Shown here: positions 1 through 64,000 of the stretch, piece after piece | How positions within the stretch are numbered: position 1 is the stretch's first letter | Layout of the letters: every line of letters begins with the position of its first letter | Origin: an uncultured Bacteroidales bacterium | Lineage (GTDB): Bacteria > Bacteroidota > Bacteroidia > Bacteroidales > Bacteroidaceae | Reading direction: 5' to 3' | DNA: 64,000 nucleotides | Assembly (NCBI GenBank): GCA_902774335.1 | Contig: CACYHW010000016.1 | Coordinates: forward strand, 1-64,000 | The notes under the pieces: model-generated | Database searches by the model: none | Told to the model about the DNA's origin: nothing | The model's input: the letters and a program-made list of their open reading frames with translations, nothing else | Position numbers and translations under genes: made by a program

Positions 1-381
1 CATACGGCGGGGCTCGCCGCCGCTCTCACCGGTAAACGAGGGGTCAAAGGCAATAGTCAGGAATCCGCGCTCGGCCATGTGCTGTGCGTACAGACCGCTA
101 GACTGCTCCTTTACGGCACCGAACGGGCCGGTCACGGCAATCGCTGCCAGCTTGCCCTTGGCATTCTTGGGTGTGTACATATCGGCCGCCAGCTCAATGC
201 CGTAACGGTTGCTGAAAGTAACCTTCTTGTGGTCAACCTTATCACTTTTGGGGAACGTCTTGTCCCACTCCTGTGTCAATTGTAGTGTTGTCATATTATT
301 GTCTGTTTTTGTTTGTCCGTTTCTTGTGCAGCCTGTGAGCATCCAGCCCATCAGTGCTGCTGCTAAAATAATCTTTTTCAT
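1..381 (-). CDS. alpha/beta hydrolase-family lipoprotein, C-terminus beyond left edge
   Basis: Only the first 127 codons are in the window; the frame is open to base 1. The N-terminus is a lipoprotein signal with lipobox LTGC at about residues 15-18, so an envelope location is likely. The following sequence (KVTFSNRYGIELAADMYTPK, then TGPFGAVKEQSSG and FLTIAFDPSFTGESGG) resembles the N-terminal half of dienelactone-hydrolase/YcjY-like alpha/beta hydrolases; the catalytic triad would lie off-window. The ATG overlaps the TGA of the upstream flavoprotein gene as ATGA, implying translational coupling. Substrate unknown. Confidence 0.75.
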   Translation of the reverse strand, partial: MKKIILAAALMGWMLTGCTRNGQTKTDNNMTTLQLTQEWDKTFPKSDKVDHKKVTFSNRYGIELAADMYTPKNAKGKLAAIAVTGPFGAVKEQSSGLYAQHMAERGFLTIAFDPSFTGESGGEPRRM

Positions 382-905
382 ACCTTCTTGCCTAATTCAA
401 AAGCCTCGTCAAGTTTTGGGTTGCCCTCAATCTCGCGGGCGTCGTTGACATCGCCGCAGAAAAGCGTTCCGGCCAGACGGCTCTTGGGGAAGCACTCTAT
501 CCAGCCCATCAGGCCCCGCTTGGGAGTCTGCTCCTCATTCTCGGCGGCGGTTGTGAGCAGATAGACGTCACGGAACTGATAGTCCTGCGGATACATTGCG
601 TTCATACGGTCAATGAGGGTCTTCATCTGGCCGCTCATCTCATAATAGTAGATAGGGGTGGCCCAGCAGATGACATCGGCCTTGAGAACCTTGGCCATGA
701 TGTCGTTCACATCGTCCTTGATCACGCATCGGCCCAACTTCTGGCAGCCCAGGCAACCTTTGCAGAACTGTATGTTCTTGCCTACCAGAGAGATCTTCTC
801 AACATCGTTTCCGGCGGCTCTTGCGCCTTCTGTGAACCTGTCGGCCAGCATGTCACTGTTGGAGCCGCCACGCAGGCTCGTGGAGATTACAATTACCTTT
901 TTCAT
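378..905 (-). CDS. flavodoxin-fold NAD(P)H-dependent FMN reductase / iron-sulfur flavoprotein family
   Basis: The 175-residue product starts MKKVIVISTSLRGGSNSDML, the beta-strand plus FMN-phosphate loop of NADPH-dependent FMN reductases. It then has a CKGCLGCQKLGRC cluster, typical of the iron-sulfur-flavoprotein-like branch, and ATPIYYYEMSGQMKTLIDR, the second flavin-binding loop. It probably moves electrons from NAD(P)H to quinones or other small acceptors in the cytoplasm. I place the start at 905 rather than at an in-frame ATG at 944, because the latter lies upstream of a good -7 box (929-936). It is coupled to the hydrolase by a 4-bp overlap and is divergent from an AraC regulator. Confidence 0.85.
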   Translation of the reverse strand: MKKVIVISTSLRGGSNSDMLADRFTEGARAAGNDVEKISLVGKNIQFCKGCLGCQKLGRCVIKDDVNDIMAKVLKADVICWATPIYYYEMSGQMKTLIDRMNAMYPQDYQFRDVYLLTTAAENEEQTPKRGLMGWIECFPKSRLAGTLFCGDVNDAREIEGNPKLDEAFELGKKV

Positions 906-928
906 TCTGTAAGTTTTGATTACCGATG

Positions 929-936
929 CAAAGGTA
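929..936 (-). promoter_or_regulatory. -7 promoter box of the flavoprotein-hydrolase pair
   Basis: Read on the minus strand the site is TACCTTTG, a full match to the Bacteroidota -7 consensus TAnnTTTG, 24 bases before the flavoprotein ATG. No clear -33 TTTG is visible at the expected distance. Confidence 0.5.
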
Positions 937-1036
937 ACGGACAAGAAAGAGAGTAATTTACCGATTTTTGCCCGATTTCTACCAATTTCGCAGATTATTG
1001 CGTATTTTGCACAAATTTTCTACCTTTACGGGCGTT

Positions 1037-1927
1037 ATGAAGAATATCCTGCAGGTATCAGATCCTAATGTTTACGGCCGATACGTGAACGCTCCCGTAT
1101 TGCATCCGTTGGTAAGTATCGTGCATTACGATGAGGTGTCGCCCATACACTCCAGCCTTAACCGGTACGGTGTTTACGGGCTCTTTATCCAGCGCAGTTT
1201 CCCCAAGAACCTTACCTACGGCATGAAGATGTTCGATGCCGCCGACGGCTCAATCATAGCCGTGGAGCCCGGTCAGATAGGCGGCCGTGAGGATGATGGC
1301 GAGGAACTCTACCTGAGCGGGTGGGCATTGCTGTTCTCGCCCCAACTCATTCACGGTACGGACCTTGAGCCCAGGATGAAGGATTACCGTTTCTTCTCAT
1401 ATTTTGCCACCGAGACGCTGGTGATGGAGACATCGGAGTGGGGCAGGATAACCCAGTTGCTTACACAATTACGGCACGAGTTGCAGGAGAATGCGGACTC
1501 GCCTGCGCTGCGTACGGTGGTGCTGGGATACATACGTCTGGTATTGGAATACTGCAACAGGATATACCAGCGCCAGCTTTCCAAGGAGGACAAGAACTCG
1601 TCGGACCTGCTTAAGAGGTTCAACAGCTTGTTACGTGATTACTACTTTCAGCAGCGTCAATTGGATATGGGAGTGCCATCAGTACAGTATTGCGCCGACC
1701 AGTTGGCATACTCGGCCCGATACCTGGGCGATGTGGTGCGCAAGGCTACCGGTGGCACGGCCATCGGCTACATACATTCATTCGTGATAGAGCAGGGCAA
1801 GAACCTTCTGATGAACGGCCATAACATCAACGAGACCGCCCACCTGTTGGGTTTTGACTATCCCCACCATTTTACACGTCTGTTCAAGAGAATTACCGGC
1901 ATCACACCCCGCCAATTCACAAAGTGA
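1037..1927 (+). CDS. AraC-family transcriptional regulator
   Basis: This 296-residue protein has a poorly conserved N-terminal sensing part of about 190 residues and a C-terminal AraC/XylS double helix-turn-helix (about residues 195-296). The second-helix signature NINETAHLLGFDYPHHFTRL followed by FKRITGITPRQF is diagnostic. The AraC-type regulators closest in layout often sit divergent from the oxidoreductase operon they control, which is the arrangement here with the flavoprotein gene (132 bp apart). Start chosen at 1037, not at the in-frame ATG at 968, because a TACCTTTA box lies at 1021-1028; transcription would then begin only a few bases before this ATG. Confidence 0.88.
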   Translation: MKNILQVSDPNVYGRYVNAPVLHPLVSIVHYDEVSPIHSSLNRYGVYGLFIQRSFPKNLTYGMKMFDAADGSIIAVEPGQIGGREDDGEELYLSGWALLFSPQLIHGTDLEPRMKDYRFFSYFATETLVMETSEWGRITQLLTQLRHELQENADSPALRTVVLGYIRLVLEYCNRIYQRQLSKEDKNSSDLLKRFNSLLRDYYFQQRQLDMGVPSVQYCADQLAYSARYLGDVVRKATGGTAIGYIHSFVIEQGKNLLMNGHNINETAHLLGFDYPHHFTRLFKRITGITPRQFTK

Positions 1928-1954
1928 CGCAAAGGGAAACGACCCCTTTGCGTC
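1926..1954. terminator. bidirectional hairpin between convergent genes
   Basis: A perfect 11-bp stem (GACGCAAAGGG / CCCTTTGCGTC) with a 7-base loop lies between the convergent AraC and SGNH-hydrolase genes. It overlaps the AraC stop codon. A strong U-tract is absent, so it is a stem-loop with probable, not certain, terminator function. Confidence 0.6.
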
Positions 1955-1964
1955 GTTCAACAAA

Positions 1965-2627
1965 CTATTTGATTGATTCCAGAAGCTGGTCGCAGATGGC
2001 TTTCATTCCGCTGATTGAGGGATGACCGTTCTGCTTGTCGATGTCATGCAGTTCGATGAGCTGTACGCCGCAGTGCTTGCAGACCTCACGCATTGACTCG
2101 TTGACCTCTTCGCTGAGTTCGGAATTCAGGATGGAGTATAACTCTGCTTTGGGATACTGTTTCTTGAGCATATCCAGAAGGCAGGCCAGGGCAGGGCGGA
2201 AGTTTTTGCAGTCGTCCTTGGTCCAGTCAGAATACTGGTACTCACCCATGGGAACCCTTGCCCATGCATCGTTGGTGCCGCCGAAAATGAATATGATATC
2301 GGGATTACCCAACCTGTCAACACGTGAAATGAAGTTGTTGCGTGAAGCATCCATACGGCCGTAACCGGTACCGCAGATGGTGGAGCCGCCCCATGAATCA
2401 TTCTTATCCAGCTCATAACCCTTGGCCTTGATGTACAGGTCCCACCAGGTCTGTGAAACCTCTTTGACATCATTGCGGTCGTTGGGATAGAACGGATTGT
2501 AACCCTCCGGGTTTACGCCCTGGAATGTTGAGTATGAATCTCCAAGAATTGAAACTTTCTTGGTCTGAGCCGATGCCGGCATAACGGTAAGTGCAGCAAG
2601 CACTACCAATGAGAATAATTTCTTCAT
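1965..2627 (-). CDS. secreted SGNH/GDSL-family hydrolase
   Basis: The protein of 220 residues starts with a signal peptide (MKKLFSLVVLAALTVMPASA, cleavage after ASA). The SGNH blocks are in order: GDSYS (block I, nucleophile Ser), a Gly in the GGSTICGTGYG segment (block II), FGGTNDAW (block III, Asn) and HPSISGM near the C-terminus (block V, His). These enzymes are esterases or carbohydrate deacetylases; a periplasmic or exported carbohydrate esterase is the likeliest role, substrate unknown. It has its own -7 box at 2653-2660 and a 21-base leader. Confidence 0.85.
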   Translation of the reverse strand: MKKLFSLVVLAALTVMPASAQTKKVSILGDSYSTFQGVNPEGYNPFYPNDRNDVKEVSQTWWDLYIKAKGYELDKNDSWGGSTICGTGYGRMDASRNNFISRVDRLGNPDIIFIFGGTNDAWARVPMGEYQYSDWTKDDCKNFRPALACLLDMLKKQYPKAELYSILNSELSEEVNESMREVCKHCGVQLIELHDIDKQNGHPSISGMKAICDQLLESIK

Positions 2628-2652
2628 AATAAGGTCGTAATTTAAGTTGACG

Positions 2653-2660
2653 CAAATGTA
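2653..2660 (-). promoter_or_regulatory. -7 promoter box of the SGNH hydrolase gene
   Basis: Minus-strand TACATTTG, a full match to TAnnTTTG, 25 bases before the ATG and inside the 67-bp gap after the transporter gene. Confidence 0.5.
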
Positions 2661-2694
2661 CGGAAAAAAACCGAAAGAGCAACTCTTGCACTTG

Positions 2695-4659
2695 TTATTC
2701 CTGGAAGGAATATCCGTAACCGGCGCGGGTAGTCAGATACTCGGCATAGGGCTCGATCTTTTTGCGGATGCGTGTAATGTTGACATCCACCGTGCGGGCG
2801 TTGACAACCACATCATCCGGCCAGATGGCCTGGAGCAGGTCCTCACGCGAGAACACCATGCCGCGGTTCATCATGAACATCTTGAGCAGCTCATATTCGG
2901 TCTTGGTGAATGAAACAGGCTGTCCGTCAACCGATACCGTCTTGCTGTCAGTGTCAATGAAAATGCCCTTGAAACGGATGCCGTTGCGGGTAGCGCGCAG
3001 ACGAGACTCAACCACGTTGATAATATAGTCGCCGTTCTTCTCAAACTCGTTTATCAGGTCGGAGAATACGGTGCCGTTGTCATAACTGTAGACATGCTGG
3101 TCAAGGTTATTTATATTCCACTGCTTCAGGCGGTTACGACAGCCGTTGATGCTGTTCTCAAGCTCCTCGGAAGCGGTTATGTCATAGTCCTCACGGCGTC
3201 CGGCCAGCAGCTCGTTCATACGTGTCAGGGCCTGGTCCACAAGAGTGTACATCTGCTCAACTCCGGCGTTCTGCTCATCGTTGAACGTAATATTGTTGTC
3301 ACGCTTGCGGCGCATTATGCGTGCCAGCCCGAAGCAACTGTCGCCGATGGACTCCAACTCGCCGATCTGACGCAGCATGGCGCGAATCTTCTCCTTGGTT
3401 TCATCGGACAGGTGAGCATCGGCTACATCGCCCAGATACTTGCCTATCTCCTGTTCCATGCGGTCGCTCACGTCCTCGGTCTTCTCGATGCGCTCAAACA
3501 GTTTCTTGAACTCATCCTCGTTGGTAGTGGAGTAGAGGGTCTTTGTCATTTGGAACATATGCTGCATCTTCTCGCCAAAGATCACAATCTCCTTCTGTGC
3601 CTGGAGGACCGATATTTCCGGAGTCTTCATGATACCGCCGCGGATAAACTGCAGGCGGAACTCGTCCTCATCATCCGTCTTACGCGTAGCAATGATGTAG
3701 CACACAAGCTTTTCCAACTGCGGAATGAATCCGATCAGCAGCGATGTATTTATCACGTTGAATGCCGTATGGAACGTGGCCAGCGCAAAGGTGAGTCTGG
3801 CGGGTTCAATATTATCGGCCGTAACATCAATGCCTACAATGCGGCATACCATCCTTACAAACGGGAAGAACAGAATCAGAACCCAGATCACGCCGAACAC
3901 GTTGAACAGCAGATGCGCCATAGCCGCGCGGCGGGCCTGAGTGTTGGCTGACATGGCCGCAAGGTTCGCAGTCAGAGTGGTACCGATGTTCTCGCCCATA
4001 ACCAGTGCAATACCCTGGAATATCGAAATGGCACCCGTAGAGCAGAGTACCATGGTGATAGCCATAAGTGCGGCCGATGACTGGGCTATGCATGTCAGGA
4101 TGGCGCCGATGAGCAGGAACAGCAGGATGGTCCAGTAACTGCCCGAGTCAAACGATGCAAAGAAATCCACCACAGCGGGGTTGCTGGCCAGATCCATGTC
4201 GCGGCCTGTCTGGTTAAGCATACTCAGAGCGAACAGCAGGAAACTGATACCGAACAGGAAATCGCCCACATAACGGTGCTTGCCTATCTGAATTAAGATG
4301 ATACCTATTAAAAAAGCGGGCCAGACCAAGTTCGCAATATTGAACGAGAATCCGGCCGACATGATCCAGGCGCTGAGTGTGGTGCCTATGTTGGCACCCA
4401 TAATGACCGATATGGCCTGGCTCAGAGTAAGAAGTGCGGCGTTTACGAACGACACCGTCATTACGGTTGTTGCGGCCGAGGACTGAACGGCCACTGTAAC
4501 AAGTGCTCCTGTTGCCACTCCGGAGAAACGGTTCGTGGTCATTGCGCCCAACAGGTGGCGCAGTTGCGGGCCTGCCATCTTCTGCAACGCCTCGCTCATG
4601 ACCTTCATACCGTAAATGAGCAGGGCGATAGAGCCCAATAGTTTCAATGCAACTAACAT
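2695..4659 (-). CDS. Na+/phosphate symporter with PhoU-like domain fused to an OmpR/PhoB-type winged helix
   Basis: The 654-residue product joins three modules in one uninterrupted frame. Residues 1 to about 320 form the NptA/PNaS-type Na/Pi cotransporter with the paired QSSAA motifs (59-63 and 193-197) and two GAN/GEN-IGTT repeats (88-94, 222-228). Residues 345-555 are a helical PhoU-like bundle. Residues 562-654 read as a Trans_Reg_C winged helix (FTKTEYELLKMF, REDLLQAIW, TVDVNITRIRKKI, TTRAGYGYSF). Bacterial NptA homologues usually stop after the PhoU part. The fusion suggests a membrane-held DNA-binding protein responding to phosphate uptake; this role is inference. Start at 4659 because the longer in-frame ATG (4692) lies in the -7 box. 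Confidence 0.88.
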   Translation of the reverse strand: MLVALKLLGSIALLIYGMKVMSEALQKMAGPQLRHLLGAMTTNRFSGVATGALVTVAVQSSAATTVMTVSFVNAALLTLSQAISVIMGANIGTTLSAWIMSAGFSFNIANLVWPAFLIGIILIQIGKHRYVGDFLFGISFLLFALSMLNQTGRDMDLASNPAVVDFFASFDSGSYWTILLFLLIGAILTCIAQSSAALMAITMVLCSTGAISIFQGIALVMGENIGTTLTANLAAMSANTQARRAAMAHLLFNVFGVIWVLILFFPFVRMVCRIVGIDVTADNIEPARLTFALATFHTAFNVINTSLLIGFIPQLEKLVCYIIATRKTDDEDEFRLQFIRGGIMKTPEISVLQAQKEIVIFGEKMQHMFQMTKTLYSTTNEDEFKKLFERIEKTEDVSDRMEQEIGKYLGDVADAHLSDETKEKIRAMLRQIGELESIGDSCFGLARIMRRKRDNNITFNDEQNAGVEQMYTLVDQALTRMNELLAGRREDYDITASEELENSINGCRNRLKQWNINNLDQHVYSYDNGTVFSDLINEFEKNGDYIINVVESRLRATRNGIRFKGIFIDTDSKTVSVDGQPVSFTKTEYELLKMFMMNRGMVFSREDLLQAIWPDDVVVNARTVDVNITRIRKKIEPYAEYLTTRAGYGYSFQE

Positions 4660-4681
4660 CTTTATTCTTTCGTTTTCAGCA

Positions 4682-4689
4682 CAAATATA
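4682..4689 (-). promoter_or_regulatory. -7 promoter box of the Na/Pi transporter gene
   Basis: Minus-strand TATATTTG, a full match to TAnnTTTG, 23 bases before the chosen ATG. It decides the start of the transporter gene against the upstream ATG. Confidence 0.55.
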
Positions 4690-4812
4690 CAATTATTCCT
4701 TTATCTTGAAAAGGACAGAAAACGATTGTAACATAATCTTAATATCACCTGTGCCTCCGGATCAGGGTATTTGTGGTTCATAATCAGTGTGCAAACGTAC
4801 GCATCTTTTTAG

Positions 4813-4820
4813 TACTTTTG
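4813..4820 (+). promoter_or_regulatory. -7 promoter box of the EamA transporter gene
   Basis: TACTTTTG, matching TAnnTTTG, 26 bases before the ATG at 4846. Confidence 0.5.
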
Positions 4821-4845
4821 CACCGCCTTAAACACGAAGCATTTC

Positions 4846-5781
4846 ATGAACCACATTGGCCAGATAATATCACTCGTTGTAGCGGTACTTTGGACTGTCA
4901 CCGCAATCTATTCCGATAAAGCAAGCCACCGCATAGGCTCCATGTCGGCCAACGTTTTCAGGCTGACACTCTCCACATTCCTGCTGGCGCTGATCCTGTG
5001 GGTCACCATAGGCCATCCGTATCCCATTTATGCCGATGCCAAAACGTGGCTCTGGCTGGCTCTGTCGGCGGTTGTGGGGTATGTATTCGGCGACTGGTGC
5101 CTGTTCAACTGCTATCTCTCCATCGGGGCCCGATTCGGCCAGCTGTTCATGACTCTTGCGCCTCCTATGGCTGCACTTGCAGGCTGGGCATTGCTGGGCG
5201 AGCAGCTCTCCTGGCGCACCGCACTGGCTATGGCCGTGACTCTAAGCGGCATTGCAATCTCCATCCTGAGCCGCGACCGTGAGCACTATTTCAAGTTCAC
5301 GCTGCCGCTCAAGGGCATCCTTCTGGGAATAGGAGCTGGCACAGGGCAGGGCGTAGGGCTTGTGCTCAGCAAGATAGGCCTGGAGCACTATTCGGCCGCC
5401 CTCCCGGCGCAGACCCCTGAACTTATGCAGACCATGCTCCCGTTCGCATCCACCATGATCCGCGCCATATTCGGCAGCATCGGCTTTATCCTGCTCATGT
5501 CGCTCAGCAAGGACCTGCCCAAACTCAAAAAGGCTTCGCATGACCGTAAGGCTATGCTTTACATATTGATAATGAGTCTGTTCGGTCCTGTAGTGGGAGT
5601 CTCACTCTCGCTCATGGCCGTCCGTTATACCGACGCCGGAATCGCCTCGACACTTATGGCTCTCACGCCCGTGCTCATACTCTTCCCGGCTGCCGTGTTC
5701 GACAAACAGCGCATCCGTTTCAAGGAGATTGTCGGCGTGCTTGTGAGCATGACCGGTGTCGCCCTCTTTTTCCTCTTGTAA
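4846..5781 (+). CDS. EamA/DMT-superfamily membrane transporter
   Basis: This 311-residue protein has about ten hydrophobic segments in the two-times-five arrangement of drug/metabolite transporters. The two EamA halves run about 4-140 and 160-310; the second ends with the usual GIASTLMALTPVLILFPAAVF and a last helix VGVLVSMTGVALFFLL. It sits in the inner membrane and probably exports a small metabolite; the substrate cannot be read from sequence. It is monocistronic, convergent with the Dabb gene 18 bp downstream. Confidence 0.85.
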   Translation: MNHIGQIISLVVAVLWTVTAIYSDKASHRIGSMSANVFRLTLSTFLLALILWVTIGHPYPIYADAKTWLWLALSAVVGYVFGDWCLFNCYLSIGARFGQLFMTLAPPMAALAGWALLGEQLSWRTALAMAVTLSGIAISILSRDREHYFKFTLPLKGILLGIGAGTGQGVGLVLSKIGLEHYSAALPAQTPELMQTMLPFASTMIRAIFGSIGFILLMSLSKDLPKLKKASHDRKAMLYILIMSLFGPVVGVSLSLMAVRYTDAGIASTLMALTPVLILFPAAVFDKQRIRFKEIVGVLVSMTGVALFFLL

Positions 5782-5799
5782 ACCAAGTCGCTTGTCTAA

Positions 5800-6105
5800 T
5801 CAGATTTCAAAATCCAGGCAGGAGCGCTGGACGGTGTAGGGGCGTACCTTTGTATCGGCCACAGCTACATGTGCGGGGTGCTTGGCGTAGGCTTTGAGTG
5901 CCTCCTCGCTCTCAAGGGTGCTGTCAAGCATTACATCGGCGTTGGATGAATTCAGGCGGCCGTCAATCTGCACCTTAACGTCAATCAGACCCGGAACCTG
6001 GCCTACAAGACCCTCCAGACCCTCTTTGATACCAGCCTTTACGGCCTTCTTCTGCTCATCGGACAACTCCGGATTCAGTGTCCAGAGAATGATATGCTTT
6101 ACCAT
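5800..6105 (-). CDS. Dabb (stress-responsive A/B barrel) family protein
   Basis: A 101-residue single-domain protein starting MVKHIILWTLNPELSDEQK, with the central VPGLIDVKVQIDG and the C-terminal HPAHVAVADTKVRPY, which are Dabb landmarks (ferredoxin-like fold, usually dimeric). Function in the family is poorly defined; some members act in stress response, others as small cyclases. It lies 15 bp after the DUF4491 gene and is probably co-transcribed with it. Confidence 0.85.
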   Translation of the reverse strand: MVKHIILWTLNPELSDEQKKAVKAGIKEGLEGLVGQVPGLIDVKVQIDGRLNSSNADVMLDSTLESEEALKAYAKHPAHVAVADTKVRPYTVQRSCLDFEI

Positions 6106-6120
6106 ATATCTTGTTTTTAG

Positions 6121-6438
6121 TTATTTCATCTCTTTGCGGCGCTGCTCGTAGTATTCGTGGCGCTTGGGATTCTCGGGGAACCAGCCACGCAGAACGCGTT
6201 TTTCCTGTGTGATGACCTCGTGGATGCCCCAGAAGCAGGAAAATGCTGCAGCACCTATAATCGTAGATATGATCAGACTCTCTACAAACATGGACCATAC
6301 GGAGCAAATCACGCCGGCCAGAGCCAGTAACCACCAGCTCTTCTTGCCCCAGTAATACTCCAGTTTTATGACGACAGGATGGCAGATTCCGATGATCAGG
6401 AACACCGCAGCTCCCACAATAATTCCGTTCAGGTTCAT
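6121..6438 (-). CDS. DUF4491 family small membrane protein
   Basis: Length 105. Three hydrophobic stretches (about 5-22, 38-58, 60-78) with conserved GICHPVVIKLEYYWGKKSWW and a cytoplasmic-looking charged tail (RRGWFPENPKRHEYYEQRR type). This matches DUF4491, a small inner-membrane family of Bacteroidales and some Firmicutes without assigned function. It is first in a two-gene unit with the Dabb gene. Confidence 0.75.
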   Translation of the reverse strand: MNLNGIIVGAAVFLIIGICHPVVIKLEYYWGKKSWWLLALAGVICSVWSMFVESLIISTIIGAAAFSCFWGIHEVITQEKRVLRGWFPENPKRHEYYEQRRKEMK

Positions 6439-6466
6439 ATATATTAGGACGTTTGTTTTTCGGGCG

Positions 6467-6474
6467 CAAAATTA
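6467..6474 (-). promoter_or_regulatory. -7 promoter box of the DUF4491-Dabb unit
   Basis: Minus-strand TAATTTTG fits TAnnTTTG and stands 29 bases before the DUF4491 ATG. Confidence 0.45.
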
Positions 6475-6519
6475 ATCGAAATGGAGCCTTTGACAATGAC
6501 TCAATCCGTATCTTTTTGC

Positions 6520-6527
6520 TAACTTTG
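6520..6527 (+). promoter_or_regulatory. -7 promoter box almost touching the phosphatase start
   Basis: TAACTTTG ends 8 bases before the ATG at 6535, so the transcript would have a leader of only about 2-4 bases or none. Confidence 0.5.
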
Positions 6528-6534
6528 TGACATT

Positions 6535-7380
6535 ATGGCGATTTCTAAGGCGAAACAGGAAGTTTGGCAGTTGCTGCCGGTCAAAAATATAGATAATGCC
6601 CGCGATCTGGGCGGTTACAGAGTAAAGGACGGCAGGATTGTCCGCAAGGGCCTGCTTTTAAGATGCGCACACCTGGCCAGCGCCACCAGTGCCGATATCA
6701 AGTATCTCGAAAGTCTTTCAATAGCCGTTGTGGCCGATTTCCGCACCGAGAGGGAAAAGATTGACGCCGCCGACAAGGTCATTCCCGGGGCCCGATACGT
6801 GGACCTCCCCATGGATGCCAGCGGCACCGAGGCAGCCCGTGCAACCGATAAGGAGAAGCATATCTTTGCCCAGCGCAAACGCTTTGACATGCGCGACATC
6901 ATCATGAAGGCTTCGTTTGACCCCAAGGCCCAGATCATCGCCGCCAACCTTTATCCCACCATAATCAACGATCCCGAATGCGTGAGCCGGATGGCTGCGT
7001 TCCTGCGCTTGGTAATCGAGTCCGAGGGCAAGCCCATCCTCTTTCACTGCACCCAGGGCAAGGATCGCACCGGAATAGCATCGGTCCTGCTGCTTGCCGC
7101 ACTAGGAGCCGACAGGGACACCATCCTGGCCGATTTCGACATGACCAATCAGATTTATGCCGATGACATCAAGCTGTTCACGCAGCGCGTCCTGGAGGCC
7201 GGCGGTCACGAACCCGAGGTTCAGGTGGTGCTCTCGTTCATCGGCGCCAACAAGGCAAACCTGATCAAAACGCTTGATGATATCGACGCCCGTTTCGGCT
7301 CCCTGACAAATTACCTCAAGGGACCCATGCGCCTCACCGATCAAGATATCGAAATCCTCCGTCAGCACTATCTGGAGTGA
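6535..7380 (+). CDS. tyrosine-protein phosphatase (Y_phosphatase3 family), cytoplasmic
   Basis: The 281-residue product carries NARDLGGYRV (21-30), the N-terminal hallmark of the family, and the phosphatase loop FHCTQGKDRTG with catalytic Cys172 and Arg178. No signal peptide. Relatives dephosphorylate phosphotyrosine or phosphoinositides in vitro; the physiological substrate is unknown. It has its own promoter and ends before a palindromic repeat shared with the convergent pepT gene. A secreted paralogue lies at 28869-30419. Confidence 0.88.
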   Translation: MAISKAKQEVWQLLPVKNIDNARDLGGYRVKDGRIVRKGLLLRCAHLASATSADIKYLESLSIAVVADFRTEREKIDAADKVIPGARYVDLPMDASGTEAARATDKEKHIFAQRKRFDMRDIIMKASFDPKAQIIAANLYPTIINDPECVSRMAAFLRLVIESEGKPILFHCTQGKDRTGIASVLLLAALGADRDTILADFDMTNQIYADDIKLFTQRVLEAGGHEPEVQVVLSFIGANKANLIKTLDDIDARFGSLTNYLKGPMRLTDQDIEILRQHYLE

Positions 7381-7396
7381 TGAAGAGGTGAGTGGA

Positions 7397-7460
7397 TGAC
7401 AAAGGGGACGGTTCTGTTTGGCTCGACTTCGCGAGCCAAACAGAACCGTCCCCTTTGTCA
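7397..7460. repeat. palindromic repeat, copy 1 (64 bp)
   Basis: Arms begin TGACAAAGGGGACGG; the 64-bp element is an almost fully self-complementary hairpin with a six-base loop region between GGCTCG and CGAGCC. It lies between convergent genes. This copy carries TTCTG/CAGAA in place of the TTCCG/CGGAA of most copies, changed on both arms. Confidence 0.9.
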
Positions 7461-7468
7461 CCGCCAGC

Positions 7469-8698
7469 TCACCAGCTGCGCTGAGCAACAATCTCAATAA
7501 TGCGGACCACCGTCATCATAGCCTTCTCCATGCTCTGCACGGGAACCCACTCATAACGACCGTGGAAGTTCATGCCGCCGGCAAAAAGGTTGGGGCAGGG
7601 CAGTCCCTTGAACGACAACTGAGCGCCGTCCGTGCCGCCGCGGATAGGAACCTTGACCGGGTTGACACCCGCCAGCTTCATCGCCTCGCAGGCAATATCA
7701 ACCACGTACGGAACCTTGTCAATCTGCTCCTTCATATTGTAATACTGGTCCGAAACCTCGGCCACAACTGTTCCGGCGCCGTATTTCGCGTTCATCTTAT
7801 CGGCCACCGACTGTGCAAACGCCTTGCGTGCCTCGAACTTTGAGCGGTCGTGGTCGCGTATGATGAATATGGCCGATGCATGATCAACCTCGCCCGACAG
7901 ACCTACCAGGTGATAGAAACCCTCGTAACCCTCGGTAGTGCCGGGAGTCTCACAAGCCGGGAACATCTGGATCAATTCTGCAGCAAGCAGCGATGCGTTG
8001 ATCATCTTACCCTTGGCGTAACCCGGATGAACCTCCAGTCCCTGTATCTTGAACACAGCCTTGGCGGCGTTGAAATTTTCGTACTCCATCTCGCCAACCT
8101 CACCGCCGTCCACGGTATAGCCGAACTCGCAGCCAAAACGCTTCACATCAAAGTGAGCGGCGCCCATGCCAATCTCCTCGTCGGGGTTAAAACCTACGCG
8201 CACCTTGCCGTGCTTGATCTCGGGGTGCTGCTGCAGATATTCAACGGCAGTGATAATCTCGGCAATGCCCGCCTTGTCATCGGCTCCCAGAAGGGTAGTG
8301 CCATCGGTCACAATCAGGTCCTCGCCCTTGTGTGCCAGCAGCTCGGGGAACAGGCTCGGCGAGAGTATTATGTTCTGCTCCTTGTTCAGGATAATGTCGC
8401 CGCCGTCATAATTGTTTACAATTCTGGGCTTGACGTCCTTGCCGCTCATGGAGGGGCTGGTGTCCATATGTGAGATGAAACCTATTGTGGGTATCTTCTT
8501 GTCGGTATTTGCGGGGAGTGTCGCGTACACGTATCCCATGTCGTCCATAAAGACTTCCTCCAGTCCCATACCCTCCAGCTCGGCCTTGAGCTGGCGCGCC
8601 AGATTCATCTGTTTTGCGGTGCTGGGAACGGTTTCCGAGTTCTCATCGGACTGAGTATCAACGGCAGTATAGCCTAAAAATCTCTTGATCAGATCCAT
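7469..8698 (-). CDS. pepT: peptidase T (tripeptide aminopeptidase)
   Basis: The 409-residue M20B metallopeptidase removes the N-terminal residue of tripeptides in the cytoplasm. Visible hallmarks are [14 protein letters not shown] (first zinc His and the Asp), [14 protein letters not shown] (bridging Asp), [10 protein letters not shown] (catalytic Glu-Glu) and the C-terminal [25 protein letters not shown]. Full length for PepT (about 405-410). It is monocistronic; its -7 box at 8725-8732 lies back to back with that of the divergent nitroreductase gene. Confidence 0.96.
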
Positions 8699-8724
8699 AT
8701 TCTTGCGTTAAAGTTCTATTGATG

Positions 8725-8732
8725 CAAACTTA
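8725..8732 (-). promoter_or_regulatory. -7 promoter box of pepT
   Basis: Minus-strand TAAGTTTG, full match to TAnnTTTG, 27 bases before the pepT ATG. Confidence 0.5.
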
Positions 8733-8752
8733 CATAAAAAAGGAAAAAACGG

Positions 8753-8760
8753 TACTTTTG
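8753..8760 (+). promoter_or_regulatory. -7 promoter box of the nitroreductase gene
   Basis: TACTTTTG, 34 bases before the ATG at 8794. It argues against the longer in-frame ATG at 8719, which would lie upstream of the promoter. Confidence 0.5.
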
Positions 8761-8793
8761 CTCTTGCTGAATATTAATCAAAACCACATAAAT

Positions 8794-9369
8794 ATGAGAA
8801 AAATCTGTTTCCTGACCGCCCTCGTTGCGGTTGCACTCCTTTCCGGTTGCAAAAGTCAGCCCAAGGAACCGTCGGCTCTCGACGTAATCATGACCAGAAC
8901 CAGTATCCGCAGCTTCACCGGCGATCCCGTGACCCAGGATCAGCTTGAGACCATCCTGAAAGCCGGAATGGCGGCACCATCGGCCATCAACCTCCAGCCC
9001 TGGAAGTTTGTGGTTATGACCGATAAGGACAAGATAGCCGGCACTTTCGGCAATAATCCCCGTGGGGCCGATATGTTCACCAAGGCCGGTGCGGTGATCG
9101 TAGTTTGCGGCGATACATCCAGCATGTTCTGGTTCGAGGACTGCTCAGCCGCAGCGGAGAATATTCTCCTGGCCGCTCATGCATTGAACCTGGGCGCCGT
9201 CTGGACAGCCGGATATCCCGCCCAGGACCGCGTCAAGCCCGTATCCGAGGCTCTCAACCTTCCCGAAAACATAGTTCCCCTCTGCATCATCCCCGTAGGT
9301 GTTCCCGCCGAGGATCCCCAGCCCAAAGACAAGTGGAATCCCAGCAACATCCACTACGAGAAGTGGTGA
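8794..9369 (+). CDS. nitroreductase-family lipoprotein
   Basis: A 191-residue nitroreductase-fold flavoprotein with a lipoprotein signal (lipobox LLSGC at about residues 14-18). Motifs: MTRTSIRSFTGDPV (FMN phosphate site), AAPSAINLQPWKFVV (flavin loop) and AAHALNLGAVWTAGYP (C-terminal FMN-binding part). Such enzymes reduce nitro groups, quinones or flavins with NAD(P)H. An exported lipid-anchored form is unusual for a cytosolic flavin enzyme but recurs in Bacteroidales. It may accept electrons from an envelope donor; that is inference. Confidence 0.85.
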   Translation: MRKICFLTALVAVALLSGCKSQPKEPSALDVIMTRTSIRSFTGDPVTQDQLETILKAGMAAPSAINLQPWKFVVMTDKDKIAGTFGNNPRGADMFTKAGAVIVVCGDTSSMFWFEDCSAAAENILLAAHALNLGAVWTAGYPAQDRVKPVSEALNLPENIVPLCIIPVGVPAEDPQPKDKWNPSNIHYEKW

Positions 9370-9379
9370 TCTGAGAAGA

Positions 9380-9436
9380 TGACAAAGGGGACGGTTCCGT
9401 TTGGCTCGATGCCAAACGGAACCGTCCCCTTTGTCA
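9380..9436. repeat. palindromic repeat, copy 2 (57 bp)
   Basis: Short-loop version (TTTGGCTCGATGCCAAA centre) of the TGACAAAGGGGACGG palindrome, 10 bp after the nitroreductase stop. Its right-arm TTTG (9430-9433) is placed where a -33 element of the next gene would be. Confidence 0.9.
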
Positions 9437-9462
9437 CCTCTGTCACCTTTTTGCTATATTTG
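9430..9462 (+). promoter_or_regulatory. SDR promoter: -33 TTTG inside the repeat and -7 TATATTTG
   Basis: TTTG (9430-9433), 21 bases, then TATATTTG (9455-9462) is a canonical Bacteroidota promoter. The -33 element is the terminal part of palindrome copy 2. The ATG at 9467 follows only 4 bases after the -7 box, so the transcript is probably leaderless. Confidence 0.55.
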
Positions 9463-9466
9463 CAGC

Positions 9467-10291
9467 ATGATTAAGGTGATACTGATAACCGGCGCTAGCA
9501 GCGGAATCGGTTATGATTCAGCGAAGATTCTGGCTGGACAGGGGCATAAGGTCTATGGTGCAGCTCGCCGCGTTGAGCTTATGGAGGGACTTCGCGACAA
9601 GGGAGTCATACCTATTAAAATGGATGTGACCGATGAGCAGTCAATGGCCGATGCGGTTCAGAAAATTATCAGTGCCGAGGGAAGAATCGATGTGCTCGTA
9701 AACAATGCCGGCTACGGGTATCTGGGTGCTATTGAGAACGTTCCGATTGCCGAGGCCAAGCGCCAGCTGGAGGTGAATTTGTTCGGACTGGCCCGCCTCA
9801 CGCAGCTGGTTCTGCCGTATATGAGAGCTCAGAAATCGGGCAGGATCATCAACACATCGTCGGTTGCAGGTAAGGCAGTCATCCCGTTCGGCGGCTGGTA
9901 CAATGTGTCCAAATACTCTGTGGAGGCGCTTAGCGACGCTCTGCGCATCGAAGTCAAGCCCTTTGGAATCAAGGTTGTGCTCATCGAACCCGGTGGGATC
10001 AAGACTGACTGGGGAATAATTGCTGCCGATAACTTATCGGCCTCATCAAAAGAGACAGCTTACCAGGATGCGGGCTTCAGGATGGCTCGCCTGCTTAGGT
10101 TCGGATACACTTCAAGATTTTTGAGCAACCCGAAAAGAGTGGCCAAAGCCATTACTCGCGCCGTCAATTCGCGGTACCCCAAAGTGCGTTACCGTCTGGG
10201 CGCAGGCTCGGGTCTGATTGTATTCTTCCACACTGTTCTGCCCGCACGCTGGTGGGACGGAATAATGCGTAAAATCTGCAAAATCAAATAA
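9467..10291 (+). CDS. short-chain dehydrogenase/reductase (classical SDR)
   Basis: The 274-residue protein has the Rossmann motif TGASSGIG near the N-terminus, the NNAGYG structural motif, catalytic Ser in INTSSVAGK and YNVSK as the active-site Tyr-xxx-Lys, then EPGGIKTDW. It is an NAD(P)(H)-dependent oxidoreductase, closest in feel to the retinol-dehydrogenase-like or oxidoreductase YusZ group; the substrate is unknown. Start at 9467, because an upstream in-frame ATG (9401) falls inside the palindrome. Two bases separate its stop from the TSCPD gene. Confidence 0.88.
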   Translation: MIKVILITGASSGIGYDSAKILAGQGHKVYGAARRVELMEGLRDKGVIPIKMDVTDEQSMADAVQKIISAEGRIDVLVNNAGYGYLGAIENVPIAEAKRQLEVNLFGLARLTQLVLPYMRAQKSGRIINTSSVAGKAVIPFGGWYNVSKYSVEALSDALRIEVKPFGIKVVLIEPGGIKTDWGIIAADNLSASSKETAYQDAGFRMARLLRFGYTSRFLSNPKRVAKAITRAVNSRYPKVRYRLGAGSGLIVFFHTVLPARWWDGIMRKICKIK

Positions 10292-10293
10292 TT

Positions 10294-10581
10294 ATGTTCG
10301 ACGTAACACTCATAAAGGACGAGACCGCAAACGGCGTCCGCAGAACCACGTTCCTGACTTGCCCCGAGGTCTGCTCGGAAATCATCAGCATCGAGACCCA
10401 GGGCGATACAATCCGCTCGGTCCAGTATGTGAAAGGCTGTCACGGCAACACCCAGGGCATCGGCTCACTCTGCGCAGGTATGAAGGTGTCCGATGTAATT
10501 ACCCGCCTGGAAGGAATTGACTGCCACGGCCGCGGCACCTCCTGTCCCGACCAGCTGGCCCGCGCTCTCAAGCAGCTCTGA
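10294..10581 (+). CDS. TSCPD domain-containing protein (TIGR03905 type)
   Basis: A 95-residue stand-alone TSCPD domain, named after the C-terminal motif visible here as GTSCPDQLARAL. Conserved Cys residues occur in CPEVCSEI, GCHGN and SLCAGMK, suggesting metal binding. The same domain closes vitamin-B12-dependent ribonucleotide reductases and NrdJ-associated proteins; the stand-alone form is uncharacterised. It is co-transcribed with the SDR gene. Confidence 0.85.
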   Translation: MFDVTLIKDETANGVRRTTFLTCPEVCSEIISIETQGDTIRSVQYVKGCHGNTQGIGSLCAGMKVSDVITRLEGIDCHGRGTSCPDQLARALKQL

Positions 10582-10591
10582 GCTGCCGAGG

Positions 10592-10655
10592 TGACAAAGG
10601 GGACGGTTCCGTTTGGCACGCGAAGTCGAGCCAAACGGAACCGTCCCCTTTGTCA
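10592..10655. repeat. palindromic repeat, copy 3 (64 bp)
   Basis: Same palindrome family, with a GGCACGCGAAGTCGAGCC centre. It lies between convergent genes, and its last three bases (10653-10655, TGA on the minus strand) are the stop codon of the S4-domain gene. Confidence 0.9.
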
Positions 10656-11066
10656 CTCGTCAAAGTCGAACTCGTCGGGAAGTTCAAAGGGGGCGTCGGA
10701 GAGGAAGTCCTCCATATCGCGGCGGTCCTTCTTGGTGGGACGGCCCAGACCGGCGGCGCGCTTGACAAAGCCGCCTATGCGGTTCATCTCCAGCAGATCG
10801 TACTGCTCCTTGGGAGTGATGTTCTCCATCATCTCCGGAACCAGCTTGGCGCCGACGCGGTTCTCGATACACTGTAGAACGCGGAAAGAGTAGGTTACAG
10901 GCGGCTTGCGCACCTGGACAATGTCGCCCTCGTGCACCGCCTTGGAAGGCTTGACCTGAACGTCGTTCACAACGATTCGGCCCTTCTTGCAGGCATCGGC
11001 CGCAATGGTGCGAGTCTTGAAGATGCGCACGGACCAGAGCCACTTGTCAATACGAGCCTCAGCCAT
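10653..11066 (-). CDS. hslR: S4 RNA-binding domain protein, Hsp15 (HslR)-like
   Basis: The 137-residue product begins with an S4 domain (RIDKWLWSVRIFKTRTIAAD, GRIVVNDVQVKPSKAVHEGD). A basic tail with RAAGLGRPTKKDRRDMEDF matches the heat-shock protein 15 family, which binds stalled 50S subunits carrying nascent peptide. It follows pth by 19 bp in an rplY-pth-hslR unit, all acting on ribosomes or peptidyl-tRNA. Its TGA stop is the outermost triplet of palindrome copy 3. Confidence 0.85.
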   Translation of the reverse strand: MAEARIDKWLWSVRIFKTRTIAADACKKGRIVVNDVQVKPSKAVHEGDIVQVRKPPVTYSFRVLQCIENRVGAKLVPEMMENITPKEQYDLLEMNRIGGFVKRAAGLGRPTKKDRRDMEDFLSDAPFELPDEFDFDE

Positions 11067-11085
11067 AAAGCCAAATCAAAAGGAA

Positions 11086-11649
11086 CTACTTATTATTAAA
11101 CTTGCACATAGTGTCATTGACACCAGCCAGACAGAAATTGCGGACAGCCTCTACAGCCACCGGAATGCGCTCGTCAAGAATCTTCTGCTCCTCATCATTG
11201 AAAGGATCCAGAACGAACTTAATCTGAGCCCCCATAGGAAAATCGTTGCCGATGCCAAAGCGCAAGCGTGAGAACTGCTGCGAGCAAAGCACCTGAATAA
11301 TGTTACCCAGGCCGTTGTGACCACCGTTGCTGCCGTTGGCCTTGATGCGTATCTTGCCCAGGGGCAGCGCCAGGTCATCGGCCACAACCAGAAGGTTCTC
11401 CGGCTCGATCTTTTCCTCCTTCATCCAGTAGCGGACAGCGTTGCCGCTCAGGTTCATGTAGGTAGTAGGCTTAAGGAGCACAAGCTCGCGGTTCTTGATG
11501 CGCATGTGCGCCACAAAGCCGTATCGCTTGTCCTCAAAAACAGTATTGGACGCCTTTGCGAGGGCGTCCAATACCATAAATCCTATGTTGTGGCGGGTAT
11601 TCTGGTATTCATCGCCCGGGTTACCCAACCCCACAATCAGATATTTCAT
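11086..11649 (-). CDS. pth: peptidyl-tRNA hydrolase
   Basis: The 187-residue enzyme cleaves peptidyl-tRNA released from stalled ribosomes. N-terminal LIVGLGNPGDEYQNTRHNIGF carries the catalytic His, followed by KPTTYMNLSGNAVR, VVADDLALPLGKIRIK and the GSNGGHNGLGNI loop. Its ATG lies 2 bp after the rplY stop, the common Bacteroidota rplY-pth order. Confidence 0.97.
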   Translation of the reverse strand: MKYLIVGLGNPGDEYQNTRHNIGFMVLDALAKASNTVFEDKRYGFVAHMRIKNRELVLLKPTTYMNLSGNAVRYWMKEEKIEPENLLVVADDLALPLGKIRIKANGSNGGHNGLGNIIQVLCSQQFSRLRFGIGNDFPMGAQIKFVLDPFNDEEQKILDERIPVAVEAVRNFCLAGVNDTMCKFNNK

Positions 11650-11651
11650 TA

Positions 11652-12293
11652 TTACTCAGCGGCGGGAGCCTCAGCAGCGTGAGCCTCAGCGGCAGGTGCC
11701 TCCTCAGTAGCCTCAGCAGCGGCAGCAGCAGAACGTGTAGACATAACTGTGCAGATCACAGCATCCTTGGGGCTTACAAACTCGATACCCTCAACCTTGA
11801 GGTCGCCAACCTTGAATGACTTACCGATGGTCAGAGGAGTTACGTCAATTTCAACCTTCTCAGGAATTGCAGTGTAGAGAGCCTTAGCCTTAACGCGGCG
11901 GAGGATCTGCTCCAGCTTACCACCAGCCTTAACACCGGCAGCCAGACCGTTCAGCTTAACGGGAACAGCCATAACGATAGGCTTCTTAGGATCAACCTGA
12001 TAGAAGTCAATGTGAAGGATGTTGTCCTTAACGGGGTGGAACTGGATCTCACGCATAACTGCCAGAACGGTGTTGCCGTCGATGGTCAGGTTTACTGAGA
12101 AAATATCGGGTGAATAAACGAGCTTGCGAACCTCCTCGAAAGTTACGCTGAAAGCCTTTGCTACGGGAAGACCCTTAGCGTCGCGCTCTACACCGTACAG
12201 GTTGCAGGGGATCAGGTTCTGACTGCGGAGTGCCTTGGCACCCTTCTTACCGAACTCGTTGCGGGCTGTGCCCTTTACGTCAATTGATTTCAT
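11652..12293 (-). CDS. rplY: 50S ribosomal protein L25/general stress protein Ctc
   Basis: The 213-residue protein has the L25 domain (about 1-95: IDVKGTARNEFGKKGAKALR, DPKKPIVMAVPVKL) and the TL5/Ctc beta-domain (about 100-185). An Ala/Glu-rich tail (repeats of EAPAAEAHAAE type, about 190-213) is a low-complexity extension common in Bacteroidota. It binds 5S rRNA. It is first gene of the rplY-pth-hslR unit; the leader contains a conspicuous hairpin (12353-12378). Confidence 0.95.
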   Translation of the reverse strand: MKSIDVKGTARNEFGKKGAKALRSQNLIPCNLYGVERDAKGLPVAKAFSVTFEEVRKLVYSPDIFSVNLTIDGNTVLAVMREIQFHPVKDNILHIDFYQVDPKKPIVMAVPVKLNGLAAGVKAGGKLEQILRRVKAKALYTAIPEKVEIDVTPLTIGKSFKVGDLKVEGIEFVSPKDAVICTVMSTRSAAAAAEATEEAPAAEAHAAEAPAAE

Positions 12294-12352
12294 TTTTTAA
12301 ACGTGTTACTCTAAATTGTTATTACTCAATTCACCATCACACAAAACACTAC

Positions 12353-12378
12353 CTTTTACGGCATGCTTTACGTAAAAG
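12353..12378 (-). promoter_or_regulatory. hairpin in the rplY leader
   Basis: In the minus-strand transcript CUUUUACG and CGUAAAAG form an 8-bp perfect stem with a 10-base loop, about 60 bases before the rplY start and just after the transcription start. It could be an autoregulatory r-protein leader element; only the hairpin is seen. Confidence 0.4.
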
Positions 12379-12383
12379 CGGCG

Positions 12384-12391
12384 CAAAGGTA
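12384..12391 (-). promoter_or_regulatory. -7 promoter box of the rplY-pth-hslR unit
   Basis: Minus-strand TACCTTTG, full consensus, giving a leader of about 85 bases. Confidence 0.55.
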
Positions 12392-12398
12392 ATAAAAA

Positions 12399-12508
12399 AA
12401 TTGAGAATTTAGAATTTAGAATTGAAAATTAATACCAAAAACCTGTGTGAACTGACAAATAACGCACCGGATAGTAATTTTCAATTCTCAATTTTCAATT
12501 TTCAATTT
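12399..12508. repeat. AATTGAGAATT-type inverted repeat element, copy 1
   Basis: A roughly 110-bp AT-rich element between rplY and the DUF3276 gene. The left side is a run of AATTGAGAATT/AATTTAGAATT units, the right side the complementary run of AATTTTCAATT/AATTCTCAATT units, with ACCTGTGTG near the centre. A near-identical element lies at 23449-23558. Confidence 0.75.
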
Positions 12509-12510
12509 GT

Positions 12511-12867
12511 TCAGAATTCGATCTTGAAGTCCTCCTGCGATTCGTTCTGAGAGTCCTCATCAACAGCAGGTGCGTCGGCATCGGCCTTCTCGGCCTCATG
12601 TATGAATTTGATTGTCTTAGTGAGCCCGTCAATAAAGTTGCTGAAATCCTCGCGATACAGGAAAATCTTATGCTTCTCAAAACTTACCTGCGCCTCTTCA
12701 CCCTCACCGCTCACTACCTTTTTGCTTTCAGTGATAGACAGATACATCTCGTCTTTGCGTGTCTTGCGCACATCCATGTAGTAGATGCGCTTGCCTGCCT
12801 TGATGGCGTGTGAGAATATTACGTCCTTCTCGATATCGTCGGCAGTCTTCTTCCTAAACTCCTCCAT
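12511..12867 (-). CDS. PUR-family nucleic-acid-binding protein (DUF3276)
   Basis: A 118-residue protein starting MEEFRKKTADDIEKDVIFSH. It has one PUR-alpha-like repeat (KAGKRIYYMDVRKTRKDEMYLSITESKK, then FEKHKIFLYREDFSNFIDGL) and an acidic tail. DUF3276/PUR proteins of Bacteroidota and Borrelia bind single-stranded DNA or RNA. I take the start at 12867; the extended frame to 13020 would run through the divergent nusB promoter. Confidence 0.82.
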   Translation of the reverse strand: MEEFRKKTADDIEKDVIFSHAIKAGKRIYYMDVRKTRKDEMYLSITESKKVVSGEGEEAQVSFEKHKIFLYREDFSNFIDGLTKTIKFIHEAEKADADAPAVDEDSQNESQEDFKIEF

Positions 12868-12965
12868 AACGCTTGTTGAACTGAAATTTTCACAAATATG
12901 GGAATTTGATTCCGTCCAACCAAGAAATAGAGGGCGCAAAATGGAGTTTGTGAGGAAAAAAGTTG

Positions 12966-12973
12966 TACTTTTG
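12966..12973 (+). promoter_or_regulatory. -7 promoter box of the nusB operon
   Basis: TACTTTTG, 27 bases before the nusB ATG. A TTTG at 12947-12950 is nearer (15 bases) than the usual -33 spacing. Confidence 0.5.
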
Positions 12974-13000
12974 CGGACCGGATTAACGGTTTGGACACAA

Positions 13001-13927
13001 ATGATCAACAGAGTTCTCATCAGACTGAAAGTAGTTCAGGTAATCTACGCATACTACCAGAACGGCGGGCAGAAGACGGCAATGGCCGATCGTGAGCTCG
13101 CTCAGAGCATTGACAGTGCATATTCGCTTTACAAAACCCTTCTGTTCATTCCAGTAGCATGGGCCCGTCAGATCCGCAAGTCGGTGGCCCGTCAGCAGCG
13201 CATGAATGCGCCCCACATCTCACGCAAGGAGCAGCTCCTGGCCGGAAACCTGTTCCTGGAGCAGCTGGAATCCAACGTGGAGCTGGCCAGCTACATCCAG
13301 AGCAACGACATGGACTGGCTCTTTGAGTCCGATTGGCTCAAGGACACCTGCGCCCGCATCCTGGAGTCCGATGCACTCGAGGAGTATGTACAGTGCGAGA
13401 AATTCGACTTTGAATCCGATAAGGAACTGGTGCGCAAACTCTACAAGGAGTTTATCGAGGAGAACGACGCCCTTGACTCCCTGCTCGAGGAGCAGAACAT
13501 CTACTGGAACGGCGACAAGGAGCTCATCGACTCCTTCGTGCTCAAGACCATCCGCGCCTTCCAGGAGGGAATAGTAGGGGAGCAGCCCCTCAAGAGCGAG
13601 TTCAAGGACGAGGACGACCGCAAGTTCGCCACCGACCTTCTGCATTACGGACTCCTTACGGCCGATGAACGCGAGCAGGTGGTAGCCGCCAACTGCCGTC
13701 GCTGGGATCCCAGCCGTCTGGCCTTCCTGGACGTCATCATCATTCAGGTTGCAATGGCCGAGATGCTCCATTTCCCGCAGATCCCCATCAAGGTAACCAT
13801 CAACGAGTATGTGGAGCTGGCCAAGTCGCTCAGCACACCCGCCAGCGGGAGCTTTGTGAACGGTATGCTTGACACCATCGTCAAGGACCTGAAGGCACAG
13901 GGTCGCCTGGACAACAAGGATTTATAA
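13001..13927 (+). CDS. nusB: transcription antitermination factor NusB, long Bacteroidota form
   Basis: The 308-residue product is about twice the size of proteobacterial NusB. It has an N-terminal extension starting MINRVLIRLKVVQVIYAYYQ and a C-terminal NusB fold (about 170-300) with FLDVIIIQVAMAEMLHFPQIPIKVTINEYVELAK and the typical GSFVNGMLDTIVKDL ending. NusB binds boxA RNA with S10 and promotes rRNA antitermination. Start at 13001, downstream of the -7 box. It leads a nusB-yajC-ybbR-coaE-DUF5606 series with gaps of 20 bp or less. Confidence 0.93.
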   Translation: MINRVLIRLKVVQVIYAYYQNGGQKTAMADRELAQSIDSAYSLYKTLLFIPVAWARQIRKSVARQQRMNAPHISRKEQLLAGNLFLEQLESNVELASYIQSNDMDWLFESDWLKDTCARILESDALEEYVQCEKFDFESDKELVRKLYKEFIEENDALDSLLEEQNIYWNGDKELIDSFVLKTIRAFQEGIVGEQPLKSEFKDEDDRKFATDLLHYGLLTADEREQVVAANCRRWDPSRLAFLDVIIIQVAMAEMLHFPQIPIKVTINEYVELAKSLSTPASGSFVNGMLDTIVKDLKAQGRLDNKDL

Positions 13928-13946
13928 ACAAAAACAATAACAAGTT

Positions 13947-14399
13947 ATGGCAAACACTCTTTTACTCGACCCCATCCAGATGACATATCAGGAGGTCAGC
14001 ACACACACAGTGAACTTTATCCAGGACGTAAACCTTGACGCTCCCGCATCATCATCCGAGGGCGCTCAGTCACAGGGCGGTCTCTTCGGCGCCGGCGGCG
14101 GTCTTATCTGGATCTTCCTCCTGCTCTTCATGATGATCATCTTTATGCGTCCCCGTCAGGACAAGGAGGGTGAGAAGTTCCGCAACGCACTCCAGAAGGA
14201 GCAGGACGTTGTAACCAGCTCAGGTATCTTCGGCAAGATCAAGGATATCGACGAGGTATCAGTAACTCTCGAGATCGCTCAGGGCATGAAGATCAAGGTC
14301 GACAAGCGCTACGTCAACCCTGTTCCCACACCTCAGCCCGTTAAGGCCGAGAAGCCCTCACGCCGCAAGAAGGACCCCAGCAAGGACGAGAAAGCTTAA
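13947..14399 (+). CDS. yajC: preprotein translocase subunit YajC
   Basis: Length 150. One membrane segment (GGLIWIFLLLFMMIIFMRP, about 52-70) is followed by the YajC core: RPRQDKEGEKFRNALQKEQDVVTSSGIFGKI and KVDKRYV. It assists SecDF at the inner-membrane translocon. The first 45 residues form a Bacteroidota-type periplasmic N-terminal extension; the C-terminus is Lys-rich. Confidence 0.93.
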   Translation: MANTLLLDPIQMTYQEVSTHTVNFIQDVNLDAPASSSEGAQSQGGLFGAGGGLIWIFLLLFMMIIFMRPRQDKEGEKFRNALQKEQDVVTSSGIFGKIKDIDEVSVTLEIAQGMKIKVDKRYVNPVPTPQPVKAEKPSRRKKDPSKDEKA

Positions 14400-14411
14400 T
14401 AAGACACAAGC

Positions 14412-15416
14412 ATGCGGGATTCAGGTAAGCCCAATTCCCGATTTGCCCAATCACTCAAGAAAATCGGATATTCCCTTCTGAAACTCTTCAGAGGGGATTT
14501 TCCGGTTTTTTTGCTTTTCCTGTTCATCACATTCTTCTTCTGGTGGTCGCAGACCATGAGCCAGGACTACGACAGCGTTCTCAAGGTCCCCGTGCAGATA
14601 ACCGATATCCCTGACCACATCCGCGTTACAGCATCGCCTGTGGACCATCTGGATGTCACGCTCACCGGTAAGGGTACCGCACTGCGCAAGTCGGGCCGTA
14701 GGGGAGGCCGCCACGTGGTTCACGTGAGCAGCAGCCGCTTCAGCATGAGCCAGGGACACGCCGCCTTCTCAACACAGCGTCTGCGCGACTCCATCGCCGA
14801 TCTGCTGCCCCCGTCGGTCACCATCCGCTCCATTGAGCCCGACTCGCTGGTTTACGGCTACGTGCTCCAGCGCAGCGTCATGCTCCCCGTTGAGTTTGAC
14901 GGTGTCACCGAGAGTCAGGACCAGTTCTTCCTGGAGCGTATTGAGTTCAGCCCAGACAGCATCAAGGCGCAGATGATGCTCACCGACACAGTCAGTCACC
15001 GTATTGTGGCCGATGTCGCCAACCTGACCGTATCGTCCGATACCACCGTTGTCACCGTGCCCGTCAAGCCCGTTGCCGGCGTAATCCTGAGCACTGACAA
15101 GGTGCAGATGACCGTCATCTCGCAGCAGTACACCGAGAAGAGCCTCGAGATACCCGTCACGGGCGTCAATTTCCCCGACAACATCACGCTCAAGTCCTTC
15201 CCGTCCAAGGCCGTCCTGACCGTTTGGGTCAAGATGTCCGAGTACGACAGGGTCAACGCAGCCGATTTCCAGGTAGTGGTGGACTACAACGACATATCCG
15301 GAAGCGACGTCTCCAAGGCCCCGCTGCGCATCTTTACCCAACCCGCCAACGTGCGCAACGTCCGTCTGCAGACCCGCACCGTTGACTTCCTGATGGAGAG
15401 ACACTACAGCTTATGA
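14412..15416 (+). CDS. YbbR-domain protein (CdaR-like)
   Basis: The 334-residue protein has a cytoplasmic N-terminus, one membrane segment (FPVFLLFLFITFFFWW, about 31-46) and an extracytoplasmic region of YbbR-like beta repeats (for example VPVQITDIPDHI and IPVTGVNFPDNI). In Firmicutes CdaR regulates diadenylate cyclase; the Bacteroidota homologues are unstudied and no cdaA is next to it here. It overlaps coaE by 4 bp (ATGA). Confidence 0.82.
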   Translation: MRDSGKPNSRFAQSLKKIGYSLLKLFRGDFPVFLLFLFITFFFWWSQTMSQDYDSVLKVPVQITDIPDHIRVTASPVDHLDVTLTGKGTALRKSGRRGGRHVVHVSSSRFSMSQGHAAFSTQRLRDSIADLLPPSVTIRSIEPDSLVYGYVLQRSVMLPVEFDGVTESQDQFFLERIEFSPDSIKAQMMLTDTVSHRIVADVANLTVSSDTTVVTVPVKPVAGVILSTDKVQMTVISQQYTEKSLEIPVTGVNFPDNITLKSFPSKAVLTVWVKMSEYDRVNAADFQVVVDYNDISGSDVSKAPLRIFTQPANVRNVRLQTRTVDFLMERHYSL

Positions 15417-16015
15417 TAACCATTGGCTTGACAGGTGGAATAGGGTGCGGCAAGAGCTACGTTGCCGACAAAATGAAGCTGCGCGGCATCCCCGTCTACG
15501 ACTCCGACTACCGCGCCAAGCTCATCACCGCCACCAATCCGGTTGTCAAGATGGAGCTCACCCGTCTGGTCGGCCCCACGCTCTACTGTCCGTGCGGCTG
15601 CGGAGTGATGCAAAAGGAGGTCCTGGCACAGTTCATATTCGGCAACCCCGACAATATGGCTAAGGTCAACGCCATAGTCCATCCCCGCGTAAAAGAGGAT
15701 TTCCACCAGTGGGCCGATGCTCAGAAAGGTAAGGATTTCTGCATATTGGAATCGGCCATACTCTTTGAGTCCGGTTTTGACAGCGAGGTGGATTTCAAGG
15801 TTTGTGTCGATGCTCCCGTGGAACTGCGTATACAGCGCTGCATCAAGCGCGATAATACCACCCGTGAGGCGGTGATAGGCCGAATCAACAGCCAGATGGA
15901 CCAGGCCGAAAAATGCCGCAAGGCAGACTTTGTGATTGTAAATGACGATGCACAGGCTCTCGAGCCGCAGATAAGTGCACTCATAGATAAATGTAAAGAT
16001 ACTTTTAAACAATAA
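15413..16015 (+). CDS. coaE: dephospho-CoA kinase
   Basis: The 200-residue P-loop kinase makes CoA from dephospho-CoA, the last CoA step. Seen: TGGIGCGKSYVADKM (Walker A), GIPVYDSDYRAK (substrate Asp), VHPRVKEDF and AILFESGFDSEVD, and RIQRCIKRDNTTREAVIGRINSQM (lid). Translationally coupled to the YbbR gene. Confidence 0.96.
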   Translation: MITIGLTGGIGCGKSYVADKMKLRGIPVYDSDYRAKLITATNPVVKMELTRLVGPTLYCPCGCGVMQKEVLAQFIFGNPDNMAKVNAIVHPRVKEDFHQWADAQKGKDFCILESAILFESGFDSEVDFKVCVDAPVELRIQRCIKRDNTTREAVIGRINSQMDQAEKCRKADFVIVNDDAQALEPQISALIDKCKDTFKQ

Positions 16016-16024
16016 GATTGAATT

Positions 16025-16450
16025 ATGCTGAATGAAATTCTGACTATTTCGGGCAAGCAGGGACTCTATAAGCTCCTCACCCGCGGACGCGGCGCCCTGA
16101 TCGTTGAGAACATTGACGAGACCAAGAAACGTTTCCCCATCCAGGGCACTGACAAGGTGGTATCACTGGGTGACATCTCAATATTTACCGATGAGCGCGA
16201 GATGCCTCTGCGTGAGGTGTTCCAGGCAATCGAGGATAAGCTGGGCAAGAAGGTCATCGAGTTTGACTGGCGCAAGGCTTCAAACCCCGAGCTGCTCAAG
16301 TTCTTCGGTGATATCGTACCCGATTTTGACCGCGAGCGCGTATATCCCAGCCACATCAAAAAGATAGCCGGCTGGTACGACCTCCTGGTAAAGTACAACG
16401 AAAACGACTTCAGCGAACCCAAGCAGGAAGAGGAAGCAGCTGAAAAGTGA
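16025..16450 (+). CDS. DUF5606 family protein
   Basis: The 141-residue protein begins MLNEILTISGKQGLYKLLTR, with GRGALIVENID and an FDWRKASNPELLKFFGDIVPDFDRERVYPSHIKK-type core. It matches DUF5606, a Bacteroidota-only family usually next to coaE. The N-terminal half has a barrel-like, RNA-binding look (predicted beta strands KLLTRGRGALIVEN), but no function is established. Confidence 0.8.
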   Translation: MLNEILTISGKQGLYKLLTRGRGALIVENIDETKKRFPIQGTDKVVSLGDISIFTDEREMPLREVFQAIEDKLGKKVIEFDWRKASNPELLKFFGDIVPDFDRERVYPSHIKKIAGWYDLLVKYNENDFSEPKQEEEAAEK

Positions 16451-16465
16451 TCAGCTGACAGCTGA

Positions 16466-16529
16466 TGACAAAGGGGACGGTTCCGTTTGGCTCGACTGCG
16501 CGTGCCAAACGGAACCGTCCCCTTTGTCA
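16466..16529. repeat. palindromic repeat, copy 4 (64 bp)
   Basis: Same family; centre GGCTCGACTGCGCGTGCC, so the inner stem is imperfect. It lies 15 bp after the DUF5606 stop and 113 bp before DUF4954. Confidence 0.9.
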
Positions 16530-16581
16530 TCTTTATCACTTTCTCAGGTTCATATAAAATAATATTTTATATGGGGAAAAG

Positions 16582-16613
16582 TTTGGATTGTAAAATTTTT
16601 TAACGTATCTTTG
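16582..16613 (+). promoter_or_regulatory. canonical promoter of the DUF4954-nagB unit
   Basis: TTTG (16582-16585), exactly 20 bases, then TATCTTTG (16606-16613). This is the best -33/-7 pair in the window. The ATG is 29 bases downstream. Confidence 0.7.
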
Positions 16614-16642
16614 TCCCCGAAACCAAACAAAGGACATCGTTT

Positions 16643-18856
16643 ATGGAAAAAGTAACGGTTTTGACATCGGACAAGCTTTTCAACAGCTTCCTTGATCCCA
16701 AGTATATTCCCGCAGGACAGAATAAATACTATTTACGTAATACACAGGTTTGCGCCCCCAAGAACGGCTGGCGTCATCTGACCAGCTTCGAGATCGAGAC
16801 CCTGGTCAAGAACGACAACACCGCCATGAGCTGGGACAACATCCTGGTCACCGACGAGTTCGACCCCATGATGGTCAAGAACAACAAGTTCTACGGCTTT
16901 GTGCGCATCGGACGCGTATCGTCAAACGGCCTGCAGTATCACGACCTGCGCCTGCCCATCGGCATAACCAACAGCTCAATCCACTCATGCGATATAGGCG
17001 ACGACTGCGCCATCCACAACGTACACTACCTGTCGCATTATATTATAGGTGACCGATGCATGCTGTTCAACATCCAGGAGATGTCCTGCACCGACCACGC
17101 CAAGTTCGGCAACGGCATCATCAAGGAGGGCGAGGATGAGGATGTACGTATCTGGCTGGAGCTCATGAACGAGACCGGCTGCCGCAAGGTGCTCCCCTTT
17201 GACGGAATGATTGCGGCCGATGCATACATGTGGGCCAAGTTTATCGACGACCGCAAGCTGCAGGACCGCCTTAAGGCCATCACGCAGAGTTCGTTCGACA
17301 ACCGCCGCGGATTCTACGGAACCATCGGCTACGGCAACGTAATCAAGAACTGCTGGATCATCAAGGACGTCAAGATAGGCAACAGCTGCTACATCAAGGG
17401 CGCCAGCAAGCTCAAGAACATAACCATCAACTCATCGGAGATGGATCCCACCCAGATAGGTGAGAACGTGGTTCTGGTAAACGGTATCATAGGTTACGGA
17501 TGCCGTATCTTCTACTCTGTGATTGCCGTCCGATTCGTCCTGGGCAGCCATTCCAACCTCAAGTACGGAGCACGACTCATGAACTCGTTCATGGGCGACA
17601 ACTCCACCATCTCATGCTGCGAGGTGCTTCACAACCTGATCTTCCCGGCTCACGAGCAGCATCACAACAACTCGTTCCTGATTGCCAGCGTTGTCAAGGG
17701 CCAGTCAAACCTGGCTGCCGGCGCAACCATCGGCTCAAACCATAACTCACGTACCTTTGATGGCGAGATTGAGGCCGGACGCGGATTCTGGCCTGCTCTG
17801 TGCGTCAGTGTCAAGCACTCATCCAAGTTCGCCAGCTTCACCATGCTGGCCAAGGGCGCTTATCCCGCCGAGCTCATCAACCCGCTGCCGTTTGCGCTCA
17901 TCAGCAACGACGAGGTTCACGGCGAGCTCCATATCATGCCTGCCTTCTCATGGATGTACAACATGTTCTCAATGGCACGCAACAACTGGAAGTACGCCAC
18001 ACGCGACAACCGTGTGTTCAAGATACAGAACATCGAGTTCGATGCCTACGCTCCCGATACTATGGAGGAGGCCATCGAGGCCCGCAAGCTGCTGGACAAG
18101 TGGACCGCCAAGGCCATGCTCCGCAAAGAGGGCAAGGATCCGGATCAGTTATCGGACGACGAGCTCATCGAGATGGGCCGCAAGCTCCTGAACGGCAACC
18201 CCGACAAGATCAAGGACCTGGAGGTTCTGGGCGAGAATATCGAGAAATCAAGCCGCAAGGTGGTCATCCTGCACCCCTACAAGGCATATCACGCATACGG
18301 CGACATGCTCACATACTACGCCGTCCGTAACATCGTATCCTATCTTGAGGAGCACGACGACGAGACCTTCCAGAGCATCAGCAAGCGCTTTGACGGCGAC
18401 CGCGCCCGCGTTTGGTTCAACCTGGGCGGCCAGCTCATGTCCATGGAGGATGTTGATCAGCTCCGTTCCGATATCAAGGACGGCACCCTGAACACCTGGA
18501 AGGAGATCCATCACCGCTACAACGAGATTTGGAAAAAGTATCCCATCGACAAGCTGCGTCACGCATATATGTCGCTCAAGCACATGCTGGGCGTCGAGAC
18601 CCTTACCACCGATGACTGGAACAACGCACTCAACAAGGGCATCGACCTTCAGACCTATGTCTTCAATCAGGTCTACGAGACCCGCAAGAAGGACTACGAG
18701 AACAAGTTCCGTCAGGCAACCTTCCTCAACGAGGATGAGATGATTGCCGCATGGGGCAAGCTTGAGGACAACAGCTTCATCAAGCAGCAGCGTACCGAAC
18801 TTAAGGAATTTACCGAGCGAATCCAGAATATCAGAAAAAGATTATTAACGGAGTAA
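16643..18856 (+). CDS. DUF4954 family protein with left-handed beta-helix repeats
   Basis: The 737-residue protein matches DUF4954, nearly confined to Bacteroidota and spirochaetes. About residues 85-420 show hexapeptide-like turns of a left-handed beta-helix (for example [60 protein letters not shown]), as in acyl- or nucleotidyltransferases. The C-terminal 300 residues are helical and charged. The position directly before nagB suggests amino-sugar or UDP-GlcNAc-linked metabolism; this is inferred from context only. Confidence 0.85.
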
Positions 18857-18867
18857 CGAATACAACT

Positions 18868-19662
18868 ATGAGATTGATTATTGAACCGGATTACGGAAAG
18901 ATGTCAAAATGGGCTGCAAACTATGTAGCCAAGTGTATTAATGATGCTAAACCCACCGCTCAGAAGCCTTTCAAGCTGGGTTGCCCCACCGGTAGCTCAC
19001 CGTTAGGCATGTACAAGGAGCTCATCGCCCTTAACAAGGCCGGCAAGGTATCATTCCAGAACGTCATTACATTCAATATGGATGAGTACGTGAACCTGCC
19101 CGAGGAGCACCCCGAGAGCTACCACTCATTCATGTGGAACAATTTCTTCAGCCATATCGACATTAAGAAGGAGAACGTGCACATCCTTAACGGCAACGCC
19201 AAGGACCTCAAGGCTGAGTGCGAGAACTACGAGAAGGCTATCCTTGCTGCCGGCGGCATCGACCTTTTCATGGGTGGCATCGGCCCCGACGGCCATATCG
19301 CTTTCAACGAGCCGGGTTCAAGCCTCCAGAGCCGTACACGCGTCAAGACTCTTACCACCGATACTATCATCGCTAACTGCCGTTTCTTTGACAACGACGT
19401 CAATAAGGTTCCCAAGACCGCTCTCACTGTGGGCGTAGGCACCGTTATGGACGCCAAGCAGGTCATGATTATGGTTAACGGTCACAACAAGGCCCGCGCT
19501 CTCCAGCACGGCGTGGAGGAGGGTGTCTGCCAGATGTGGACTATCAGCGCTCTTCAGCTCCATCCGCATGCTATTATTGTGGCCGATGAGGCTGCTTGCG
19601 GCGAGCTCAAGGTTGATACCTACAAGTACTTCAAGGATATCGAGAAAGACAATCTGATATAA
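18868..19662 (+). CDS. nagB: glucosamine-6-phosphate deaminase
   Basis: The 264-residue enzyme converts glucosamine-6-P to fructose-6-P and ammonia. Motifs: [16 protein letters not shown] (phosphate loop), [21 protein letters not shown] (catalytic Asp), [19 protein letters not shown] (active-site Asp and His). The family allosteric C-terminus is short. It follows DUF4954 by 11 bp in one transcription unit. Confidence 0.96.
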
Positions 19663-19684
19663 TTCTATTAAAGTTTTTTGATCC

Positions 19685-19725
19685 GGAATGGCTGGCTTGT
19701 TTTAAAGTCGGCCATTCTACTTTTT
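19685..19725 (+). terminator. terminator after nagB
   Basis: A 13-bp stem (19686-19698 with 19705-19717, G-U pairs included) is followed by ACTTTTT. It ends directly before the pgeF promoter box. Confidence 0.65.
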
Positions 19726-19727
19726 AT

Positions 19728-19735
19728 TACCTTTG
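19728..19735 (+). promoter_or_regulatory. -7 box abutting the pgeF start
   Basis: TACCTTTG, full consensus, ending 4 bases before the pgeF ATG; the transcript should be leaderless. Confidence 0.5.
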
Positions 19736-19739
19736 TGGT

Positions 19740-20408
19740 ATGGAATATCAAATAGCAGACGGTGTAATCGCGTTTAGCACTGAGAGGAATGACGAGCTTC
19801 CGTTTTATGTGGTGCAGCCTCATCAGGTTCATGGGTGTGAGATTCGGGAGGTTTTGGATCCTATGACCACTCGCCAGGAGCTGGAGGGGGTGGACGCTCT
19901 CATCACAAATGTGCCGGGCGTGGCGATATCGGTACGGACGGCCGATTGCATTCCGGTTCTGCTCTATGATCCTGTGAATCGCGCCGTTGCTGCGGTTCAT
20001 GACGGCTGGCGAGGTACGGTTCAGCGTCTCAGCCAGAAGGTGGTATCTGAGATGCAGCGCCGTTACGGAACCCGTCCCGGCGATCTCAAGGCGGTCATCG
20101 GCCCGGGTATCGGCCCCGAGAGCTTCCAGGTAGGACAGGAGGTGGTTGATGCGTTTGCTCAAGCCGGTTTCCCTATGGACCAGATCTTCAAAGACTGCGG
20201 TCCCAAAAATCCCACACCCCAAAACCCAATGAACGGAGGCCTCCACATTGACCTGTGGAAAGCAAATCAATGGCTCCTGGAGGAACTTGGAGTCTCATCA
20301 ATACAAGTTTCTGGCATCTGCACCTATATCAACAACCACCGATTCTTCTCCGCCCGCCGCGAAGGAACCAAGTGCGGTCGAATAATCAACTGCATCAAGA
20401 TGATGTGA
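19740..20408 (+). CDS. pgeF: peptidoglycan editing factor PgeF / laccase-domain (YfiH) protein
   Basis: The 222-residue product has the metal-binding triad of the YfiH/DUF152 fold: His31 (QPHQVHG), Cys70 (RTADCIPVLL) and His87 (AVHDGWRG), then IGPGIGPESFQVG. In E. coli the protein hydrolyses wrongly incorporated Ser in peptidoglycan precursors; related enzymes act as adenosine phosphorylases/deaminases. It is slightly short of the usual 240-260 residues because the N-terminal strand is trimmed. Confidence 0.85.
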   Translation: MEYQIADGVIAFSTERNDELPFYVVQPHQVHGCEIREVLDPMTTRQELEGVDALITNVPGVAISVRTADCIPVLLYDPVNRAVAAVHDGWRGTVQRLSQKVVSEMQRRYGTRPGDLKAVIGPGIGPESFQVGQEVVDAFAQAGFPMDQIFKDCGPKNPTPQNPMNGGLHIDLWKANQWLLEELGVSSIQVSGICTYINNHRFFSARREGTKCGRIINCIKMM

Positions 20409-20423
20409 CGAGGGTGACAGAGG

Positions 20424-20541
20424 TGACAAAGGGGACGGTTCCGTTTGGCACGCACAAAAAGAATCCCATCTGCGCTACAGATAGCTACAGGTGGGATTTC
20501 TTAATTTCGCGGTGAGCCAAACGGAACCGTCCCCTTTGTCA
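20424..20541. repeat. palindromic repeat, copy 5, with nested second hairpin (118 bp)
   Basis: The outer arms are the standard TGACAAAGGGGACGG palindrome, but the loop has gained about 55 bp. The extra DNA is itself a hairpin, with arms AATCCCATCTG (20462-20472) and CAGGTGGGATT (20488-20498). The right end (TGA on the minus strand, 20539-20541) is the aqpZ stop codon. Confidence 0.88.
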
Positions 20542-21189
20542 CCTGATCATCTTCCAGAGGGCGGCAGCTACTGAGGCACCGCACAGGGGAGCGACGATAA
20601 AGATCCAAAGCTGGCTAAGAGCGGCGCCACCAGCAAAGATAGCGGGGCCGATAGAGCGAGCGGGATTGACCGATGTGCCCGTGTATCGGATGCAAACCAG
20701 ATGAACCAGCACCAGAGTCAGACCGATAGCCAGTCCTGCAAAGTTACCGGCACCCTTCTCGGAATCGGTGGTACCCAGAACAACCAGAACGAATACGCAG
20801 GTGAATACCAGTTCAGCCACAAAGCCAACGCCGGTAGAGATACCCTGCTGGCAAACATTCTCACCAAGACCGCCGGGGGTGATGGCAAACAGAATGGCAG
20901 CGCCGATGATTGCGCCGATAATCTGGAAAACAACGTACCCGATGGCATCCTTACCGCTCATGCGGCCCGACAGCCAAACGCCCAGGGTGATGGCGGGATT
21001 GATGTGACAGCCCGAAATGCCGCCGATGGCGTATGCCATAGCAACCACTGCAAGACCGAATGCGAGAGCTGTGCCAACTACACCGGGAACGCCGATGCCG
21101 GCAGGTGTGCAACCCAGGCTGACGGCAGCGCCGCAACCCATAAGAACCAGAACCATAGTTCCGATCATCTCAGCTAAGTACTTTTTCAT
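20539..21189 (-). CDS. aqpZ: aquaporin (MIP family)
   Basis: The 216-residue channel has six membrane spans and both NPA boxes (GCHINPAITLGVW and TSVNPARSIGPAIF). The residues around them (His in SGCHINPA region, Cys/Arg in TSVNPARS) are those of water-selective AqpZ rather than glycerol facilitators. Monocistronic. The TGA stop is contributed by palindrome copy 5. Confidence 0.94.
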   Translation of the reverse strand: MKKYLAEMIGTMVLVLMGCGAAVSLGCTPAGIGVPGVVGTALAFGLAVVAMAYAIGGISGCHINPAITLGVWLSGRMSGKDAIGYVVFQIIGAIIGAAILFAITPGGLGENVCQQGISTGVGFVAELVFTCVFVLVVLGTTDSEKGAGNFAGLAIGLTLVLVHLVCIRYTGTSVNPARSIGPAIFAGGAALSQLWIFIVAPLCGASVAAALWKMIR

Positions 21190-21234
21190 TTTTGTCCTTT
21201 ATATAAGTTAGTAAATAGGTTTTATCGCGGGAGA

Positions 21235-21291
21235 TGACAAAGGGGACGGTTCCGTTTGGCTCGATGCCAAACGGAACCGTCCCCTTTGTCA
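21235..21291. repeat. palindromic repeat, copy 6 (57 bp)
   Basis: Short-loop form, same centre as copy 2. It lies between the co-directional aqpZ and tex genes; its right-end TGA (minus strand, 21289-21291) is the tex stop codon. Confidence 0.9.
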
Positions 21292-23427
21292 TCTGTTCAC
21301 CATCTTTAAGCTAATCCTTTGTCTTTGCAAGTCAACATCCAGCACCTGAACAATCACCTGCTGCTGTAAAGATACAACTTGCGTGGGATCTTTAATGAAT
21401 TTCCCCGGCGATAGTTGCGAAATGTGGATGAGACCCTTCACGTGCACTCCTATATCTACAAACGCACCGAAATTGGTAATATTGCTTATAATACCCGGAA
21501 GTTCCATGCCCGCCTTGACGTCCTCGATAGTATGAACCTCGTTCGAGAACTCAAACCTGCGCAGAGGCCCTCGCGGATCACGTCCCGGCTTCTCCAGCTC
21601 CGCCATAATGTCGGTCAGGGTAGGGAGTCCCACCTCGCCGCTCACATATTTGTTTATGTCAATCCTGGCACGCAACTCCGCCGATTTCATCAGATCCTCA
21701 ACCGAACATCCCAGATCCTTGGCCATTCTCTCCACAATAGGATAGCTCTCAGGATGTACGGCCGAGTTATCCAGAGGCTGCTTGCCGCCCGGAACGCGCA
21801 GGAAACCCGCCGACTGCTCGAACGCCTTTGCGCCCATGCGCGGCACCTTCATAAGCTCCTTACGCGACTTGAAAGGCCCGTTCTGAGTCCTGTAATCTAC
21901 AATATTCTGCGCCAGCTGAGGCCCAAGACCGCTAATGTACGTAAGCAGATGCGTGCTTGCCGTATTCACATTCACACCCACGCGGTTCACACAGCTTATC
22001 ACCGTCTGGTCCAGCGTGTGCTTGAGCTCCGTCTGGTTCACATCCTTCTGGTACTGTCCCACGCCAATCGACGACGGGTCAATCTTTACCAGTTCAGCCA
22101 GCGGATCCATAAGTCGGCGGCCGATGGACACGGCACCGCGCACTGTTACATCATAATCCGGGAACTCGTCGCGCGCGGTCTTTGAGGCCGAATAGATTGA
22201 CGCTCCGTCCTCGTTCACACTGAAAATCTGAACAGTTTTTGGAAGATGCAGATGCTCCACGAACTCCTTGGTCTCACGGCCTGCGGTTCCGTTGCCGATG
22301 GCTATGGCTTCTATCTTGTATTGTTCTACCAATGCCTGGATTTTTGCGGCAGCCTGACGCGCCTCGTTGTGAGGCGGGTGGGGAAATATAGCCTCGTTGT
22401 GCAGCAGAGTGCCCTGAGCATCCAGGCAGACCACCTTACAGCCCGTCCTGAAGCCCGGGTCGATGCCCATCACAGCCTTCTGACCCAGCGGTGAAGCCAT
22501 AAGCAGCTGCTCCAGGTTCCTTGCGAATATCCTGATAGCCTCAGTGTCAGCCGCATCCTTCGACGATGCCGCAAACTCATTCTCGACCGATGGCTGCAGC
22601 AACCTGTAGTACGAATCCTCCACAGCCTCATCCACCAGCTGCGACACCTCGGACTTGCCCCGTACGAACTTGTTTGACAGAGCTTCGGCGGTTTTTTCAT
22701 CATCAATCTCAATGGAGACGCGCAGGAAACCCTCGGCCTCACCGCGACGCATGGCAAGTAACCTGTGGGATGCGCAATGCTTGAGCGGCTCGTTAAAGTC
22801 AAACCAGTCGCGGTACTTCTGGGCATCGGCCTCCTTGCTCTTGACCACCTTGCTGTAAATGCGTGCCTCGCGGCGGTACCCGTTGCGCACCATATTGCGT
22901 GCGCCCTCGTCCAGCGATACCTGCTCGGCAATGATATCCATCGCGCCCTGCAGCGCATCGTCCACGCTGGCCACACCCTTATCCTTGCTCACATACTTGC
23001 CGGCCTCCTTATCCAAGGGAACATACGGATTCTGCTTCATCACAAACTCCGCCAGCGGCGCCAGACCCTTCTCGCGGGCGGCATCGGCACGGGTCTTACG
23101 GTGCGGCTTGTACGGTGCATAGATATCCTCCAGCTCCGTTGCGTCCCAGCAGTGCTCAATGCGTCCCTTCAACTCCGGAGTCAGCTTGTCCAGTCCCTCT
23201 ATTGTGCCTATGATGGTCTCCTTGCGCTTGGCCAGAGTATCCAGACGTTCCAGCGCATTGCTCACCTCGGTCACCTGCACCTCGTCCATACCGCCTGTGG
23301 ACTCCTTGCGGTATCGGCTTATAAAAGGTATCGTGGCGCCGTTCTCAAGCAGCTTCAGCGTGTTCTCTACCTGATGCTCCCTGAGGCCGGTTTCACGTAC
23401 TATTATCTTTATATATTCAGAATTCAT
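21289..23427 (-). CDS. tex: Tex-family RNA-binding transcription accessory protein
   Basis: A 712-residue protein with the full Tex layout: N-terminal helical Tex domain (GATIPFISRYRKESTGGMDEVQ), YqgF/RNase H-like domain (VMGIDPGFRTGCKVVCLDAQG), helix-hairpin-helix (THLLTYISGLGPQLAQNIVDYR) and C-terminal S1 domain (GIISNITNFGAFVDIGVHVKGLIHISQL). It binds nucleic acids and is the bacterial Spt6 relative. The C-terminus is slightly clipped relative to many homologues (ending KMVNR), with TGA supplied by palindrome copy 6. Confidence 0.95.
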   Translation of the reverse strand: MNSEYIKIIVRETGLREHQVENTLKLLENGATIPFISRYRKESTGGMDEVQVTEVSNALERLDTLAKRKETIIGTIEGLDKLTPELKGRIEHCWDATELEDIYAPYKPHRKTRADAAREKGLAPLAEFVMKQNPYVPLDKEAGKYVSKDKGVASVDDALQGAMDIIAEQVSLDEGARNMVRNGYRREARIYSKVVKSKEADAQKYRDWFDFNEPLKHCASHRLLAMRRGEAEGFLRVSIEIDDEKTAEALSNKFVRGKSEVSQLVDEAVEDSYYRLLQPSVENEFAASSKDAADTEAIRIFARNLEQLLMASPLGQKAVMGIDPGFRTGCKVVCLDAQGTLLHNEAIFPHPPHNEARQAAAKIQALVEQYKIEAIAIGNGTAGRETKEFVEHLHLPKTVQIFSVNEDGASIYSASKTARDEFPDYDVTVRGAVSIGRRLMDPLAELVKIDPSSIGVGQYQKDVNQTELKHTLDQTVISCVNRVGVNVNTASTHLLTYISGLGPQLAQNIVDYRTQNGPFKSRKELMKVPRMGAKAFEQSAGFLRVPGGKQPLDNSAVHPESYPIVERMAKDLGCSVEDLMKSAELRARIDINKYVSGEVGLPTLTDIMAELEKPGRDPRGPLRRFEFSNEVHTIEDVKAGMELPGIISNITNFGAFVDIGVHVKGLIHISQLSPGKFIKDPTQVVSLQQQVIVQVLDVDLQRQRISLKMVNR

Positions 23428-23448
23428 ACAACAAAGAAAAGTAGAATA

Positions 23449-23558
23449 ATTGAGAATTGAGAATTTAGAATTGAGAATTGATACCTCAAACCTGCGTGAA
23501 AATTATTACGCAGGTACTAGCCATTTAATTTTCAATTCTCAATTTTCAATTCTCAATT
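23449..23558. repeat. AATTGAGAATT-type inverted repeat element, copy 2
   Basis: About 110 bp, with complementary AATTGAGAATT and AATTCTCAATT runs at its ends and an inner palindrome ACCTGCGTG...CGCAGGT. It occupies the divergent tex-recA promoter region and ends 6 bp before the recA -7 box. Confidence 0.8.
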
Positions 23559-23564
23559 TTATTA

Positions 23565-23572
23565 TATCTTTG
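23565..23572 (+). promoter_or_regulatory. -7 promoter box of recA
   Basis: TATCTTTG directly after the repeat; the leader to the ATG at 23660 is about 85 bases. I see no LexA-type palindrome here. Confidence 0.5.
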
Positions 23573-23659
23573 CCTTTGGAGCGTCAAACGGCGTTCTGCT
23601 GGAGAGATGATACCTTGGAAAACACTCTTCGGGATTTGATAATTAAAACCAGTCATATT

Positions 23660-24739
23660 ATGGCAAAGAAAGAGATTGAGGGTGCGTCAGGCCTTCAGAA
23701 TGCGGGTTTGAGCGAAAAGCTCAAGGCCTTGCAGGCAGCAACTGACAAGATTGAAAAGAGCTTCGGAAAGGGCTCAATCATGAAGCTTGGTGACGAGAGC
23801 ATCGAGAACGTCGACGTCATCTCCACCGGTTCTATCGGCCTTAACGCCGCACTTGGCGTAGGCGGTTATCCCCGTGGCCGAATAATCGAGATTTACGGTC
23901 CCGAATCATCAGGTAAGACCACACTTGCCATTCACGCCATCGCCGAGGCCCAGAAAGCCGGCGGCATCGCAGCGTTCATCGACGCCGAGCATGCCTTTGA
24001 CCGTTTCTACGCCTCCAAGCTGGGTGTTGACATCGACAACCTGTGGATCTCGCAGCCCGATAACGGCGAGCAGGCACTCGAGATCGCCGAGCAGCTTATC
24101 CGCTCCAGCGCCATTGACATAATTGTCATAGACAGTGTGGCAGCCCTTACTCCCAAGGCCGAGATCGAAGGCGATATGGGCGACAACAAGGTAGGTCTGC
24201 AGGCTCGCTTGATGAGCCAGGCGCTGCGTAAGCTCACATCGACCATCAACAAGACCAACACCACCTGCATCTTCATTAACCAGCTGCGTGAAAAGATCGG
24301 CGTCATGTTCGGCAACCCCGAGACAACCACCGGCGGTAACGCGCTCAAGTTCTACGCATCGGTTCGCCTGGATATCCGCCGCGTCACCTCACTCAAGGAC
24401 GGCGACAACGTAGTAGGCAACCAGGTGCGCGTCAAGGTAGTCAAGAACAAGGTAGCGCCTCCTTTCCGCAAGGCCGAGTTCGACATCATGTTCGGCGAGG
24501 GCATCAGCAAGTGCGGCGAGATTGTTGACTTGGGAGTGGAGTACGGCGTGCTCAAAAAGAGCGGCTCGTGGTTCAGCTACGGCGACACGCGCATCGCTCA
24601 GGGCCGGGACGCAGCCAAGCAGGTAATGCTTGATAATCCTGAGTTGGCCGATGAGCTCGAGCAGAAGATCATGGCCGCCATCCTGGGCAGTCCCCAGAAT
24701 CCCGAGCCCGAAGATGACTCAGAAATGATGAACGACTGA
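23660..24739 (+). CDS. recA: recombinase RecA
   Basis: The 359-residue strand-exchange ATPase is complete. It has [20 protein letters not shown] (Walker A), [29 protein letters not shown] (Walker B and loop 1), [35 protein letters not shown] (loop 2), and an acidic tail [11 protein letters not shown]. Start at 23660 ([11 protein letters not shown]), because the in-frame upstream extension runs through the repeat element and the promoter. Confidence 0.98.
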
Positions 24740-24766
24740 GTCTTTCACAAAGCTCCACTTAAAGAA

Positions 24767-24796
24767 AAGCGATCCATCACGGGTCGCTTTTTTTTG
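24767..24796 (+). terminator. recA terminator
   Basis: AAAGCGATCC, five-base loop, GGGTCGCTTT followed by a run of eight T. Textbook Rho-independent terminator 27 bp after the stop. Confidence 0.85.
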
Positions 24797-24803
24797 CATC
24801 CCC

Positions 24804-25225
24804 TCCGCATCCCCCCACCTTAGGGAAGAAATGTCCCGCACCTGCGTTGCAGTTCCCTAACGTGCAGTGGTAACGCAGGTGCAAGCGTATTTCCTGTGCA
24901 TGTTAGGGATGAAAATGTTTCTACATGCGTTGCAGTTCCCTAAGGTGCAGTGGTAACGCAGGTGCGGGCGTATTTCCTATGCATGTTAGGGATGAAAATG
25001 CTTCTACGTGCGTTGCTGCTCCCTAAGGTGAGGGGGTAACGCACGTGCAAGCGTATTTCCTATGCATGTTAGGGATGAAAATGCTTCTACGTGCGTTGCT
25101 GCTCCCTAAGGTGAGGGGGTAACGCAGGTGCAAGCGTATTTCCAGCTCACGTTAGGGAGAAAATGGTACGCACCTGCGTTGCAGTTCCCTAAGGTGAGGG
25201 GGGTGATTGCTGGAAGGTGCATTAT
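24804..25225. repeat. 83-bp tandem repeat array, upstream of the RAYT gene (5 units)
   Basis: The GCGTTG landmark recurs at 24844, 24927, 25010, 25093 and 25176, an exact 83-bp period. Each unit holds an inverted pair (ACCTGCGTT ... AACGCAGGT) enclosing TCCCTAAGGTG and a TTAGGG closing the CCCTAA. The units differ by scattered substitutions but not in length. A degenerate partial unit follows to about 25250. No coding potential. Confidence 0.9.
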
Positions 25226-25284
25226 CTGTGGACGTTAGGGTTGAAAAGAGTTCATCGGACGTATCGGGAATCGGACTAAATACA

Positions 25285-25292
25285 TATATTTG
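25285..25292 (+). promoter_or_regulatory. -7 promoter box of the RAYT gene
   Basis: TATATTTG, 58 bases before the ATG, in the gap between the array and the gene. Confidence 0.4.
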
Positions 25293-25350
25293 CGAATGGT
25301 ATACTAATACAGTTGTTTGCAACTAAACCTAAACCATAAAAATAATTACT

Positions 25351-26319
25351 ATGAAAGATCTATTCCATGTTTGCATGACCGCGCACAAAGAGGTCATGAC
25401 AAGAAATTTTGACGATGCTCGCGATTTTACTAATCTCATGGCATTGGCAGCGTTCAGAAATGACACCAGCATTCTTGCGGACTCCGTGATGTCTAACCAC
25501 GTCCACTTTATCATTCTGTCCGAGTCGCCCAAGAAATTTACGCTTTCGCTCCGTTATTCTTTGACCAAACATTTCAACTACATCTACGGAAGGACGGGTA
25601 GGCTGTTTGATAAGAAGGTGTTTATCAGAAAGTTAGAGGGGACTAAGCATATCCAGATGGCCATAAATTATTGCCTTAGAAATGGTTTGCATCACGGTCA
25701 GAGCGAGACCGCTTTTGCTTATCCGTTCAGCACCTGCAATTACATTTTTTCGCGAGCCAGAGGTATCCGGGAGCAGGGCTTGTCATACAATCGGGCCGAA
25801 ATTCAATCGTTCTTGCCTAAGAATGCCGACTTTCCTGATAATTTTGCGATTGATAATCAGGGAGTTATATCAAGGGGCACATTTCAGGAGATTAGATTGG
25901 CCGAGTCTTGGTACGGTACGCCCACCAATTACATATACAATATGAATCGCCGCACCACCGAAGATTGGATAAAGGAACAGGAGAAAGATGATGTTACGGC
26001 CGATCCTATCACGCTGAAAATCATAGAGAAAGGCGTGCAGTTTGACTCGGAGTCCGATATGCTCAAGAATGAAATGGGTGGCCGGGCATCGGTGGTGAAT
26101 ATGAATGACCTTGAGGTTTGCTCGGTGGTGGACAACGATATTCTTGGCCGATACAAAACCAAGAGTATCTATCAGTTAAGTGATAAACGCCGATGCCAGA
26201 TCGCACAGGAACTCATACAGGATTGTCACATCAACGCCACTCAGGCCGCGCGCTGCGTCGCGATTCCCCCATCCATTCTCCCCGAAGAATACCGTCCCAA
26301 AAAGATCCGAGTATACTAA
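25351..26319 (+). CDS. REP-associated tyrosine transposase (Y1/HUH superfamily, RAYT)
   Basis: The 322-residue protein has the HUH motif as SNHVHFIILSE (His50, His52) and a catalytic-Tyr candidate Tyr107 in HIQMAINYCLRNGLHHG, the position of YIHNNP in IS200-like enzymes. The N-terminal HVCMT-AHK strand and FDKKVFIRKLE fit the Y1 fold (about 1-125). A longer C-terminal part ends in a helical DNA-binding-like segment (SDKRRCQIAQELIQDCHINATQAARCV), as in RAYTs. Such enzymes cut single-stranded REP hairpins. The gene is bracketed by two arrays of one repeat family, the usual RAYT arrangement. Confidence 0.82.
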   Translation: MKDLFHVCMTAHKEVMTRNFDDARDFTNLMALAAFRNDTSILADSVMSNHVHFIILSESPKKFTLSLRYSLTKHFNYIYGRTGRLFDKKVFIRKLEGTKHIQMAINYCLRNGLHHGQSETAFAYPFSTCNYIFSRARGIREQGLSYNRAEIQSFLPKNADFPDNFAIDNQGVISRGTFQEIRLAESWYGTPTNYIYNMNRRTTEDWIKEQEKDDVTADPITLKIIEKGVQFDSESDMLKNEMGGRASVVNMNDLEVCSVVDNDILGRYKTKSIYQLSDKRRCQIAQELIQDCHINATQAARCVAIPPSILPEEYRPKKIRVY

Positions 26320-26327
26320 CCAGCTCC

Positions 26328-26640
26328 CGCATCCCCCCCTCACGTTAGGGAAGAAATGTCCCGTACCTGCGTTGCAGTTCCCTAAGGTGAGGGGGTAACG
26401 CAGGTGCAAGCGTATTTCCTATGCATGTTAGGGATGAAAATGCTTCTACCTGCGTTGCAGCTCCCTAAGGTGAGGGGGTAACGCAGGTGCAAACGTATTT
26501 CTATCTCACGTTAGGGATGAAAATGCTTCTACCTGCGTTGCAGTTCCCTAAGGTGAGGGGGTAACGCAGGTGCAAGCGTATTTCTATCTCACGTTAGGGA
26601 TGAAAATGCATCTACCTGCGTTGTGGCTCCCTAACGTGGA
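26328..26640. repeat. 83-bp tandem repeat array, downstream of the RAYT gene (4 units)
   Basis: GCGTTG landmarks at 26369, 26452, 26535 and 26618, again exactly 83 bp apart and in the same orientation as the upstream array. Both arrays open with almost the same sequence (CCGCATCCCCCC, then TTAGGGAAGAAATGTCCCG), so they look like two copies of one array head flanking the gene. Confidence 0.9.
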
Positions 26641-26735
26641 GATGTGGAGGGGTGGTGAGGTGAAGGGAGAAAAAATGAGCGGAAAATTTCTGCCAAATCG
26701 TCACATCTGTCATGTCATCGGCCCCACAAACGCTG

Positions 26736-26773
26736 TGGCACACCATTTGTACATACCCTAGTGTCAAATTTTG
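26736..26773 (+). promoter_or_regulatory. possible dnaK promoter elements
   Basis: Two readings compete. TGGCAC-N5-TTGTA (26736-26751) has the GG-N10-G spacing of a sigma-54 site. Alternatively, TTTG (26746-26749) and AAATTTTG (26766-26773) could be a degenerate Bacteroidota -33/-7 pair with a short 16-base gap. No CIRCE inverted repeat is present. Confidence 0.3.
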
Positions 26774-26801
26774 AGTTCAAACAAATAAAAAACATACAAC
26801 T

Positions 26802-28715
26802 ATGGGAAAGATTATTGGAATTGACCTTGGAACCACGAACTCGTGCGTTTCAGTATTTGAGGGTAACGAGCCTGTCGTAATCGCTAACAGCGAGGGCAAG
26901 CGCACAACCCCTTCAATCGTGGCTTTCGTTGACGGCGGCGAGCGTAAGATCGGTGATCCGGCTAAGCGTCAGGCTATCACAAACCCGCAGCGTACAGTAT
27001 TCTCAATCAAGCGTTTCATGGGTGAGAACTGGGATCAGGTGCAGAAGGAGATTGCCCGCGTACCTTACAAGGTAGTCAAGGGCGACAACAACATGCCGCG
27101 TGTGGACATTGACGGACGTCTGTACACCGCTCAGGAGATATCGGCCATGATTCTTCAGAAAATGAAGAAGACCGCCGAGGACTATCTGGGCCAGGAGGTA
27201 ACCGAGGCTGTAATCACAGTTCCGGCATACTTCAGCGACTCACAGCGTCAGGCCACCAAGGAGGCCGGCCAGATTGCAGGTCTTGATGTAAAGCGTATCG
27301 TGAACGAGCCTACCGCTGCCGCTTTGGCATACGGTGTTGACAAGGCTAACAAGGATATGAAGATTGCCGTATTCGACCTGGGTGGCGGTACATTCGATAT
27401 CTCCATCCTGGAGTTCGGCGGCGGCGTATTCGAGGTACTTGCCACCAACGGTGATACCCACCTGGGCGGCGACGACTTCGACCAGGTAATCATCAACTGG
27501 CTGGTTGAGGAGTTCAAGAAGGACGAGGGTGAGGACCTGACAAAGGATCCTATGGCACTGCAGCGTCTTAAGGAGGCTGCCGAGAAGGCCAAGATTGAGC
27601 TGTCATCATCGACCAGCACCGAGATCAACCTGCCGTACATCATGCCGGTAGCCGGCGTTCCCCGTCACCTTGTAAAGACTCTTACACGTGCCAAGTTCGA
27701 GCAGCTGGCCAACGGACTCATCCAGGCTTGCCTGGAGCCCTGCCGCAAGGCAATGTCCGATGCCGGTCTCTCCAACTCCGATATCGACGAGGTAATCCTG
27801 GTAGGTGGTTCAAGCCGTATCCCCGCAGTGCAGAAGCTCGTTGAGGACTTCTTCGGTAAGGTGCCCAGCAAGGGCGTTAACCCCGACGAGGTAGTAGCCG
27901 TAGGCGCATCAATCCAGGGCGCCATCCTGAACAAGGAGGGCGGCGTAGGTGACATCGTCCTGCTGGATGTAACACCTCTTACAATGGGTATCGAAACCAT
28001 GGGCGGCGTAATGACAAAACTGATCGACGCCAACACCACAATCCCGTGCAAGAAGAGTGAAATTTTCTCAACAGCGGCCGATAACCAGACAGCCGTAACC
28101 ATTCACGTGCTGCAGGGCGAGCGTCCCATGGCCGCACAGAACAAATCCATCGGCCAGTTCAACCTGGAGGGCATCGCACCCGCACGTCGTGGCGTACCTC
28201 AGATTGAGGTAACCTTCGATATCGACGCCAACGGTATCCTCAAGGTATCGGCCAAGGATAAGGCTACAGGCAAGGAGCAGGCCATCCGTATCGAGGCAAG
28301 CTCAGGTCTGAGCAAGGAGGAGATTGAGCGCATGAAGGCCGAGGCCGAGGCAAACGCCGATGCCGATAAGAAAGAGCGCGAGAAAGTTGACAAGCTCAAC
28401 CAGGCCGACTCAATGATATTCCAGACCGAGCAGCAGCTCCAGGAGCTGGGCGACAAGATCCCTGCCGACAAGAAGGCTCCTATCGAATCAGCCCTGAACG
28501 CCCTGAAGGATGCTCACAAGGCTCAGGACCTTGCAGCCATCGACAAGGCAATGGCCGAGCTCAACACCGCCTTCCAGGCAGCCAGCGCCCAGATGTACCA
28601 GCAGAGCGGCGCCCAGCAGGCTCAGCCCGGTGCCGATGCAAACAACAGCACCAACAACACCTCAAGCAACAACTCCGACAACGTCCAGGACGCTGACTTC
28701 GAGGAGGTGAAGTAA
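26802..28715 (+). CDS. dnaK: molecular chaperone DnaK (Hsp70)
   Basis: The full-length 637-residue Hsp70 starts [18 protein letters not shown] (phosphate 1 motif). It has [50 protein letters not shown] and the substrate domain ([20 protein letters not shown]). The C-terminal lid ends in a Gln/Asn/Ser-rich linker and DADFEEVK, the EEVD-like end of DnaK. It is monocistronic, without grpE or dnaJ beside it. Confidence 0.98.
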
Positions 28716-28733
28716 GCTGACAAGAAGCAGAGA

Positions 28734-28793
28734 TGACAAAGGGGACGGTTCTGTTTGGCTCGCGTGAGCCAAACGGAACCGTCCCCTTTGTCA
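28734..28793. repeat. palindromic repeat, copy 7 (60 bp)
   Basis: 18 bp after the dnaK stop. The arms read TTCTG on the left and CGGAA on the right, so one position pairs only as G-U; it is intermediate between copy 1 and the other copies. Confidence 0.9.
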
Positions 28794-28868
28794 TCTCCTC
28801 TCCAAAAATTTTGCTTGTAAACTTTCTTTGTAGTAATTTTACACAAGTTATGTAACCTAATTACTGAT

Positions 28869-30419
28869 ATGAGAAAGATCTTAACCCTTTGTCTATGCAC
28901 CGCCGTGTGCCTCCAGACATGGTCCCAAACCAAGTTTTACTGTCTGGAGAACGATGCCGTGCACCGTTTCCTGACCGAGGTAGACTACAGTGACGATGTA
29001 AATTACACGTACACCAAAATTACCGACTACTGCGATCCCGTCCCGTACAACTACACCTACCGCAAGGATCAGCCCAACCCCGTGCCGCTCCAGTGGAACA
29101 AGAATGTGAGCCTCAAGAACCAGCGCATCGAGGTGAGCGAGGATTCGCTTTTTTCAAACTATCTGACCTACACGGTAGACAAGGAGGCCAACGCATACGA
29201 TATCTACAACCTCATCCCCGGACGCAGGTACTACTACCGCGTCATGGGAACCAAGTCCGATAACAGCGTAACCATGCTGGACTCCGCCTGCTTCAACACC
29301 ACCGGAACCCTGCGCATGCTCAAGATCGACGGCATCTTCAACGTACGCGATATGGGCGGCTGGACCGGACTGGGCGGCCACAAGATACGCTACGGAGTGC
29401 TCTTCCGCGGTTCACGTATGACCTCCAACGGCTCGGCCCAGGCTATGATCACCAACGCCGGCAAGCAGGCCATGCTTGACGCCGGAATCAAGGCCGATCT
29501 GGACCTGCGCACCGCTCAGGAGCGCAACCTGAGTGCATCGCCGCTGGGCTCGACCGTCAGCTACTACTACATCAATGACGCCTATACCAGCCGAATAGCC
29601 ACCTTTGCCAAATCCGATGCCAGTATACGCGGCATCAAATACATCATAGCCCGCCTCAAGGAGGATAAACCGGTATACTTCCACTGCTCAGTAGGAGCCG
29701 ACCGTACAGGCTCCATAGCCTTCCTGATAGGCGCCCTGTGCGGCATGAGCGAGGACCAGCTGGCCAAGGAATTCGAGCTCACATCCTTCTCAGCCGACTA
29801 CGTAATCACCAACGGCAAGGCCGAGGACCTGCGCCGCAGACGCACCTATGACGGCCGTTATGACTCCAGCGAGGAGGACTACAAGTACGCCCTCATGATA
29901 GAGCGCGCCAAAGCCCTTACCGGCCAGATCCTGCAGCGCAAGATCTACAACCACCTCAAGAACGGAATAGGCAGCGGCGAGACCATCCCCGAGGAGGACC
30001 TTGACTGGCTCATCGAGTACCTGGTGGACTACAAGATAGTCAAGGAGGTCATCACGGACCGCAACCAGAAGCGCAAGGGACTCTCTATGGATCCCGGCAA
30101 CCAGACCCAGCTCATCCTCTCTTACTTGCCGGCCGATGCCACCGCGCAGGGCTTTGAATACGAGAGCATGGATGAGAACGTAGCCACAGTCGATGCCAAC
30201 GGCCTTGTAACAGCAGTCGCAGGCGGAACCACCTACGTCCTGGCAACAATCGACGGCCTGAGCGCATCCTACAAGGTCACCGTCTCAGGTCCGGCCGCAT
30301 CGGCCCCACAGATACCCGCTCAGGCAGGTCATGAGCCCATTTACAACATGGCAGGACAGGAACTCTACGCTCCCGCAGGAATTTTTATCCTCAACGGACG
30401 GAAATACATAAACAAATAG
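28869..30419 (+). CDS. secreted tyrosine-protein phosphatase with Ig-like domain and C-terminal sorting-type tail
   Basis: The 516-residue protein has a signal peptide (MRKILTLCLCTAVCLQTWSQ). Residues 60-145 form a fibronectin-III-like strand region (NPVPLQWNKN, LIPGRRYYYRVMG). Residues 150-390 are the Y_phosphatase3 domain with FNVRDMGGW (158-166) and the loop HCSVGADRTG (Cys273, Arg279). A BIG2-like module follows (about 400-470: ENVATVDANGLVTAVAGGTT), and the end GIFILNGRKYINK resembles Bacteroidales C-terminal sorting tails. It may act on envelope or host phosphate esters; substrate unknown. Confidence 0.85.
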   Translation: MRKILTLCLCTAVCLQTWSQTKFYCLENDAVHRFLTEVDYSDDVNYTYTKITDYCDPVPYNYTYRKDQPNPVPLQWNKNVSLKNQRIEVSEDSLFSNYLTYTVDKEANAYDIYNLIPGRRYYYRVMGTKSDNSVTMLDSACFNTTGTLRMLKIDGIFNVRDMGGWTGLGGHKIRYGVLFRGSRMTSNGSAQAMITNAGKQAMLDAGIKADLDLRTAQERNLSASPLGSTVSYYYINDAYTSRIATFAKSDASIRGIKYIIARLKEDKPVYFHCSVGADRTGSIAFLIGALCGMSEDQLAKEFELTSFSADYVITNGKAEDLRRRRTYDGRYDSSEEDYKYALMIERAKALTGQILQRKIYNHLKNGIGSGETIPEEDLDWLIEYLVDYKIVKEVITDRNQKRKGLSMDPGNQTQLILSYLPADATAQGFEYESMDENVATVDANGLVTAVAGGTTYVLATIDGLSASYKVTVSGPAASAPQIPAQAGHEPIYNMAGQELYAPAGIFILNGRKYINK

Positions 30420-30473
30420 TTACCTTTACCGAGTCTAACAAGATTACTTTAACCTTTTAAACTTATAACTTAA

Positions 30474-31013
30474 ATGAAACAGATCAGATTTTCTTCCATG
30501 CTTGTGCTGTCACTCCTTGTTGGAGCACTCGCACTCACTTCATGCGGTTCATCAGGTGCAGCTAAGAAGCCCAAAGGCATCATCCTTCAGGAGGGCGATC
30601 CCGCTACAGTAACACAGGCCGACGGCGTCACCACCATCGAGTTCCCCGCTACACTCACAGCCGAGCAGCGCGCTTTCTATGACACAGACTTCCTGGGCTA
30701 CATGCTCAAGTCAAACGGCCCCATCTCGACCGATGGCCGCGAGTGGGACGCATACAATATCTACTACTACCTGCACAACTCAAAGGAGTGGCTGCATCAG
30801 GGTATCTACGAGGCTCCTTATGAGATGAAGGTGTCCGATATCAAGACAATCAAGATTGCCGACTACCGTCAGCGTCTGCGTGACTTCAACGAGAAGATGC
30901 CTCTGCTCAACAACTCAAAGGAGAAGAAGAACGACAGCGGCTACCAGGACGAGATCCTGTTCGGCAGTAACTACTATCTCTTCATCGAGATTGTAATGCG
31001 TGACATGCGTTAA
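30474..31013 (+). CDS. hypothetical lipoprotein
   Basis: The 179-residue protein has lipobox LTSC at about 21-24 and a Ser/Gly/Ala spacer, then a compact domain with AEQRAFYDTDFLGYMLKS and WDAYNIYYYLHNSKEW. I do not recognise the family. It follows the secreted phosphatase by 54 bp, has a weak TACCTTTA box at 30421-30428, and ends at a strong terminator. Confidence 0.75.
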   Translation: MKQIRFSSMLVLSLLVGALALTSCGSSGAAKKPKGIILQEGDPATVTQADGVTTIEFPATLTAEQRAFYDTDFLGYMLKSNGPISTDGREWDAYNIYYYLHNSKEWLHQGIYEAPYEMKVSDIKTIKIADYRQRLRDFNEKMPLLNNSKEKKNDSGYQDEILFGSNYYLFIEIVMRDMR

Positions 31014-31029
31014 TCAAACAAACCACAAT

Positions 31030-31066
31030 AAAAAAGCGTGACTCAACCGAGCCACGCTTTTTTTTT
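31030..31066. terminator. bidirectional terminator
   Basis: AAAAAGCGTGACTC, loop AACC, then GAGCCACGCTTTTTTTT, with A-run on one side and T-run on the other. It serves the lipoprotein gene and the convergent fabZ. Confidence 0.85.
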
Positions 31067-31487
31067 ACTGCTTGTCCACAAGCATAAAGGAGAGTTGCCC
31101 CGAGGCACACACCTCGTTATCCACGTAGGCCGTAGCATCAACCTGCAGGAACATCCCGCGGCAGCGGCCCATGGTGGAACGCACCACCACCTTATCGCCC
31201 GGACGCACGCTCTTTTTAAAGCGCACCTTGTCCATTCCGGCATAGAGCGCCAGTTTCTCCTTGAGTTTCTCCTCAAACAGCAGCACGCTGCCCTGTGCCA
31301 TAATCTCGCACAGGATCACTCCCGGGACAATGGGATTGCCCGGAAAGTGTCCGCGAGTGTAGTAGGGGTCATCGGGAACCGTATATTCCGACTCCACGCC
31401 CTGCTCGGTCCTCATGGAGTGATCCACCAGGAGCATAGGGTCCCTGTGCGGCATCACCTGCATGAGCTGTTCCTTGTTCATCTCCAT
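31065..31487 (-). CDS. fabZ: 3-hydroxyacyl-ACP dehydratase, FabZ type
   Basis: The 140-residue hot-dog-fold dehydratase has VMPHRDPMLLVDH and the active-site helix GHFPGNPIVPGVILCEIMAQ with His47 and Glu61. It removes water from 3-hydroxyacyl-ACP in fatty-acid elongation. Last gene of an acyl ligase-fabF-fabZ group; the gap to fabF is 3 bp. Confidence 0.92.
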   Translation of the reverse strand: MEMNKEQLMQVMPHRDPMLLVDHSMRTEQGVESEYTVPDDPYYTRGHFPGNPIVPGVILCEIMAQGSVLLFEEKLKEKLALYAGMDKVRFKKSVRPGDKVVVRSTMGRCRGMFLQVDATAYVDNEVCASGQLSFMLVDKQ

Positions 31488-31490
31488 AGC

Positions 31491-32744
31491 TTAAGCCTTG
31501 AAACGACGCAGAACAACGGCAGCGTTGTGACCGCCAAAACCAAGCGAGCTTGAAAGAGCATACTCAGCCTGAACCTTACGAGCCTTGTTGGGAATATAAT
31601 CCAGGTCGCACTCAGGATCGGGCTCCTGGTAGCCGATGGTAGGAGGCAGCACGCCGCTCTCAAGAGCTATGGCCGATGCAATCAGCTCCACAGCACCTGT
31701 GGCGCCCAGCATATGTCCGTGCATGGACTTGGTTGAGCTTATCATAGCCTTGCGGGCCTCCTCCTCACCAAGAGCAATCTTGATGGCGTTGGTCTCGCAG
31801 GCATCGTTCATATGGGTACCTGTGCCATGAGCGTTGATGTACAGCAGACCGTCGTTCTTGAATCCGGCCTCCTTGAGAGCCTGGCTCAGCGATGCGGCAG
31901 TCGTTGTGCCGTCGGGACGGGGAGCGGTGTAGTGGTAAGCGTCGCAGGTGTTACCGTAACCGGCCACCTCGGCAATGATATGAGCGCCGCGCTTTACAGC
32001 GTGCTCGTACTCCTCCAGCACCAGAATGCCGGCACCCTCGGCCATAACAAAACCTCCGCGACGCTTGTCGAACGGCAGGCAGGCCTGAGCGGGATCCTCG
32101 GCAGTTGTCAGAGCCTTCATGTTGGCAAAACCGCCAATAGCCAGCTCATTCACGGCAGCCTCGGTACCGCCGGTGATGATGGCATCGGCCATACCGTACT
32201 TGATGGCGCGGAAAGCCTCACCAACGGCGTGTGTCGATGTGGCGCAGGCCGATACTACCGGAAGGCAGGGGCCCTGTGCGTTGAACTTTATTGCAATGTT
32301 ACCTGCACCCAGGTTTCCAATCATCATGGGGATGAACAGGGGAGATATGCGTCTGGCGCCCTCGTTGGCCATAACCAGAGTCTGGTCAATGAAAGTCTGC
32401 ATGCCACCTATACCTGAGCCTACATAGCAGCCCAGACGTCCCGGCTCAATGTTCTCGCCGGCCTTCAGGCCGCTCTGCTCCATAGCCTGGATGGCAGCGC
32501 ATATGCCAAACTGGCTGAAACGGTCGCTGCGGCGAACGCTTCCTGCGTCCATACCCATCTCGGCGGGCTTGAAATCCTTAACCTGGCCGGCTACGTGAAC
32601 GGTCAGCTCACCAAAGCGGTCCAGACCCTCAATCTTGGAAATACCCAAACGGCCGTTCTCCAGACTGTCCTTGAACTCGCTTATGCTCTTACCGATGGAT
32701 GTGATAACACCCATACCGGTAATTACAACTCTTTTTTCTGTCAT
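31491..32744 (-). CDS. fabF: beta-ketoacyl-ACP synthase II
   Basis: The 417-residue condensing enzyme has the Cys nucleophile in SACATSTHAVGEAFR and the two His in INAHGTGTHMND and STKSMHGHMLGATGAVE. N-terminus RVVITGMGVITSIG. I start at 32744 (MTEKRVV), not at the ATG seven codons upstream, which would coincide with the transcription start implied by the -7 box at 32768-32775. Confidence 0.95.
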   Translation of the reverse strand: MTEKRVVITGMGVITSIGKSISEFKDSLENGRLGISKIEGLDRFGELTVHVAGQVKDFKPAEMGMDAGSVRRSDRFSQFGICAAIQAMEQSGLKAGENIEPGRLGCYVGSGIGGMQTFIDQTLVMANEGARRISPLFIPMMIGNLGAGNIAIKFNAQGPCLPVVSACATSTHAVGEAFRAIKYGMADAIITGGTEAAVNELAIGGFANMKALTTAEDPAQACLPFDKRRGGFVMAEGAGILVLEEYEHAVKRGAHIIAEVAGYGNTCDAYHYTAPRPDGTTTAASLSQALKEAGFKNDGLLYINAHGTGTHMNDACETNAIKIALGEEEARKAMISSTKSMHGHMLGATGAVELIASAIALESGVLPPTIGYQEPDPECDLDYIPNKARKVQAEYALSSSLGFGGHNAAVVLRRFKA

Positions 32745-32767
32745 TTGTACTCTTTTTTTAGGCACCG

Positions 32768-32775
32768 CAAAGGTA
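32768..32775 (-). promoter_or_regulatory. -7 promoter box of fabF-fabZ
   Basis: Minus-strand TACCTTTG in the 42-bp gap after the ligase gene, suggesting fabF-fabZ can be transcribed apart from it. Confidence 0.5.
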
Positions 32776-32786
32776 CCCCTTATTTA

Positions 32787-34442
32787 TTACTTATACATGA
32801 ATCTTCGGATGCTGCCTTTGGGAGTCTTCACAAAAGGCTCAAATTTGAGTTCAAAACCGTCCACATGAGAGTAGGCGGGAATCTCCTGGTTGAGTTTTGT
32901 GATGTTGCCGGCCATAACGGCGTTCAGGGCGTCGTTGTCCATGCCGCTGGCTGCCACCTGGTCCACGTTGGGCACTATCAGCGCCGTCAGATGGCCCTTG
33001 CGGTCCACAATGATTGACTCGGCCACGTAGGGCAGGGCGTTCAGAACCACCTCAATCTCCTCGGGGAATATGTTCTGACCGTTGGCAGAGAGCAGCATGT
33101 TCTTGCATCGGCCAGCCAGGAATACGGTGTTGTCCTTATCAATGGTTCCCATATCGCCGGTACGGAACCAACCCTCCTTGTCCAGAACTTCGGCAGTTGC
33201 CTCGGGGTTCTTGTAGTAACCGGTAAACACGCAGTCACCTTTAATAATAACCTCACCCGGAATATGCTCGGGGTCCGATGAGTCTATGCGGCACTCAATA
33301 CCCTCGGGTACGATTTCGCCTACGGATTTCATCTTGTACTTGCCCTTCTCGCCGATAGATATGGTGGGGCAGGCCTCGGTCATTCCGTAACCGGTCACAA
33401 AGGGGATTTCCAGCTTCTGGGCCATCAGGTCCTCCAGGTCGAATGCCATTGCGGCACCGCCGGTCACCAGCAGCTCGATGTTATCGCCAAAGGCCGACAT
33501 GAATATGGTGCGCAGGGCCTTGCAGTAGTCCTGGTTGTTGCGGTGATCGGCCAGCTTCTGCTTGCCCGATTTGCTGCTTACAAACTCGCCTATGGTGTTG
33601 TCAAGCATCTTGACCAGTATGAGCGGAACGGCAAAGAACACGTTGGGCTTGACTTCGGCCAGTGCGGGTTTGAGGTAGGCGGGGATAGGGGGCATTCCAA
33701 GGATGGTCAGATGCATGCCCAGGCACAGGGGCTCTATGGCATCGTACATCATGCCGAATATGTGCGCAAACGGCAGCACGCTCAGGTAGGTCTGACTCTC
33801 ACGGTAGGGGAAATGGCGCGGAATCAGATAGACGTTGGCGCTGAAATTGCGTACGGTGAGCATCACGCCCTTGGGGTTGCCTGTGGAGCCCGATGTGTAG
33901 TTCAGGCCGCACAGCTCATCGGCAGGACGGTCTTCATAGCCCTTAAAGTCCTGGGCGCTGAAGCCGCCTGGGTGAGCATCCTTCATTATGCTTTCACGGT
34001 TGTTGTATATCCGGTCAAAACCAGCGCGACTGGCCAGCAACTCTCCGGTGTGGACATCGATGGCACCTTTCAGATTCGGCATCTGCTCAAAATCCATCTT
34101 GTCCATCAGGCGGCGCTCGGTGTAGAGCAGCACGCTGTCGGAGTGGTTAACCAGGCTCATTGTATCGGCCGGTGTATATCCGTCAAACAACTGGACTCCT
34201 ACATAACCGCCGGTCATGATACCCATAAAGGTCTTGATCCAGCCTGCGCAACTCTTGGCGTTCAGGGCAATCTTGGCTCCTTTCTCAATACCTGCTGCTT
34301 TCCAGAGCAGATGGTCGGCCTCAATCTGTGCGGCCAGCTGACCGTAGGTAGCGGTTGGGTGTTTGTAATCGGTTAATGCGGAATCATTCCAGTGCTTGCG
34401 GACTGTCTGTTCAAATTTCTTGATAAATGTTACGTCGTACAT
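32787..34442 (-). CDS. AMP-forming acyl-CoA/acyl-ACP ligase
   Basis: The 551-residue adenylate-forming enzyme carries the P-loop NYTSGSTGNPKGVMLT (A3), FVTGYGMTEACPTIS (A5), WFRTGDMGTIDKDNTVFLAGRCKNMLLSANGQNIFPEEIE (A7-A8) and the A10 lysine in TPKGSIRRF. It activates a fatty or similar acid. Its place before fabF-fabZ points to feeding exogenous or recycled acyl chains into the ACP pathway. A FadD/long-chain ligase assignment is reasonable; CoA versus ACP as acceptor cannot be decided. Confidence 0.88.
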   Translation of the reverse strand: MYDVTFIKKFEQTVRKHWNDSALTDYKHPTATYGQLAAQIEADHLLWKAAGIEKGAKIALNAKSCAGWIKTFMGIMTGGYVGVQLFDGYTPADTMSLVNHSDSVLLYTERRLMDKMDFEQMPNLKGAIDVHTGELLASRAGFDRIYNNRESIMKDAHPGGFSAQDFKGYEDRPADELCGLNYTSGSTGNPKGVMLTVRNFSANVYLIPRHFPYRESQTYLSVLPFAHIFGMMYDAIEPLCLGMHLTILGMPPIPAYLKPALAEVKPNVFFAVPLILVKMLDNTIGEFVSSKSGKQKLADHRNNQDYCKALRTIFMSAFGDNIELLVTGGAAMAFDLEDLMAQKLEIPFVTGYGMTEACPTISIGEKGKYKMKSVGEIVPEGIECRIDSSDPEHIPGEVIIKGDCVFTGYYKNPEATAEVLDKEGWFRTGDMGTIDKDNTVFLAGRCKNMLLSANGQNIFPEEIEVVLNALPYVAESIIVDRKGHLTALIVPNVDQVAASGMDNDALNAVMAGNITKLNQEIPAYSHVDGFELKFEPFVKTPKGSIRRFMYK

Positions 34443-34506
34443 ATAAACTGTTGATTTAAGATTTGTGCCTTAGCCGTGCAACACGGCCCCGGGCGGAAAT
34501 ATGACA

Positions 34507-34545
34507 CAAAAATAGCCCCTCGGGCACTCCCGAAGGGCTATAAAA
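34507..34545 (-). terminator. terminator downstream of the transglutaminase-like gene
   Basis: Twelve-bp stem (34513-34524 with 34529-34540, core AGCCC.TCGGG) followed on the minus strand by TTTTTG. Confidence 0.75.
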
Positions 34546-34587
34546 ACAGTCTTTGTGGCAAATTGAAGCCTGTTTGTGGCGAATTAT

Positions 34588-36054
34588 TTACTTTACAACC
34601 ACCTTGCGTCCGTTGATAATGTACAATCCGGGCTCCAGTTCATGGGGCTTTCTGTCAACTCTTACACCCAGTATGGAGTAGATAACATCATCGTCCCGAG
34701 CCGGTCCGATGCGCTCCACGCCGGTGACTGGATCAAACCTGTCATCTTCAATATAAGACTCGGTGTTGCAATCCCAGTTTGATGATTGCTCATAACAGGA
34801 TATGGGATTATTGATATGTGACTGGCTGAATGTGAGCGTCTGGGGATTCCTGCTCACTACAGTATTCTTACCCAAAAGAATCCAATCATGGCACTCTTGG
34901 CCTGAAGTCTTGGGGTCCTCACCGGTCATGCTTATAACCGGATCATTCCAGGTTACATCCACAGCATACCACTTGTTGTCATTCATCATCACCTCATTCC
35001 ACATATGAGGCTCAGCCTGGTCGCCCACATAACTGAATGCGTCACCTGCCGCCAGTATGCAGGGAATGCCCAACTTGTCGCACAGGACCTTGAATGCACG
35101 GGAATACCCCTCACATATAGGACCGCTCTCGCCGTTGGTGCCGCGCAATGCGGATATGGGACTAAGTACAACCAGAGGGAAATCACCGGTCTCAAAGGCC
35201 GAACTGTAAGCGTTGTTTCGGGTGAGCCAATCGTTCAGATACACTATCTGGTCATAACGGGAAGTGTTGGGTATATTGGACAGAATACTGTCTATCAATC
35301 CGTTGTACTCTTCGACTCCGGCACTTACCGCTCCGGGGGATCTGTATTCCTGTATCCTGAAGTCAAAATTATTTGCCTTGAGTAAGAACAGAGAATTGCT
35401 GGTGTACTCTAATGAGTCGCGGCCGGGCGCGTGCAGGAATCCATATTTGTAACTGAAATTACCAATGTAATTGGTGGTATTTCCAATCCAGAAAGCCTCC
35501 GGCAAATCATAAGAGATGCACATGTCAACGTAGTTAAGGAAGGACTCTGTTTCGGGGATGATATGTTCGTTATAGTCCTTTACCAATGCGTTCATGGCAT
35601 ACTGACCCAAGGCATCGGGATTACCGGCTATATCCTCCGGGACAGTATATTCAATCTTTCTGGTTACTGACAAAACCGGTAGGTATACCGATCCCGATTG
35701 ATCTGTCACGGTATTGACCGGATCATTATCGGGGTCCGACAGGCAGTTGCTGCCTCCGTCAAGCACCTGTTGGGCCAGAGCCATGTACCGGTCGTAGAAT
35801 TGGCGCACATTGTCGGGAAGATAGTTGATGCGGTCTATCCAAAGAGTCTTGCCGCCGGTAACGGAAATGCCTCGGCGGGTCATAGTCCTTAATATATCGC
35901 TGTCAGACTTTTGGCTTTTGTCACGCATCAGATCCCTTAAATCAAAAGAGTAGGGTTGGGTGGTGAAAGAGCCATGATAGGTCTGGGCAAAAACACAAGA
36001 CGGAAGCAGCAGCATGACTGCTGCAACCGTCTTGCGTAAAGTTGATATAATCAT
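34588..36054 (-). CDS. secreted transglutaminase-like protein with sorting-type C-terminus
   Basis: The 488-residue protein has a signal peptide (cleavage near VFA-QT). The papain-like transglutaminase core lies at about 320-400: the Cys in GPICEGYSRAFKVLCDKLGIP, the His in EPHMWNEVMM and the Asp in WYAVDVTWNDP. It is of the bacterial transglutaminase/kyphoscoliosis-peptidase type, probably a protease or peptide cross-linker in the envelope. The last 30 residues (IYSILGVRVD...GLYIINGRKVVVK) resemble the tail of the secreted phosphatase. Its ATG is 8 bp after the trpB2 stop, so it may be read through from the trpB2 promoter. Confidence 0.85.
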   Translation of the reverse strand: MIISTLRKTVAAVMLLLPSCVFAQTYHGSFTTQPYSFDLRDLMRDKSQKSDSDILRTMTRRGISVTGGKTLWIDRINYLPDNVRQFYDRYMALAQQVLDGGSNCLSDPDNDPVNTVTDQSGSVYLPVLSVTRKIEYTVPEDIAGNPDALGQYAMNALVKDYNEHIIPETESFLNYVDMCISYDLPEAFWIGNTTNYIGNFSYKYGFLHAPGRDSLEYTSNSLFLLKANNFDFRIQEYRSPGAVSAGVEEYNGLIDSILSNIPNTSRYDQIVYLNDWLTRNNAYSSAFETGDFPLVVLSPISALRGTNGESGPICEGYSRAFKVLCDKLGIPCILAAGDAFSYVGDQAEPHMWNEVMMNDNKWYAVDVTWNDPVISMTGEDPKTSGQECHDWILLGKNTVVSRNPQTLTFSQSHINNPISCYEQSSNWDCNTESYIEDDRFDPVTGVERIGPARDDDVIYSILGVRVDRKPHELEPGLYIINGRKVVVK

Positions 36055-36062
36055 ATCAATGT

Positions 36063-37427
36063 TTATTTATTCAGTGCATCAGCCGATGCCATATACTTGG
36101 CAAGCTCCTCGTCGCTCAGGCGGAAATCGGGCAGATCGCCGGCCAGATACTGGTCGTAAGCCGACATATCTACGAATCCGTGACCTGACAGGTTGAACAG
36201 GATAGTCTTCTGCTCGCCGGTCTCCTTGCACTTGAGGGCCTCGCGTACAGTAGCAGCGATAGCGTGGCAGGACTCGGGAGCGGGGATGATACCCTCGGTC
36301 TGGGCAAACAGCACGCCAGCCTTGAATGACTCGTTCTGCTCAATGTCAACAGCCTCCATGTAGCCGTCCTTCATAAGCTGTGAAAGCACAACACCTGCAC
36401 CGTGATAACGCAGACCGCCGGCGTGGATGGTAGCGGGCTTGAATGTGTGACCCAGAGTATACATAGGCAGCAGCGGAGTCATACCTGACTCATCACCAAA
36501 GTCATACTCGAACTTACCGCGGGTAAGCTTGGGGCATGAAGCCGGCTCGGCAGCAATGTAACGTGTCTTCTTACCCTCCTTGATGGTGTGACGCATGAAC
36601 GGCAGAGCCAGACCGCAGAAGTTTGAACCACCGCCAAAGCAGGCGATTACGATATCAGGATACTCACCTGTCATCTCCATCTGCTTCTCAGCCTCAAGGC
36701 CTATTACGGTCTGATGCATGCACACGTGGTTCAGAACCGAACCCAGAGCGTACTTGCAGTTAGGAGTGGTAACAGCCAGCTCGATAGCCTCGGAGATAGC
36801 GCAACCCAGTGAACCCTGATCGTTGGGGTTGACAGTAAGGATATCCTTACCGGCGCGGGTTGACATAGAGGGTGAGGGAGTGATGGCAGCACCGAATGTC
36901 TGCATGATCGAACGGCGGTAAGGCTTCTGGTTGTAGCTGGCCTTAACCATATATACAGCGCAGTCAATGCCGAACTTCTTGGTGGCATATGAGAGAGCGC
37001 CGCCCCACTGACCGGCACCTGTCTCGGTGGTCAGGTTGGTGATACCCTGCTTCTTGGCATAGTAAGCCTGTGCCAGAGCCGAGTTCAGCTTGTGTGAACC
37101 AGCAGGTGATACGCTCTCGTTCTTGAAGTAGATGTGTGCGGGAGTTCCCAGAGCCTCCTCAAGCTCATAAGCACGTACCAGCGGGGTGCAGCGGTATGAA
37201 GCGTACTGCTGACGGATATCCTCAGGTATCTCGATCCACTCATCCTTCTGGTTGAGCTCCTGGTTGGCGCACTCCTCCACAAAGATGGGGTACAGATCCT
37301 CGGGCTTGAGCGGCTGGCGTGTGCCGGGATGGAGGAAAGGCAGAGGTTTGTTGGGCATGACGGCCTGGATGTTGAACCAAGCCTTTGGAATTTCACTCTC
37401 AGCAAGCAAATACTTTTTCTGTTTCAT
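36063..37427 (-). CDS. trpB: tryptophan synthase beta-like protein (TrpB2)
   Basis: The 454-residue PLP enzyme condenses indole with serine. The PLP Lys is Lys113 in SPAGSHKLNSALAQA; the substrate motif ETGAGQWGGALSYA, phosphate loop ACFGGGSNFCGLA and the C-terminal NLSGHGFVDMSAYD follow. The N-terminal extension and length mark the TrpB2 class, which works without TrpA and salvages free indole. It stands outside a trp operon and is preceded by a leader with a Trp-codon peptide and competing hairpins. Confidence 0.95.
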   Translation of the reverse strand: MKQKKYLLAESEIPKAWFNIQAVMPNKPLPFLHPGTRQPLKPEDLYPIFVEECANQELNQKDEWIEIPEDIRQQYASYRCTPLVRAYELEEALGTPAHIYFKNESVSPAGSHKLNSALAQAYYAKKQGITNLTTETGAGQWGGALSYATKKFGIDCAVYMVKASYNQKPYRRSIMQTFGAAITPSPSMSTRAGKDILTVNPNDQGSLGCAISEAIELAVTTPNCKYALGSVLNHVCMHQTVIGLEAEKQMEMTGEYPDIVIACFGGGSNFCGLALPFMRHTIKEGKKTRYIAAEPASCPKLTRGKFEYDFGDESGMTPLLPMYTLGHTFKPATIHAGGLRYHGAGVVLSQLMKDGYMEAVDIEQNESFKAGVLFAQTEGIIPAPESCHAIAATVREALKCKETGEQKTILFNLSGHGFVDMSAYDQYLAGDLPDFRLSDEELAKYMASADALNK

Positions 37428-37475
37428 AGTTGAAAGGTTTAATAGGTTTATTATTAATCAATATTTATTCTTTTC

Positions 37476-37515
37476 ATAAAAGTTTCGGGCCTCGTCGCAG
37501 TTGCGGCAAGGCCCG
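37476..37515 (-). terminator. trpB2 attenuator hairpin
   Basis: In the minus-strand transcript CGGGCCU and AGGCCCG close a 30-base stem-loop (37486-37515) whose upper part UGCCGCA/UGCGACG pairs with one mismatch. It is followed by AAACUUUUAU, a modest U-tract. Its 3' half holds CUGCGAC (37494-37500), which can pair instead with GUCGUAG (37550-37556) next to the leader-peptide stop. Confidence 0.65.
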
Positions 37516-37556
37516 ATATATTGTCTAATACATACAGAGCGTCAACCTCCTACGAC

Positions 37557-37607
37557 TTAGTTCAGTTGTAAGGGCTGCCACCACCAATATGTATTGTTTC
37601 CAGTCAT
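37557..37607 (-). CDS. trpB2 leader peptide with three consecutive Trp codons
   Basis: ATG at 37607, stop TAA at 37557-37559; the peptide is MTGNNTYWWWQPLQLN. Trp codons occupy 37578-37586. Three consecutive rare Trp codons in a 16-codon frame, between a good promoter and an attenuator-like hairpin before a Trp-synthesis gene, is the classical trp-leader design. A ribosome stalled there would leave the antiterminator segment (37550-37556) free; a ribosome at the stop codon would cover it. Confidence 0.8.
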   Translation of the reverse strand: MTGNNTYWWWQPLQLN

Positions 37608-37626
37608 TGTTTAAACTTAACGGATG

Positions 37627-37634
37627 CAAATATA
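37627..37634 (-). promoter_or_regulatory. -7 promoter box of the trpB2 leader
   Basis: Minus-strand TATATTTG, full consensus, with CAAA (a TTTG on the minus strand, 37658-37661) 23 bases upstream. Transcription would start about 15 bases before the leader-peptide ATG. Confidence 0.6.
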
Positions 37635-37738
37635 TGAACTCATTTTAATACATCCATCAAAAAAACGGATTTTTTTCATAACAAATCCCGCACCCCCTCG
37701 TCTATAGGTCGTAAACAGCAAACAAAATCTCAAACAAT

Positions 37739-38545
37739 ATGAAAACAAGATCATTCTTAGTCTACGCCTTATGCGCGTTACTGCAGTCCTGCAACATGGT
37801 CGATGCCCAGGTCATCTGGCTCACCAACCGCAACATGGACTTTACCGACTGTGACAGCGAGGAACGCACCGTACGTTCCTTCAACGCCGTCAGCAACTCT
37901 GCTCCCTTTGACCTTGTATTTGTGCAGGCCCCCCAGCAGTCAGTAATCGTGGAGGGCGATAAGGAGTTCTTTGACCGCATCCACACCAACGTAGTGCGCG
38001 GCACCCTTGAGGTAACAATGGACCGCGGCCGATACCGCAACGTCCGTCTGCGCGTGCTAGTAACCAGCCCCGACGTCGAGATGCTTGCCATGTACGGCAG
38101 CGGCGATCTGTTCTGCAATTCCGATATCGAAACCGACGGCGACCTGATAATCCGCATGTCTGGCAGCGGCGACCTCAATACACAAGCCGTCACCTGCGCC
38201 AGCCTCAAAGCCAGCGTAGCCGGCAGCGGCGACCTTAACATCCCCGAAATCAAGTGCAAGGGCAGGGCCGATATCTCAGTAGCCGGCAGCGGCGACTACC
38301 GCTCCAACCTTATCGAGGCCGGAAGCCTGAGCGCCTCACTTGCCGGCAGCGGCGATATCCGTGTGAACCAGATAGTTGTTGACGACGAGCTCCAGGCCAG
38401 CGTAGCCGGCAGCGGCGATATCCGCATGAACGGCCGTGCAGCCTTTGTGAGCGCCAAGGTTGTAGGCAGCGGCGATATCTCCGGCGATATGAACTACGAG
38501 CACATCAGCAAGAGCAAGGCCGGCTCCGGTTCAATCTCATGGTAA
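37739..38545 (+). CDS. DUF2807 (GIN-domain) envelope protein
   Basis: The 268-residue protein has an N-terminal signal with LLQSC (about 14-18), possibly a lipobox. The body is a right-handed beta-helix of the DUF2807 type: GSGD recurs at residues 120, 142, 162, 183, 203, 224 and 243, with a final GSGS at 262, a spacing of 19-22. FNAVSNSAPFDLVFVQ is the family's usual entry. These proteins are exported and often near anti-sigma or adhesion genes; function unknown. Confidence 0.85.
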   Translation: MKTRSFLVYALCALLQSCNMVDAQVIWLTNRNMDFTDCDSEERTVRSFNAVSNSAPFDLVFVQAPQQSVIVEGDKEFFDRIHTNVVRGTLEVTMDRGRYRNVRLRVLVTSPDVEMLAMYGSGDLFCNSDIETDGDLIIRMSGSGDLNTQAVTCASLKASVAGSGDLNIPEIKCKGRADISVAGSGDYRSNLIEAGSLSASLAGSGDIRVNQIVVDDELQASVAGSGDIRMNGRAAFVSAKVVGSGDISGDMNYEHISKSKAGSGSISW

Positions 38546-38635
38546 ACAGCATAACAGCAAATGGTAATACAATTGGGTTTATATAGTTTTAGTAAGGACT
38601 CATAATTACTGGAAAAGGACTTTTAATTAGGAAAA

Positions 38636-38678
38636 CAAAAAAGAAAGAATGGCGGTCTCCGTGAGGACACCGCCATTC
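38636..38678 (-). terminator. terminator downstream of the CotH gene
   Basis: AATGGCGGTCTCC/GGACACCGCCATT stem (38648-38677) followed on the minus strand by CTTTCTTTTTTG. Confidence 0.75.
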
Positions 38679-38700
38679 GGCATTTATATAGGCTTTCGTA

Positions 38701-41310
38701 TTATCTCAGGCCGTTAATGTTCTCGTCCAGCCAGTCATAACGTGCCCAGAATCCCTGGATCATGCGGCTTATCGCGTAGTCAAAGGATCCGCGGTCGTTG
38801 TTCTGGGTGTTGCTTGTCTTGTCAAACCACAGGATGCGGTTGAACCTCTCAGACTCACGGATGCTGTCGGCCATCAGCTCAATGTACTGCGGAAGCTCGG
38901 CGAACTTGACCTTAAGCACGTTCCAGCGGGCAATCAGAGAATCCCTGAACTCCGGATCCTGGAGCATAGTCTCAAAGTAGTAACGGCCCGAGCCGGTCTT
39001 GGCGCCGGTCTTGAGCATAGCCCAGTTCTTGGTCAGATCCACACCGTTTTCATAGCAGGTAGGCATGAATGTGTGGTAGTCAAAGTCCCAAACCGGACCA
39101 AAGCAGAACTTACCGCCAGTGTGGGTCTGGTCCATATAGAGATATGTGCTGTGAGGGCCGTTCGAGGGCCATGTGTTGTAAGAGTCATGGTTCATAGTCA
39201 TCTCCTGGATCAGAGCAAAGTCTATTGCGGTGTTCACGTCAATATAGTCGCGGTACTTCCTTTCATAGAACTGCTGCCTGTCGCTAAGAGACTTCTCCAT
39301 CTCGTTAATCTTGCCCTGGAGATACTGGAATGCCGGATGTCCGGATGTAATCACGCTTTCGTCCTCCAACTCGTCCGGATCCTTGAACATATAAGGCAGA
39401 TTGTAATATTGCGAGTAGAATCCGGGATCCTTATTGCCGTCATAGTTGTAATAGGTGTCAATCTCCATAAAGAATCCGCCCTGTGAGGGATCCGTCAGGT
39501 TGGGGGCATCAATGTTAATGCGGTCGTCGTCAATCTTGGGAGCCTCGCACAGATAGTAGTTACCGCGGTGCTCGCCGTTGATTACCAACTCTACAAAACG
39601 TCCGCTGACGGTGTAGGGCAGGTTGGTCTGACGTGACAGCCAGAAGGCTGCGTCGTTACGCATCAGCGTGTAATCCTTATAGTTGGCAAGCAGAATCCAG
39701 CGCTTGTGCTTTTTCATACCCAGTATCTTATGCTTGTGGTTGAGCTTGAGAGCATAAGGCTTCTTGTCGGTCTCGGTCCATGTTCCGTTACCGCGTCCGC
39801 GGATGCTCAGAGAGTCATCCTGATACTGAACCCTTCCGTCGGGATATACAATCTCAATGCTGCACTTTTCAAGCCACTGGGTCTTGCTCTTGATAGGCTT
39901 GCGGTTGCCGTCCAGATCCTTGGGAGTGGTAATCCTTACAATGGGCAGGTTGGTGTTGTTCATCACCACAGTATAATCCTTGTGCAGGTCATACTTCCAA
40001 ACCGATATGGTGATAGGCTGGGTCAGGTCCAGAGTATTATATTTAGTGGTACGGGCCTCGATGGCGCTGTCACCCACAGTCAGACGGTCACCGTTATGGC
40101 TTATTCTGAGCCTCTGTCCCTTGAAGTTGGTGGTAGCGGGCAGCACGGCCGAGAATGTCTTGGTATTTACGTCATAATACATTCTTGATATATCGTCGTC
40201 CGGACCGTAAATGTAGTTGAGCAGTCTTATGCGGTCAATCACCAACGATACCTTCTCGACGGTAAATTTTTCTGACTTCAAGCTGTAGGTGGGAGTTGTA
40301 ACCGCAACCACACCCTCATCCTTCTTTGTAGAACCGTTTGCAAAGCTCACCTGAATGGTCCAGGTGCTGTCCGGCTGGAACTCGCAAGCTCCGGTCAGGA
40401 ACTTCTCGCTGCTGGTGCAGGCGGTATCCATAATGGCAATATTCACATCCTGACCGGCGTTAAGCAGCAGGTTCCAGGGCACAGTGCGGAAACGAACCGT
40501 AGCCATACCGCCGTCCTCAAAGGCCGATACATCGCCCGATACCCTGTGCAGCTCCTTATATAAAGGCTCTTCGGCAGGAATAATCTTTACAACTAAACGG
40601 TCCGAGTACATAACCGTATCAGACTCCGTGTCCTGGAGAGCAAGCCTTATCACATCGCCCGTCTTTTCCGGGTAACGCAGTCCAACGTTGATCATCCAGG
40701 TGCTGTCCTTCTGCATCACAGGCTTGGTCATGTTAACGGGGTAGGATGTACCCAGCGTATCCACAAAGAACAGACTCACGCTGTCGCTTCCCACCAGAGT
40801 GTACGGACGTGTGCGGATAAGAATCTGAGCCGTTCCGCCCTCGTTTATCACAAACTCATCCTTAAGGTTGATGCGCATGCTCATTCCCAACTCCGGAACA
40901 AACAGCACCACATCCTGCGATATGTACTTCTTACCCGGGGCACTCACCGTAACGGTAACAATGTCACCGCTCTTGTAACCCTTGAGCAGGTCCACCTTGA
41001 GTGTCCAGAATCCGTCAACCTCCTCGATTGAGGTAATACGTGCATACTTGTAATTCACACCGGCCGTATCCGTCAGAGTCACGTCAATGTCCAGTTCCTC
41101 AGTCAGGACCCATGGAACCTGGCTGGTGCTGAATGTTACCGTAACCTTGTCATCCTCGGTTACGCTCAGTGTGTCCTGAGTAGTCTCAAAACTGAATGTC
41201 TTGTCTTCCAGGTCAAAGACCGGTTTTTCCTCCTGACAGGAGTAAAACAACGCTGCAGCAAACAGGCATACTGCAAACGTTCTGATTCCCTTGCAAATAG
41301 TTTTTCTCAT
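38701..41310 (-). CDS. large CotH-kinase-domain lipoprotein with tandem beta domains
   Basis: The 869-residue product has lipobox FYSC at about 22-25. Residues 30-340 hold three similar beta modules (each with TVTFSTSQVPWVL, AQILIRTRPYTLV or ATVRFRTVPWNLL-type strands), resembling Calx-beta/BACON-like repeats. Residues 470-860 form a CotH domain: SIRGRGNGTW, KPYALKLNHKHKILGMKKHKRWILLANY, GNYYLCEAPKIDDDRI and CFGPVWDFDYHTF, the last holding the metal-binding Asp. CotH proteins are atypical kinases phosphorylating secreted proteins in spore formers; a role in surface-protein modification is possible here. Confidence 0.85.
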   Translation of the reverse strand: MRKTICKGIRTFAVCLFAAALFYSCQEEKPVFDLEDKTFSFETTQDTLSVTEDDKVTVTFSTSQVPWVLTEELDIDVTLTDTAGVNYKYARITSIEEVDGFWTLKVDLLKGYKSGDIVTVTVSAPGKKYISQDVVLFVPELGMSMRINLKDEFVINEGGTAQILIRTRPYTLVGSDSVSLFFVDTLGTSYPVNMTKPVMQKDSTWMINVGLRYPEKTGDVIRLALQDTESDTVMYSDRLVVKIIPAEEPLYKELHRVSGDVSAFEDGGMATVRFRTVPWNLLLNAGQDVNIAIMDTACTSSEKFLTGACEFQPDSTWTIQVSFANGSTKKDEGVVAVTTPTYSLKSEKFTVEKVSLVIDRIRLLNYIYGPDDDISRMYYDVNTKTFSAVLPATTNFKGQRLRISHNGDRLTVGDSAIEARTTKYNTLDLTQPITISVWKYDLHKDYTVVMNNTNLPIVRITTPKDLDGNRKPIKSKTQWLEKCSIEIVYPDGRVQYQDDSLSIRGRGNGTWTETDKKPYALKLNHKHKILGMKKHKRWILLANYKDYTLMRNDAAFWLSRQTNLPYTVSGRFVELVINGEHRGNYYLCEAPKIDDDRINIDAPNLTDPSQGGFFMEIDTYYNYDGNKDPGFYSQYYNLPYMFKDPDELEDESVITSGHPAFQYLQGKINEMEKSLSDRQQFYERKYRDYIDVNTAIDFALIQEMTMNHDSYNTWPSNGPHSTYLYMDQTHTGGKFCFGPVWDFDYHTFMPTCYENGVDLTKNWAMLKTGAKTGSGRYYFETMLQDPEFRDSLIARWNVLKVKFAELPQYIELMADSIRESERFNRILWFDKTSNTQNNDRGSFDYAISRMIQGFWARYDWLDENINGLR

Positions 41311-41490
41311 AGCGGCTGCAAATTAACAACTTTTAGTTGGGAAAAAGGATACACAAATTCTTAAAAATACGTTTTAGAATAAATACTGAGGAAAAAATGA
41401 TGGGAGGAACAGCAAAAGTGTGTATATTTGTGAAATTTTAAAAACAGACCGTACTAAACTGGACTTGACTATCTTCATTCTGACAGCTCT
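41311..41490. other. intergenic region before the dehydratase gene
   Basis: An AT-rich 180-bp divergent gap. Apart from TATATTTG at 41423-41430 and a weaker TTAATTTG reading towards the CotH gene, I see no repeat, hairpin or RNA gene. Confidence 0.4.
41423..41430 (+). promoter_or_regulatory. -7 promoter box of the dehydratase-rfbB unit
   Basis: TATATTTG, full consensus, 60 bases before the ATG at 41491. Confidence 0.5.
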
Positions 41491-43413
41491 ATGAAGAATT
41501 TCATTAAGAACGTAACCGAATGGTATTTTACCAGAAAGGCTATACCTTATTGGTGCATTCTGCTTATCGACAGCTTCCTTGTGCTTCTTTCAGGTTACAT
41601 AGCACTTTTCCTTACACGTAACTCTGCATTTTCTGTTCCCAGGCTCTTTCAGGCTAATACATACGGAATATTGATAAACGTGTTCCTGTACGCCATCTCG
41701 TTCAAGGTGTTCCATACATACCACGGGATAGTACGTTACTCCACGTTCCACGATCTGGCCAACATCACATCAGCCACGCTGTCAGCATCAATCGTATGCT
41801 ACGGCGTCTCCAAGCTGCTGCGTTACCTGGGCGTCACCGCAGTCATGCTGCCCAACTTCTACGGCGAGTTCGTAATCTTTGTAAGCGTGACCATGAGCAT
41901 GTTCCTGGTGCGTGTGGTAGTCAAGTTCATGTTCGAGCTTTCCCGTACCGATACCCGCACCACCAACGTCTTTATATATGGTGTCCTGGAGGGCGGTATC
42001 AGCCTGGCCAAGAGCGTATTCAACCAGGACGTCAAGCGCTACAACCTTAAAGGCTTTGTAAGCCCCAACGGTGACTTTGTAGGCCAGCGTCTGCTTGGCG
42101 TACGCGTCTATCCCGAGAACCTTCACCTGGTAGACCTCATGCAGGAGAACGATATCCGCGTCATGATGATCAGCCCGTTGCAGACCGACCATTTCCGCGA
42201 GAACCAGGAGCTCCTGAACGCACTGACCGATGCCGGCATCAAGATAATGGTCATGTCGCAGGCCGAGGAGTGGGACGGCAAGTCGCCACTGAGCCACGAG
42301 CGCATGCGTGACATCGAGATCGAGGACCTTCTGCCCCGCGATAAGATCGAGGTCGATATGGACGCCATAGGCCAGAACCTGCGCCGCAAGAAGATACTCA
42401 TAACCGGTGCCGCCGGCTCCATAGGAAGCGAGATGGTGCGTCAGATTGCCAAGTACAACCCCGCCGAGATGGTACTCATAGACCAGGCCGAGACTCCCAT
42501 GCACGATGTCCGTCTGTTCATGTCCGAGCACTATCCCAAGATCAAGTGCTACACCATTGTAGGCAGCATCACCAACAAAAAGTTTATGGAGACCATCTTC
42601 TGCACCCACCGTCCGGATTTTGTGCTCCACGCCGCAGCCTACAAGCACGTACCCATGATGGAGGACAACCCCGCTATGGCCGTGCAGAATAACATAGCCG
42701 GAACGCGCGTCATTGCGGACCTGGCCGTCAAGTATATGACCTCCAAGTTCGTGATGATATCCACCGATAAGGCCGTAAATCCCACCAACGTGATGGGTTG
42801 CTCCAAGCGTATCTGCGAGATTTACTGCCAGTCGCTCAACCAGGCCATCGTGGACGGTAAGGTAGAGGGAATAACACAGTTTGTGACCACCAGATTCGGT
42901 AACGTGCTTGGCTCCAACGGCAGTGTGATACCAATCTTCCGCGAGCAGATCAAGAACGGCGGTCCCATTACCGTGACAGACCCCGAGGTGGTACGTTACT
43001 TCATGCTCATACCGGAGGCCTGTAAGCTTGTGCTCGAGGCCGGAACCATGGGCAAGGGTGGCGAGATTTACGTGTTCGATATGGGCAAGCCCGTCAAGAT
43101 AGTCAATCTGGCCAAGCGCATGATACGTCTGAGCGGTGCCAAGGATGTCAAGATAGTCTTTACAGGACTGCGTGAGGGTGAGAAACTCTACGAGGAGGTG
43201 CTTTCATCGGCCGAGAACACTCTGCCCACCAACCATCCCAAGATCATGATTGCCAAGGTGCGCGAGTATGACTACGAGACAGCTGTGGAGAACGAGGAGC
43301 GACTGCTCAAGGAGTCGTATACGTTCAATGATATGGAGATTGTTAGGATAATGAAGGAGATTGTTCCGGAGTTTAGGAGTAATAATTCTCAGTACGAAAT
43401 ACTTGATAAGTGA
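41491..43413 (+). CDS. membrane-bound UDP-sugar 4,6-dehydratase (WbpM/PglF/FlaA1 family)
   Basis: The 640-residue protein has four membrane helices (about 20-150), a CoA-binding-like linker (160-260) and a catalytic SDR domain: GAAGSIGSE (306-314) binds NAD, STDK lies at 424-427, and Met435...Lys439 (NVMGCSKR) replaces the usual Tyr-xxx-Lys. The Met variant is the hallmark of this family, which makes UDP-4-keto-6-deoxy-GlcNAc at the start of bacillosamine, QuiNAc or FucNAc routes. Its ketosugar could feed the DegT aminotransferase at 49.3 kb. Its TGA overlaps the rfbB ATG by one base. Confidence 0.9.
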   Translation: MKNFIKNVTEWYFTRKAIPYWCILLIDSFLVLLSGYIALFLTRNSAFSVPRLFQANTYGILINVFLYAISFKVFHTYHGIVRYSTFHDLANITSATLSASIVCYGVSKLLRYLGVTAVMLPNFYGEFVIFVSVTMSMFLVRVVVKFMFELSRTDTRTTNVFIYGVLEGGISLAKSVFNQDVKRYNLKGFVSPNGDFVGQRLLGVRVYPENLHLVDLMQENDIRVMMISPLQTDHFRENQELLNALTDAGIKIMVMSQAEEWDGKSPLSHERMRDIEIEDLLPRDKIEVDMDAIGQNLRRKKILITGAAGSIGSEMVRQIAKYNPAEMVLIDQAETPMHDVRLFMSEHYPKIKCYTIVGSITNKKFMETIFCTHRPDFVLHAAAYKHVPMMEDNPAMAVQNNIAGTRVIADLAVKYMTSKFVMISTDKAVNPTNVMGCSKRICEIYCQSLNQAIVDGKVEGITQFVTTRFGNVLGSNGSVIPIFREQIKNGGPITVTDPEVVRYFMLIPEACKLVLEAGTMGKGGEIYVFDMGKPVKIVNLAKRMIRLSGAKDVKIVFTGLREGEKLYEEVLSSAENTLPTNHPKIMIAKVREYDYETAVENEERLLKESYTFNDMEIVRIMKEIVPEFRSNNSQYEILDK

Positions 43414-44651
43414 TGAAGAGAACGATTGTTATAACTGGAGGTGCTGGGTTTATAGGAAGTCATGTGGTCAGGCTTTTTGTGAACAAGTATCCCGAGTATG
43501 AGATAATAAACCTGGATAAGCTTACTTATGCAGGTAACCTGGATAATCTTAAGGATATTGAGGATAAGCCCAACTACAGCTTCGTCAGGATGGATATCTG
43601 TGACTTTGAGGGCGTGCTCAACCTGCTGCAGACCCGCCATGTGGACGGCATAATCCATCTGGCTGCCGAGAGCCACGTAGACCGCTCCATCAAGGATCCC
43701 TTCACCTTTGCCCAGACCAACGTAATGGGTACCCTAAGCCTGCTGCAGGCCGCCAAGATATACTGGGAGTCACAACCCACACCATACATGATGAAACCGG
43801 ATGAGGGAACCAATTCTCAATTCTCCGCTCGGCCCGTAGGGACGCTTTCACAAAGCGAAGCGACTGAAAGAATTCCCAATTCTCAATTAATCCCCTGTCG
43901 TTTCTACCACATCAGCACCGACGAGGTTTATGGAGCGTTGGAAATGACCAATCCCGAAGGAATAGAGCCTCCCTTTACAACAAAGGCCTCAAGCGGCCAG
44001 CACCATCTGGCCTACGGCAGCAAGTTCTTTACCGAGGACCTGAAGTACCAGCCGCACAGTCCGTACAGTGCCAGCAAGGCCTCATCGGACCATTTTGTGC
44101 GTGCTTTCCACGATACCTACGGGATGCCTACAATCGTGACCAACTGCTCAAACAACTACGGCCCTTATCAGTTCCCCGAGAAACTGATACCGCTCTTTAT
44201 AAACAATATCCGTCACCGCAAGCCTCTGCCCGTATACGGCAAGGGCGAGAACGTGCGTGACTGGCTCTACGTGGTGGATCACGCCCGCGCCATAGACCTT
44301 ATCTTCCATAAGGGCAACATTGCCCAGACCTACAACATCGGAGGATTTAACGAATGGAAGAACATTGATATAATAAAGGTACTTATCAACACCGTGGACC
44401 GCCTGCTTGGCCGCCGTGAAGGTGAGGATATGGACCTTATCACATATGTGACCGACCGTGCCGGACACGACCTGCGTTACGCTATCGACAGCACCAAGCT
44501 GCAGCGTGAGCTAGGGTGGGAGCCCAGTCTGCAGTTCGAGGAGGGCATCGAAAAGACAGTCAGGTGGTACCTTGACAACCAGCAGTGGGTTGACAACGTA
44601 ACCAGCGGTGAGTATCAGAAATACTACGAACAAATGTACGCTAACAGATAG
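43413..44651 (+). CDS. rfbB: dTDP-glucose 4,6-dehydratase with an in-frame repeat-like insertion
   Basis: The 412-residue SDR enzyme, second step of dTDP-rhamnose synthesis, has TGGAGFIGSHVVR, LAAESHVDRSI, the catalytic STDEVYG (about 168-174) and YSASKASSDH (Tyr-xxx-Lys). Homologues run about 350-385 residues. Here about 35-40 extra residues (123-162, rich in Ser/Gln/Pro) sit between AAKIYWES and FYHISTDEVYG, and residues 133-159 are encoded by an AATTCTCAATT-bounded stretch. The insertion lies just before the catalytic Thr-Asp-Glu and may or may not be tolerated. ATG at 43413 preferred over GTG at 43410. Confidence 0.93.
   Translation: MKRTIVITGGAGFIGSHVVRLFVNKYPEYEIINLDKLTYAGNLDNLKDIEDKPNYSFVRMDICDFEGVLNLLQTRHVDGIIHLAAESHVDRSIKDPFTFAQTNVMGTLSLLQAAKIYWESQPTPYMMKPDEGTNSQFSARPVGTLSQSEATERIPNSQLIPCRFYHISTDEVYGALEMTNPEGIEPPFTTKASSGQHHLAYGSKFFTEDLKYQPHSPYSASKASSDHFVRAFHDTYGMPTIVTNCSNNYGPYQFPEKLIPLFINNIRHRKPLPVYGKGENVRDWLYVVDHARAIDLIFHKGNIAQTYNIGGFNEWKNIDIIKVLINTVDRLLGRREGEDMDLITYVTDRAGHDLRYAIDSTKLQRELGWEPSLQFEEGIEKTVRWYLDNQQWVDNVTSGEYQKYYEQMYANR
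43812..43890. repeat. AATTCTCAATT-bounded insertion inside rfbB
   Basis: A 79-bp stretch starting AATTCTCAATTCTC and ending AATTCCCAATTCTCAATT, with an inner CGCTTT/AAAGCG hairpin (43843-43857). The end sequences match the AATT-type intergenic elements at 12.4, 23.5 and 46.5 kb. It keeps the reading frame open. Confidence 0.7.
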
Positions 44652-44680
44652 ATTAACCATTTTTTAAATCAATAGTTATT

Positions 44681-46264
44681 ATGAGATTCATTAATTTTAT
44701 CACTTGTGTTTGCATCATTTCATTCATTGCATGTAAGGATGATCCGGCCGGTCCCGATCCCGTTAACAGGAATGGTGTGACTAACGGAGAATCCAGTTCA
44801 TCAGCTTTCACACTTACAGTGGATGCTGCTTTTAACGGCCTGAAATTCAACGATAGAACTTACGGTAAATTTGGCATCATGTACTGTCTTGCCGACGAGA
44901 ATGCCGAGCAGGAGTTCACCCGTTGGGCTGCTGGCGGAAAGATTTCCTCATCCGACATCAAGATCAGGGAGACCACCGAGCTGCGTTCCGGTGACCGTAT
45001 CCACATGACACTCGAGGGTCTTGATCCCGAGACCGAGTACATGGTCTGCGCATTCTTTGAGTCCGAGGAGGGCGACAAGCGAATGATTGGTCGCACCGAG
45101 AAAATCAAAACCAAGAAATTTGCTCCCGTCATTGTCAATTCAGGAGCCAAGAACCCTATGTTCTTCTCGGCTATGCTCGAGGGCTCACTGTCCGGCGTCG
45201 ATTCAATCGACACCAAGTTCTGCTCATTCGGTTTTGTGTGTGGTAAGAACGCCAATCCCACCGTCCAGAACGATATCGTATTCAAGAATCCGGGCGAGGC
45301 TGTCAAGAACAAGACCTTCAAAACCAAGGCTACATATCTTAGTGTCCTGACAGAGTATCACTACCGTCCCTACCTGTTGGTAAACGGCAAGGATTACTAC
45401 TACGGTGAAGACAAGACATTCTCTACCCGCGACTACGAGGAGAATGCCGTTGATATGGGTACCGGAGTCATGTTCTCAAAACTGTTCCTTGGTGCCGATA
45501 CCGACGACGAGTACGGCGACCTGTACCGTTGGGGTGATGTTGAGCCGTGCCGTAGCGGTGTTCCTTATGCTCTGTATGACGCTGGCGGAATCAAGGATAT
45601 AGGCCTGGATGATATCAGCGGAACAGAGTATGATCCCGTCCGTCACAGACTGGGCGGCGACTGGCGTATGGCTACTGCACATGAGCTTGATTCACTTATC
45701 GAGGTCTGCCGCTTTGAGCCCAAAATATTCTTTGAGAATTACAAGAAGAACAAACTCATGTGCATATCGCCCAGAACGGGAAAACAGATTGCATTCCTGC
45801 CTGCTCCTTATGGATACTGCTACGGTACTAATGGCAAGAGTATGCGAATGTATGAAACCAGTGGAGGCTTTTATCTGTGGTCATCAACATCATTCGTAGA
45901 GCAATCCAGTGGTGTACATCTTATTGCCAACACTGCGATGTATACTATCGATTACATTGAAGAGCAGCTTGATATATTGGTTGATCAGTATCTTAGGGAA
46001 CATAGCAGTGAGGACGTTATTTATACGGTCGATGTGTATACATGGGTTGCATCGGTTTCAGATATTGTGACTGTAGAGACGGTAAGCCGTACATACCGTT
46101 ATGTGCATGAGTACAGGCCCAACAACAGTATTTATGATGCTGACTATTATTACAATAACCCCAGTGAGCTGAACCAGGGTATGTGGACAATAGTTCATAG
46201 TGGTTCATCTGGAGTCTATGCCCAGCTGATACTTCCCGTACGTGACAAGCATCCCGGCGAGTAA
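44681..46264 (+). CDS. lipoprotein with FISUMP-like C-terminal domain
   Basis: The 527-residue protein has lipobox FIAC at about 15-18 and an Asp/Pro/Ser-rich linker. Two beta modules follow (about 40-145 with LTVDAAFNGLKFND and LEGLDPETEYMVCAFFES; 150-250 with YHYRPYLLVNGKDYYYG), of the fibronectin-like kind. The C-terminal domain (about 260-527) starts VDMGTGVMFSKLFLGADTDD and has LGGDWRMATAHELDSL, as in Fibrobacter-major-paralogous (FISUMP) and formylglycine-enzyme-like domains. Surface-exposed lipoprotein likely; function unknown. It interrupts the rfbB to rfbA stretch. Confidence 0.75.
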   Translation: MRFINFITCVCIISFIACKDDPAGPDPVNRNGVTNGESSSSAFTLTVDAAFNGLKFNDRTYGKFGIMYCLADENAEQEFTRWAAGGKISSSDIKIRETTELRSGDRIHMTLEGLDPETEYMVCAFFESEEGDKRMIGRTEKIKTKKFAPVIVNSGAKNPMFFSAMLEGSLSGVDSIDTKFCSFGFVCGKNANPTVQNDIVFKNPGEAVKNKTFKTKATYLSVLTEYHYRPYLLVNGKDYYYGEDKTFSTRDYEENAVDMGTGVMFSKLFLGADTDDEYGDLYRWGDVEPCRSGVPYALYDAGGIKDIGLDDISGTEYDPVRHRLGGDWRMATAHELDSLIEVCRFEPKIFFENYKKNKLMCISPRTGKQIAFLPAPYGYCYGTNGKSMRMYETSGGFYLWSSTSFVEQSSGVHLIANTAMYTIDYIEEQLDILVDQYLREHSSEDVIYTVDVYTWVASVSDIVTVETVSRTYRYVHEYRPNNSIYDADYYYNNPSELNQGMWTIVHSGSSGVYAQLILPVRDKHPGE

Positions 46265-46308
46265 TCCGCATAGCATTTGATTTGAGCCGTGGAAATCGGC
46301 CCTACAAT

Positions 46309-46350
46309 AACCCGGAAGAGTGTTGATAACTTTTCCGGGTTTCTTATTTT
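46309..46350 (+). terminator. terminator of the FISUMP-like lipoprotein gene
   Basis: AACCCGGAA (46309-46317) pairs with TTCCGGGTT (46333-46341), followed by TCTTATTTTATTTT. Confidence 0.75.
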
Positions 46351-46391
46351 ATTTTTATTAACAAAATAAGTTTATATAGAGAAATAATCAT

Positions 46392-46399
46392 TACTTTTG
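46392..46399 (+). promoter_or_regulatory. -7 promoter box of the rfbA operon
   Basis: TACTTTTG with a weak TTTA at 46371-46374. It implies an unusually long leader of about 170 bases with several GC-rich stems (GCCG/CGGC at 46406, CCGGC/GCCGG at 46447-46469, CTTCG/CGAAG enclosing). Confidence 0.5.
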
Positions 46400-46522
46400 T
46401 ACTGATGCCGTCAATGCGGCAGCCTTCGTCGTATTCCACGTTCAACCGGCTCTTTACTTGGGGCCGGCGCAGGCGAAGCTATTCATTTTTCAGAAATATT
46501 AATTAAAAACCCCGAGAATCCG

Positions 46523-46571
46523 AATCCACGCAGGTTCTGCGATTTAATTCTCAATTTTCAATTTTCAATTC
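46523..46571. repeat. half copy of the AATT-type element
   Basis: From CCACGCAGGT through ATTTAATTCTCAATT to the final TTTTCAATT it matches the right half of the element at 23449-23558. The left half is missing. Confidence 0.65.
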
Positions 46572-46574
46572 ACT

Positions 46575-47402
46575 ATGAAAGGAATTGTTCTAGCAGGAGG
46601 TAGTGGTACAAGACTGTATCCTATCACTAAGGGCGTCAGCAAGCAGATGCTTCCTATTTATGACAAGCCCATGGTTTATTATCCTATCAGCGTTCTTATG
46701 CTAGCGGGAATTAGAGAGATCCTAATCATTTCTACACCGTATGATTTGCCCGGTTTCAAGCGCTTGCTTGGAGATGGTTCAGATTATGGTGTTCATTTTG
46801 AGTATGCTGAGCAGCCCAGTCCAGACGGATTGGCTCAGGCTTTCATAATTGGCGAGAAGTTCATTGGTAATGATTGCGCCTGCTTGGTGCTTGGTGATAA
46901 TATATTCTATGGCAATGGTTTTACATCAATGCTCAAGAATGCAGTTCGTGAGGCCGAGGAGAACCAGAAAGCAACAGTATTCGGCTACTGGGTAAGCGAT
47001 CCCGAGCGTTACGGCGTTGCAGAGTTTGATAAGGATGGCAACTGCCTAAGCATAGAAGAGAAACCCGCACAGCCCAAGAGCAATTATGCAGTTGTAGGTC
47101 TCTATTTCTATCCCAACAAGGTTGTGGAGGTAGCCAAGAATATTAAACCTTCTCCTCGTGGAGAACTTGAGATTACCACAGTAAACCAGGAGTTCCTGAA
47201 CGACGGAGAACTCAAAGCCAGCACCTTTGTGGAGGTAATAGAGAAGCGCACAGGCCTCAAAATAGCCTGCCTTGAGGGAATAGCCTACAGTCGTGGATGG
47301 ATAACCGAGGAACGTATGCGCGAACTCGCCAAGCCCATGCTCAAGAACCAGTACGGCCAGTACCTGCTCAAAGTAATTGAAGACGAGAAGAATAAAATAT
47401 AA
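46575..47402 (+). CDS. rfbA: glucose-1-phosphate thymidylyltransferase
   Basis: The 275-residue nucleotidyltransferase makes dTDP-glucose. Seen: [64 protein letters not shown] and the C-terminal [12 protein letters not shown]. It opens the dTDP-L-rhamnose set with rfbD (12 bp on) and rfbC. It is about 15-20 residues shorter than typical RmlA at the C-terminus, still with all catalytic motifs. Confidence 0.95.
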
Positions 47403-47414
47403 TTCTCAATTAGA

Positions 47415-48347
47415 ATGAATATACTCGTAACAGGAGCCAACGGACAGCTCGGCAACGAGATGCGAATCAAAACGCTAGGCTCATCCAACAAATACATCTT
47501 TACCGACGTCATTGACGCTCAGCCGGAGTCAATAGATATGCTCCACAAGCTAGCCGGTCAGAAAGTTGATATTTCGACCGTCAAGCTGGACATAACAGAC
47601 ATCGAGGCCATCCGCAAGATGGTTCGTGAAAACAACGTCAAGGCTATCGTAAACTGTGCTGCATACACCAACGTGGATGCCGCCGAGAGTAACCAGGAAC
47701 TAGCCGAACTGCTCAATGCCAAAGCACCGCAGAACTTAGCAATAGCAATGAGTGAAGTAGGGGGGCTGCTGGTTCACATCAGTACCGACTACGTATTCGG
47801 CAAAGAACCCTATAACACCCCTTGCCGCGAGGACCAGAAGGGAACGCCCACTGGAGTATATGGAATGACTAAGCTTCATGGAGAGCAGAACATCTTAGCC
47901 TCCGGTTGCAACTACATCATAATCCGCACCGCCTGGCTTTACAGTGAGTTTGGCAAGAACTTTGTCAAGACAATGCTCAACCTGACCGCAACAAAGCCAG
48001 AACTGAAGGTCGTATTTGATCAGGTAGGAACACCGACTTACGCCGGAGATCTGGCAGATGTCATTGTTGGCATTATTGATGGAAATAAGTTTGAGGGCAA
48101 TACCGGTATATATCATTATAGCAACGAAGGAGTTTGCTCGTGGTTCGACTTTACCAAGATGATAGCCGAGTACAGCCGCCACACTAGCTGCAATATCCAG
48201 CCCTGTCACAGCGAAGAGTTCCCTTCACCTGTCAAAAGGCCGTCATTCTCCGTGCTGGACAAAACCAAAATCAAATCAACGTTCGGAATAACAATCCCAT
48301 ATTGGACTGAAACACTGAAACACTGTAACAAGAATCTCACAGACTAA
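47415..48347 (+). CDS. rfbD: dTDP-4-dehydrorhamnose reductase
   Basis: The 310-residue SDR enzyme performs the last reduction to dTDP-L-rhamnose. Seen: ILVTGANGQLGNEM, NCAAYTNVDAAE, HISTDYVFG and YGMTKLHGE (Tyr-xxx-Lys), then IIRTAWLYSEFGKNFVKTML. Order rfbA-rfbD-rfbC with 12- and 3-bp gaps. Confidence 0.94.
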   Translation: MNILVTGANGQLGNEMRIKTLGSSNKYIFTDVIDAQPESIDMLHKLAGQKVDISTVKLDITDIEAIRKMVRENNVKAIVNCAAYTNVDAAESNQELAELLNAKAPQNLAIAMSEVGGLLVHISTDYVFGKEPYNTPCREDQKGTPTGVYGMTKLHGEQNILASGCNYIIIRTAWLYSEFGKNFVKTMLNLTATKPELKVVFDQVGTPTYAGDLADVIVGIIDGNKFEGNTGIYHYSNEGVCSWFDFTKMIAEYSRHTSCNIQPCHSEEFPSPVKRPSFSVLDKTKIKSTFGITIPYWTETLKHCNKNLTD

Positions 48348-48350
48348 ACA

Positions 48351-48926
48351 ATGATAAACGTAATCAAAACAGATATAGAGGGAGTTGTAATCATCGAACC
48401 CCGTGTGTTCGGTGATGAGCGTGGATACTTTATGGAAACCTGGTCCCAGAAGGACTTTGATGAGCAGGTCCGTCCCATCAAGTTTGTCCAGGACAACGAG
48501 AGCAAGAGTAAGTATGGTGTGCTGCGCGGTTTGCATTTCCAGAAGGGGGAGCATGCCCAGAGCAAGCTGGTTCGTGTTCTTAAGGGACGCGTTCTGGATG
48601 TGGCAGTTGATATTCGCAAAGGTTCACCTACGTTTGGAAAGCATGTAAGCGTAGAGCTTACTGGTGAGAACCACCGCCAGTTCTTTATTCCCCGTGGTTT
48701 TGCTCACGGTTTCGTAGTATTAAGCGAGGAAGCAATCTTCCAATACAAATGCGACAACCTCTACGCTCCGCAATCCGAGGGCTCCATAATGTGGAACGAT
48801 TCGGCACTAGCTATAGATTGGCAGATTCCCACCAAGGATATTTTCCTTTCCGAGAAAGACCAGCATCATCCTATGCTGGCTGATTGCCCAGAGGTGTTTG
48901 ATTACAGCGTTGATTATTATAAATGA
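48351..48926 (+). CDS. rfbC: dTDP-4-dehydrorhamnose 3,5-epimerase
   Basis: The 191-residue cupin epimerase has EPRVFGDERGYFMETW, GVLRGLHFQKGEHAQSKLVRVLKGRVLDVAVDIR (catalytic His and Lys) and FIPRGFAHGFVVLSEEA. Completes the rhamnose pathway with rfbA, rfbB and rfbD. A small frame overlaps its stop as ATGA. Confidence 0.95.
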   Translation: MINVIKTDIEGVVIIEPRVFGDERGYFMETWSQKDFDEQVRPIKFVQDNESKSKYGVLRGLHFQKGEHAQSKLVRVLKGRVLDVAVDIRKGSPTFGKHVSVELTGENHRQFFIPRGFAHGFVVLSEEAIFQYKCDNLYAPQSEGSIMWNDSALAIDWQIPTKDIFLSEKDQHHPMLADCPEVFDYSVDYYK

Positions 48927-49114
48927 TCTACAAGTTCGACATACTACTAAAAAAGGCCCTAACCACCGGAGGCATAAAGGTAGTAATCTACAGTAACCTT
49001 CTAGAGAATCCCGAGGCATTTGGAAAGGGTGAGGGATTTGGCGATACAGAAGGTGAACACTCTATGGTACTTGAGGGACAGGAGGAAGGGTTCTCAATCA
49101 ATACACTCTTATAG
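48923..49114 (+). CDS. unrecognised small frame, possibly a gene remnant
   Basis: A 63-codon frame begins with an ATG overlapping the rfbC stop (ATGA), which would allow coupled translation. The predicted product (MIYKFDILLKKALTTGGIKV...) has no motif I know. The DNA downstream to 49312 has interrupted frames, so the whole stretch could be a decayed gene. Confidence 0.3.
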   Translation: MIYKFDILLKKALTTGGIKVVIYSNLLENPEAFGKGEGFGDTEGEHSMVLEGQEEGFSINTLL

Positions 49115-49312
49115 GAAATACAAACCACAGTTGGTGGGTAGAATAATTGCTAATAAGTATGGCAAGGACTTCTCTTCGCGATTCTGGTCGATAAGTCCGA
49201 TAAAGCCAACAAAGTGGTGCCATAGAGACAGATGAAGAAAAGACAATCTATCATAGTTGTGACGAGCTCTATTGAGGGCTTCCAATTAAAAAGAAATAAT
49301 TAATACATAATT
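48927..49312. other. spacer between rfbC and the amino-sugar genes
   Basis: About 390 bp in which reading frames break repeatedly. Apart from the 63-codon frame there is no intact gene, repeat or clear terminator. It marks the change from GC-richer rhamnose genes to the AT-rich block. Confidence 0.45.
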
Positions 49313-50416
49313 ATGGATAAAATCACTGTAACCTCACCGTTGCTGCCCAACCTCGATGAGTTTAATGAATTGCTCAAGGAAATATGGGCTAGTAAATGGA
49401 TTACCAATAATGGTAGTTTTCATAAGCAATTAGAGAAAGCATTAGCAGATTATCTGAAAGTGCCGTATATCAGTTTGTTTACAAATGGAACGCTACCTTT
49501 ACTGACAGCCTTGCAAGCATTGCGTATTACAGGTGAAGTTATTACAACTCCTTATAGTTTTGTCGCTACTACTCATAGTATATGGTGGAATGGCTGCCGC
49601 CCAGTGTTTGTAGACATAGAGGAAGAAACATGTGGTATTGATCCTGACAAGATAGAGGCCGCTATTACGCCAAAGACAACGGCGATTATGCCGGTTCATT
49701 GCTATGGCAAGCCTGTAAAAACAAAAGCAATTCAAGAGATAGCTGACAAATATGGATTAAAAGTTATATACGATGCAGCTCATGCTTTTGGTGTTGAAGT
49801 GAATGGCGAGAGCATCTTGAATGCTGGTGATTTGAGCACACTGAGTTTTCATGCCACCAAGGTTTATAATACACTCGAAGGTGGCGCACTTGTTATGCAC
49901 GATGAGCAGACAAAGAAACGCATTGACTACCTGAAGAACTTTGGATTCGCTGGAGAAACAGAAGTTGTTGCTCCTGGTATAAATAGCAAGGTTGACGAGG
50001 TGAGAGCTGCTTATGGCCTTCTTAACTTGAAACAAGTAGATACTGCTATTGCCGCACGACAGAAAGTTGCAAATATGTACCGACAAGTTTTACGTAACGT
50101 ACCTGGAATTCGTTTCTTTGAGGATATGCCAGGAGTGCGCCATAACTACAGTTATTTCCCAGTGTTTATAAAAGCAGATGAATATGGAATGACCCGTGAT
50201 GAACTATACTTTAAGATGAAAGATGCTAATGTGCTTGGTCGTAGATACTTCTATCCGCTTATCAGCACATTCAGCACTTACCGCGGACTGCCTAGTGCCG
50301 CACCTGAAAACTTACCGATGGCAACTCGTCTGGCAAATGAAGTAATATGTCTGCCTATGCATCATGAATTGAGTAATGAAGACATAAATATAATTCTTGA
50401 ACTGATAGTTAAATAA
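49313..50416 (+). CDS. DegT/DnrJ/EryC1/StrS-family sugar aminotransferase
   Basis: The 367-residue PLP enzyme has its Schiff-base lysine at Lys183 in LSFHATKVYNTLEGG, plus FTNGTLPLLTALQAL, TTPYSFVATTHSI and YDAAHAFGVEVNG. It transaminates a nucleotide-linked ketosugar, of the VioA/PglE kind. The WbpM-type dehydratase at 41.5 kb or RfbB could supply the ketosugar; the downstream NeuD/PglD-like acyltransferase or the ATP-grasp enzyme could then modify the new amine. Sugar identity is not readable. The next ATG overlaps its TAA. Confidence 0.9.
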   Translation: MDKITVTSPLLPNLDEFNELLKEIWASKWITNNGSFHKQLEKALADYLKVPYISLFTNGTLPLLTALQALRITGEVITTPYSFVATTHSIWWNGCRPVFVDIEEETCGIDPDKIEAAITPKTTAIMPVHCYGKPVKTKAIQEIADKYGLKVIYDAAHAFGVEVNGESILNAGDLSTLSFHATKVYNTLEGGALVMHDEQTKKRIDYLKNFGFAGETEVVAPGINSKVDEVRAAYGLLNLKQVDTAIAARQKVANMYRQVLRNVPGIRFFEDMPGVRHNYSYFPVFIKADEYGMTRDELYFKMKDANVLGRRYFYPLISTFSTYRGLPSAAPENLPMATRLANEVICLPMHHELSNEDINIILELIVK

Positions 50417-51624
50417 TGTCGAAAAAAAAGATTATGCTCCTGGGTGGCTTGCGCTACCTGAAACCAGTGATTGATGCCGCTCATAAGCAGGGGTACTATG
50501 TGATAACAGCAGACTATCTGCCTAACAACATTGCTCACAAGTGGAGTGATGAGTATTGTAATGTCAGTATCATTGACAAGGAGGCTGTGCTGAAAGAGGC
50601 TCAAAGACTTCAGATAGATGGTATTATGTCCTTCGCCTGTGACCCTGGAGTGGTGGCAGCTAGCTACGTTCAGAATAAGATGGGACTGCCATCGTTTGGT
50701 CCCTTTGAATCTGTGGAGATACTCCAAAACAAGGATAAGTTCCGTGCTTTCTTGGCCAAAAATGGTTTCAATGTTCCACAAGCGAAGGGTTTTGACAGCG
50801 TAGAGGCTGCTATGGGGGAGATTTATTGGTATCCTTGGCCTGTTATTGTGAAGCCCACTGATGCAGCTGGCAGCAAGGGTGTTACCAGGGTCGATAAAGT
50901 TGAAGACTTGAAACCTGCTTTGGAGTATGCTATGGAGCATAGTATCTCAGGCCACATCATTGTCGAAGAGTTTATTGATAAACAAGGTTGCTCTTCTGAT
51001 ACTGATAGTTTTTCAGAGGATGGTAAATTGAAGTTCGTTAGCTTCTGTGCGCAGCGTTTTGATGCTGAGGCTACTAATCCTTACACACCTGCTGCATATT
51101 CCTGGCCTTCAACCTTTACTAAGGAACAAGAAGAATATTTGACCTCTGAGATTCAGAGACTTATTACATTGCTAAATCTAAAGACTGTTGTCTATAATAT
51201 TGAGGTTCGTGTAGCACCTAATGGTAAGCCTTATATTATGGAGTTGACACCACGTGGAGGTGGAAACCGTTTGTGCGAAATGTTGCGATATGCAACTGGG
51301 GTAGATATGATAACAGCTATCACTCGTGCTATGGTGGGTGATCCCATTCTGGAACCCATTGAACAGAAACAATATAATGGTCATTGGGCAGAGATTATTC
51401 TCCATGCTGATAAAGACGGAGTGTTTGATCATTTGGAGATTAGTAAGGATTTACCCGCTGAGGTGGTAGAGGAGGACCTTTGGGTAGAAAAAGGTGATAA
51501 GGTTGAATCCTTTGAAGGCGCCAACAATGCTATTGGTACTTTGGTACTAAAGTTCCACACGGCAGAAGAACTTGAAAATGCCATTACTAATCAAAAACAG
51601 TGGCTAAATGTGATTGTAAAGTAA
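50416..51624 (+). CDS. ATP-grasp ligase of the polysaccharide locus
   Basis: The 402-residue protein shows the ATP-grasp fold: N-terminal Rossmann-like part (KIMLLGGLRYLKPVIDAAH), ATP lid WPVIVKPTDAAGSKGVTRV (about 145-163), IIVEEFIDKQG, and the metal site YNIEVRVAPNGKPYIMELTPRGGGN (about 258-282). The family joins a carboxylate to an amine or similar acceptor through an acyl phosphate. Standing between a sugar aminotransferase and an acyltransferase, it may attach an amino or hydroxy acid to an amino sugar; this is inference. Confidence 0.87.
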   Translation: MSKKKIMLLGGLRYLKPVIDAAHKQGYYVITADYLPNNIAHKWSDEYCNVSIIDKEAVLKEAQRLQIDGIMSFACDPGVVAASYVQNKMGLPSFGPFESVEILQNKDKFRAFLAKNGFNVPQAKGFDSVEAAMGEIYWYPWPVIVKPTDAAGSKGVTRVDKVEDLKPALEYAMEHSISGHIIVEEFIDKQGCSSDTDSFSEDGKLKFVSFCAQRFDAEATNPYTPAAYSWPSTFTKEQEEYLTSEIQRLITLLNLKTVVYNIEVRVAPNGKPYIMELTPRGGGNRLCEMLRYATGVDMITAITRAMVGDPILEPIEQKQYNGHWAEIILHADKDGVFDHLEISKDLPAEVVEEDLWVEKGDKVESFEGANNAIGTLVLKFHTAEELENAITNQKQWLNVIVK

Positions 51625-51643
51625 GATAAAGATTGCTTGAGTT

Positions 51644-52336
51644 ATGAAGGAAAAATTGATTATAGTTGGATTGGGGACAAATGCGAGACATGTATACGAA
51701 TTTGTAAAGTATTATAAATTGTATGAGGTAGTTGGTTTCGCCGTAAATAATGCTTATAAATCAGCAGATTCGTTTTATGATTTGCCGGTATATACGCTAG
51801 AAAACCTCAATGAGGAATATGGCAGAAATGATTTTGTTGTTTTCGTGGCATTGTTATGGAATCATTTAAATCGCGATAGGAAACAACTATATGATTATTG
51901 CAAATCAAGAGGATATAAAATGGTAAATCTTATATCTCCTAAATCGATAATAAGGGGTGATATTTTAGGAGATAATTGTTGGATTCATGATTTTGTTATT
52001 ATACAAAACGATGCGAAACTAGAGTCAAATATAGCAATAATGGCATATTCCTTAATTGGCGCAGATACTAGAGTGTCGTCCCATTGCTTTTTCGGTGCCA
52101 GGTCAGTTTTAGGTGGCGGTAGCACTATAGGAGAACAAAGCTTTGTAGGAATAAATGCTACGGTTTTTGATGATACGACAATAGGAAAAAAATGTATTAT
52201 CGGCGCATGCACTGCAGTAAAAAGGAATATGCCAGATTTCTCTCGTTTTGTGACTAAATCTGAAGATATAATAATAAAACAGTATCCAGAAGAGGAAATA
52301 GAAGACAAACTAGTTTTTAGTAAAAATGTAAGATAG
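51644..52336 (+). CDS. NeuD/PglD-like sugar O/N-acyltransferase (left-handed beta-helix)
   Basis: The 230-residue product has an N-terminal Rossmann subdomain (KLIIVGLGTNARHVYEFVKYY) and C-terminal hexapeptide coils (ILGDNCWIHDFVIIQNDAKLESNIAIM, ADTRVSSHCFFGARSVLGGGSTIGEQSFVGINATVF). It ends with GACTAVKRNM. Such enzymes use acetyl-CoA on nucleotide-activated amino sugars. It lies 19 bp after the ATP-grasp gene. Confidence 0.87.
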   Translation: MKEKLIIVGLGTNARHVYEFVKYYKLYEVVGFAVNNAYKSADSFYDLPVYTLENLNEEYGRNDFVVFVALLWNHLNRDRKQLYDYCKSRGYKMVNLISPKSIIRGDILGDNCWIHDFVIIQNDAKLESNIAIMAYSLIGADTRVSSHCFFGARSVLGGGSTIGEQSFVGINATVFDDTTIGKKCIIGACTAVKRNMPDFSRFVTKSEDIIIKQYPEEEIEDKLVFSKNVR

Positions 52337-52338
52337 AT

Positions 52339-52800
52339 ATGAAACCATCACCCATAGGTCACTTTTATGAAGATTTCATAGTAGGCGAAGTTATAAATCA
52401 TGAATTGTCTAAGACTATTTTTGAAAGCGACAACAATTTATTTAGTCTTTTGACGATAAACAACCATCCTGTTCATACTAACATTGACTATGCTAGTAAA
52501 AATCAGCACGGGAAAGTTTTGGTTGTTGGAACTTTAGTTTTCTCGCTAGCAGTAGGCATCACTGTTCCTGATATCAGCGGTAAGGCTATAGCAAATCTTG
52601 GTTATGAGGATGTTAAGCACTTGGCACCGACATTTATAAACGATACCATATATGTGCGTTCAACTATTCTTGATAAACGCGAATCCAAGTCAAAGAACGA
52701 TCGTGGTATCATTTACGTAGAATCTATAGCATACAACCAAAATGGTGTAGATGTCTTGTCATTCAGGCGTCACGTCTTGGTTAAGAAAAGAGAATTTTAA
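52339..52800 (+). CDS. MaoC-like (hot-dog) acyl dehydratase/hydratase
   Basis: The 153-residue protein fits the MaoC family: HFYEDFIVGEVINHELSKTI, then DNNLFSLLTINNHPVHTNIDYA, where the catalytic Asp/His pair of R-hydratases is expected, and KVLVVGTLVFSLAVGIT. It would add or remove water in a 3-hydroxyacyl thioester, as mesaconyl-CoA hydratase does. An enzyme of CoA metabolism is out of place in a plain glycan locus; with the CitE-like lyase next to it, it suggests synthesis of a special acyl group. Confidence 0.83.
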   Translation: MKPSPIGHFYEDFIVGEVINHELSKTIFESDNNLFSLLTINNHPVHTNIDYASKNQHGKVLVVGTLVFSLAVGITVPDISGKAIANLGYEDVKHLAPTFINDTIYVRSTILDKRESKSKNDRGIIYVESIAYNQNGVDVLSFRRHVLVKKREF

Positions 52801-52812
52801 ACCCTTATTGAT

Positions 52813-53709
52813 ATGATTGATAATTATTTGATGCGCAGTTTGATGTATGTCCCGTCACACAACAACAAACTGCTTGACAGTTCAGCCCGTCGTGATGCGG
52901 ATGTTCTTCTTCTTGATCTTGAAGATTCAGTTCCTGTATTCGATAAACAACTGGCCAGGGATAACATTAAAGCTTTTGTACAGCGAGACGATTTGAAAGG
53001 CAAGTTGATATTCCCCCGTGTGAACGACCGTGAGAGTGGGGAATTGCTGAAAGACCTGACACAACTTACTATTGAAGGAATTGATGGCTTCCTTTATCCA
53101 AAATCTACCAAGGGTGAGGATATCTATTTTGTTGGTAAGTTACTTGAGACCATAGAATACGAAAAGCATTTTCCTGTCGGTACTTTCAAATTGATGGCCC
53201 TTATTGAGACCGCTGGTGCAATTGTCAACATTAAAGATATTTGCGAGGCCTGTCCCAACCGTATGGTGGCTGTTGTATTTGGTTGCGAAGACTACGTGAC
53301 CAACATACATGGTAAGCATGATGATGAAGGAAAGAGTATTTTCTATGCCCGCAATGCCATAGTTAATGCCGCACGTTATGCTGGTATCGTACCTATTGAT
53401 ACCGTTCATATCAAGGTCCACGATCTTGAAGACTTGGAGAAAGAAGTCATTCTTGGTAAGAAACTTGGCTTTGAGGGCATGTCTGTTCTTAATCCGAAGG
53501 AGTTGCCAATCATACATCAATACTATTCACCTTCTGAAGAGGAAGTTGCTTGGGCTACCGAGATGGTTGAACTTGCAGAAGAAGCTGTGCGTGAGGGTAA
53601 GGGTGTTGCAGTGAAAGACAATAAGTTTATTGGCCCCCCTATGGTTAAGATGGCTAAGAATATCCTTGCCAAGCACAACAAGATACAGTGGAAGACTCCG
53701 CAGGAGTAA
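52813..53709 (+). CDS. CitE-like CoA-ester lyase (HpcH/HpaI aldolase superfamily)
   Basis: The 298-residue TIM-barrel protein has RSLMYVPSHNNKLLDSSARRDADVLLLDLEDSVP (metal-binding region), FPRVND, LMALIETAGAIVN (the catalytic Glu strand), VFGCEDYVTNIHG and a KDNKFIGPPMVKMAKNIL-type lid. It matches citrate lyase beta/malyl-CoA or citramalyl-CoA lyases, which make or split beta-hydroxyacyl-CoA. It is 12 bp from the MaoC gene and so forms a likely two-step unit with it. Confidence 0.88.
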   Translation: MIDNYLMRSLMYVPSHNNKLLDSSARRDADVLLLDLEDSVPVFDKQLARDNIKAFVQRDDLKGKLIFPRVNDRESGELLKDLTQLTIEGIDGFLYPKSTKGEDIYFVGKLLETIEYEKHFPVGTFKLMALIETAGAIVNIKDICEACPNRMVAVVFGCEDYVTNIHGKHDDEGKSIFYARNAIVNAARYAGIVPIDTVHIKVHDLEDLEKEVILGKKLGFEGMSVLNPKELPIIHQYYSPSEEEVAWATEMVELAEEAVREGKGVAVKDNKFIGPPMVKMAKNILAKHNKIQWKTPQE

Positions 53710-53843
53710 GAAATACGATCTCATTAATTCCTTTCTGCAGACGAAGCCGTAAGTTTTGTATAAATAGAATACTGGATGGTAGACTTGACCGGATTATCGT
53801 GGTAAGAAAGAGTAGCGTATAAGAGATTTGTAAATCATTGAAT

Positions 53844-55301
53844 ATGGCAGAGAGTTTAAGGAATAAAACAGTAAAAGGCACTTTTTGGAGCGCAGCTGAT
53901 GCTTTTCTGGGGCAAGGTGTTACGTTTGTTGTAGGGCTTGTATTAGCTCATTTACTTACTCCTGATGAATATGGTTTGATAGGTATTTGTATTATCTTTA
54001 ATACCGTATTAAATGGAATTGTAGATAGTGGTTTTAGTAATGCTCTAATTCGCAAAAATAACTGCACTAACGAAGACTATAACACTATGTTTTTCACGAA
54101 TTTGGTGTTTAGCGTAGTTTTATACGTCATATTGTTTCTATGCGCTCCAGTTATATCCTTGTTTTTTGAAAGAGATGAATTGACGCCTCTTATACGGGTC
54201 TCTGGTTCTGTGCTTATTTTCAATGCGTTAAGCCTTACTCATACAACGATTCTTACAAAACAAATAGATTTTAGAACAAAAACTAAAGCATCTGTAATAA
54301 GTGCTCTTATAAGCGGAGGAATAGGTATATCAATGGCGTATATGGGGGCAGGTGCTTGGTCTCTAGTGGGACAAATGGTAAGCCGCCAGTTGTTATATAC
54401 AATTTGTTTATGGTTCTTTATCCAATGGTGGCCGAAGTTATGTTTAAGTATTGATTCATTTCGATATATGTGGGGGTTTGGATGGAAACTCCTTCTTAGC
54501 GGTCTGCTCAATAATATATGGAATCAATTGTATCAAGTTGTTGTTGGTAAGTTTTATTCTCCAGCTACACTTGGACAGTATACAAGATCTCGAGATTTTG
54601 CAAGGATTTTTTCGGAGAATTTTACTACAATAGTCCAGCGTGTTAGTTATCCAGTACTGTCACAAGTCCAAGATGATAAAACAAGAATGGTACAAGCATA
54701 CAGACGTGTCATAAAAACTACGATGTTTATTACGGCTATATGTATGATATGGTTGGGTGCCATCTCTGAACCATTGATTTATTGCTTCGTAGGCCCACAG
54801 TGGTTTGAGGCATCAACATACTTACCTCTTATATGCTTGTCAATGTCTTTATATCCATTGCATGCTATTAATTTGAATATGTTACAAGTACAAAATAGGA
54901 CTGATATTTTCTTATATCTAGAAATTGTTAAGAAAGTTCTATCAATAGGCCCTCTATGTCTAGGCATATTTATAAGTATAAAGTGGATGCTGGTTGGTTC
55001 AATTTTATTAGGTATCATTTCGTTCTTCTTGAATAGTTATTATACTGGGAGAGAATTAAAATATTCTCCATTGATGCAGCTCAAAGATATTGCGCCTAGT
55101 TATGCGGTTGCTTTCATCGTTGGTCTCTCTGTTTATTTCCTAAAATACCTACCATTGAGTAACTGGGTGATATTACCTATTCAAGTAATTGTCGGAATGT
55201 CTGTGCTTTTTGGAGTGTGTGAGACAGTAAAAATGCCAGAGTATATTGATGTGAAGAGTATAGTAGTGGATTGTTGTCGTAAGTTAATTGCATTATTATG
55301 A
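53844..55301 (+). CDS. wzx: Wzx-type lipid-linked oligosaccharide flippase
   Basis: A 485-residue membrane protein with about 12-14 helices, starting MAESLRNKTVKGTFWSAADAF, the typical Wzx/WzxC opening (polysaccharide_synt, MOP superfamily). It translocates undecaprenyl-linked repeat units across the inner membrane. ATG at 53844 chosen over an in-frame TTG two codons upstream. Four-bp overlap with the next gene. Confidence 0.92.
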   Translation: MAESLRNKTVKGTFWSAADAFLGQGVTFVVGLVLAHLLTPDEYGLIGICIIFNTVLNGIVDSGFSNALIRKNNCTNEDYNTMFFTNLVFSVVLYVILFLCAPVISLFFERDELTPLIRVSGSVLIFNALSLTHTTILTKQIDFRTKTKASVISALISGGIGISMAYMGAGAWSLVGQMVSRQLLYTICLWFFIQWWPKLCLSIDSFRYMWGFGWKLLLSGLLNNIWNQLYQVVVGKFYSPATLGQYTRSRDFARIFSENFTTIVQRVSYPVLSQVQDDKTRMVQAYRRVIKTTMFITAICMIWLGAISEPLIYCFVGPQWFEASTYLPLICLSMSLYPLHAINLNMLQVQNRTDIFLYLEIVKKVLSIGPLCLGIFISIKWMLVGSILLGIISFFLNSYYTGRELKYSPLMQLKDIAPSYAVAFIVGLSVYFLKYLPLSNWVILPIQVIVGMSVLFGVCETVKMPEYIDVKSIVVDCCRKLIALL

Positions 55302-56290
55302 ATATGATAGAAGGGTATAATTGGATGGTTTACATTCAATGTTTGACTTTTAATCATTACGATTATATATGTAAAGCCATAGATGGTTTTACCATTCAGG
55401 AAACAAATTTTCCATATGTAGCTGTAGTGATTGATGATTCATCAACAGATGGAGAACAAGGGCTAATACAACAATATCTTTCCGAGCATTTTAAAGAGCC
55501 TTTCAGAATAAAGGAAACAGAGTATGCTAACATTATATGTGCAAATCATAAGACAAACCCTAATTGTTCTATAGTTGCTTTCTTGTTAAAGTATAATCAT
55601 TATAGTATTAAAAAAGATAAATTACATTATCTGGATGAATGGCGTAATAATTCTAAATATATTGCTTTTTGCGAAGGAGATGATTATTGGACAAGTCCCA
55701 ATAAACTTCAAATGCAAGTTGATTTTCTTGAAGAAAACCCTAATTATTCTGCTACAGCACATCAAAGTAAGTTAATAGGAGATAGAGCCGGCCTATTTTG
55801 TGAAAACGTTCCGGATCCTGTTTCCATGAATGATGTTGTTTCAAATTCCAGATTATTCCATACTGCATCCTTAGTCTTTAGGTCAAAAGGTTTTCTTGAA
55901 TTGCCTCCGCTAAATAAACCATATGTTTCTGGTGATAAACTTGCTGTTTTTAAACTATCTTATTTAGGACCAATTAAGTTCTTTAAAGAAGTAATGTGCG
56001 TCTATCGAAAGCATGAGTCTGGAATGTCTAACACTATTAAATATCAAGACTTAATTACAGATATCAATATTGTTGACTATATGAAAGAAATCGATTCTGA
56101 TTTTCCTGCAAATCGCTGTTTGTCTTTTTTATATGGTACAATATGTTTAACAGCTAAAGATGCGTCTCGTACCCAAGTGTTTAAATGTCTATTATTATCT
56201 TTCGTTTTATCTTTTTCATTTTTTCCCAATAATATAATTCAATATGGCCGAAAGCTAATTAACTATATAAAGGCAAGTTATATTAAATAA
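55298..56290 (+). CDS. family-2 glycosyltransferase
   Basis: The 330-residue GT-A enzyme starts with YIQCLTFNHYDYICKAIDGF, has VVIDDSSTDGEQ (nucleotide Asp), CEGDDYWTSPNKL (DxD-like metal site) and YRKHESGMSN. It adds one sugar of the repeat unit. Very AT-rich codon use. Its ATG overlaps the wzx TGA. Confidence 0.88.
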   Translation: MNMIEGYNWMVYIQCLTFNHYDYICKAIDGFTIQETNFPYVAVVIDDSSTDGEQGLIQQYLSEHFKEPFRIKETEYANIICANHKTNPNCSIVAFLLKYNHYSIKKDKLHYLDEWRNNSKYIAFCEGDDYWTSPNKLQMQVDFLEENPNYSATAHQSKLIGDRAGLFCENVPDPVSMNDVVSNSRLFHTASLVFRSKGFLELPPLNKPYVSGDKLAVFKLSYLGPIKFFKEVMCVYRKHESGMSNTIKYQDLITDINIVDYMKEIDSDFPANRCLSFLYGTICLTAKDASRTQVFKCLLLSFVLSFSFFPNNIIQYGRKLINYIKASYIK

Positions 56291-56382
56291 TTATTGATTA
56301 TAAGAGCGCATAAAAATTTTTCTTTCGAATTCAATTATAATTAGTTGATCTATTAAAAAAGCAAAGAAAGAATTGAGTCGAT

Positions 56383-57633
56383 ATGGATAGTAAAATACTC
56401 TTGTTTTTTTTCTTATTTATCAATTTATACTTCCCAATATCACCTTATTTAGTATTGGCTGTCGATATCATTCTTTTGTTGTCCTATAGCAAAAAAAAGT
56501 TGATTACACCTTCTCTTAGGCCTTTTGTCGTAATACCTGTTATTCTATTTTTTTTGGCTTCTTTGAGTTTCTTATTAGCGGGTGAAGAAGGAGAATCGTT
56601 TGTGGTATTTAAATATATCAGGACTTTCATTTCAGGTATTGTTGTTATTCTATTATCTTATAGAATTAAGGTTGAACCAAAATATTTTTTGAGATGTTTA
56701 GGAGCCGTTTTAGTATTACACATGATTGCGATAATAGCCCAATCTTTATATCCTCCTCTGAGTATGATGATGGCTCCATATTTTAACTTTGCAAGAGATG
56801 AAGATTTTTTATTAAATATGAATGTTCGTAAATTAGGACTTGCTGGAGGGTATGATTTGGCTTCTATGTTGCTAGTTTCATCCGTAGTATTATTTTACCA
56901 ACAGTTCTTTAAAACGAAAAATTTTTTGTATTTTATATTTGCTGTTATAGCCTTAGCACTTACTTTAACCGTATCACGTTTTGGAATGGTTATTTGTGCC
57001 GTTACAGTAGCATATTACGCAGTGATATCATTTACTAAAACTGGGTTTGTACGTTTGTCCGGTATTTTCCTTTCCGTTATTGGTGGCGCTGTAATTGTTT
57101 TGTTAATTATTCCCATATTGGCCAGCACCAATGGCCTTCTTTTTGATGTAGGAACGATATCAAATGTTGACATTAGTTATTTTTTGCAGGATTATTCTTC
57201 TGCAAGCGGAACATTATATGACCTTACGGATCCGAATAGTGAGCATCTAGGCGCTTTTAAACAATTAGATTTATTCCAGTTCTTCTTTGGCGCAGGTAAC
57301 TCTTCTGATTCTGATATAGGATATATGCAGTTTCTTTTCCAAATCGGTTTGATTGGTGTTTCTTTACTTTTCTTTTTTTATTTTGAAATAATAAAACGTA
57401 TAAGGAAAATTAAGACGAACGACGAGAATCTCATCACAATTAAGACATTTCTTATTGTTTATATCATTCTTTTATTCGTTTTCAATTATAAAATACAGAT
57501 TCTTTATAGTAGGGGATTTCACGAATTAATGATAATATGCTTTGTTTACCTCATTCACTGGAATAGAATGCTATTAAATAAACAGATTAACATTGAACAG
57601 AAACATAATGAATATACTGATTGTATGTGTTAA
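56383..57633 (+). CDS. wzy: O-antigen/capsule polymerase, Wzy type
   Basis: A 416-residue polytopic protein with about ten to twelve helices and a large loop after the mid-region (around 265-310, SGTLYDLTDPNSEHLGAFKQ). Little sequence conservation, as usual for Wzy; the call rests on topology, LTLTVSRFGMVICAV-type helices and the place between wzx and glycosyltransferase genes. Strongly AT-rich. The next gene overlaps its end by 26 bp. Confidence 0.8.
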   Translation: MDSKILLFFFLFINLYFPISPYLVLAVDIILLLSYSKKKLITPSLRPFVVIPVILFFLASLSFLLAGEEGESFVVFKYIRTFISGIVVILLSYRIKVEPKYFLRCLGAVLVLHMIAIIAQSLYPPLSMMMAPYFNFARDEDFLLNMNVRKLGLAGGYDLASMLLVSSVVLFYQQFFKTKNFLYFIFAVIALALTLTVSRFGMVICAVTVAYYAVISFTKTGFVRLSGIFLSVIGGAVIVLLIIPILASTNGLLFDVGTISNVDISYFLQDYSSASGTLYDLTDPNSEHLGAFKQLDLFQFFFGAGNSSDSDIGYMQFLFQIGLIGVSLLFFFYFEIIKRIRKIKTNDENLITIKTFLIVYIILLFVFNYKIQILYSRGFHELMIICFVYLIHWNRMLLNKQINIEQKHNEYTDCMC

Positions 57634-58405
57634 TTTTAATTCCTACAAGGAATTGAAAAGTTTTATTAATTCAATTAATGAAGCTACATGTGGAGTTGGC
57701 GAGATAACAGTTGATGTTTTTATTGCAGATAACTCAAATGATAAGGAACGTGTTATAGTCACTCCGTATGATAAGGTTAATATCAAACAGTTTAATTATG
57801 AAAACTTGGGCTATTTAGGTGGAGCATCAGCAGTGATTAATGATTTACCCAATGTATTGGATTATGACTTTGTAGCTATCTCTAATGTGGATTTGCAAAT
57901 ATCTAAAGATTTCTTCAAGGTATTAAACAATATAGAGCTAAGTAATGATATAGCATGGATTGCGCCCCAGATTTATTCGCATGAAGAAAAACGGGATATA
58001 AACCCAAAAGTGATGAATAGATATTCAAAGAAAAAACTGAAGATGCTATATTATATGTACAAGTATCCGGTTTTGTTCTATTTATATTTTTTGACCGCAT
58101 ATAGGCGTAAGAGAATAATTCCTACGCACAATGAAATGGATATTTATGCAGGCCACGGGTCGTTTATGTTGCTAACGCGTAATTTCTTCAAGGAATATAA
58201 AAAGATAGAATACCCAATATTCTTGTTTGGTGAAGAGCTTTTCCTGGCTGAATTGATAAGGAATAAAGGGATGAAAGTGAGATATATGCCTTCCTTGCGA
58301 ATTGAGGATAATGAACATGTGTCGACTTCTAGGATGAAAAAGAAGTTCTATTTCAAGTGTAATACAGAGTCAATTAAATATATTTTGGATACATTTTATG
58401 AATAA
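57608..58405 (+). CDS. family-2 glycosyltransferase
   Basis: The 265-residue protein has ILIVCVNFNSYKELKSFINS, FIADNSNDK, YENLGYLGGASAVINDLPN and DFVAISNVDLQIS (Asp-x-Asp region), like rhamnosyltransferase-type GT2 enzymes. With a dTDP-rhamnose set in the same locus, a rhamnosyl transfer is plausible. The start is ATG at 57608; the TTG five codons earlier is less likely. Confidence 0.85.
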   Translation: MNILIVCVNFNSYKELKSFINSINEATCGVGEITVDVFIADNSNDKERVIVTPYDKVNIKQFNYENLGYLGGASAVINDLPNVLDYDFVAISNVDLQISKDFFKVLNNIELSNDIAWIAPQIYSHEEKRDINPKVMNRYSKKKLKMLYYMYKYPVLFYLYFLTAYRRKRIIPTHNEMDIYAGHGSFMLLTRNFFKEYKKIEYPIFLFGEELFLAELIRNKGMKVRYMPSLRIEDNEHVSTSRMKKKFYFKCNTESIKYILDTFYE

Positions 58406-59660
58406 GATAGAAGAAATAGTTTATCATGCTCTATACAGCCATCCAAAACTGAAGTTGGCAGTTAGAAATTTGTATCAAGGCGTATTTGATTTAATGCCCC
58501 GTAAAGCAGATTTCTTTGATGGTGAGCATCAGGTTAAGGAAGGATATTTCTTTGGCTTTCATGACGTGACTCCTTTTTCCTCTGATGAAACGAAAGTCCT
58601 GGCATGTAAGCTTGCTTTTGATTTACGTATGCCCAAGGCCGGTGAGGGTATTGGTGTGGGCTATTTTGATTTCACTGACGGGAAATTGGGGGATTTCCAT
58701 AAAGTGGGTGAAACATACGCATGGAATTATCATAAAGGTTGTAGACTGCAATGGTTGAATAATAAAGAGGTTATTTTCAATAATGCAGTAGATGGGAAAA
58801 TTGTGTCAACCATAGTTGATGTTGAAATGAACTCTACGAGAAATCTGCCTCATCCAATAGATACAGCCTTCTTTTCAGAAAAGGAACAGGTAGCAACAAC
58901 CTTTAGTTATGAAAGGCTTCAGGTTTGTATGCCAGGATATGGCTATCCATACTCTGATGAATCATTTATGAATGAGAAGGCTCCTTCACAGACAGGTCTC
59001 TTTTTGATGGATTTGAGAACTGGGGATAGGGAGCTGATAGTACCAGTAAATATACTTATGGAGAAGTTTGGTAAGGAGGATGCAGATAAGTATTATCATT
59101 ATGTGACTCACACGGAATTCTCAAAAGACGGACGCTATATTTCATTCCTATATCGTAGAATGGAAGAGGGTGGTGATATAAATAAGCGTATCACTATGAT
59201 GGTGGTATACGATAGGAATAATGAAGAACTAATTCTTCTACCCACACAGGTTTCTGGTTCACATTATGTCTGGAACGGAAAAAATCAAATTATTTCATCT
59301 TGCATTATTGACGGCAAGAGTTGTCATGCCCTCTACGATATGAATAATGTAGATGATTACAAAATCATAAGGCCAGACGTTCTTAATCAGGATGGTCACC
59401 AGACATTTGTTAATGATGATGTGTTCATTACTGATACCTATCCTGATAAATGGAGGCAATCACAGCTTTACATAGTTGATATAAAAACCAATGATGTAAA
59501 GAAACTGTTGAGCATTAACTCTCCAAAGAAGTTCCAAAGTAAGACTGTTTATAATTATATAGATTGTGATTTACACCCTAGAGTATCGCCTTCCGGAAAA
59601 TATGTATGTTGTGATACAGTCTTGACGGGGAAAAGAGGCCTCCTTATTATGAATCTATAA
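58398..59660 (+). CDS. predicted beta-propeller protein of the polysaccharide locus
   Basis: The 420-residue protein has no signal peptide. It has recurring propeller-like strands: GYFFGFHDVTPFSSDETKVLAC, THTEFSKDGRYISFLYRR, DCDLHPRVSPSGKYVCCDT, the last very like TolB/oligogalacturonate-lyase blades. His residues in GFHDVTPF, YAWNYHKGCRLQW and LHPRVSP could bind a metal, as in the PL22 lyase fold. It could be a glycan-modifying enzyme. It overlaps the preceding glycosyltransferase by 8 bp. Function not established. Confidence 0.65.
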   Translation: MNKIEEIVYHALYSHPKLKLAVRNLYQGVFDLMPRKADFFDGEHQVKEGYFFGFHDVTPFSSDETKVLACKLAFDLRMPKAGEGIGVGYFDFTDGKLGDFHKVGETYAWNYHKGCRLQWLNNKEVIFNNAVDGKIVSTIVDVEMNSTRNLPHPIDTAFFSEKEQVATTFSYERLQVCMPGYGYPYSDESFMNEKAPSQTGLFLMDLRTGDRELIVPVNILMEKFGKEDADKYYHYVTHTEFSKDGRYISFLYRRMEEGGDINKRITMMVVYDRNNEELILLPTQVSGSHYVWNGKNQIISSCIIDGKSCHALYDMNNVDDYKIIRPDVLNQDGHQTFVNDDVFITDTYPDKWRQSQLYIVDIKTNDVKKLLSINSPKKFQSKTVYNYIDCDLHPRVSPSGKYVCCDTVLTGKRGLLIMNL

Positions 59661-59669
59661 TTGATAATT

Positions 59670-60518
59670 ATGTCATTAAAACTAATGTATATCACCAACA
59701 AACCAGCAGTTGCAGAGATTGCAGAGCAGGCTGGTGTTGACTGGATTTTCCTTGATATGGAATTCATTGGCAAGGATGTCAGACAGGGTGGATTGGATAC
59801 CGTCCAGAACCACCATACGGTGAAAGATGTAGAGAATATAAAAGCGGCTGTGAAAAAAGCGAAGGTGTTGGTACGCGTGAACCCCATACACGAGGCGTTG
59901 CCTGACTATCCATCCTCCAAAGATGAGATAGATGCAACAATCAAAGCTGGGGCTGACATCGTGATGCTGCCGTTTTTCAAGACAGTAGAGGAGGTAAAGC
60001 AGTTCATCAGTTATGTGGATGGACGTGCCCAAACGCTCCTTCTTATGGAGACAGTAGAGGCCGCTAACCTTGTAGATGAAATACTTGAAGTTCCGGGAAT
60101 AGATATGATTCATCTTGGGCTCAATGATATGCACCTTGAACTGGGCATGAAGTTCATGTTCGAATTGCTGGCCAACGGAACTGTGGAGAAACTTGGAAAC
60201 AAGATTAAAGCCAAAGGCATTCCATTTGGCTTTGGCGGTATTGCCACTCTTGATGGTGGCGCGCTTCCTGGTTCCATGGTGTTGAAGGAGCACGTGCGCC
60301 TTGGTTCCAGTATGGTGATAGTAAGCCGCAGTTTTTGCAATACGGATATTGTTACAGACCTAAATGAGGTGAAACATATCTTTGATAAGGGTATATCAGG
60401 ACTCCGGGCTTTGGAGAAAGAGGCTTCACAGGCTGGTGCAACCTATCTGGAAGAGAACCGTAAGGCTGTTGTTTCTGCAGTGAATAAGATTGCTGGTACG
60501 AATTATAGTATATTATAG
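59670..60518 (+). CDS. HpcH/HpaI-family aldolase
   Basis: The 282-residue TIM-barrel protein has LKLMYITNKPAVAEIAEQAGVDWIFLDMEF, VLVRVNPIHEA, GADIVMLPFFKTVEEVKQF, LLLMETVEAANLVDEIL (catalytic Glu) and FGGIATLDGGALPGSMVLKEHVRLGSS. The family does retro-aldol cleavage of 2-keto-4-hydroxy acids, or the reverse. It differs from the CitE-like protein at 52.8 kb. Start at ATG 59670, three codons after a TTG. It is followed after 3 bp by the decarboxylase gene. Confidence 0.85.
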   Translation: MSLKLMYITNKPAVAEIAEQAGVDWIFLDMEFIGKDVRQGGLDTVQNHHTVKDVENIKAAVKKAKVLVRVNPIHEALPDYPSSKDEIDATIKAGADIVMLPFFKTVEEVKQFISYVDGRAQTLLLMETVEAANLVDEILEVPGIDMIHLGLNDMHLELGMKFMFELLANGTVEKLGNKIKAKGIPFGFGGIATLDGGALPGSMVLKEHVRLGSSMVIVSRSFCNTDIVTDLNEVKHIFDKGISGLRALEKEASQAGATYLEENRKAVVSAVNKIAGTNYSIL

Positions 60519-60521
60519 ATT

Positions 60522-61727
60522 ATGGATAAAAAGATTTTAGAACAACTACGTGCTGAATACGGTGAGGCTTTCTACCTGCTGGATAGTGCCCAGTTTCGTA
60601 AGAACTTTGCTGAACTGAAAACCGCTTTCAACAACATATATCCCAACTGGAATATTGCCTATTCTTACAAGACCAACTATACTCCCAAGCTTTGTAAAAT
60701 TGTCAACGAACTTGGCGGTTATGCAGAGGTGGTGAGTGAGATGGAGCTAGAGATTGCCAAAAGGGTAGGCTGCAAGATGGATCGTGTTATCTGGAACGGC
60801 CCTATCAAGAATGTTCCCATCATGGAGCAGTTCCTGTTGGATGGCGGTACCATCAACATTGATAGCATTGAGGAACTGGAACAGGTGAAGGATATTCACA
60901 ACCGCCATGCAGACAAATTAATCCATGTGGGTATCCGTTGCAACTATGATGTGAATGACGGGGTGGTTTCCCGTTTTGGCTTTGACATTGATGGGACAGA
61001 ATTTATGGAGGCAGTGAAGTTTGCCACAACTACCAAGAATGTGAAGTTTATCAATTTCCAGTGCCATTTTGCCAAGCGCCAGATTGCCTACTGGCCGGCA
61101 CGTGCCAAAGGTATGGTGGATTTGATTGACCGCCTAGGAATCATCCCTGAACGCATTGATATAGGTGGAGGCCTGTTTGGAAAGATGGCAGATTCACTCC
61201 GTGCTCAGTTCTCTTGCGAGATTCCTGACTATGAAGCTTACGCCAAGGCTGCTGCACAGGTGTTTGCAGACTACTTTGCAGACAAGGATGTAAAGCCTGA
61301 ACTTCTGATTGAACCAGGAAGTGCCGTGGTAGGTGACTGCATGAAGTTTATTGGTACCGTTAAGACCATCAAGAATGTTCGTGGTAAATGGATTGCTACG
61401 GTACTTGGCAGTCAGAAGAACATCAGTATGACCGGCATCAATCCTCCAATGGACGTGATTGCTATGGGTGGTGAGCAGAAAGAATACAAGGATCTTGATT
61501 TTGTTGGTTTTACCTGCATTGAGGGAGACGTGCTTTATCATAACTATACTGGCAAGCTGGCTCATCAGGATGCCATTGTGATTAGCAACTGTGGTAGCTA
61601 TTCACTGGTGATGAAACCGCCGTTCATTCTTCCTAACTTCCCTGTGCTGGACATTAGCGAAGGCAAGACGGAGGTGATTAAACGTGCTGAGAACTTTGAT
61701 GACTTGTTCCATACTTTCAATTTTTAA
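60522..61727 (+). CDS. PLP-dependent decarboxylase, diaminopimelate-decarboxylase (LysA) fold
   Basis: The 401-residue fold-III PLP enzyme has Lys50 in YSYKTNYTP, the GGG phosphate loop IDIGGGLFGKM and the C-terminal CIEGD (Cys-x-x-x-Asp) motif, then SNCGSYSLVMKPPF. It decarboxylates or epimerises an amino acid. Not the housekeeping LysA, judging by the locus and divergent sequence; a role in making an amine or amino-acid substituent for the glycan is inferred. Confidence 0.85.
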   Translation: MDKKILEQLRAEYGEAFYLLDSAQFRKNFAELKTAFNNIYPNWNIAYSYKTNYTPKLCKIVNELGGYAEVVSEMELEIAKRVGCKMDRVIWNGPIKNVPIMEQFLLDGGTINIDSIEELEQVKDIHNRHADKLIHVGIRCNYDVNDGVVSRFGFDIDGTEFMEAVKFATTTKNVKFINFQCHFAKRQIAYWPARAKGMVDLIDRLGIIPERIDIGGGLFGKMADSLRAQFSCEIPDYEAYAKAAAQVFADYFADKDVKPELLIEPGSAVVGDCMKFIGTVKTIKNVRGKWIATVLGSQKNISMTGINPPMDVIAMGGEQKEYKDLDFVGFTCIEGDVLYHNYTGKLAHQDAIVISNCGSYSLVMKPPFILPNFPVLDISEGKTEVIKRAENFDDLFHTFNF

Positions 61728-61729
61728 GC

Positions 61730-62416
61730 ATGTATAAGCTGAATCTATTTATCAAGCGTTGCTTTGATTTTGTGAGCTGCTTGATAGCTGTTATATTGCT
61801 CACTCCCGTTTGGATTATTGTGGCAATTGCCATCAAGCTGGATAGCAAGGGGCCGGTGTTTTTTAAACAGGGACGCAGAACCAAAGACGGAAGGATTTTC
61901 CAGATGTTGAAGTTCCGTTCTATGGTGGTGAATGCAGAGAATCTGGGTACGGGTTTGTTCTCGTACGACAATGATCCTCGTGTGACCAAAGTGGGTGCTT
62001 TTCTTCGTAAGACTAGTATTGATGAATTCCCACAGTTCTTCAATGTGCTGAAGGGTGACATCTCTGTAGTTGGCCCACGTCCTTGTGTGACCTACGAACT
62101 GGGTGACTTTGACACGCTGAACAAAAAATATAAGAAACGTTTCCAAGTGAAGGGCGGTATTACAGGACTTGCACAATGTAAAGGACGTAATGAGAACTCC
62201 TGGGATGAGAAGGTGACATTGGATAATGAGTATGTTGACTTGTTCAAGAAAGAAGGCATTTGGATTGACATCAAGATACTTTGGTGGTCAGTGCTCAAAG
62301 TGTTCCAGAGTGCGAATATCAATGAAGACCAGCGTGAAGGTATGAGTGCAGAGGAATCTGCAGCTTTGGATGATGAAGAAGTGAAAAGAATCGCGCATCT
62401 TCCAGACGAAGAATAG
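61730..62416 (+). CDS. undecaprenyl-phosphate sugar phosphotransferase (initiating)
   Basis: The 228-residue monotopic phosphoglycosyl transferase has one hydrophobic helix (FVSCLIAVILLTPVWIIVAIAI, about 14-35), then GPVFFKQGRRTKDGRIFQMLKFRSM, RKTSIDEFPQFFNVLKGDISVVGPRPC and KGGITGLAQCKGRN. It starts repeat-unit assembly on undecaprenyl phosphate at the inner membrane (PglC/WcaJ class). The acidic C-terminal tail is typical of short Bacteroidota forms. Confidence 0.93.
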   Translation: MYKLNLFIKRCFDFVSCLIAVILLTPVWIIVAIAIKLDSKGPVFFKQGRRTKDGRIFQMLKFRSMVVNAENLGTGLFSYDNDPRVTKVGAFLRKTSIDEFPQFFNVLKGDISVVGPRPCVTYELGDFDTLNKKYKKRFQVKGGITGLAQCKGRNENSWDEKVTLDNEYVDLFKKEGIWIDIKILWWSVLKVFQSANINEDQREGMSAEESAALDDEEVKRIAHLPDEE

Positions 62417-62461
62417 TTGAAAGTTGAAAATTGACAGTTGAAAGTTAAAACAATTATAGAT

Positions 62462-63400
62462 ATGGCAAAGACTGATGTTGCAAACAGACTGATCTGGTTC
62501 AAAGGTCAGATTATGAACGTTAATAACGCAATGGTGAATGTACTTTCACCTACGTCTCAATTTGGACTGAATGTATTTGAGGGTATTCCTTGTTATTGGA
62601 ATGACGAGCAGAAGCAGCTCTATGCGTTCCGCTTGAGCGACCATTATGACCGTCTTATCCGTTCTGCCAAACTGATACAGTTGGATAGCAAGTTCACAAA
62701 GGAGGACTTTAAGAATGCCTTGGTAGATACCGTTAAGGCAAATGAATATGATGAGAACCTGAGCGTGCGCCAGACATTGTTTGTAGATGGTTTTGGAAGC
62801 TGGGGAAGCGAAGGTCCGGTTGAAATGTTTGTTGCTCCTATTCCCCGTGGCCGTACCGCTGCAGAGTACAATAAGAAGGGCTTGAACTGTTGCATTACCT
62901 CCTGGAGAAGAATCAGTGATGAGAACCTTTCTCCGAGAATTAAGTGTGGTGCCAACTATATCAATAGCCGTGTAGGCCAGCGTGAAGCGTTGCGCAATGG
63001 TTATGACACCTGCATCTTCCTGAACGAAGTGGGCAAGGTGGCAGAAGGCCCCGGCAGCTGCTTCTTTATGATTAGAGGCAATCAGCTGATTACTCCTCGT
63101 CTGACGGACAGCGTTCTGGAGAGTATTACTCGTGATACGGTTATCAAGTTAGCCGTGGAAGAATTAGGTATGGAGTTCGTGGAGCGTACCATTGACCGTA
63201 CTGAGGTGTATATGGCAGATGAAGCTTTCCTTTGCGGTTCTGCTATGGAGGTGACACCTATTTATACCGTGGATAAGTATGCTATTGGTACGGGTGAGCA
63301 AGGACCTAAGACAAAGGCTATTCACCTGAAGTATCTGGAAGCCGCACAAGGAAAACTGGAGAAGTATCAGGATTGGTTGACTCCTATTTACGAGAAGTAA
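62462..63400 (+). CDS. branched-chain-type aminotransferase (fold IV PLP)
   Basis: The 312-residue class-IV aminotransferase has SQFGLNVFEGIPCYW, Lys161 in LSPRIKCGANYINSRVGQREA, FLNEVGKVAEGPGSCFF (the usual G-x-E-G/T-x-x-x-N region) and TPRLTDSVLESITRDTVI. It may be an IlvE-like enzyme working for the glycan pathway, transaminating the keto acid of an amino-acid substituent. Start at 62462 (MAKTDV), not at a TTG in the preceding AAAGTTGAAA repeat-like stretch. Confidence 0.85.
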   Translation: MAKTDVANRLIWFKGQIMNVNNAMVNVLSPTSQFGLNVFEGIPCYWNDEQKQLYAFRLSDHYDRLIRSAKLIQLDSKFTKEDFKNALVDTVKANEYDENLSVRQTLFVDGFGSWGSEGPVEMFVAPIPRGRTAAEYNKKGLNCCITSWRRISDENLSPRIKCGANYINSRVGQREALRNGYDTCIFLNEVGKVAEGPGSCFFMIRGNQLITPRLTDSVLESITRDTVIKLAVEELGMEFVERTIDRTEVYMADEAFLCGSAMEVTPIYTVDKYAIGTGEQGPKTKAIHLKYLEAAQGKLEKYQDWLTPIYEK

Positions 63401-63401
63401 T

Positions 63402-64000
63402 ATGCCGTTATACGACAACGAAAAAGTATCCGTCATCACTCCCGTTTATAATGTAGGGAAGGTGATAGGAAAGACTATAGAGTCTATGCTTGCCCAGGGG
63501 TATGATGATTTGGAAATTGTACTCGTGGATGACTGCTCTAAAGACAATTCTGCAGAAGTGATAGCAGAATATACTGCCAAGTATCCAAACATAGTCTATC
63601 ACCGGCAGGAGAAAAACGGTGGTGCAGCAGTAGCCAGGAACACAGCATTGAAACTGGCAAAAGGAAGGTATGTGGCTTTCCTTGACTCAGATGACATGTG
63701 GTGTGAGGGTAAGATCAAGCGTCAGTTGGCTTTTATGAAAGAGAAGGATGCTGCCATCTGTTGTACAGCTATGGATTGTATTGACGAGGAGGATAAACCT
63801 CTTAATTCTGTCCGTGGTGTGAGGGAGAAGATATCCTATAAGTTTCTGCTAAAGAACACTATGATTTCTACCTCTACTGTTATGATTGACAGGAACAAGA
63901 CTGGTGACTTCCAGATGCCTCTGCGTAGAGGCGGGCAGGACTATGCCACTTGGCTGATGCTGATGAGAAACGGAACCATTTGTTATGGATTGAATGAGGT
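63402..64000 (+). CDS. family-2 glycosyltransferase, truncated by right window edge
   Basis: The first 199 codons are present. MPLYDNEKVSVITPVYNVGK, ESMLAQGYDDLEIVLVDDCS, NGGAAVARNTALKLAKGRY and FLDSDDMWC (Asp-x-Asp metal site) make it a clear GT2 family member. It lies 1 bp after the aminotransferase gene. Confidence 0.9.
   Translation, partial: MPLYDNEKVSVITPVYNVGKVIGKTIESMLAQGYDDLEIVLVDDCSKDNSAEVIAEYTAKYPNIVYHRQEKNGGAAVARNTALKLAKGRYVAFLDSDDMWCEGKIKRQLAFMKEKDAAICCTAMDCIDEEDKPLNSVRGVREKISYKFLLKNTMISTSTVMIDRNKTGDFQMPLRRGGQDYATWLMLMRNGTICYGLNE

Follow-up and report, generated by a model that had tools for sequence, protein, structure and literature searches.

A predicted tryptophan attenuator of the Bacteroid-trp kind ahead of a stand-alone trpB2 gene in the Bacteroidales

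The E. coli trp leader, trpL, carries Trp codons in its leader peptide and forms a leader hairpin and a terminator hairpin, and the position of the ribosome decides the outcome. In trpL, segment 2 forms a helix with the terminator 5' arm (CGGGC:GCCCG, recovered by the script applied to the leaders described here). A candidate Trp attenuator has also been predicted before trpB2A in Corynebacterium diphtheriae, according to the accessible text of Seliverstov et al. (2005, PMC1262725). In the Bacteroidota the recognised family is Bacteroid-trp (RF01692). The accessible text of Weinberg et al. (2010, PMC2864571) lists it as a probable cis-regulatory RNA and not as a riboswitch. As far as the available part of a 2013 survey of regulatory-RNA regulons goes, Rfam then contained only four motifs for amino-acid attenuators (His, Leu, Thr and Trp, the last being RF00513), so RF01692 was not treated there among the amino-acid attenuators.

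We analysed a 64 kb stretch of DNA from an uncultured Bacteroidales bacterium, called the window below. It contains a predicted ribosome-mediated Trp attenuator ahead of a stand-alone trpB2, and the sequence features of this element are confirmed. It resembles trpL in its Trp codons, its two hairpins and the deciding role that the ribosome position would have. It differs in geometry, a point on which the original prediction for this DNA was silent: segment 2 of the window pairs with the loop and the top of the 3' arm of the terminator. It is like the C. diphtheriae case in being a candidate Trp attenuator ahead of a gene named trpB2. That case differs, going by the same accessible text (PMC1262725), in that it concerns an operon, trpB2A, in another phylum and is termed classical. 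The conserved complementary triples gGCC-rGCy-GGCC given there for Actinobacteria were not seen in the window leader.

Our literature search covered the subscription literature in part. Within that scope we found no description of a Bacteroidota trpB2 preceded by a Trp attenuator, or of an antiterminator that pairs with a terminator loop, and no worked-out switching mechanism for the Trp attenuation that Rfam names in Bacteroidota. A comparative survey of attenuators made in 2010 by Lopatovskaya and others may cover this phylum.

The leader element and its relation to Bacteroid-trp

For the minus strand the original prediction listed a -7 box, an ATG frame shortly after it, three Trp codons, GUCGUAG following the stop, and a hairpin with a U-rich tail before trpB2. 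All of these are there (Table 1), with the ATG 19 bases past the box. By sequence and fold an intrinsic terminator is present between the leader and trpB2, and its U run is short (CUUUUAU). The predicted leader fold is a long hairpin containing the Trp codons, then the terminator.

Table 1. The trpB2 leader region of the window, in window coordinates
Feature	Position	Strand	Evidence
-7 promoter box TATATTTG	37627..37634	minus	sequence
Leader peptide frame MTGNNTYWWWQPLQLN including stop, 16 codons (ATG at 37607, TAA at 37559-37557)	37557..37607	minus	sequence, genus conservation
Outer helix of leader structure, 5' strand (AAUACAUAU)	37587..37595	minus	fold and RF01692 model alignment
Three consecutive Trp (UGG) control codons	37578..37586	minus	sequence; WWW in 12/12 genus type-A leaders
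Segment 1 (CUUACAACU)	37564..37572	minus	predicted interrupted pairing with segment 2 if the leader is ribosome-free (fold, model alignment)
Segment 2 (GUCGUAG), putative antiterminator strand directly 3' of leader stop	37550..37556	minus	sequence, pairing counts
Outer helix, 3' strand (GUAUGUAUU)	37527..37535	minus	fold and RF01692 model alignment
Intrinsic-terminator-like hairpin UCGGGCCUUGCCGC-AACU-GCGACGAGGCCCGA, 32 nt, -23.6 kcal/mol	37485..37516	minus	fold
Segment 2 target at terminator apex, CUGCGAC (loop CU and top of 3' arm)	37494..37500	minus	pairing counts
Terminator U-rich tail AACUUUUAU	37476..37484	minus	sequence
trpB2, stand-alone TrpB-like tryptophan synthase beta	36063..37427	minus	TIGR01415, 601.3 bits, cut-off 518.85

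It is worth asking if such a leader could arise by chance. WWW occurs once in the ATG-started frames of 6-45 codons on both strands of the window, and that one case is the leader frame. The predicted fold of the 150-nt leader has an energy of -53.9 kcal/mol; 200 dinucleotide shuffles give -33.4 +/- 3.65, and none of them is as good (z -5.6). The frame is also conserved. trpB2 scores above the TIGR01415 cut-off in 27 of the 37 genomes of the genus. Trp-codon frames were found upstream of these orthologous genes, as the original prediction had expected of relatives. Twelve of the 27 full-length loci have a leader of the window type, here called type A, with WWW and LQL or nearly so, and the WWW frame is kept in all of them; its translation is predicted. 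Nine loci have a leader of a second type, which ends in RWRGVA or RWRGAAF and a short tail; one has an FFFFWW leader, and in five no leader was found. A TAnnTTTG box lies within 60 nt upstream of all 12 type-A leaders. The same box is found in 81 of 905 60-nt intervals of the same upstream regions, a background in which the leader boxes themselves are counted. A -33-like TTTG stands 23 nt above the -7 box in the window, and TTG stands at 19 in 10 of the 12. Chance or artefact is ruled out as the origin of the leader by the shuffled folds, the window-wide WWW count and the conservation.

By alignment to the family model, the window leader is a diverged relative of Bacteroid-trp. The original prediction, made without database searches, left open if this leader had already been described; it could not know of the recognised family that the leader resembles. 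At Rfam gathering thresholds there is no match anywhere in the window. At relaxed thresholds RF01692 matches over its full length (model positions 1-131) at 37632-37505 with 28.2 bits and E 0.3, which is below the gathering cut-off of 49. At the orthologous trpB2 site of two congeners (G027 and G005) the model scores 49.9 and 49.2 bits, above the cut-off, and these are the two such matches in the 37 genomes of the genus. In the alignment of the window copy the leader hairpin pairs and the UGG codons fall at matching model positions, with UGGUGGUG and AAGUCGUA aligned, and by our own count 5 of 24 pairs are non-standard. The family lies upstream of Bacteroidota trp genes, and in the window that gene is trpB2. 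The Trp codons, the long leader hairpin and the start of the terminator are shared with RF01692; unlike the copies at trp operons, the window copy precedes a stand-alone trpB2. The model match stops inside the 5' arm of the terminator, so the pairing between segment 2 and the terminator apex (2:apex) falls outside the model.

The source genome has a second RF01692 copy, at 42.8 bits and so below the cut-off, before trpB1. This trpB1 heads a putative trpBEGDCFA operon (L072), whose gene names were read from protein starts, those of trpD and trpA also from their cut-off-scored searches. Across 201 genomes of the family RF01692 is found at E<=0.1 in 81 and above the cut-off in 34. All listed family matches were examined, apart from those of the window genus that were already in the set. 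In 28 of the best 30 family loci the match is a short distance upstream of trpB1; of the other two matches, one precedes trpD and one is followed by trpB1 after about 770 nt. In at least seven further genomes of five other genera a TIGR01415 match follows an RF01692 match at a distance of 88-218 nt. Two contigs (G103:C6 and G120:C1) each have two same-strand matches, separated by about 5 and 6.5 kb, and these are perhaps trp operons split into two attenuated units. One genome (G211) has three matches.

Pairing between segment 2 and the terminator apex

In the window GUCGUAG and CUGCGAC form seven contiguous pairs, one of them U-G, just as originally claimed. The recurrence of this pairing was scored over a set of leader elements. 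From 121 elements we dropped L238 and L240 (without a leader frame), L219 (without a terminator, at a contig end), and L176, L212 and L223 (wrong terminator or frame; L176 and L223 are one place), which leaves 115. The terminator of L006 was placed by hand. The duplex is the best contiguous one between the leader region after the Trp codons and the terminator apex, taken as loop -2 to +6. It has at least seven contiguous pairs in 96 of the 115 elements and at least six in 110. When apices were swapped among 76 distinct elements, an element's own apex gave a mean of 7.16 pairs and a swapped one 6.09 +/- 0.12 (z 9.0, with 0 of 5000 as high). Reversed-sequence apices still give z 4.1 (0 of 2000 as high), so part of the swap signal is shared ancestry.

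Column counts were made on 101 alignable elements, 14 of the 115 being left out since they have no motif anchor or fewer than six pairs; the registers were picked by best pairing, which limits these counts. Positions 2-5 are paired in all 101 elements, position 6 in 100, position 7 in 90, position 8 in 87 and position 1 in 86. Twelve of the 15 elements unpaired at position 1 have A-C there. Both sides change at positions 1, 2, 3, 6 and 7. The pair types are G-C, A-U, U-A and C-G at position 1, U-A and C-G at position 2, C-G and U-A at position 3, and A-U and G-C at positions 6 and 7. The window genus provides an example, where GUCGUAAG:CUUACGAC of other elements has become GUCGUAG:CUGCGAC, an A-U to G-C change at position 7. 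Within the genus the core pairing is invariant among the 12 type-A trpB2 leaders. These compensatory changes support an alternative antiterminator pairing of segment 2 with the apex; that this pairing would exclude the terminator is a geometric argument. An extension of the window helix by GUUG:CAAC was considered and rejected as not conserved, L006, L008, L009 and L011 having GGUC.

It could be argued that this is an ordinary attenuator of the E. coli type, with a 2:3 helix between a leader strand and the terminator 5' arm. The match to loop and 3' arm would then follow from the similarity of segments 1-4, which are near repeats of one another. We think this unlikely. In many elements segment 2 does look like the 5' arm (GUCGU), and 3:4 pairing then forces part of 2:4; a 5'-arm pairing is also possible in the second leader type on the genus trpB2 and in two Paludibacter-like leaders. 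However, in L031 (UCGUGAG:CUCACGA) 3:4 pairing could account for only three of the seven pairs, and the rest are in the loop, where the stem does not need them. In the L077 group (GCUGUAAGUC:GACUUACAGC) it could account for only four of ten, the rest again being in the loop. The target is centred on the loop in L210 (UUCGUGAG:CUCACGAA) and L115 (CUCGUGAG:CUCACGAG), with two 5'-arm bases included. In L224 and L230 a G to A change in segment 2 accompanies a C to U change in the target, whereas the 5' arm remains G. The swap test agrees: the loop alone gives z 6.7, whereas the lower arms have no effect (z -0.97 for the 5' arm, z 0.96 for the 3' arm). The duplex overlaps the terminator loop in 111 of the 115 elements, and the E. 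coli control gives the 5' arm.

Pairing with the apex must also be considered in time. Partition-function folding was applied to 110 elements, five of the 115 being left out for having fewer than six pairs. When the apex has just emerged, the mean probability of 2:apex is 0.94 with a ribosome stalled on the first Trp codon (above 0.5 in 108 of 110), 0.11 with the leader unoccupied (12 of 110) and 0.01 with a ribosome at the stop (1 of 110). Scrambling segment 2 lowers it to 0.03. The original prediction that a stalled ribosome frees segment 2 and one at the stop masks it is thus reproduced in these folds. As the 3' arm lengthens in the stalled state, the terminator overtakes 2:apex at about +4 to +5 nt. 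On the complete hairpin at equilibrium, still with the ribosome stalled, the mean is 0.02, with 2:apex above 0.5 in 1 of 110 and the terminator winning in 109. A simple equilibrium switch is therefore ruled out, which leaves a kinetic one.

With the polymerase at U7 the result depends on how much RNA it shields. The stalled mean is 0.54 with 10 nt shielded, 0.75 with 12, 0.73 with 14 and 0.50 with 16, and the elements above 0.5 number 61, 86, 94 and 59 of 110 respectively. At 14 nt the unoccupied leader exceeds 0.5 in three elements and the leader with a ribosome at the stop in none. The window element itself, stalled, has 0.83 at 14 nt and 0.99 at 16, and 0.0 at 12 and 10. In the same folding the E. 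coli trp leader gives its known 2:3 pairing and also prefers the complete terminator. Since this known attenuator behaves likewise, the loss at equilibrium is not fatal to the model.

The strength of the terminator could still be taken to mean that the leader responds to Trp by the ribosome or Rho alone, which would set read-through without any role for the pairing of segment 2 with the apex. Two points count for such an explanation: at equilibrium the 2:apex helix is much weaker than the terminator, and ribosome occupancy by itself can alter termination. Against it, the pairing is conserved and covaries, and a ribosome on the Trp codons would be about 60 nt from the hairpin, too distant to block it alone. 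We consider it quite improbable. That the window has a decayed trp leader, now without function, is hardly credible to us. Leaders are judged present in 42 of 134 trpB2 loci (see below) and none was found in the close relatives L014-L016, which would fit decay, but all 12 type-A loci of the genus have kept the frame, the three Trp codons, segment 2, its target and the terminator intact.

Distribution of Trp leaders before trpB2

Trp leaders are patchily distributed before Bacteroidales trpB2, and many trpB2 genes are without one. The survey covered 134 loci, namely 27 from the genus, 80 named and 27 from the family; the last are new loci taken from the 160 of 201 family genomes that have trpB2 at E<=1e-100. 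A short frame dense in Trp lies within 350 nt upstream in 46 of the 134; the antisense strand gives 6 and shuffled sequences 4.3. Four of the 46 (L014, L015, L083 and L111) were judged by eye to be non-leaders. On a quick trpB2 tree (FastTree) at least 18 changes between leader and none are required, a count made on a tree with many weak branches and with a 'none' class that includes leaders missed by the scan.

The surroundings of trpB2 vary too. In L014-L016 (G032, G006 and G009) trpB2 begins right after another gene, judged by eye to be CotH-like. The attenuator may have been lost there and trpB2 joined to that gene. The window has a gene similar to this neighbour at 38701-41310. In L006, L008 and L011 a palindromic insert containing GGGGACAGACCCC, GGGGTCAGACCCC or GGGGACTGTCCCC sits between the leader terminator and trpB2 and, judged by eye, resembles a small mobile repeat. 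The spacer from leader ATG to trpB2 match is 291-331 nt in these three versus 200-236 in the other type-A loci. In L073 and L074, which have the second leader type, a 728-aa gene (glutamine-synthetase-like) and a 1201-aa gene (PurL-like), both labels assigned by eye, lie directly 3' of trpB2 on the same strand. Here trpB2 may not be monocistronic.

The second leader type was seen before trpB2 in L018-L022, L024-L027 and L109. Its terminators differ from those of type A and are most often GUCCGUCCC...GGCGGAUUUUUU, and the genus genomes that have it give no RF01692 match above the cut-off. For these leaders (type B, ..WRWRGVA), a 5'-arm pairing GUGGGGUGG:CCGUCCCAC fits L022, L024, L026 and L027, and GGAGCGG:CCGCUCC was seen by eye in L019 and L020. 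We dropped the claim of such a pairing because a 10 x 10 swap matrix has no difference between own and swapped. In L100, L104 and L119, on Paludibacter-like and other Bacteroidales trpB2 genes, WRW replaces WWW. The strand around the leader stop in L100 and L104 (e.g. UUAAACAA) is by eye complementary to the terminator 5' arm plus loop. The leader of L013 (G011), MKRNAQSFFFFWWRLTEFPGSVG, has four Phe codons preceding two Trp codons, and no 2:apex pairing of more than four pairs was found in it.

Proposed mechanism and possible indole salvage

We consider it likely, from sequence and modelled folds, that the window element is a transcription attenuator of the Bacteroid-trp kind that senses tRNA-Trp and controls the stand-alone trpB2 through a kinetic 2:apex switch. 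The original idea of trp-attenuator logic on a stand-alone trpB2 in Bacteroidales is supported by the conserved frame, the covarying pairing and the predicted folds, so that the part of its refutation test open to computation has turned out favourable to it. Together with the promoter box and the terminator-like hairpin, these are the parts that rest on sequence and calculation. Translation, stalling, antitermination, steric exclusion and the role in indole salvage are what we infer, as follows.

With sufficient charged tRNA-Trp the ribosome would reach the leader stop and cover segment 2. The terminator would then fold and trpB2 would be off. With Trp-tRNA scarce the ribosome would halt on the UGG codons and mask segment 1, leaving segment 2 free. 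Free segment 2 would capture the terminator apex, that is the loop and the top of the 3' arm, as it exits from the polymerase and before the lower 3' arm is available. The resulting helix of about 7-10 pairs would sit at the loop with nearly no linker to the remaining 3' arm and should be incompatible with a closed stem. The argument that the two cannot coexist is a geometric one, from the very short linkers. With its terminator blocked by the apex helix, trpB2 would be transcribed, and TrpB2 would then probably form Trp from indole and serine. In an untranslated leader 1:2 would fold, leading to termination.

The gene content of the genomes was examined with this in mind. In the 12 type-A genomes trpA is above its cut-off in seven and trpD in seven (one more being a contig-end fragment), and a trpB1-like cross-match of TIGR01415 is found in seven. 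All three genes were unfound in four of the 12 (G005, G010, G019 and G033, with completeness of 82, 62, 100 and 85%). They were also unfound in all nine second-type genomes (77-97% complete), where weak TIGR01415 cross-matches in two genomes (E 6e-4 and 7e-4) were not counted as trpB1. If the pathway is truly absent, TrpB2 can use only indole from outside. That trpA, trpD and trpB1 were not found in these genomes suggests regulated indole salvage. A role of TrpB2 in indole salvage has been reported in Thermococcus kodakarensis, a report cited in the accessible text of PMC11085991.

The 2:apex pairing would give Bacteroid-trp a specific switching mechanism and would account for the odd conservation of its terminator loop. 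If this is true, attenuation can work without sequestering the terminator 5' arm, and searches built on 2:3 overlap could miss this class. A broader proposal, on which we are evenly divided, is that Bacteroidota Trp leaders are a separate attenuation architecture, in which co-transcriptional capture of the loop would exclude the stem by topology and not by competition for the 5' arm. The module would have been placed patchily, perhaps by repeated recruitment, before stand-alone trpB2 genes. Bacteria of gut and rumen, some of them without the rest of the Trp pathway, could thereby switch indole salvage by the charging of Trp-tRNA. A leader on a stand-alone trpB2 in genomes where trpA, trpD and trpB1 were not found suggests that Trp controls the uptake of community indole into Trp.
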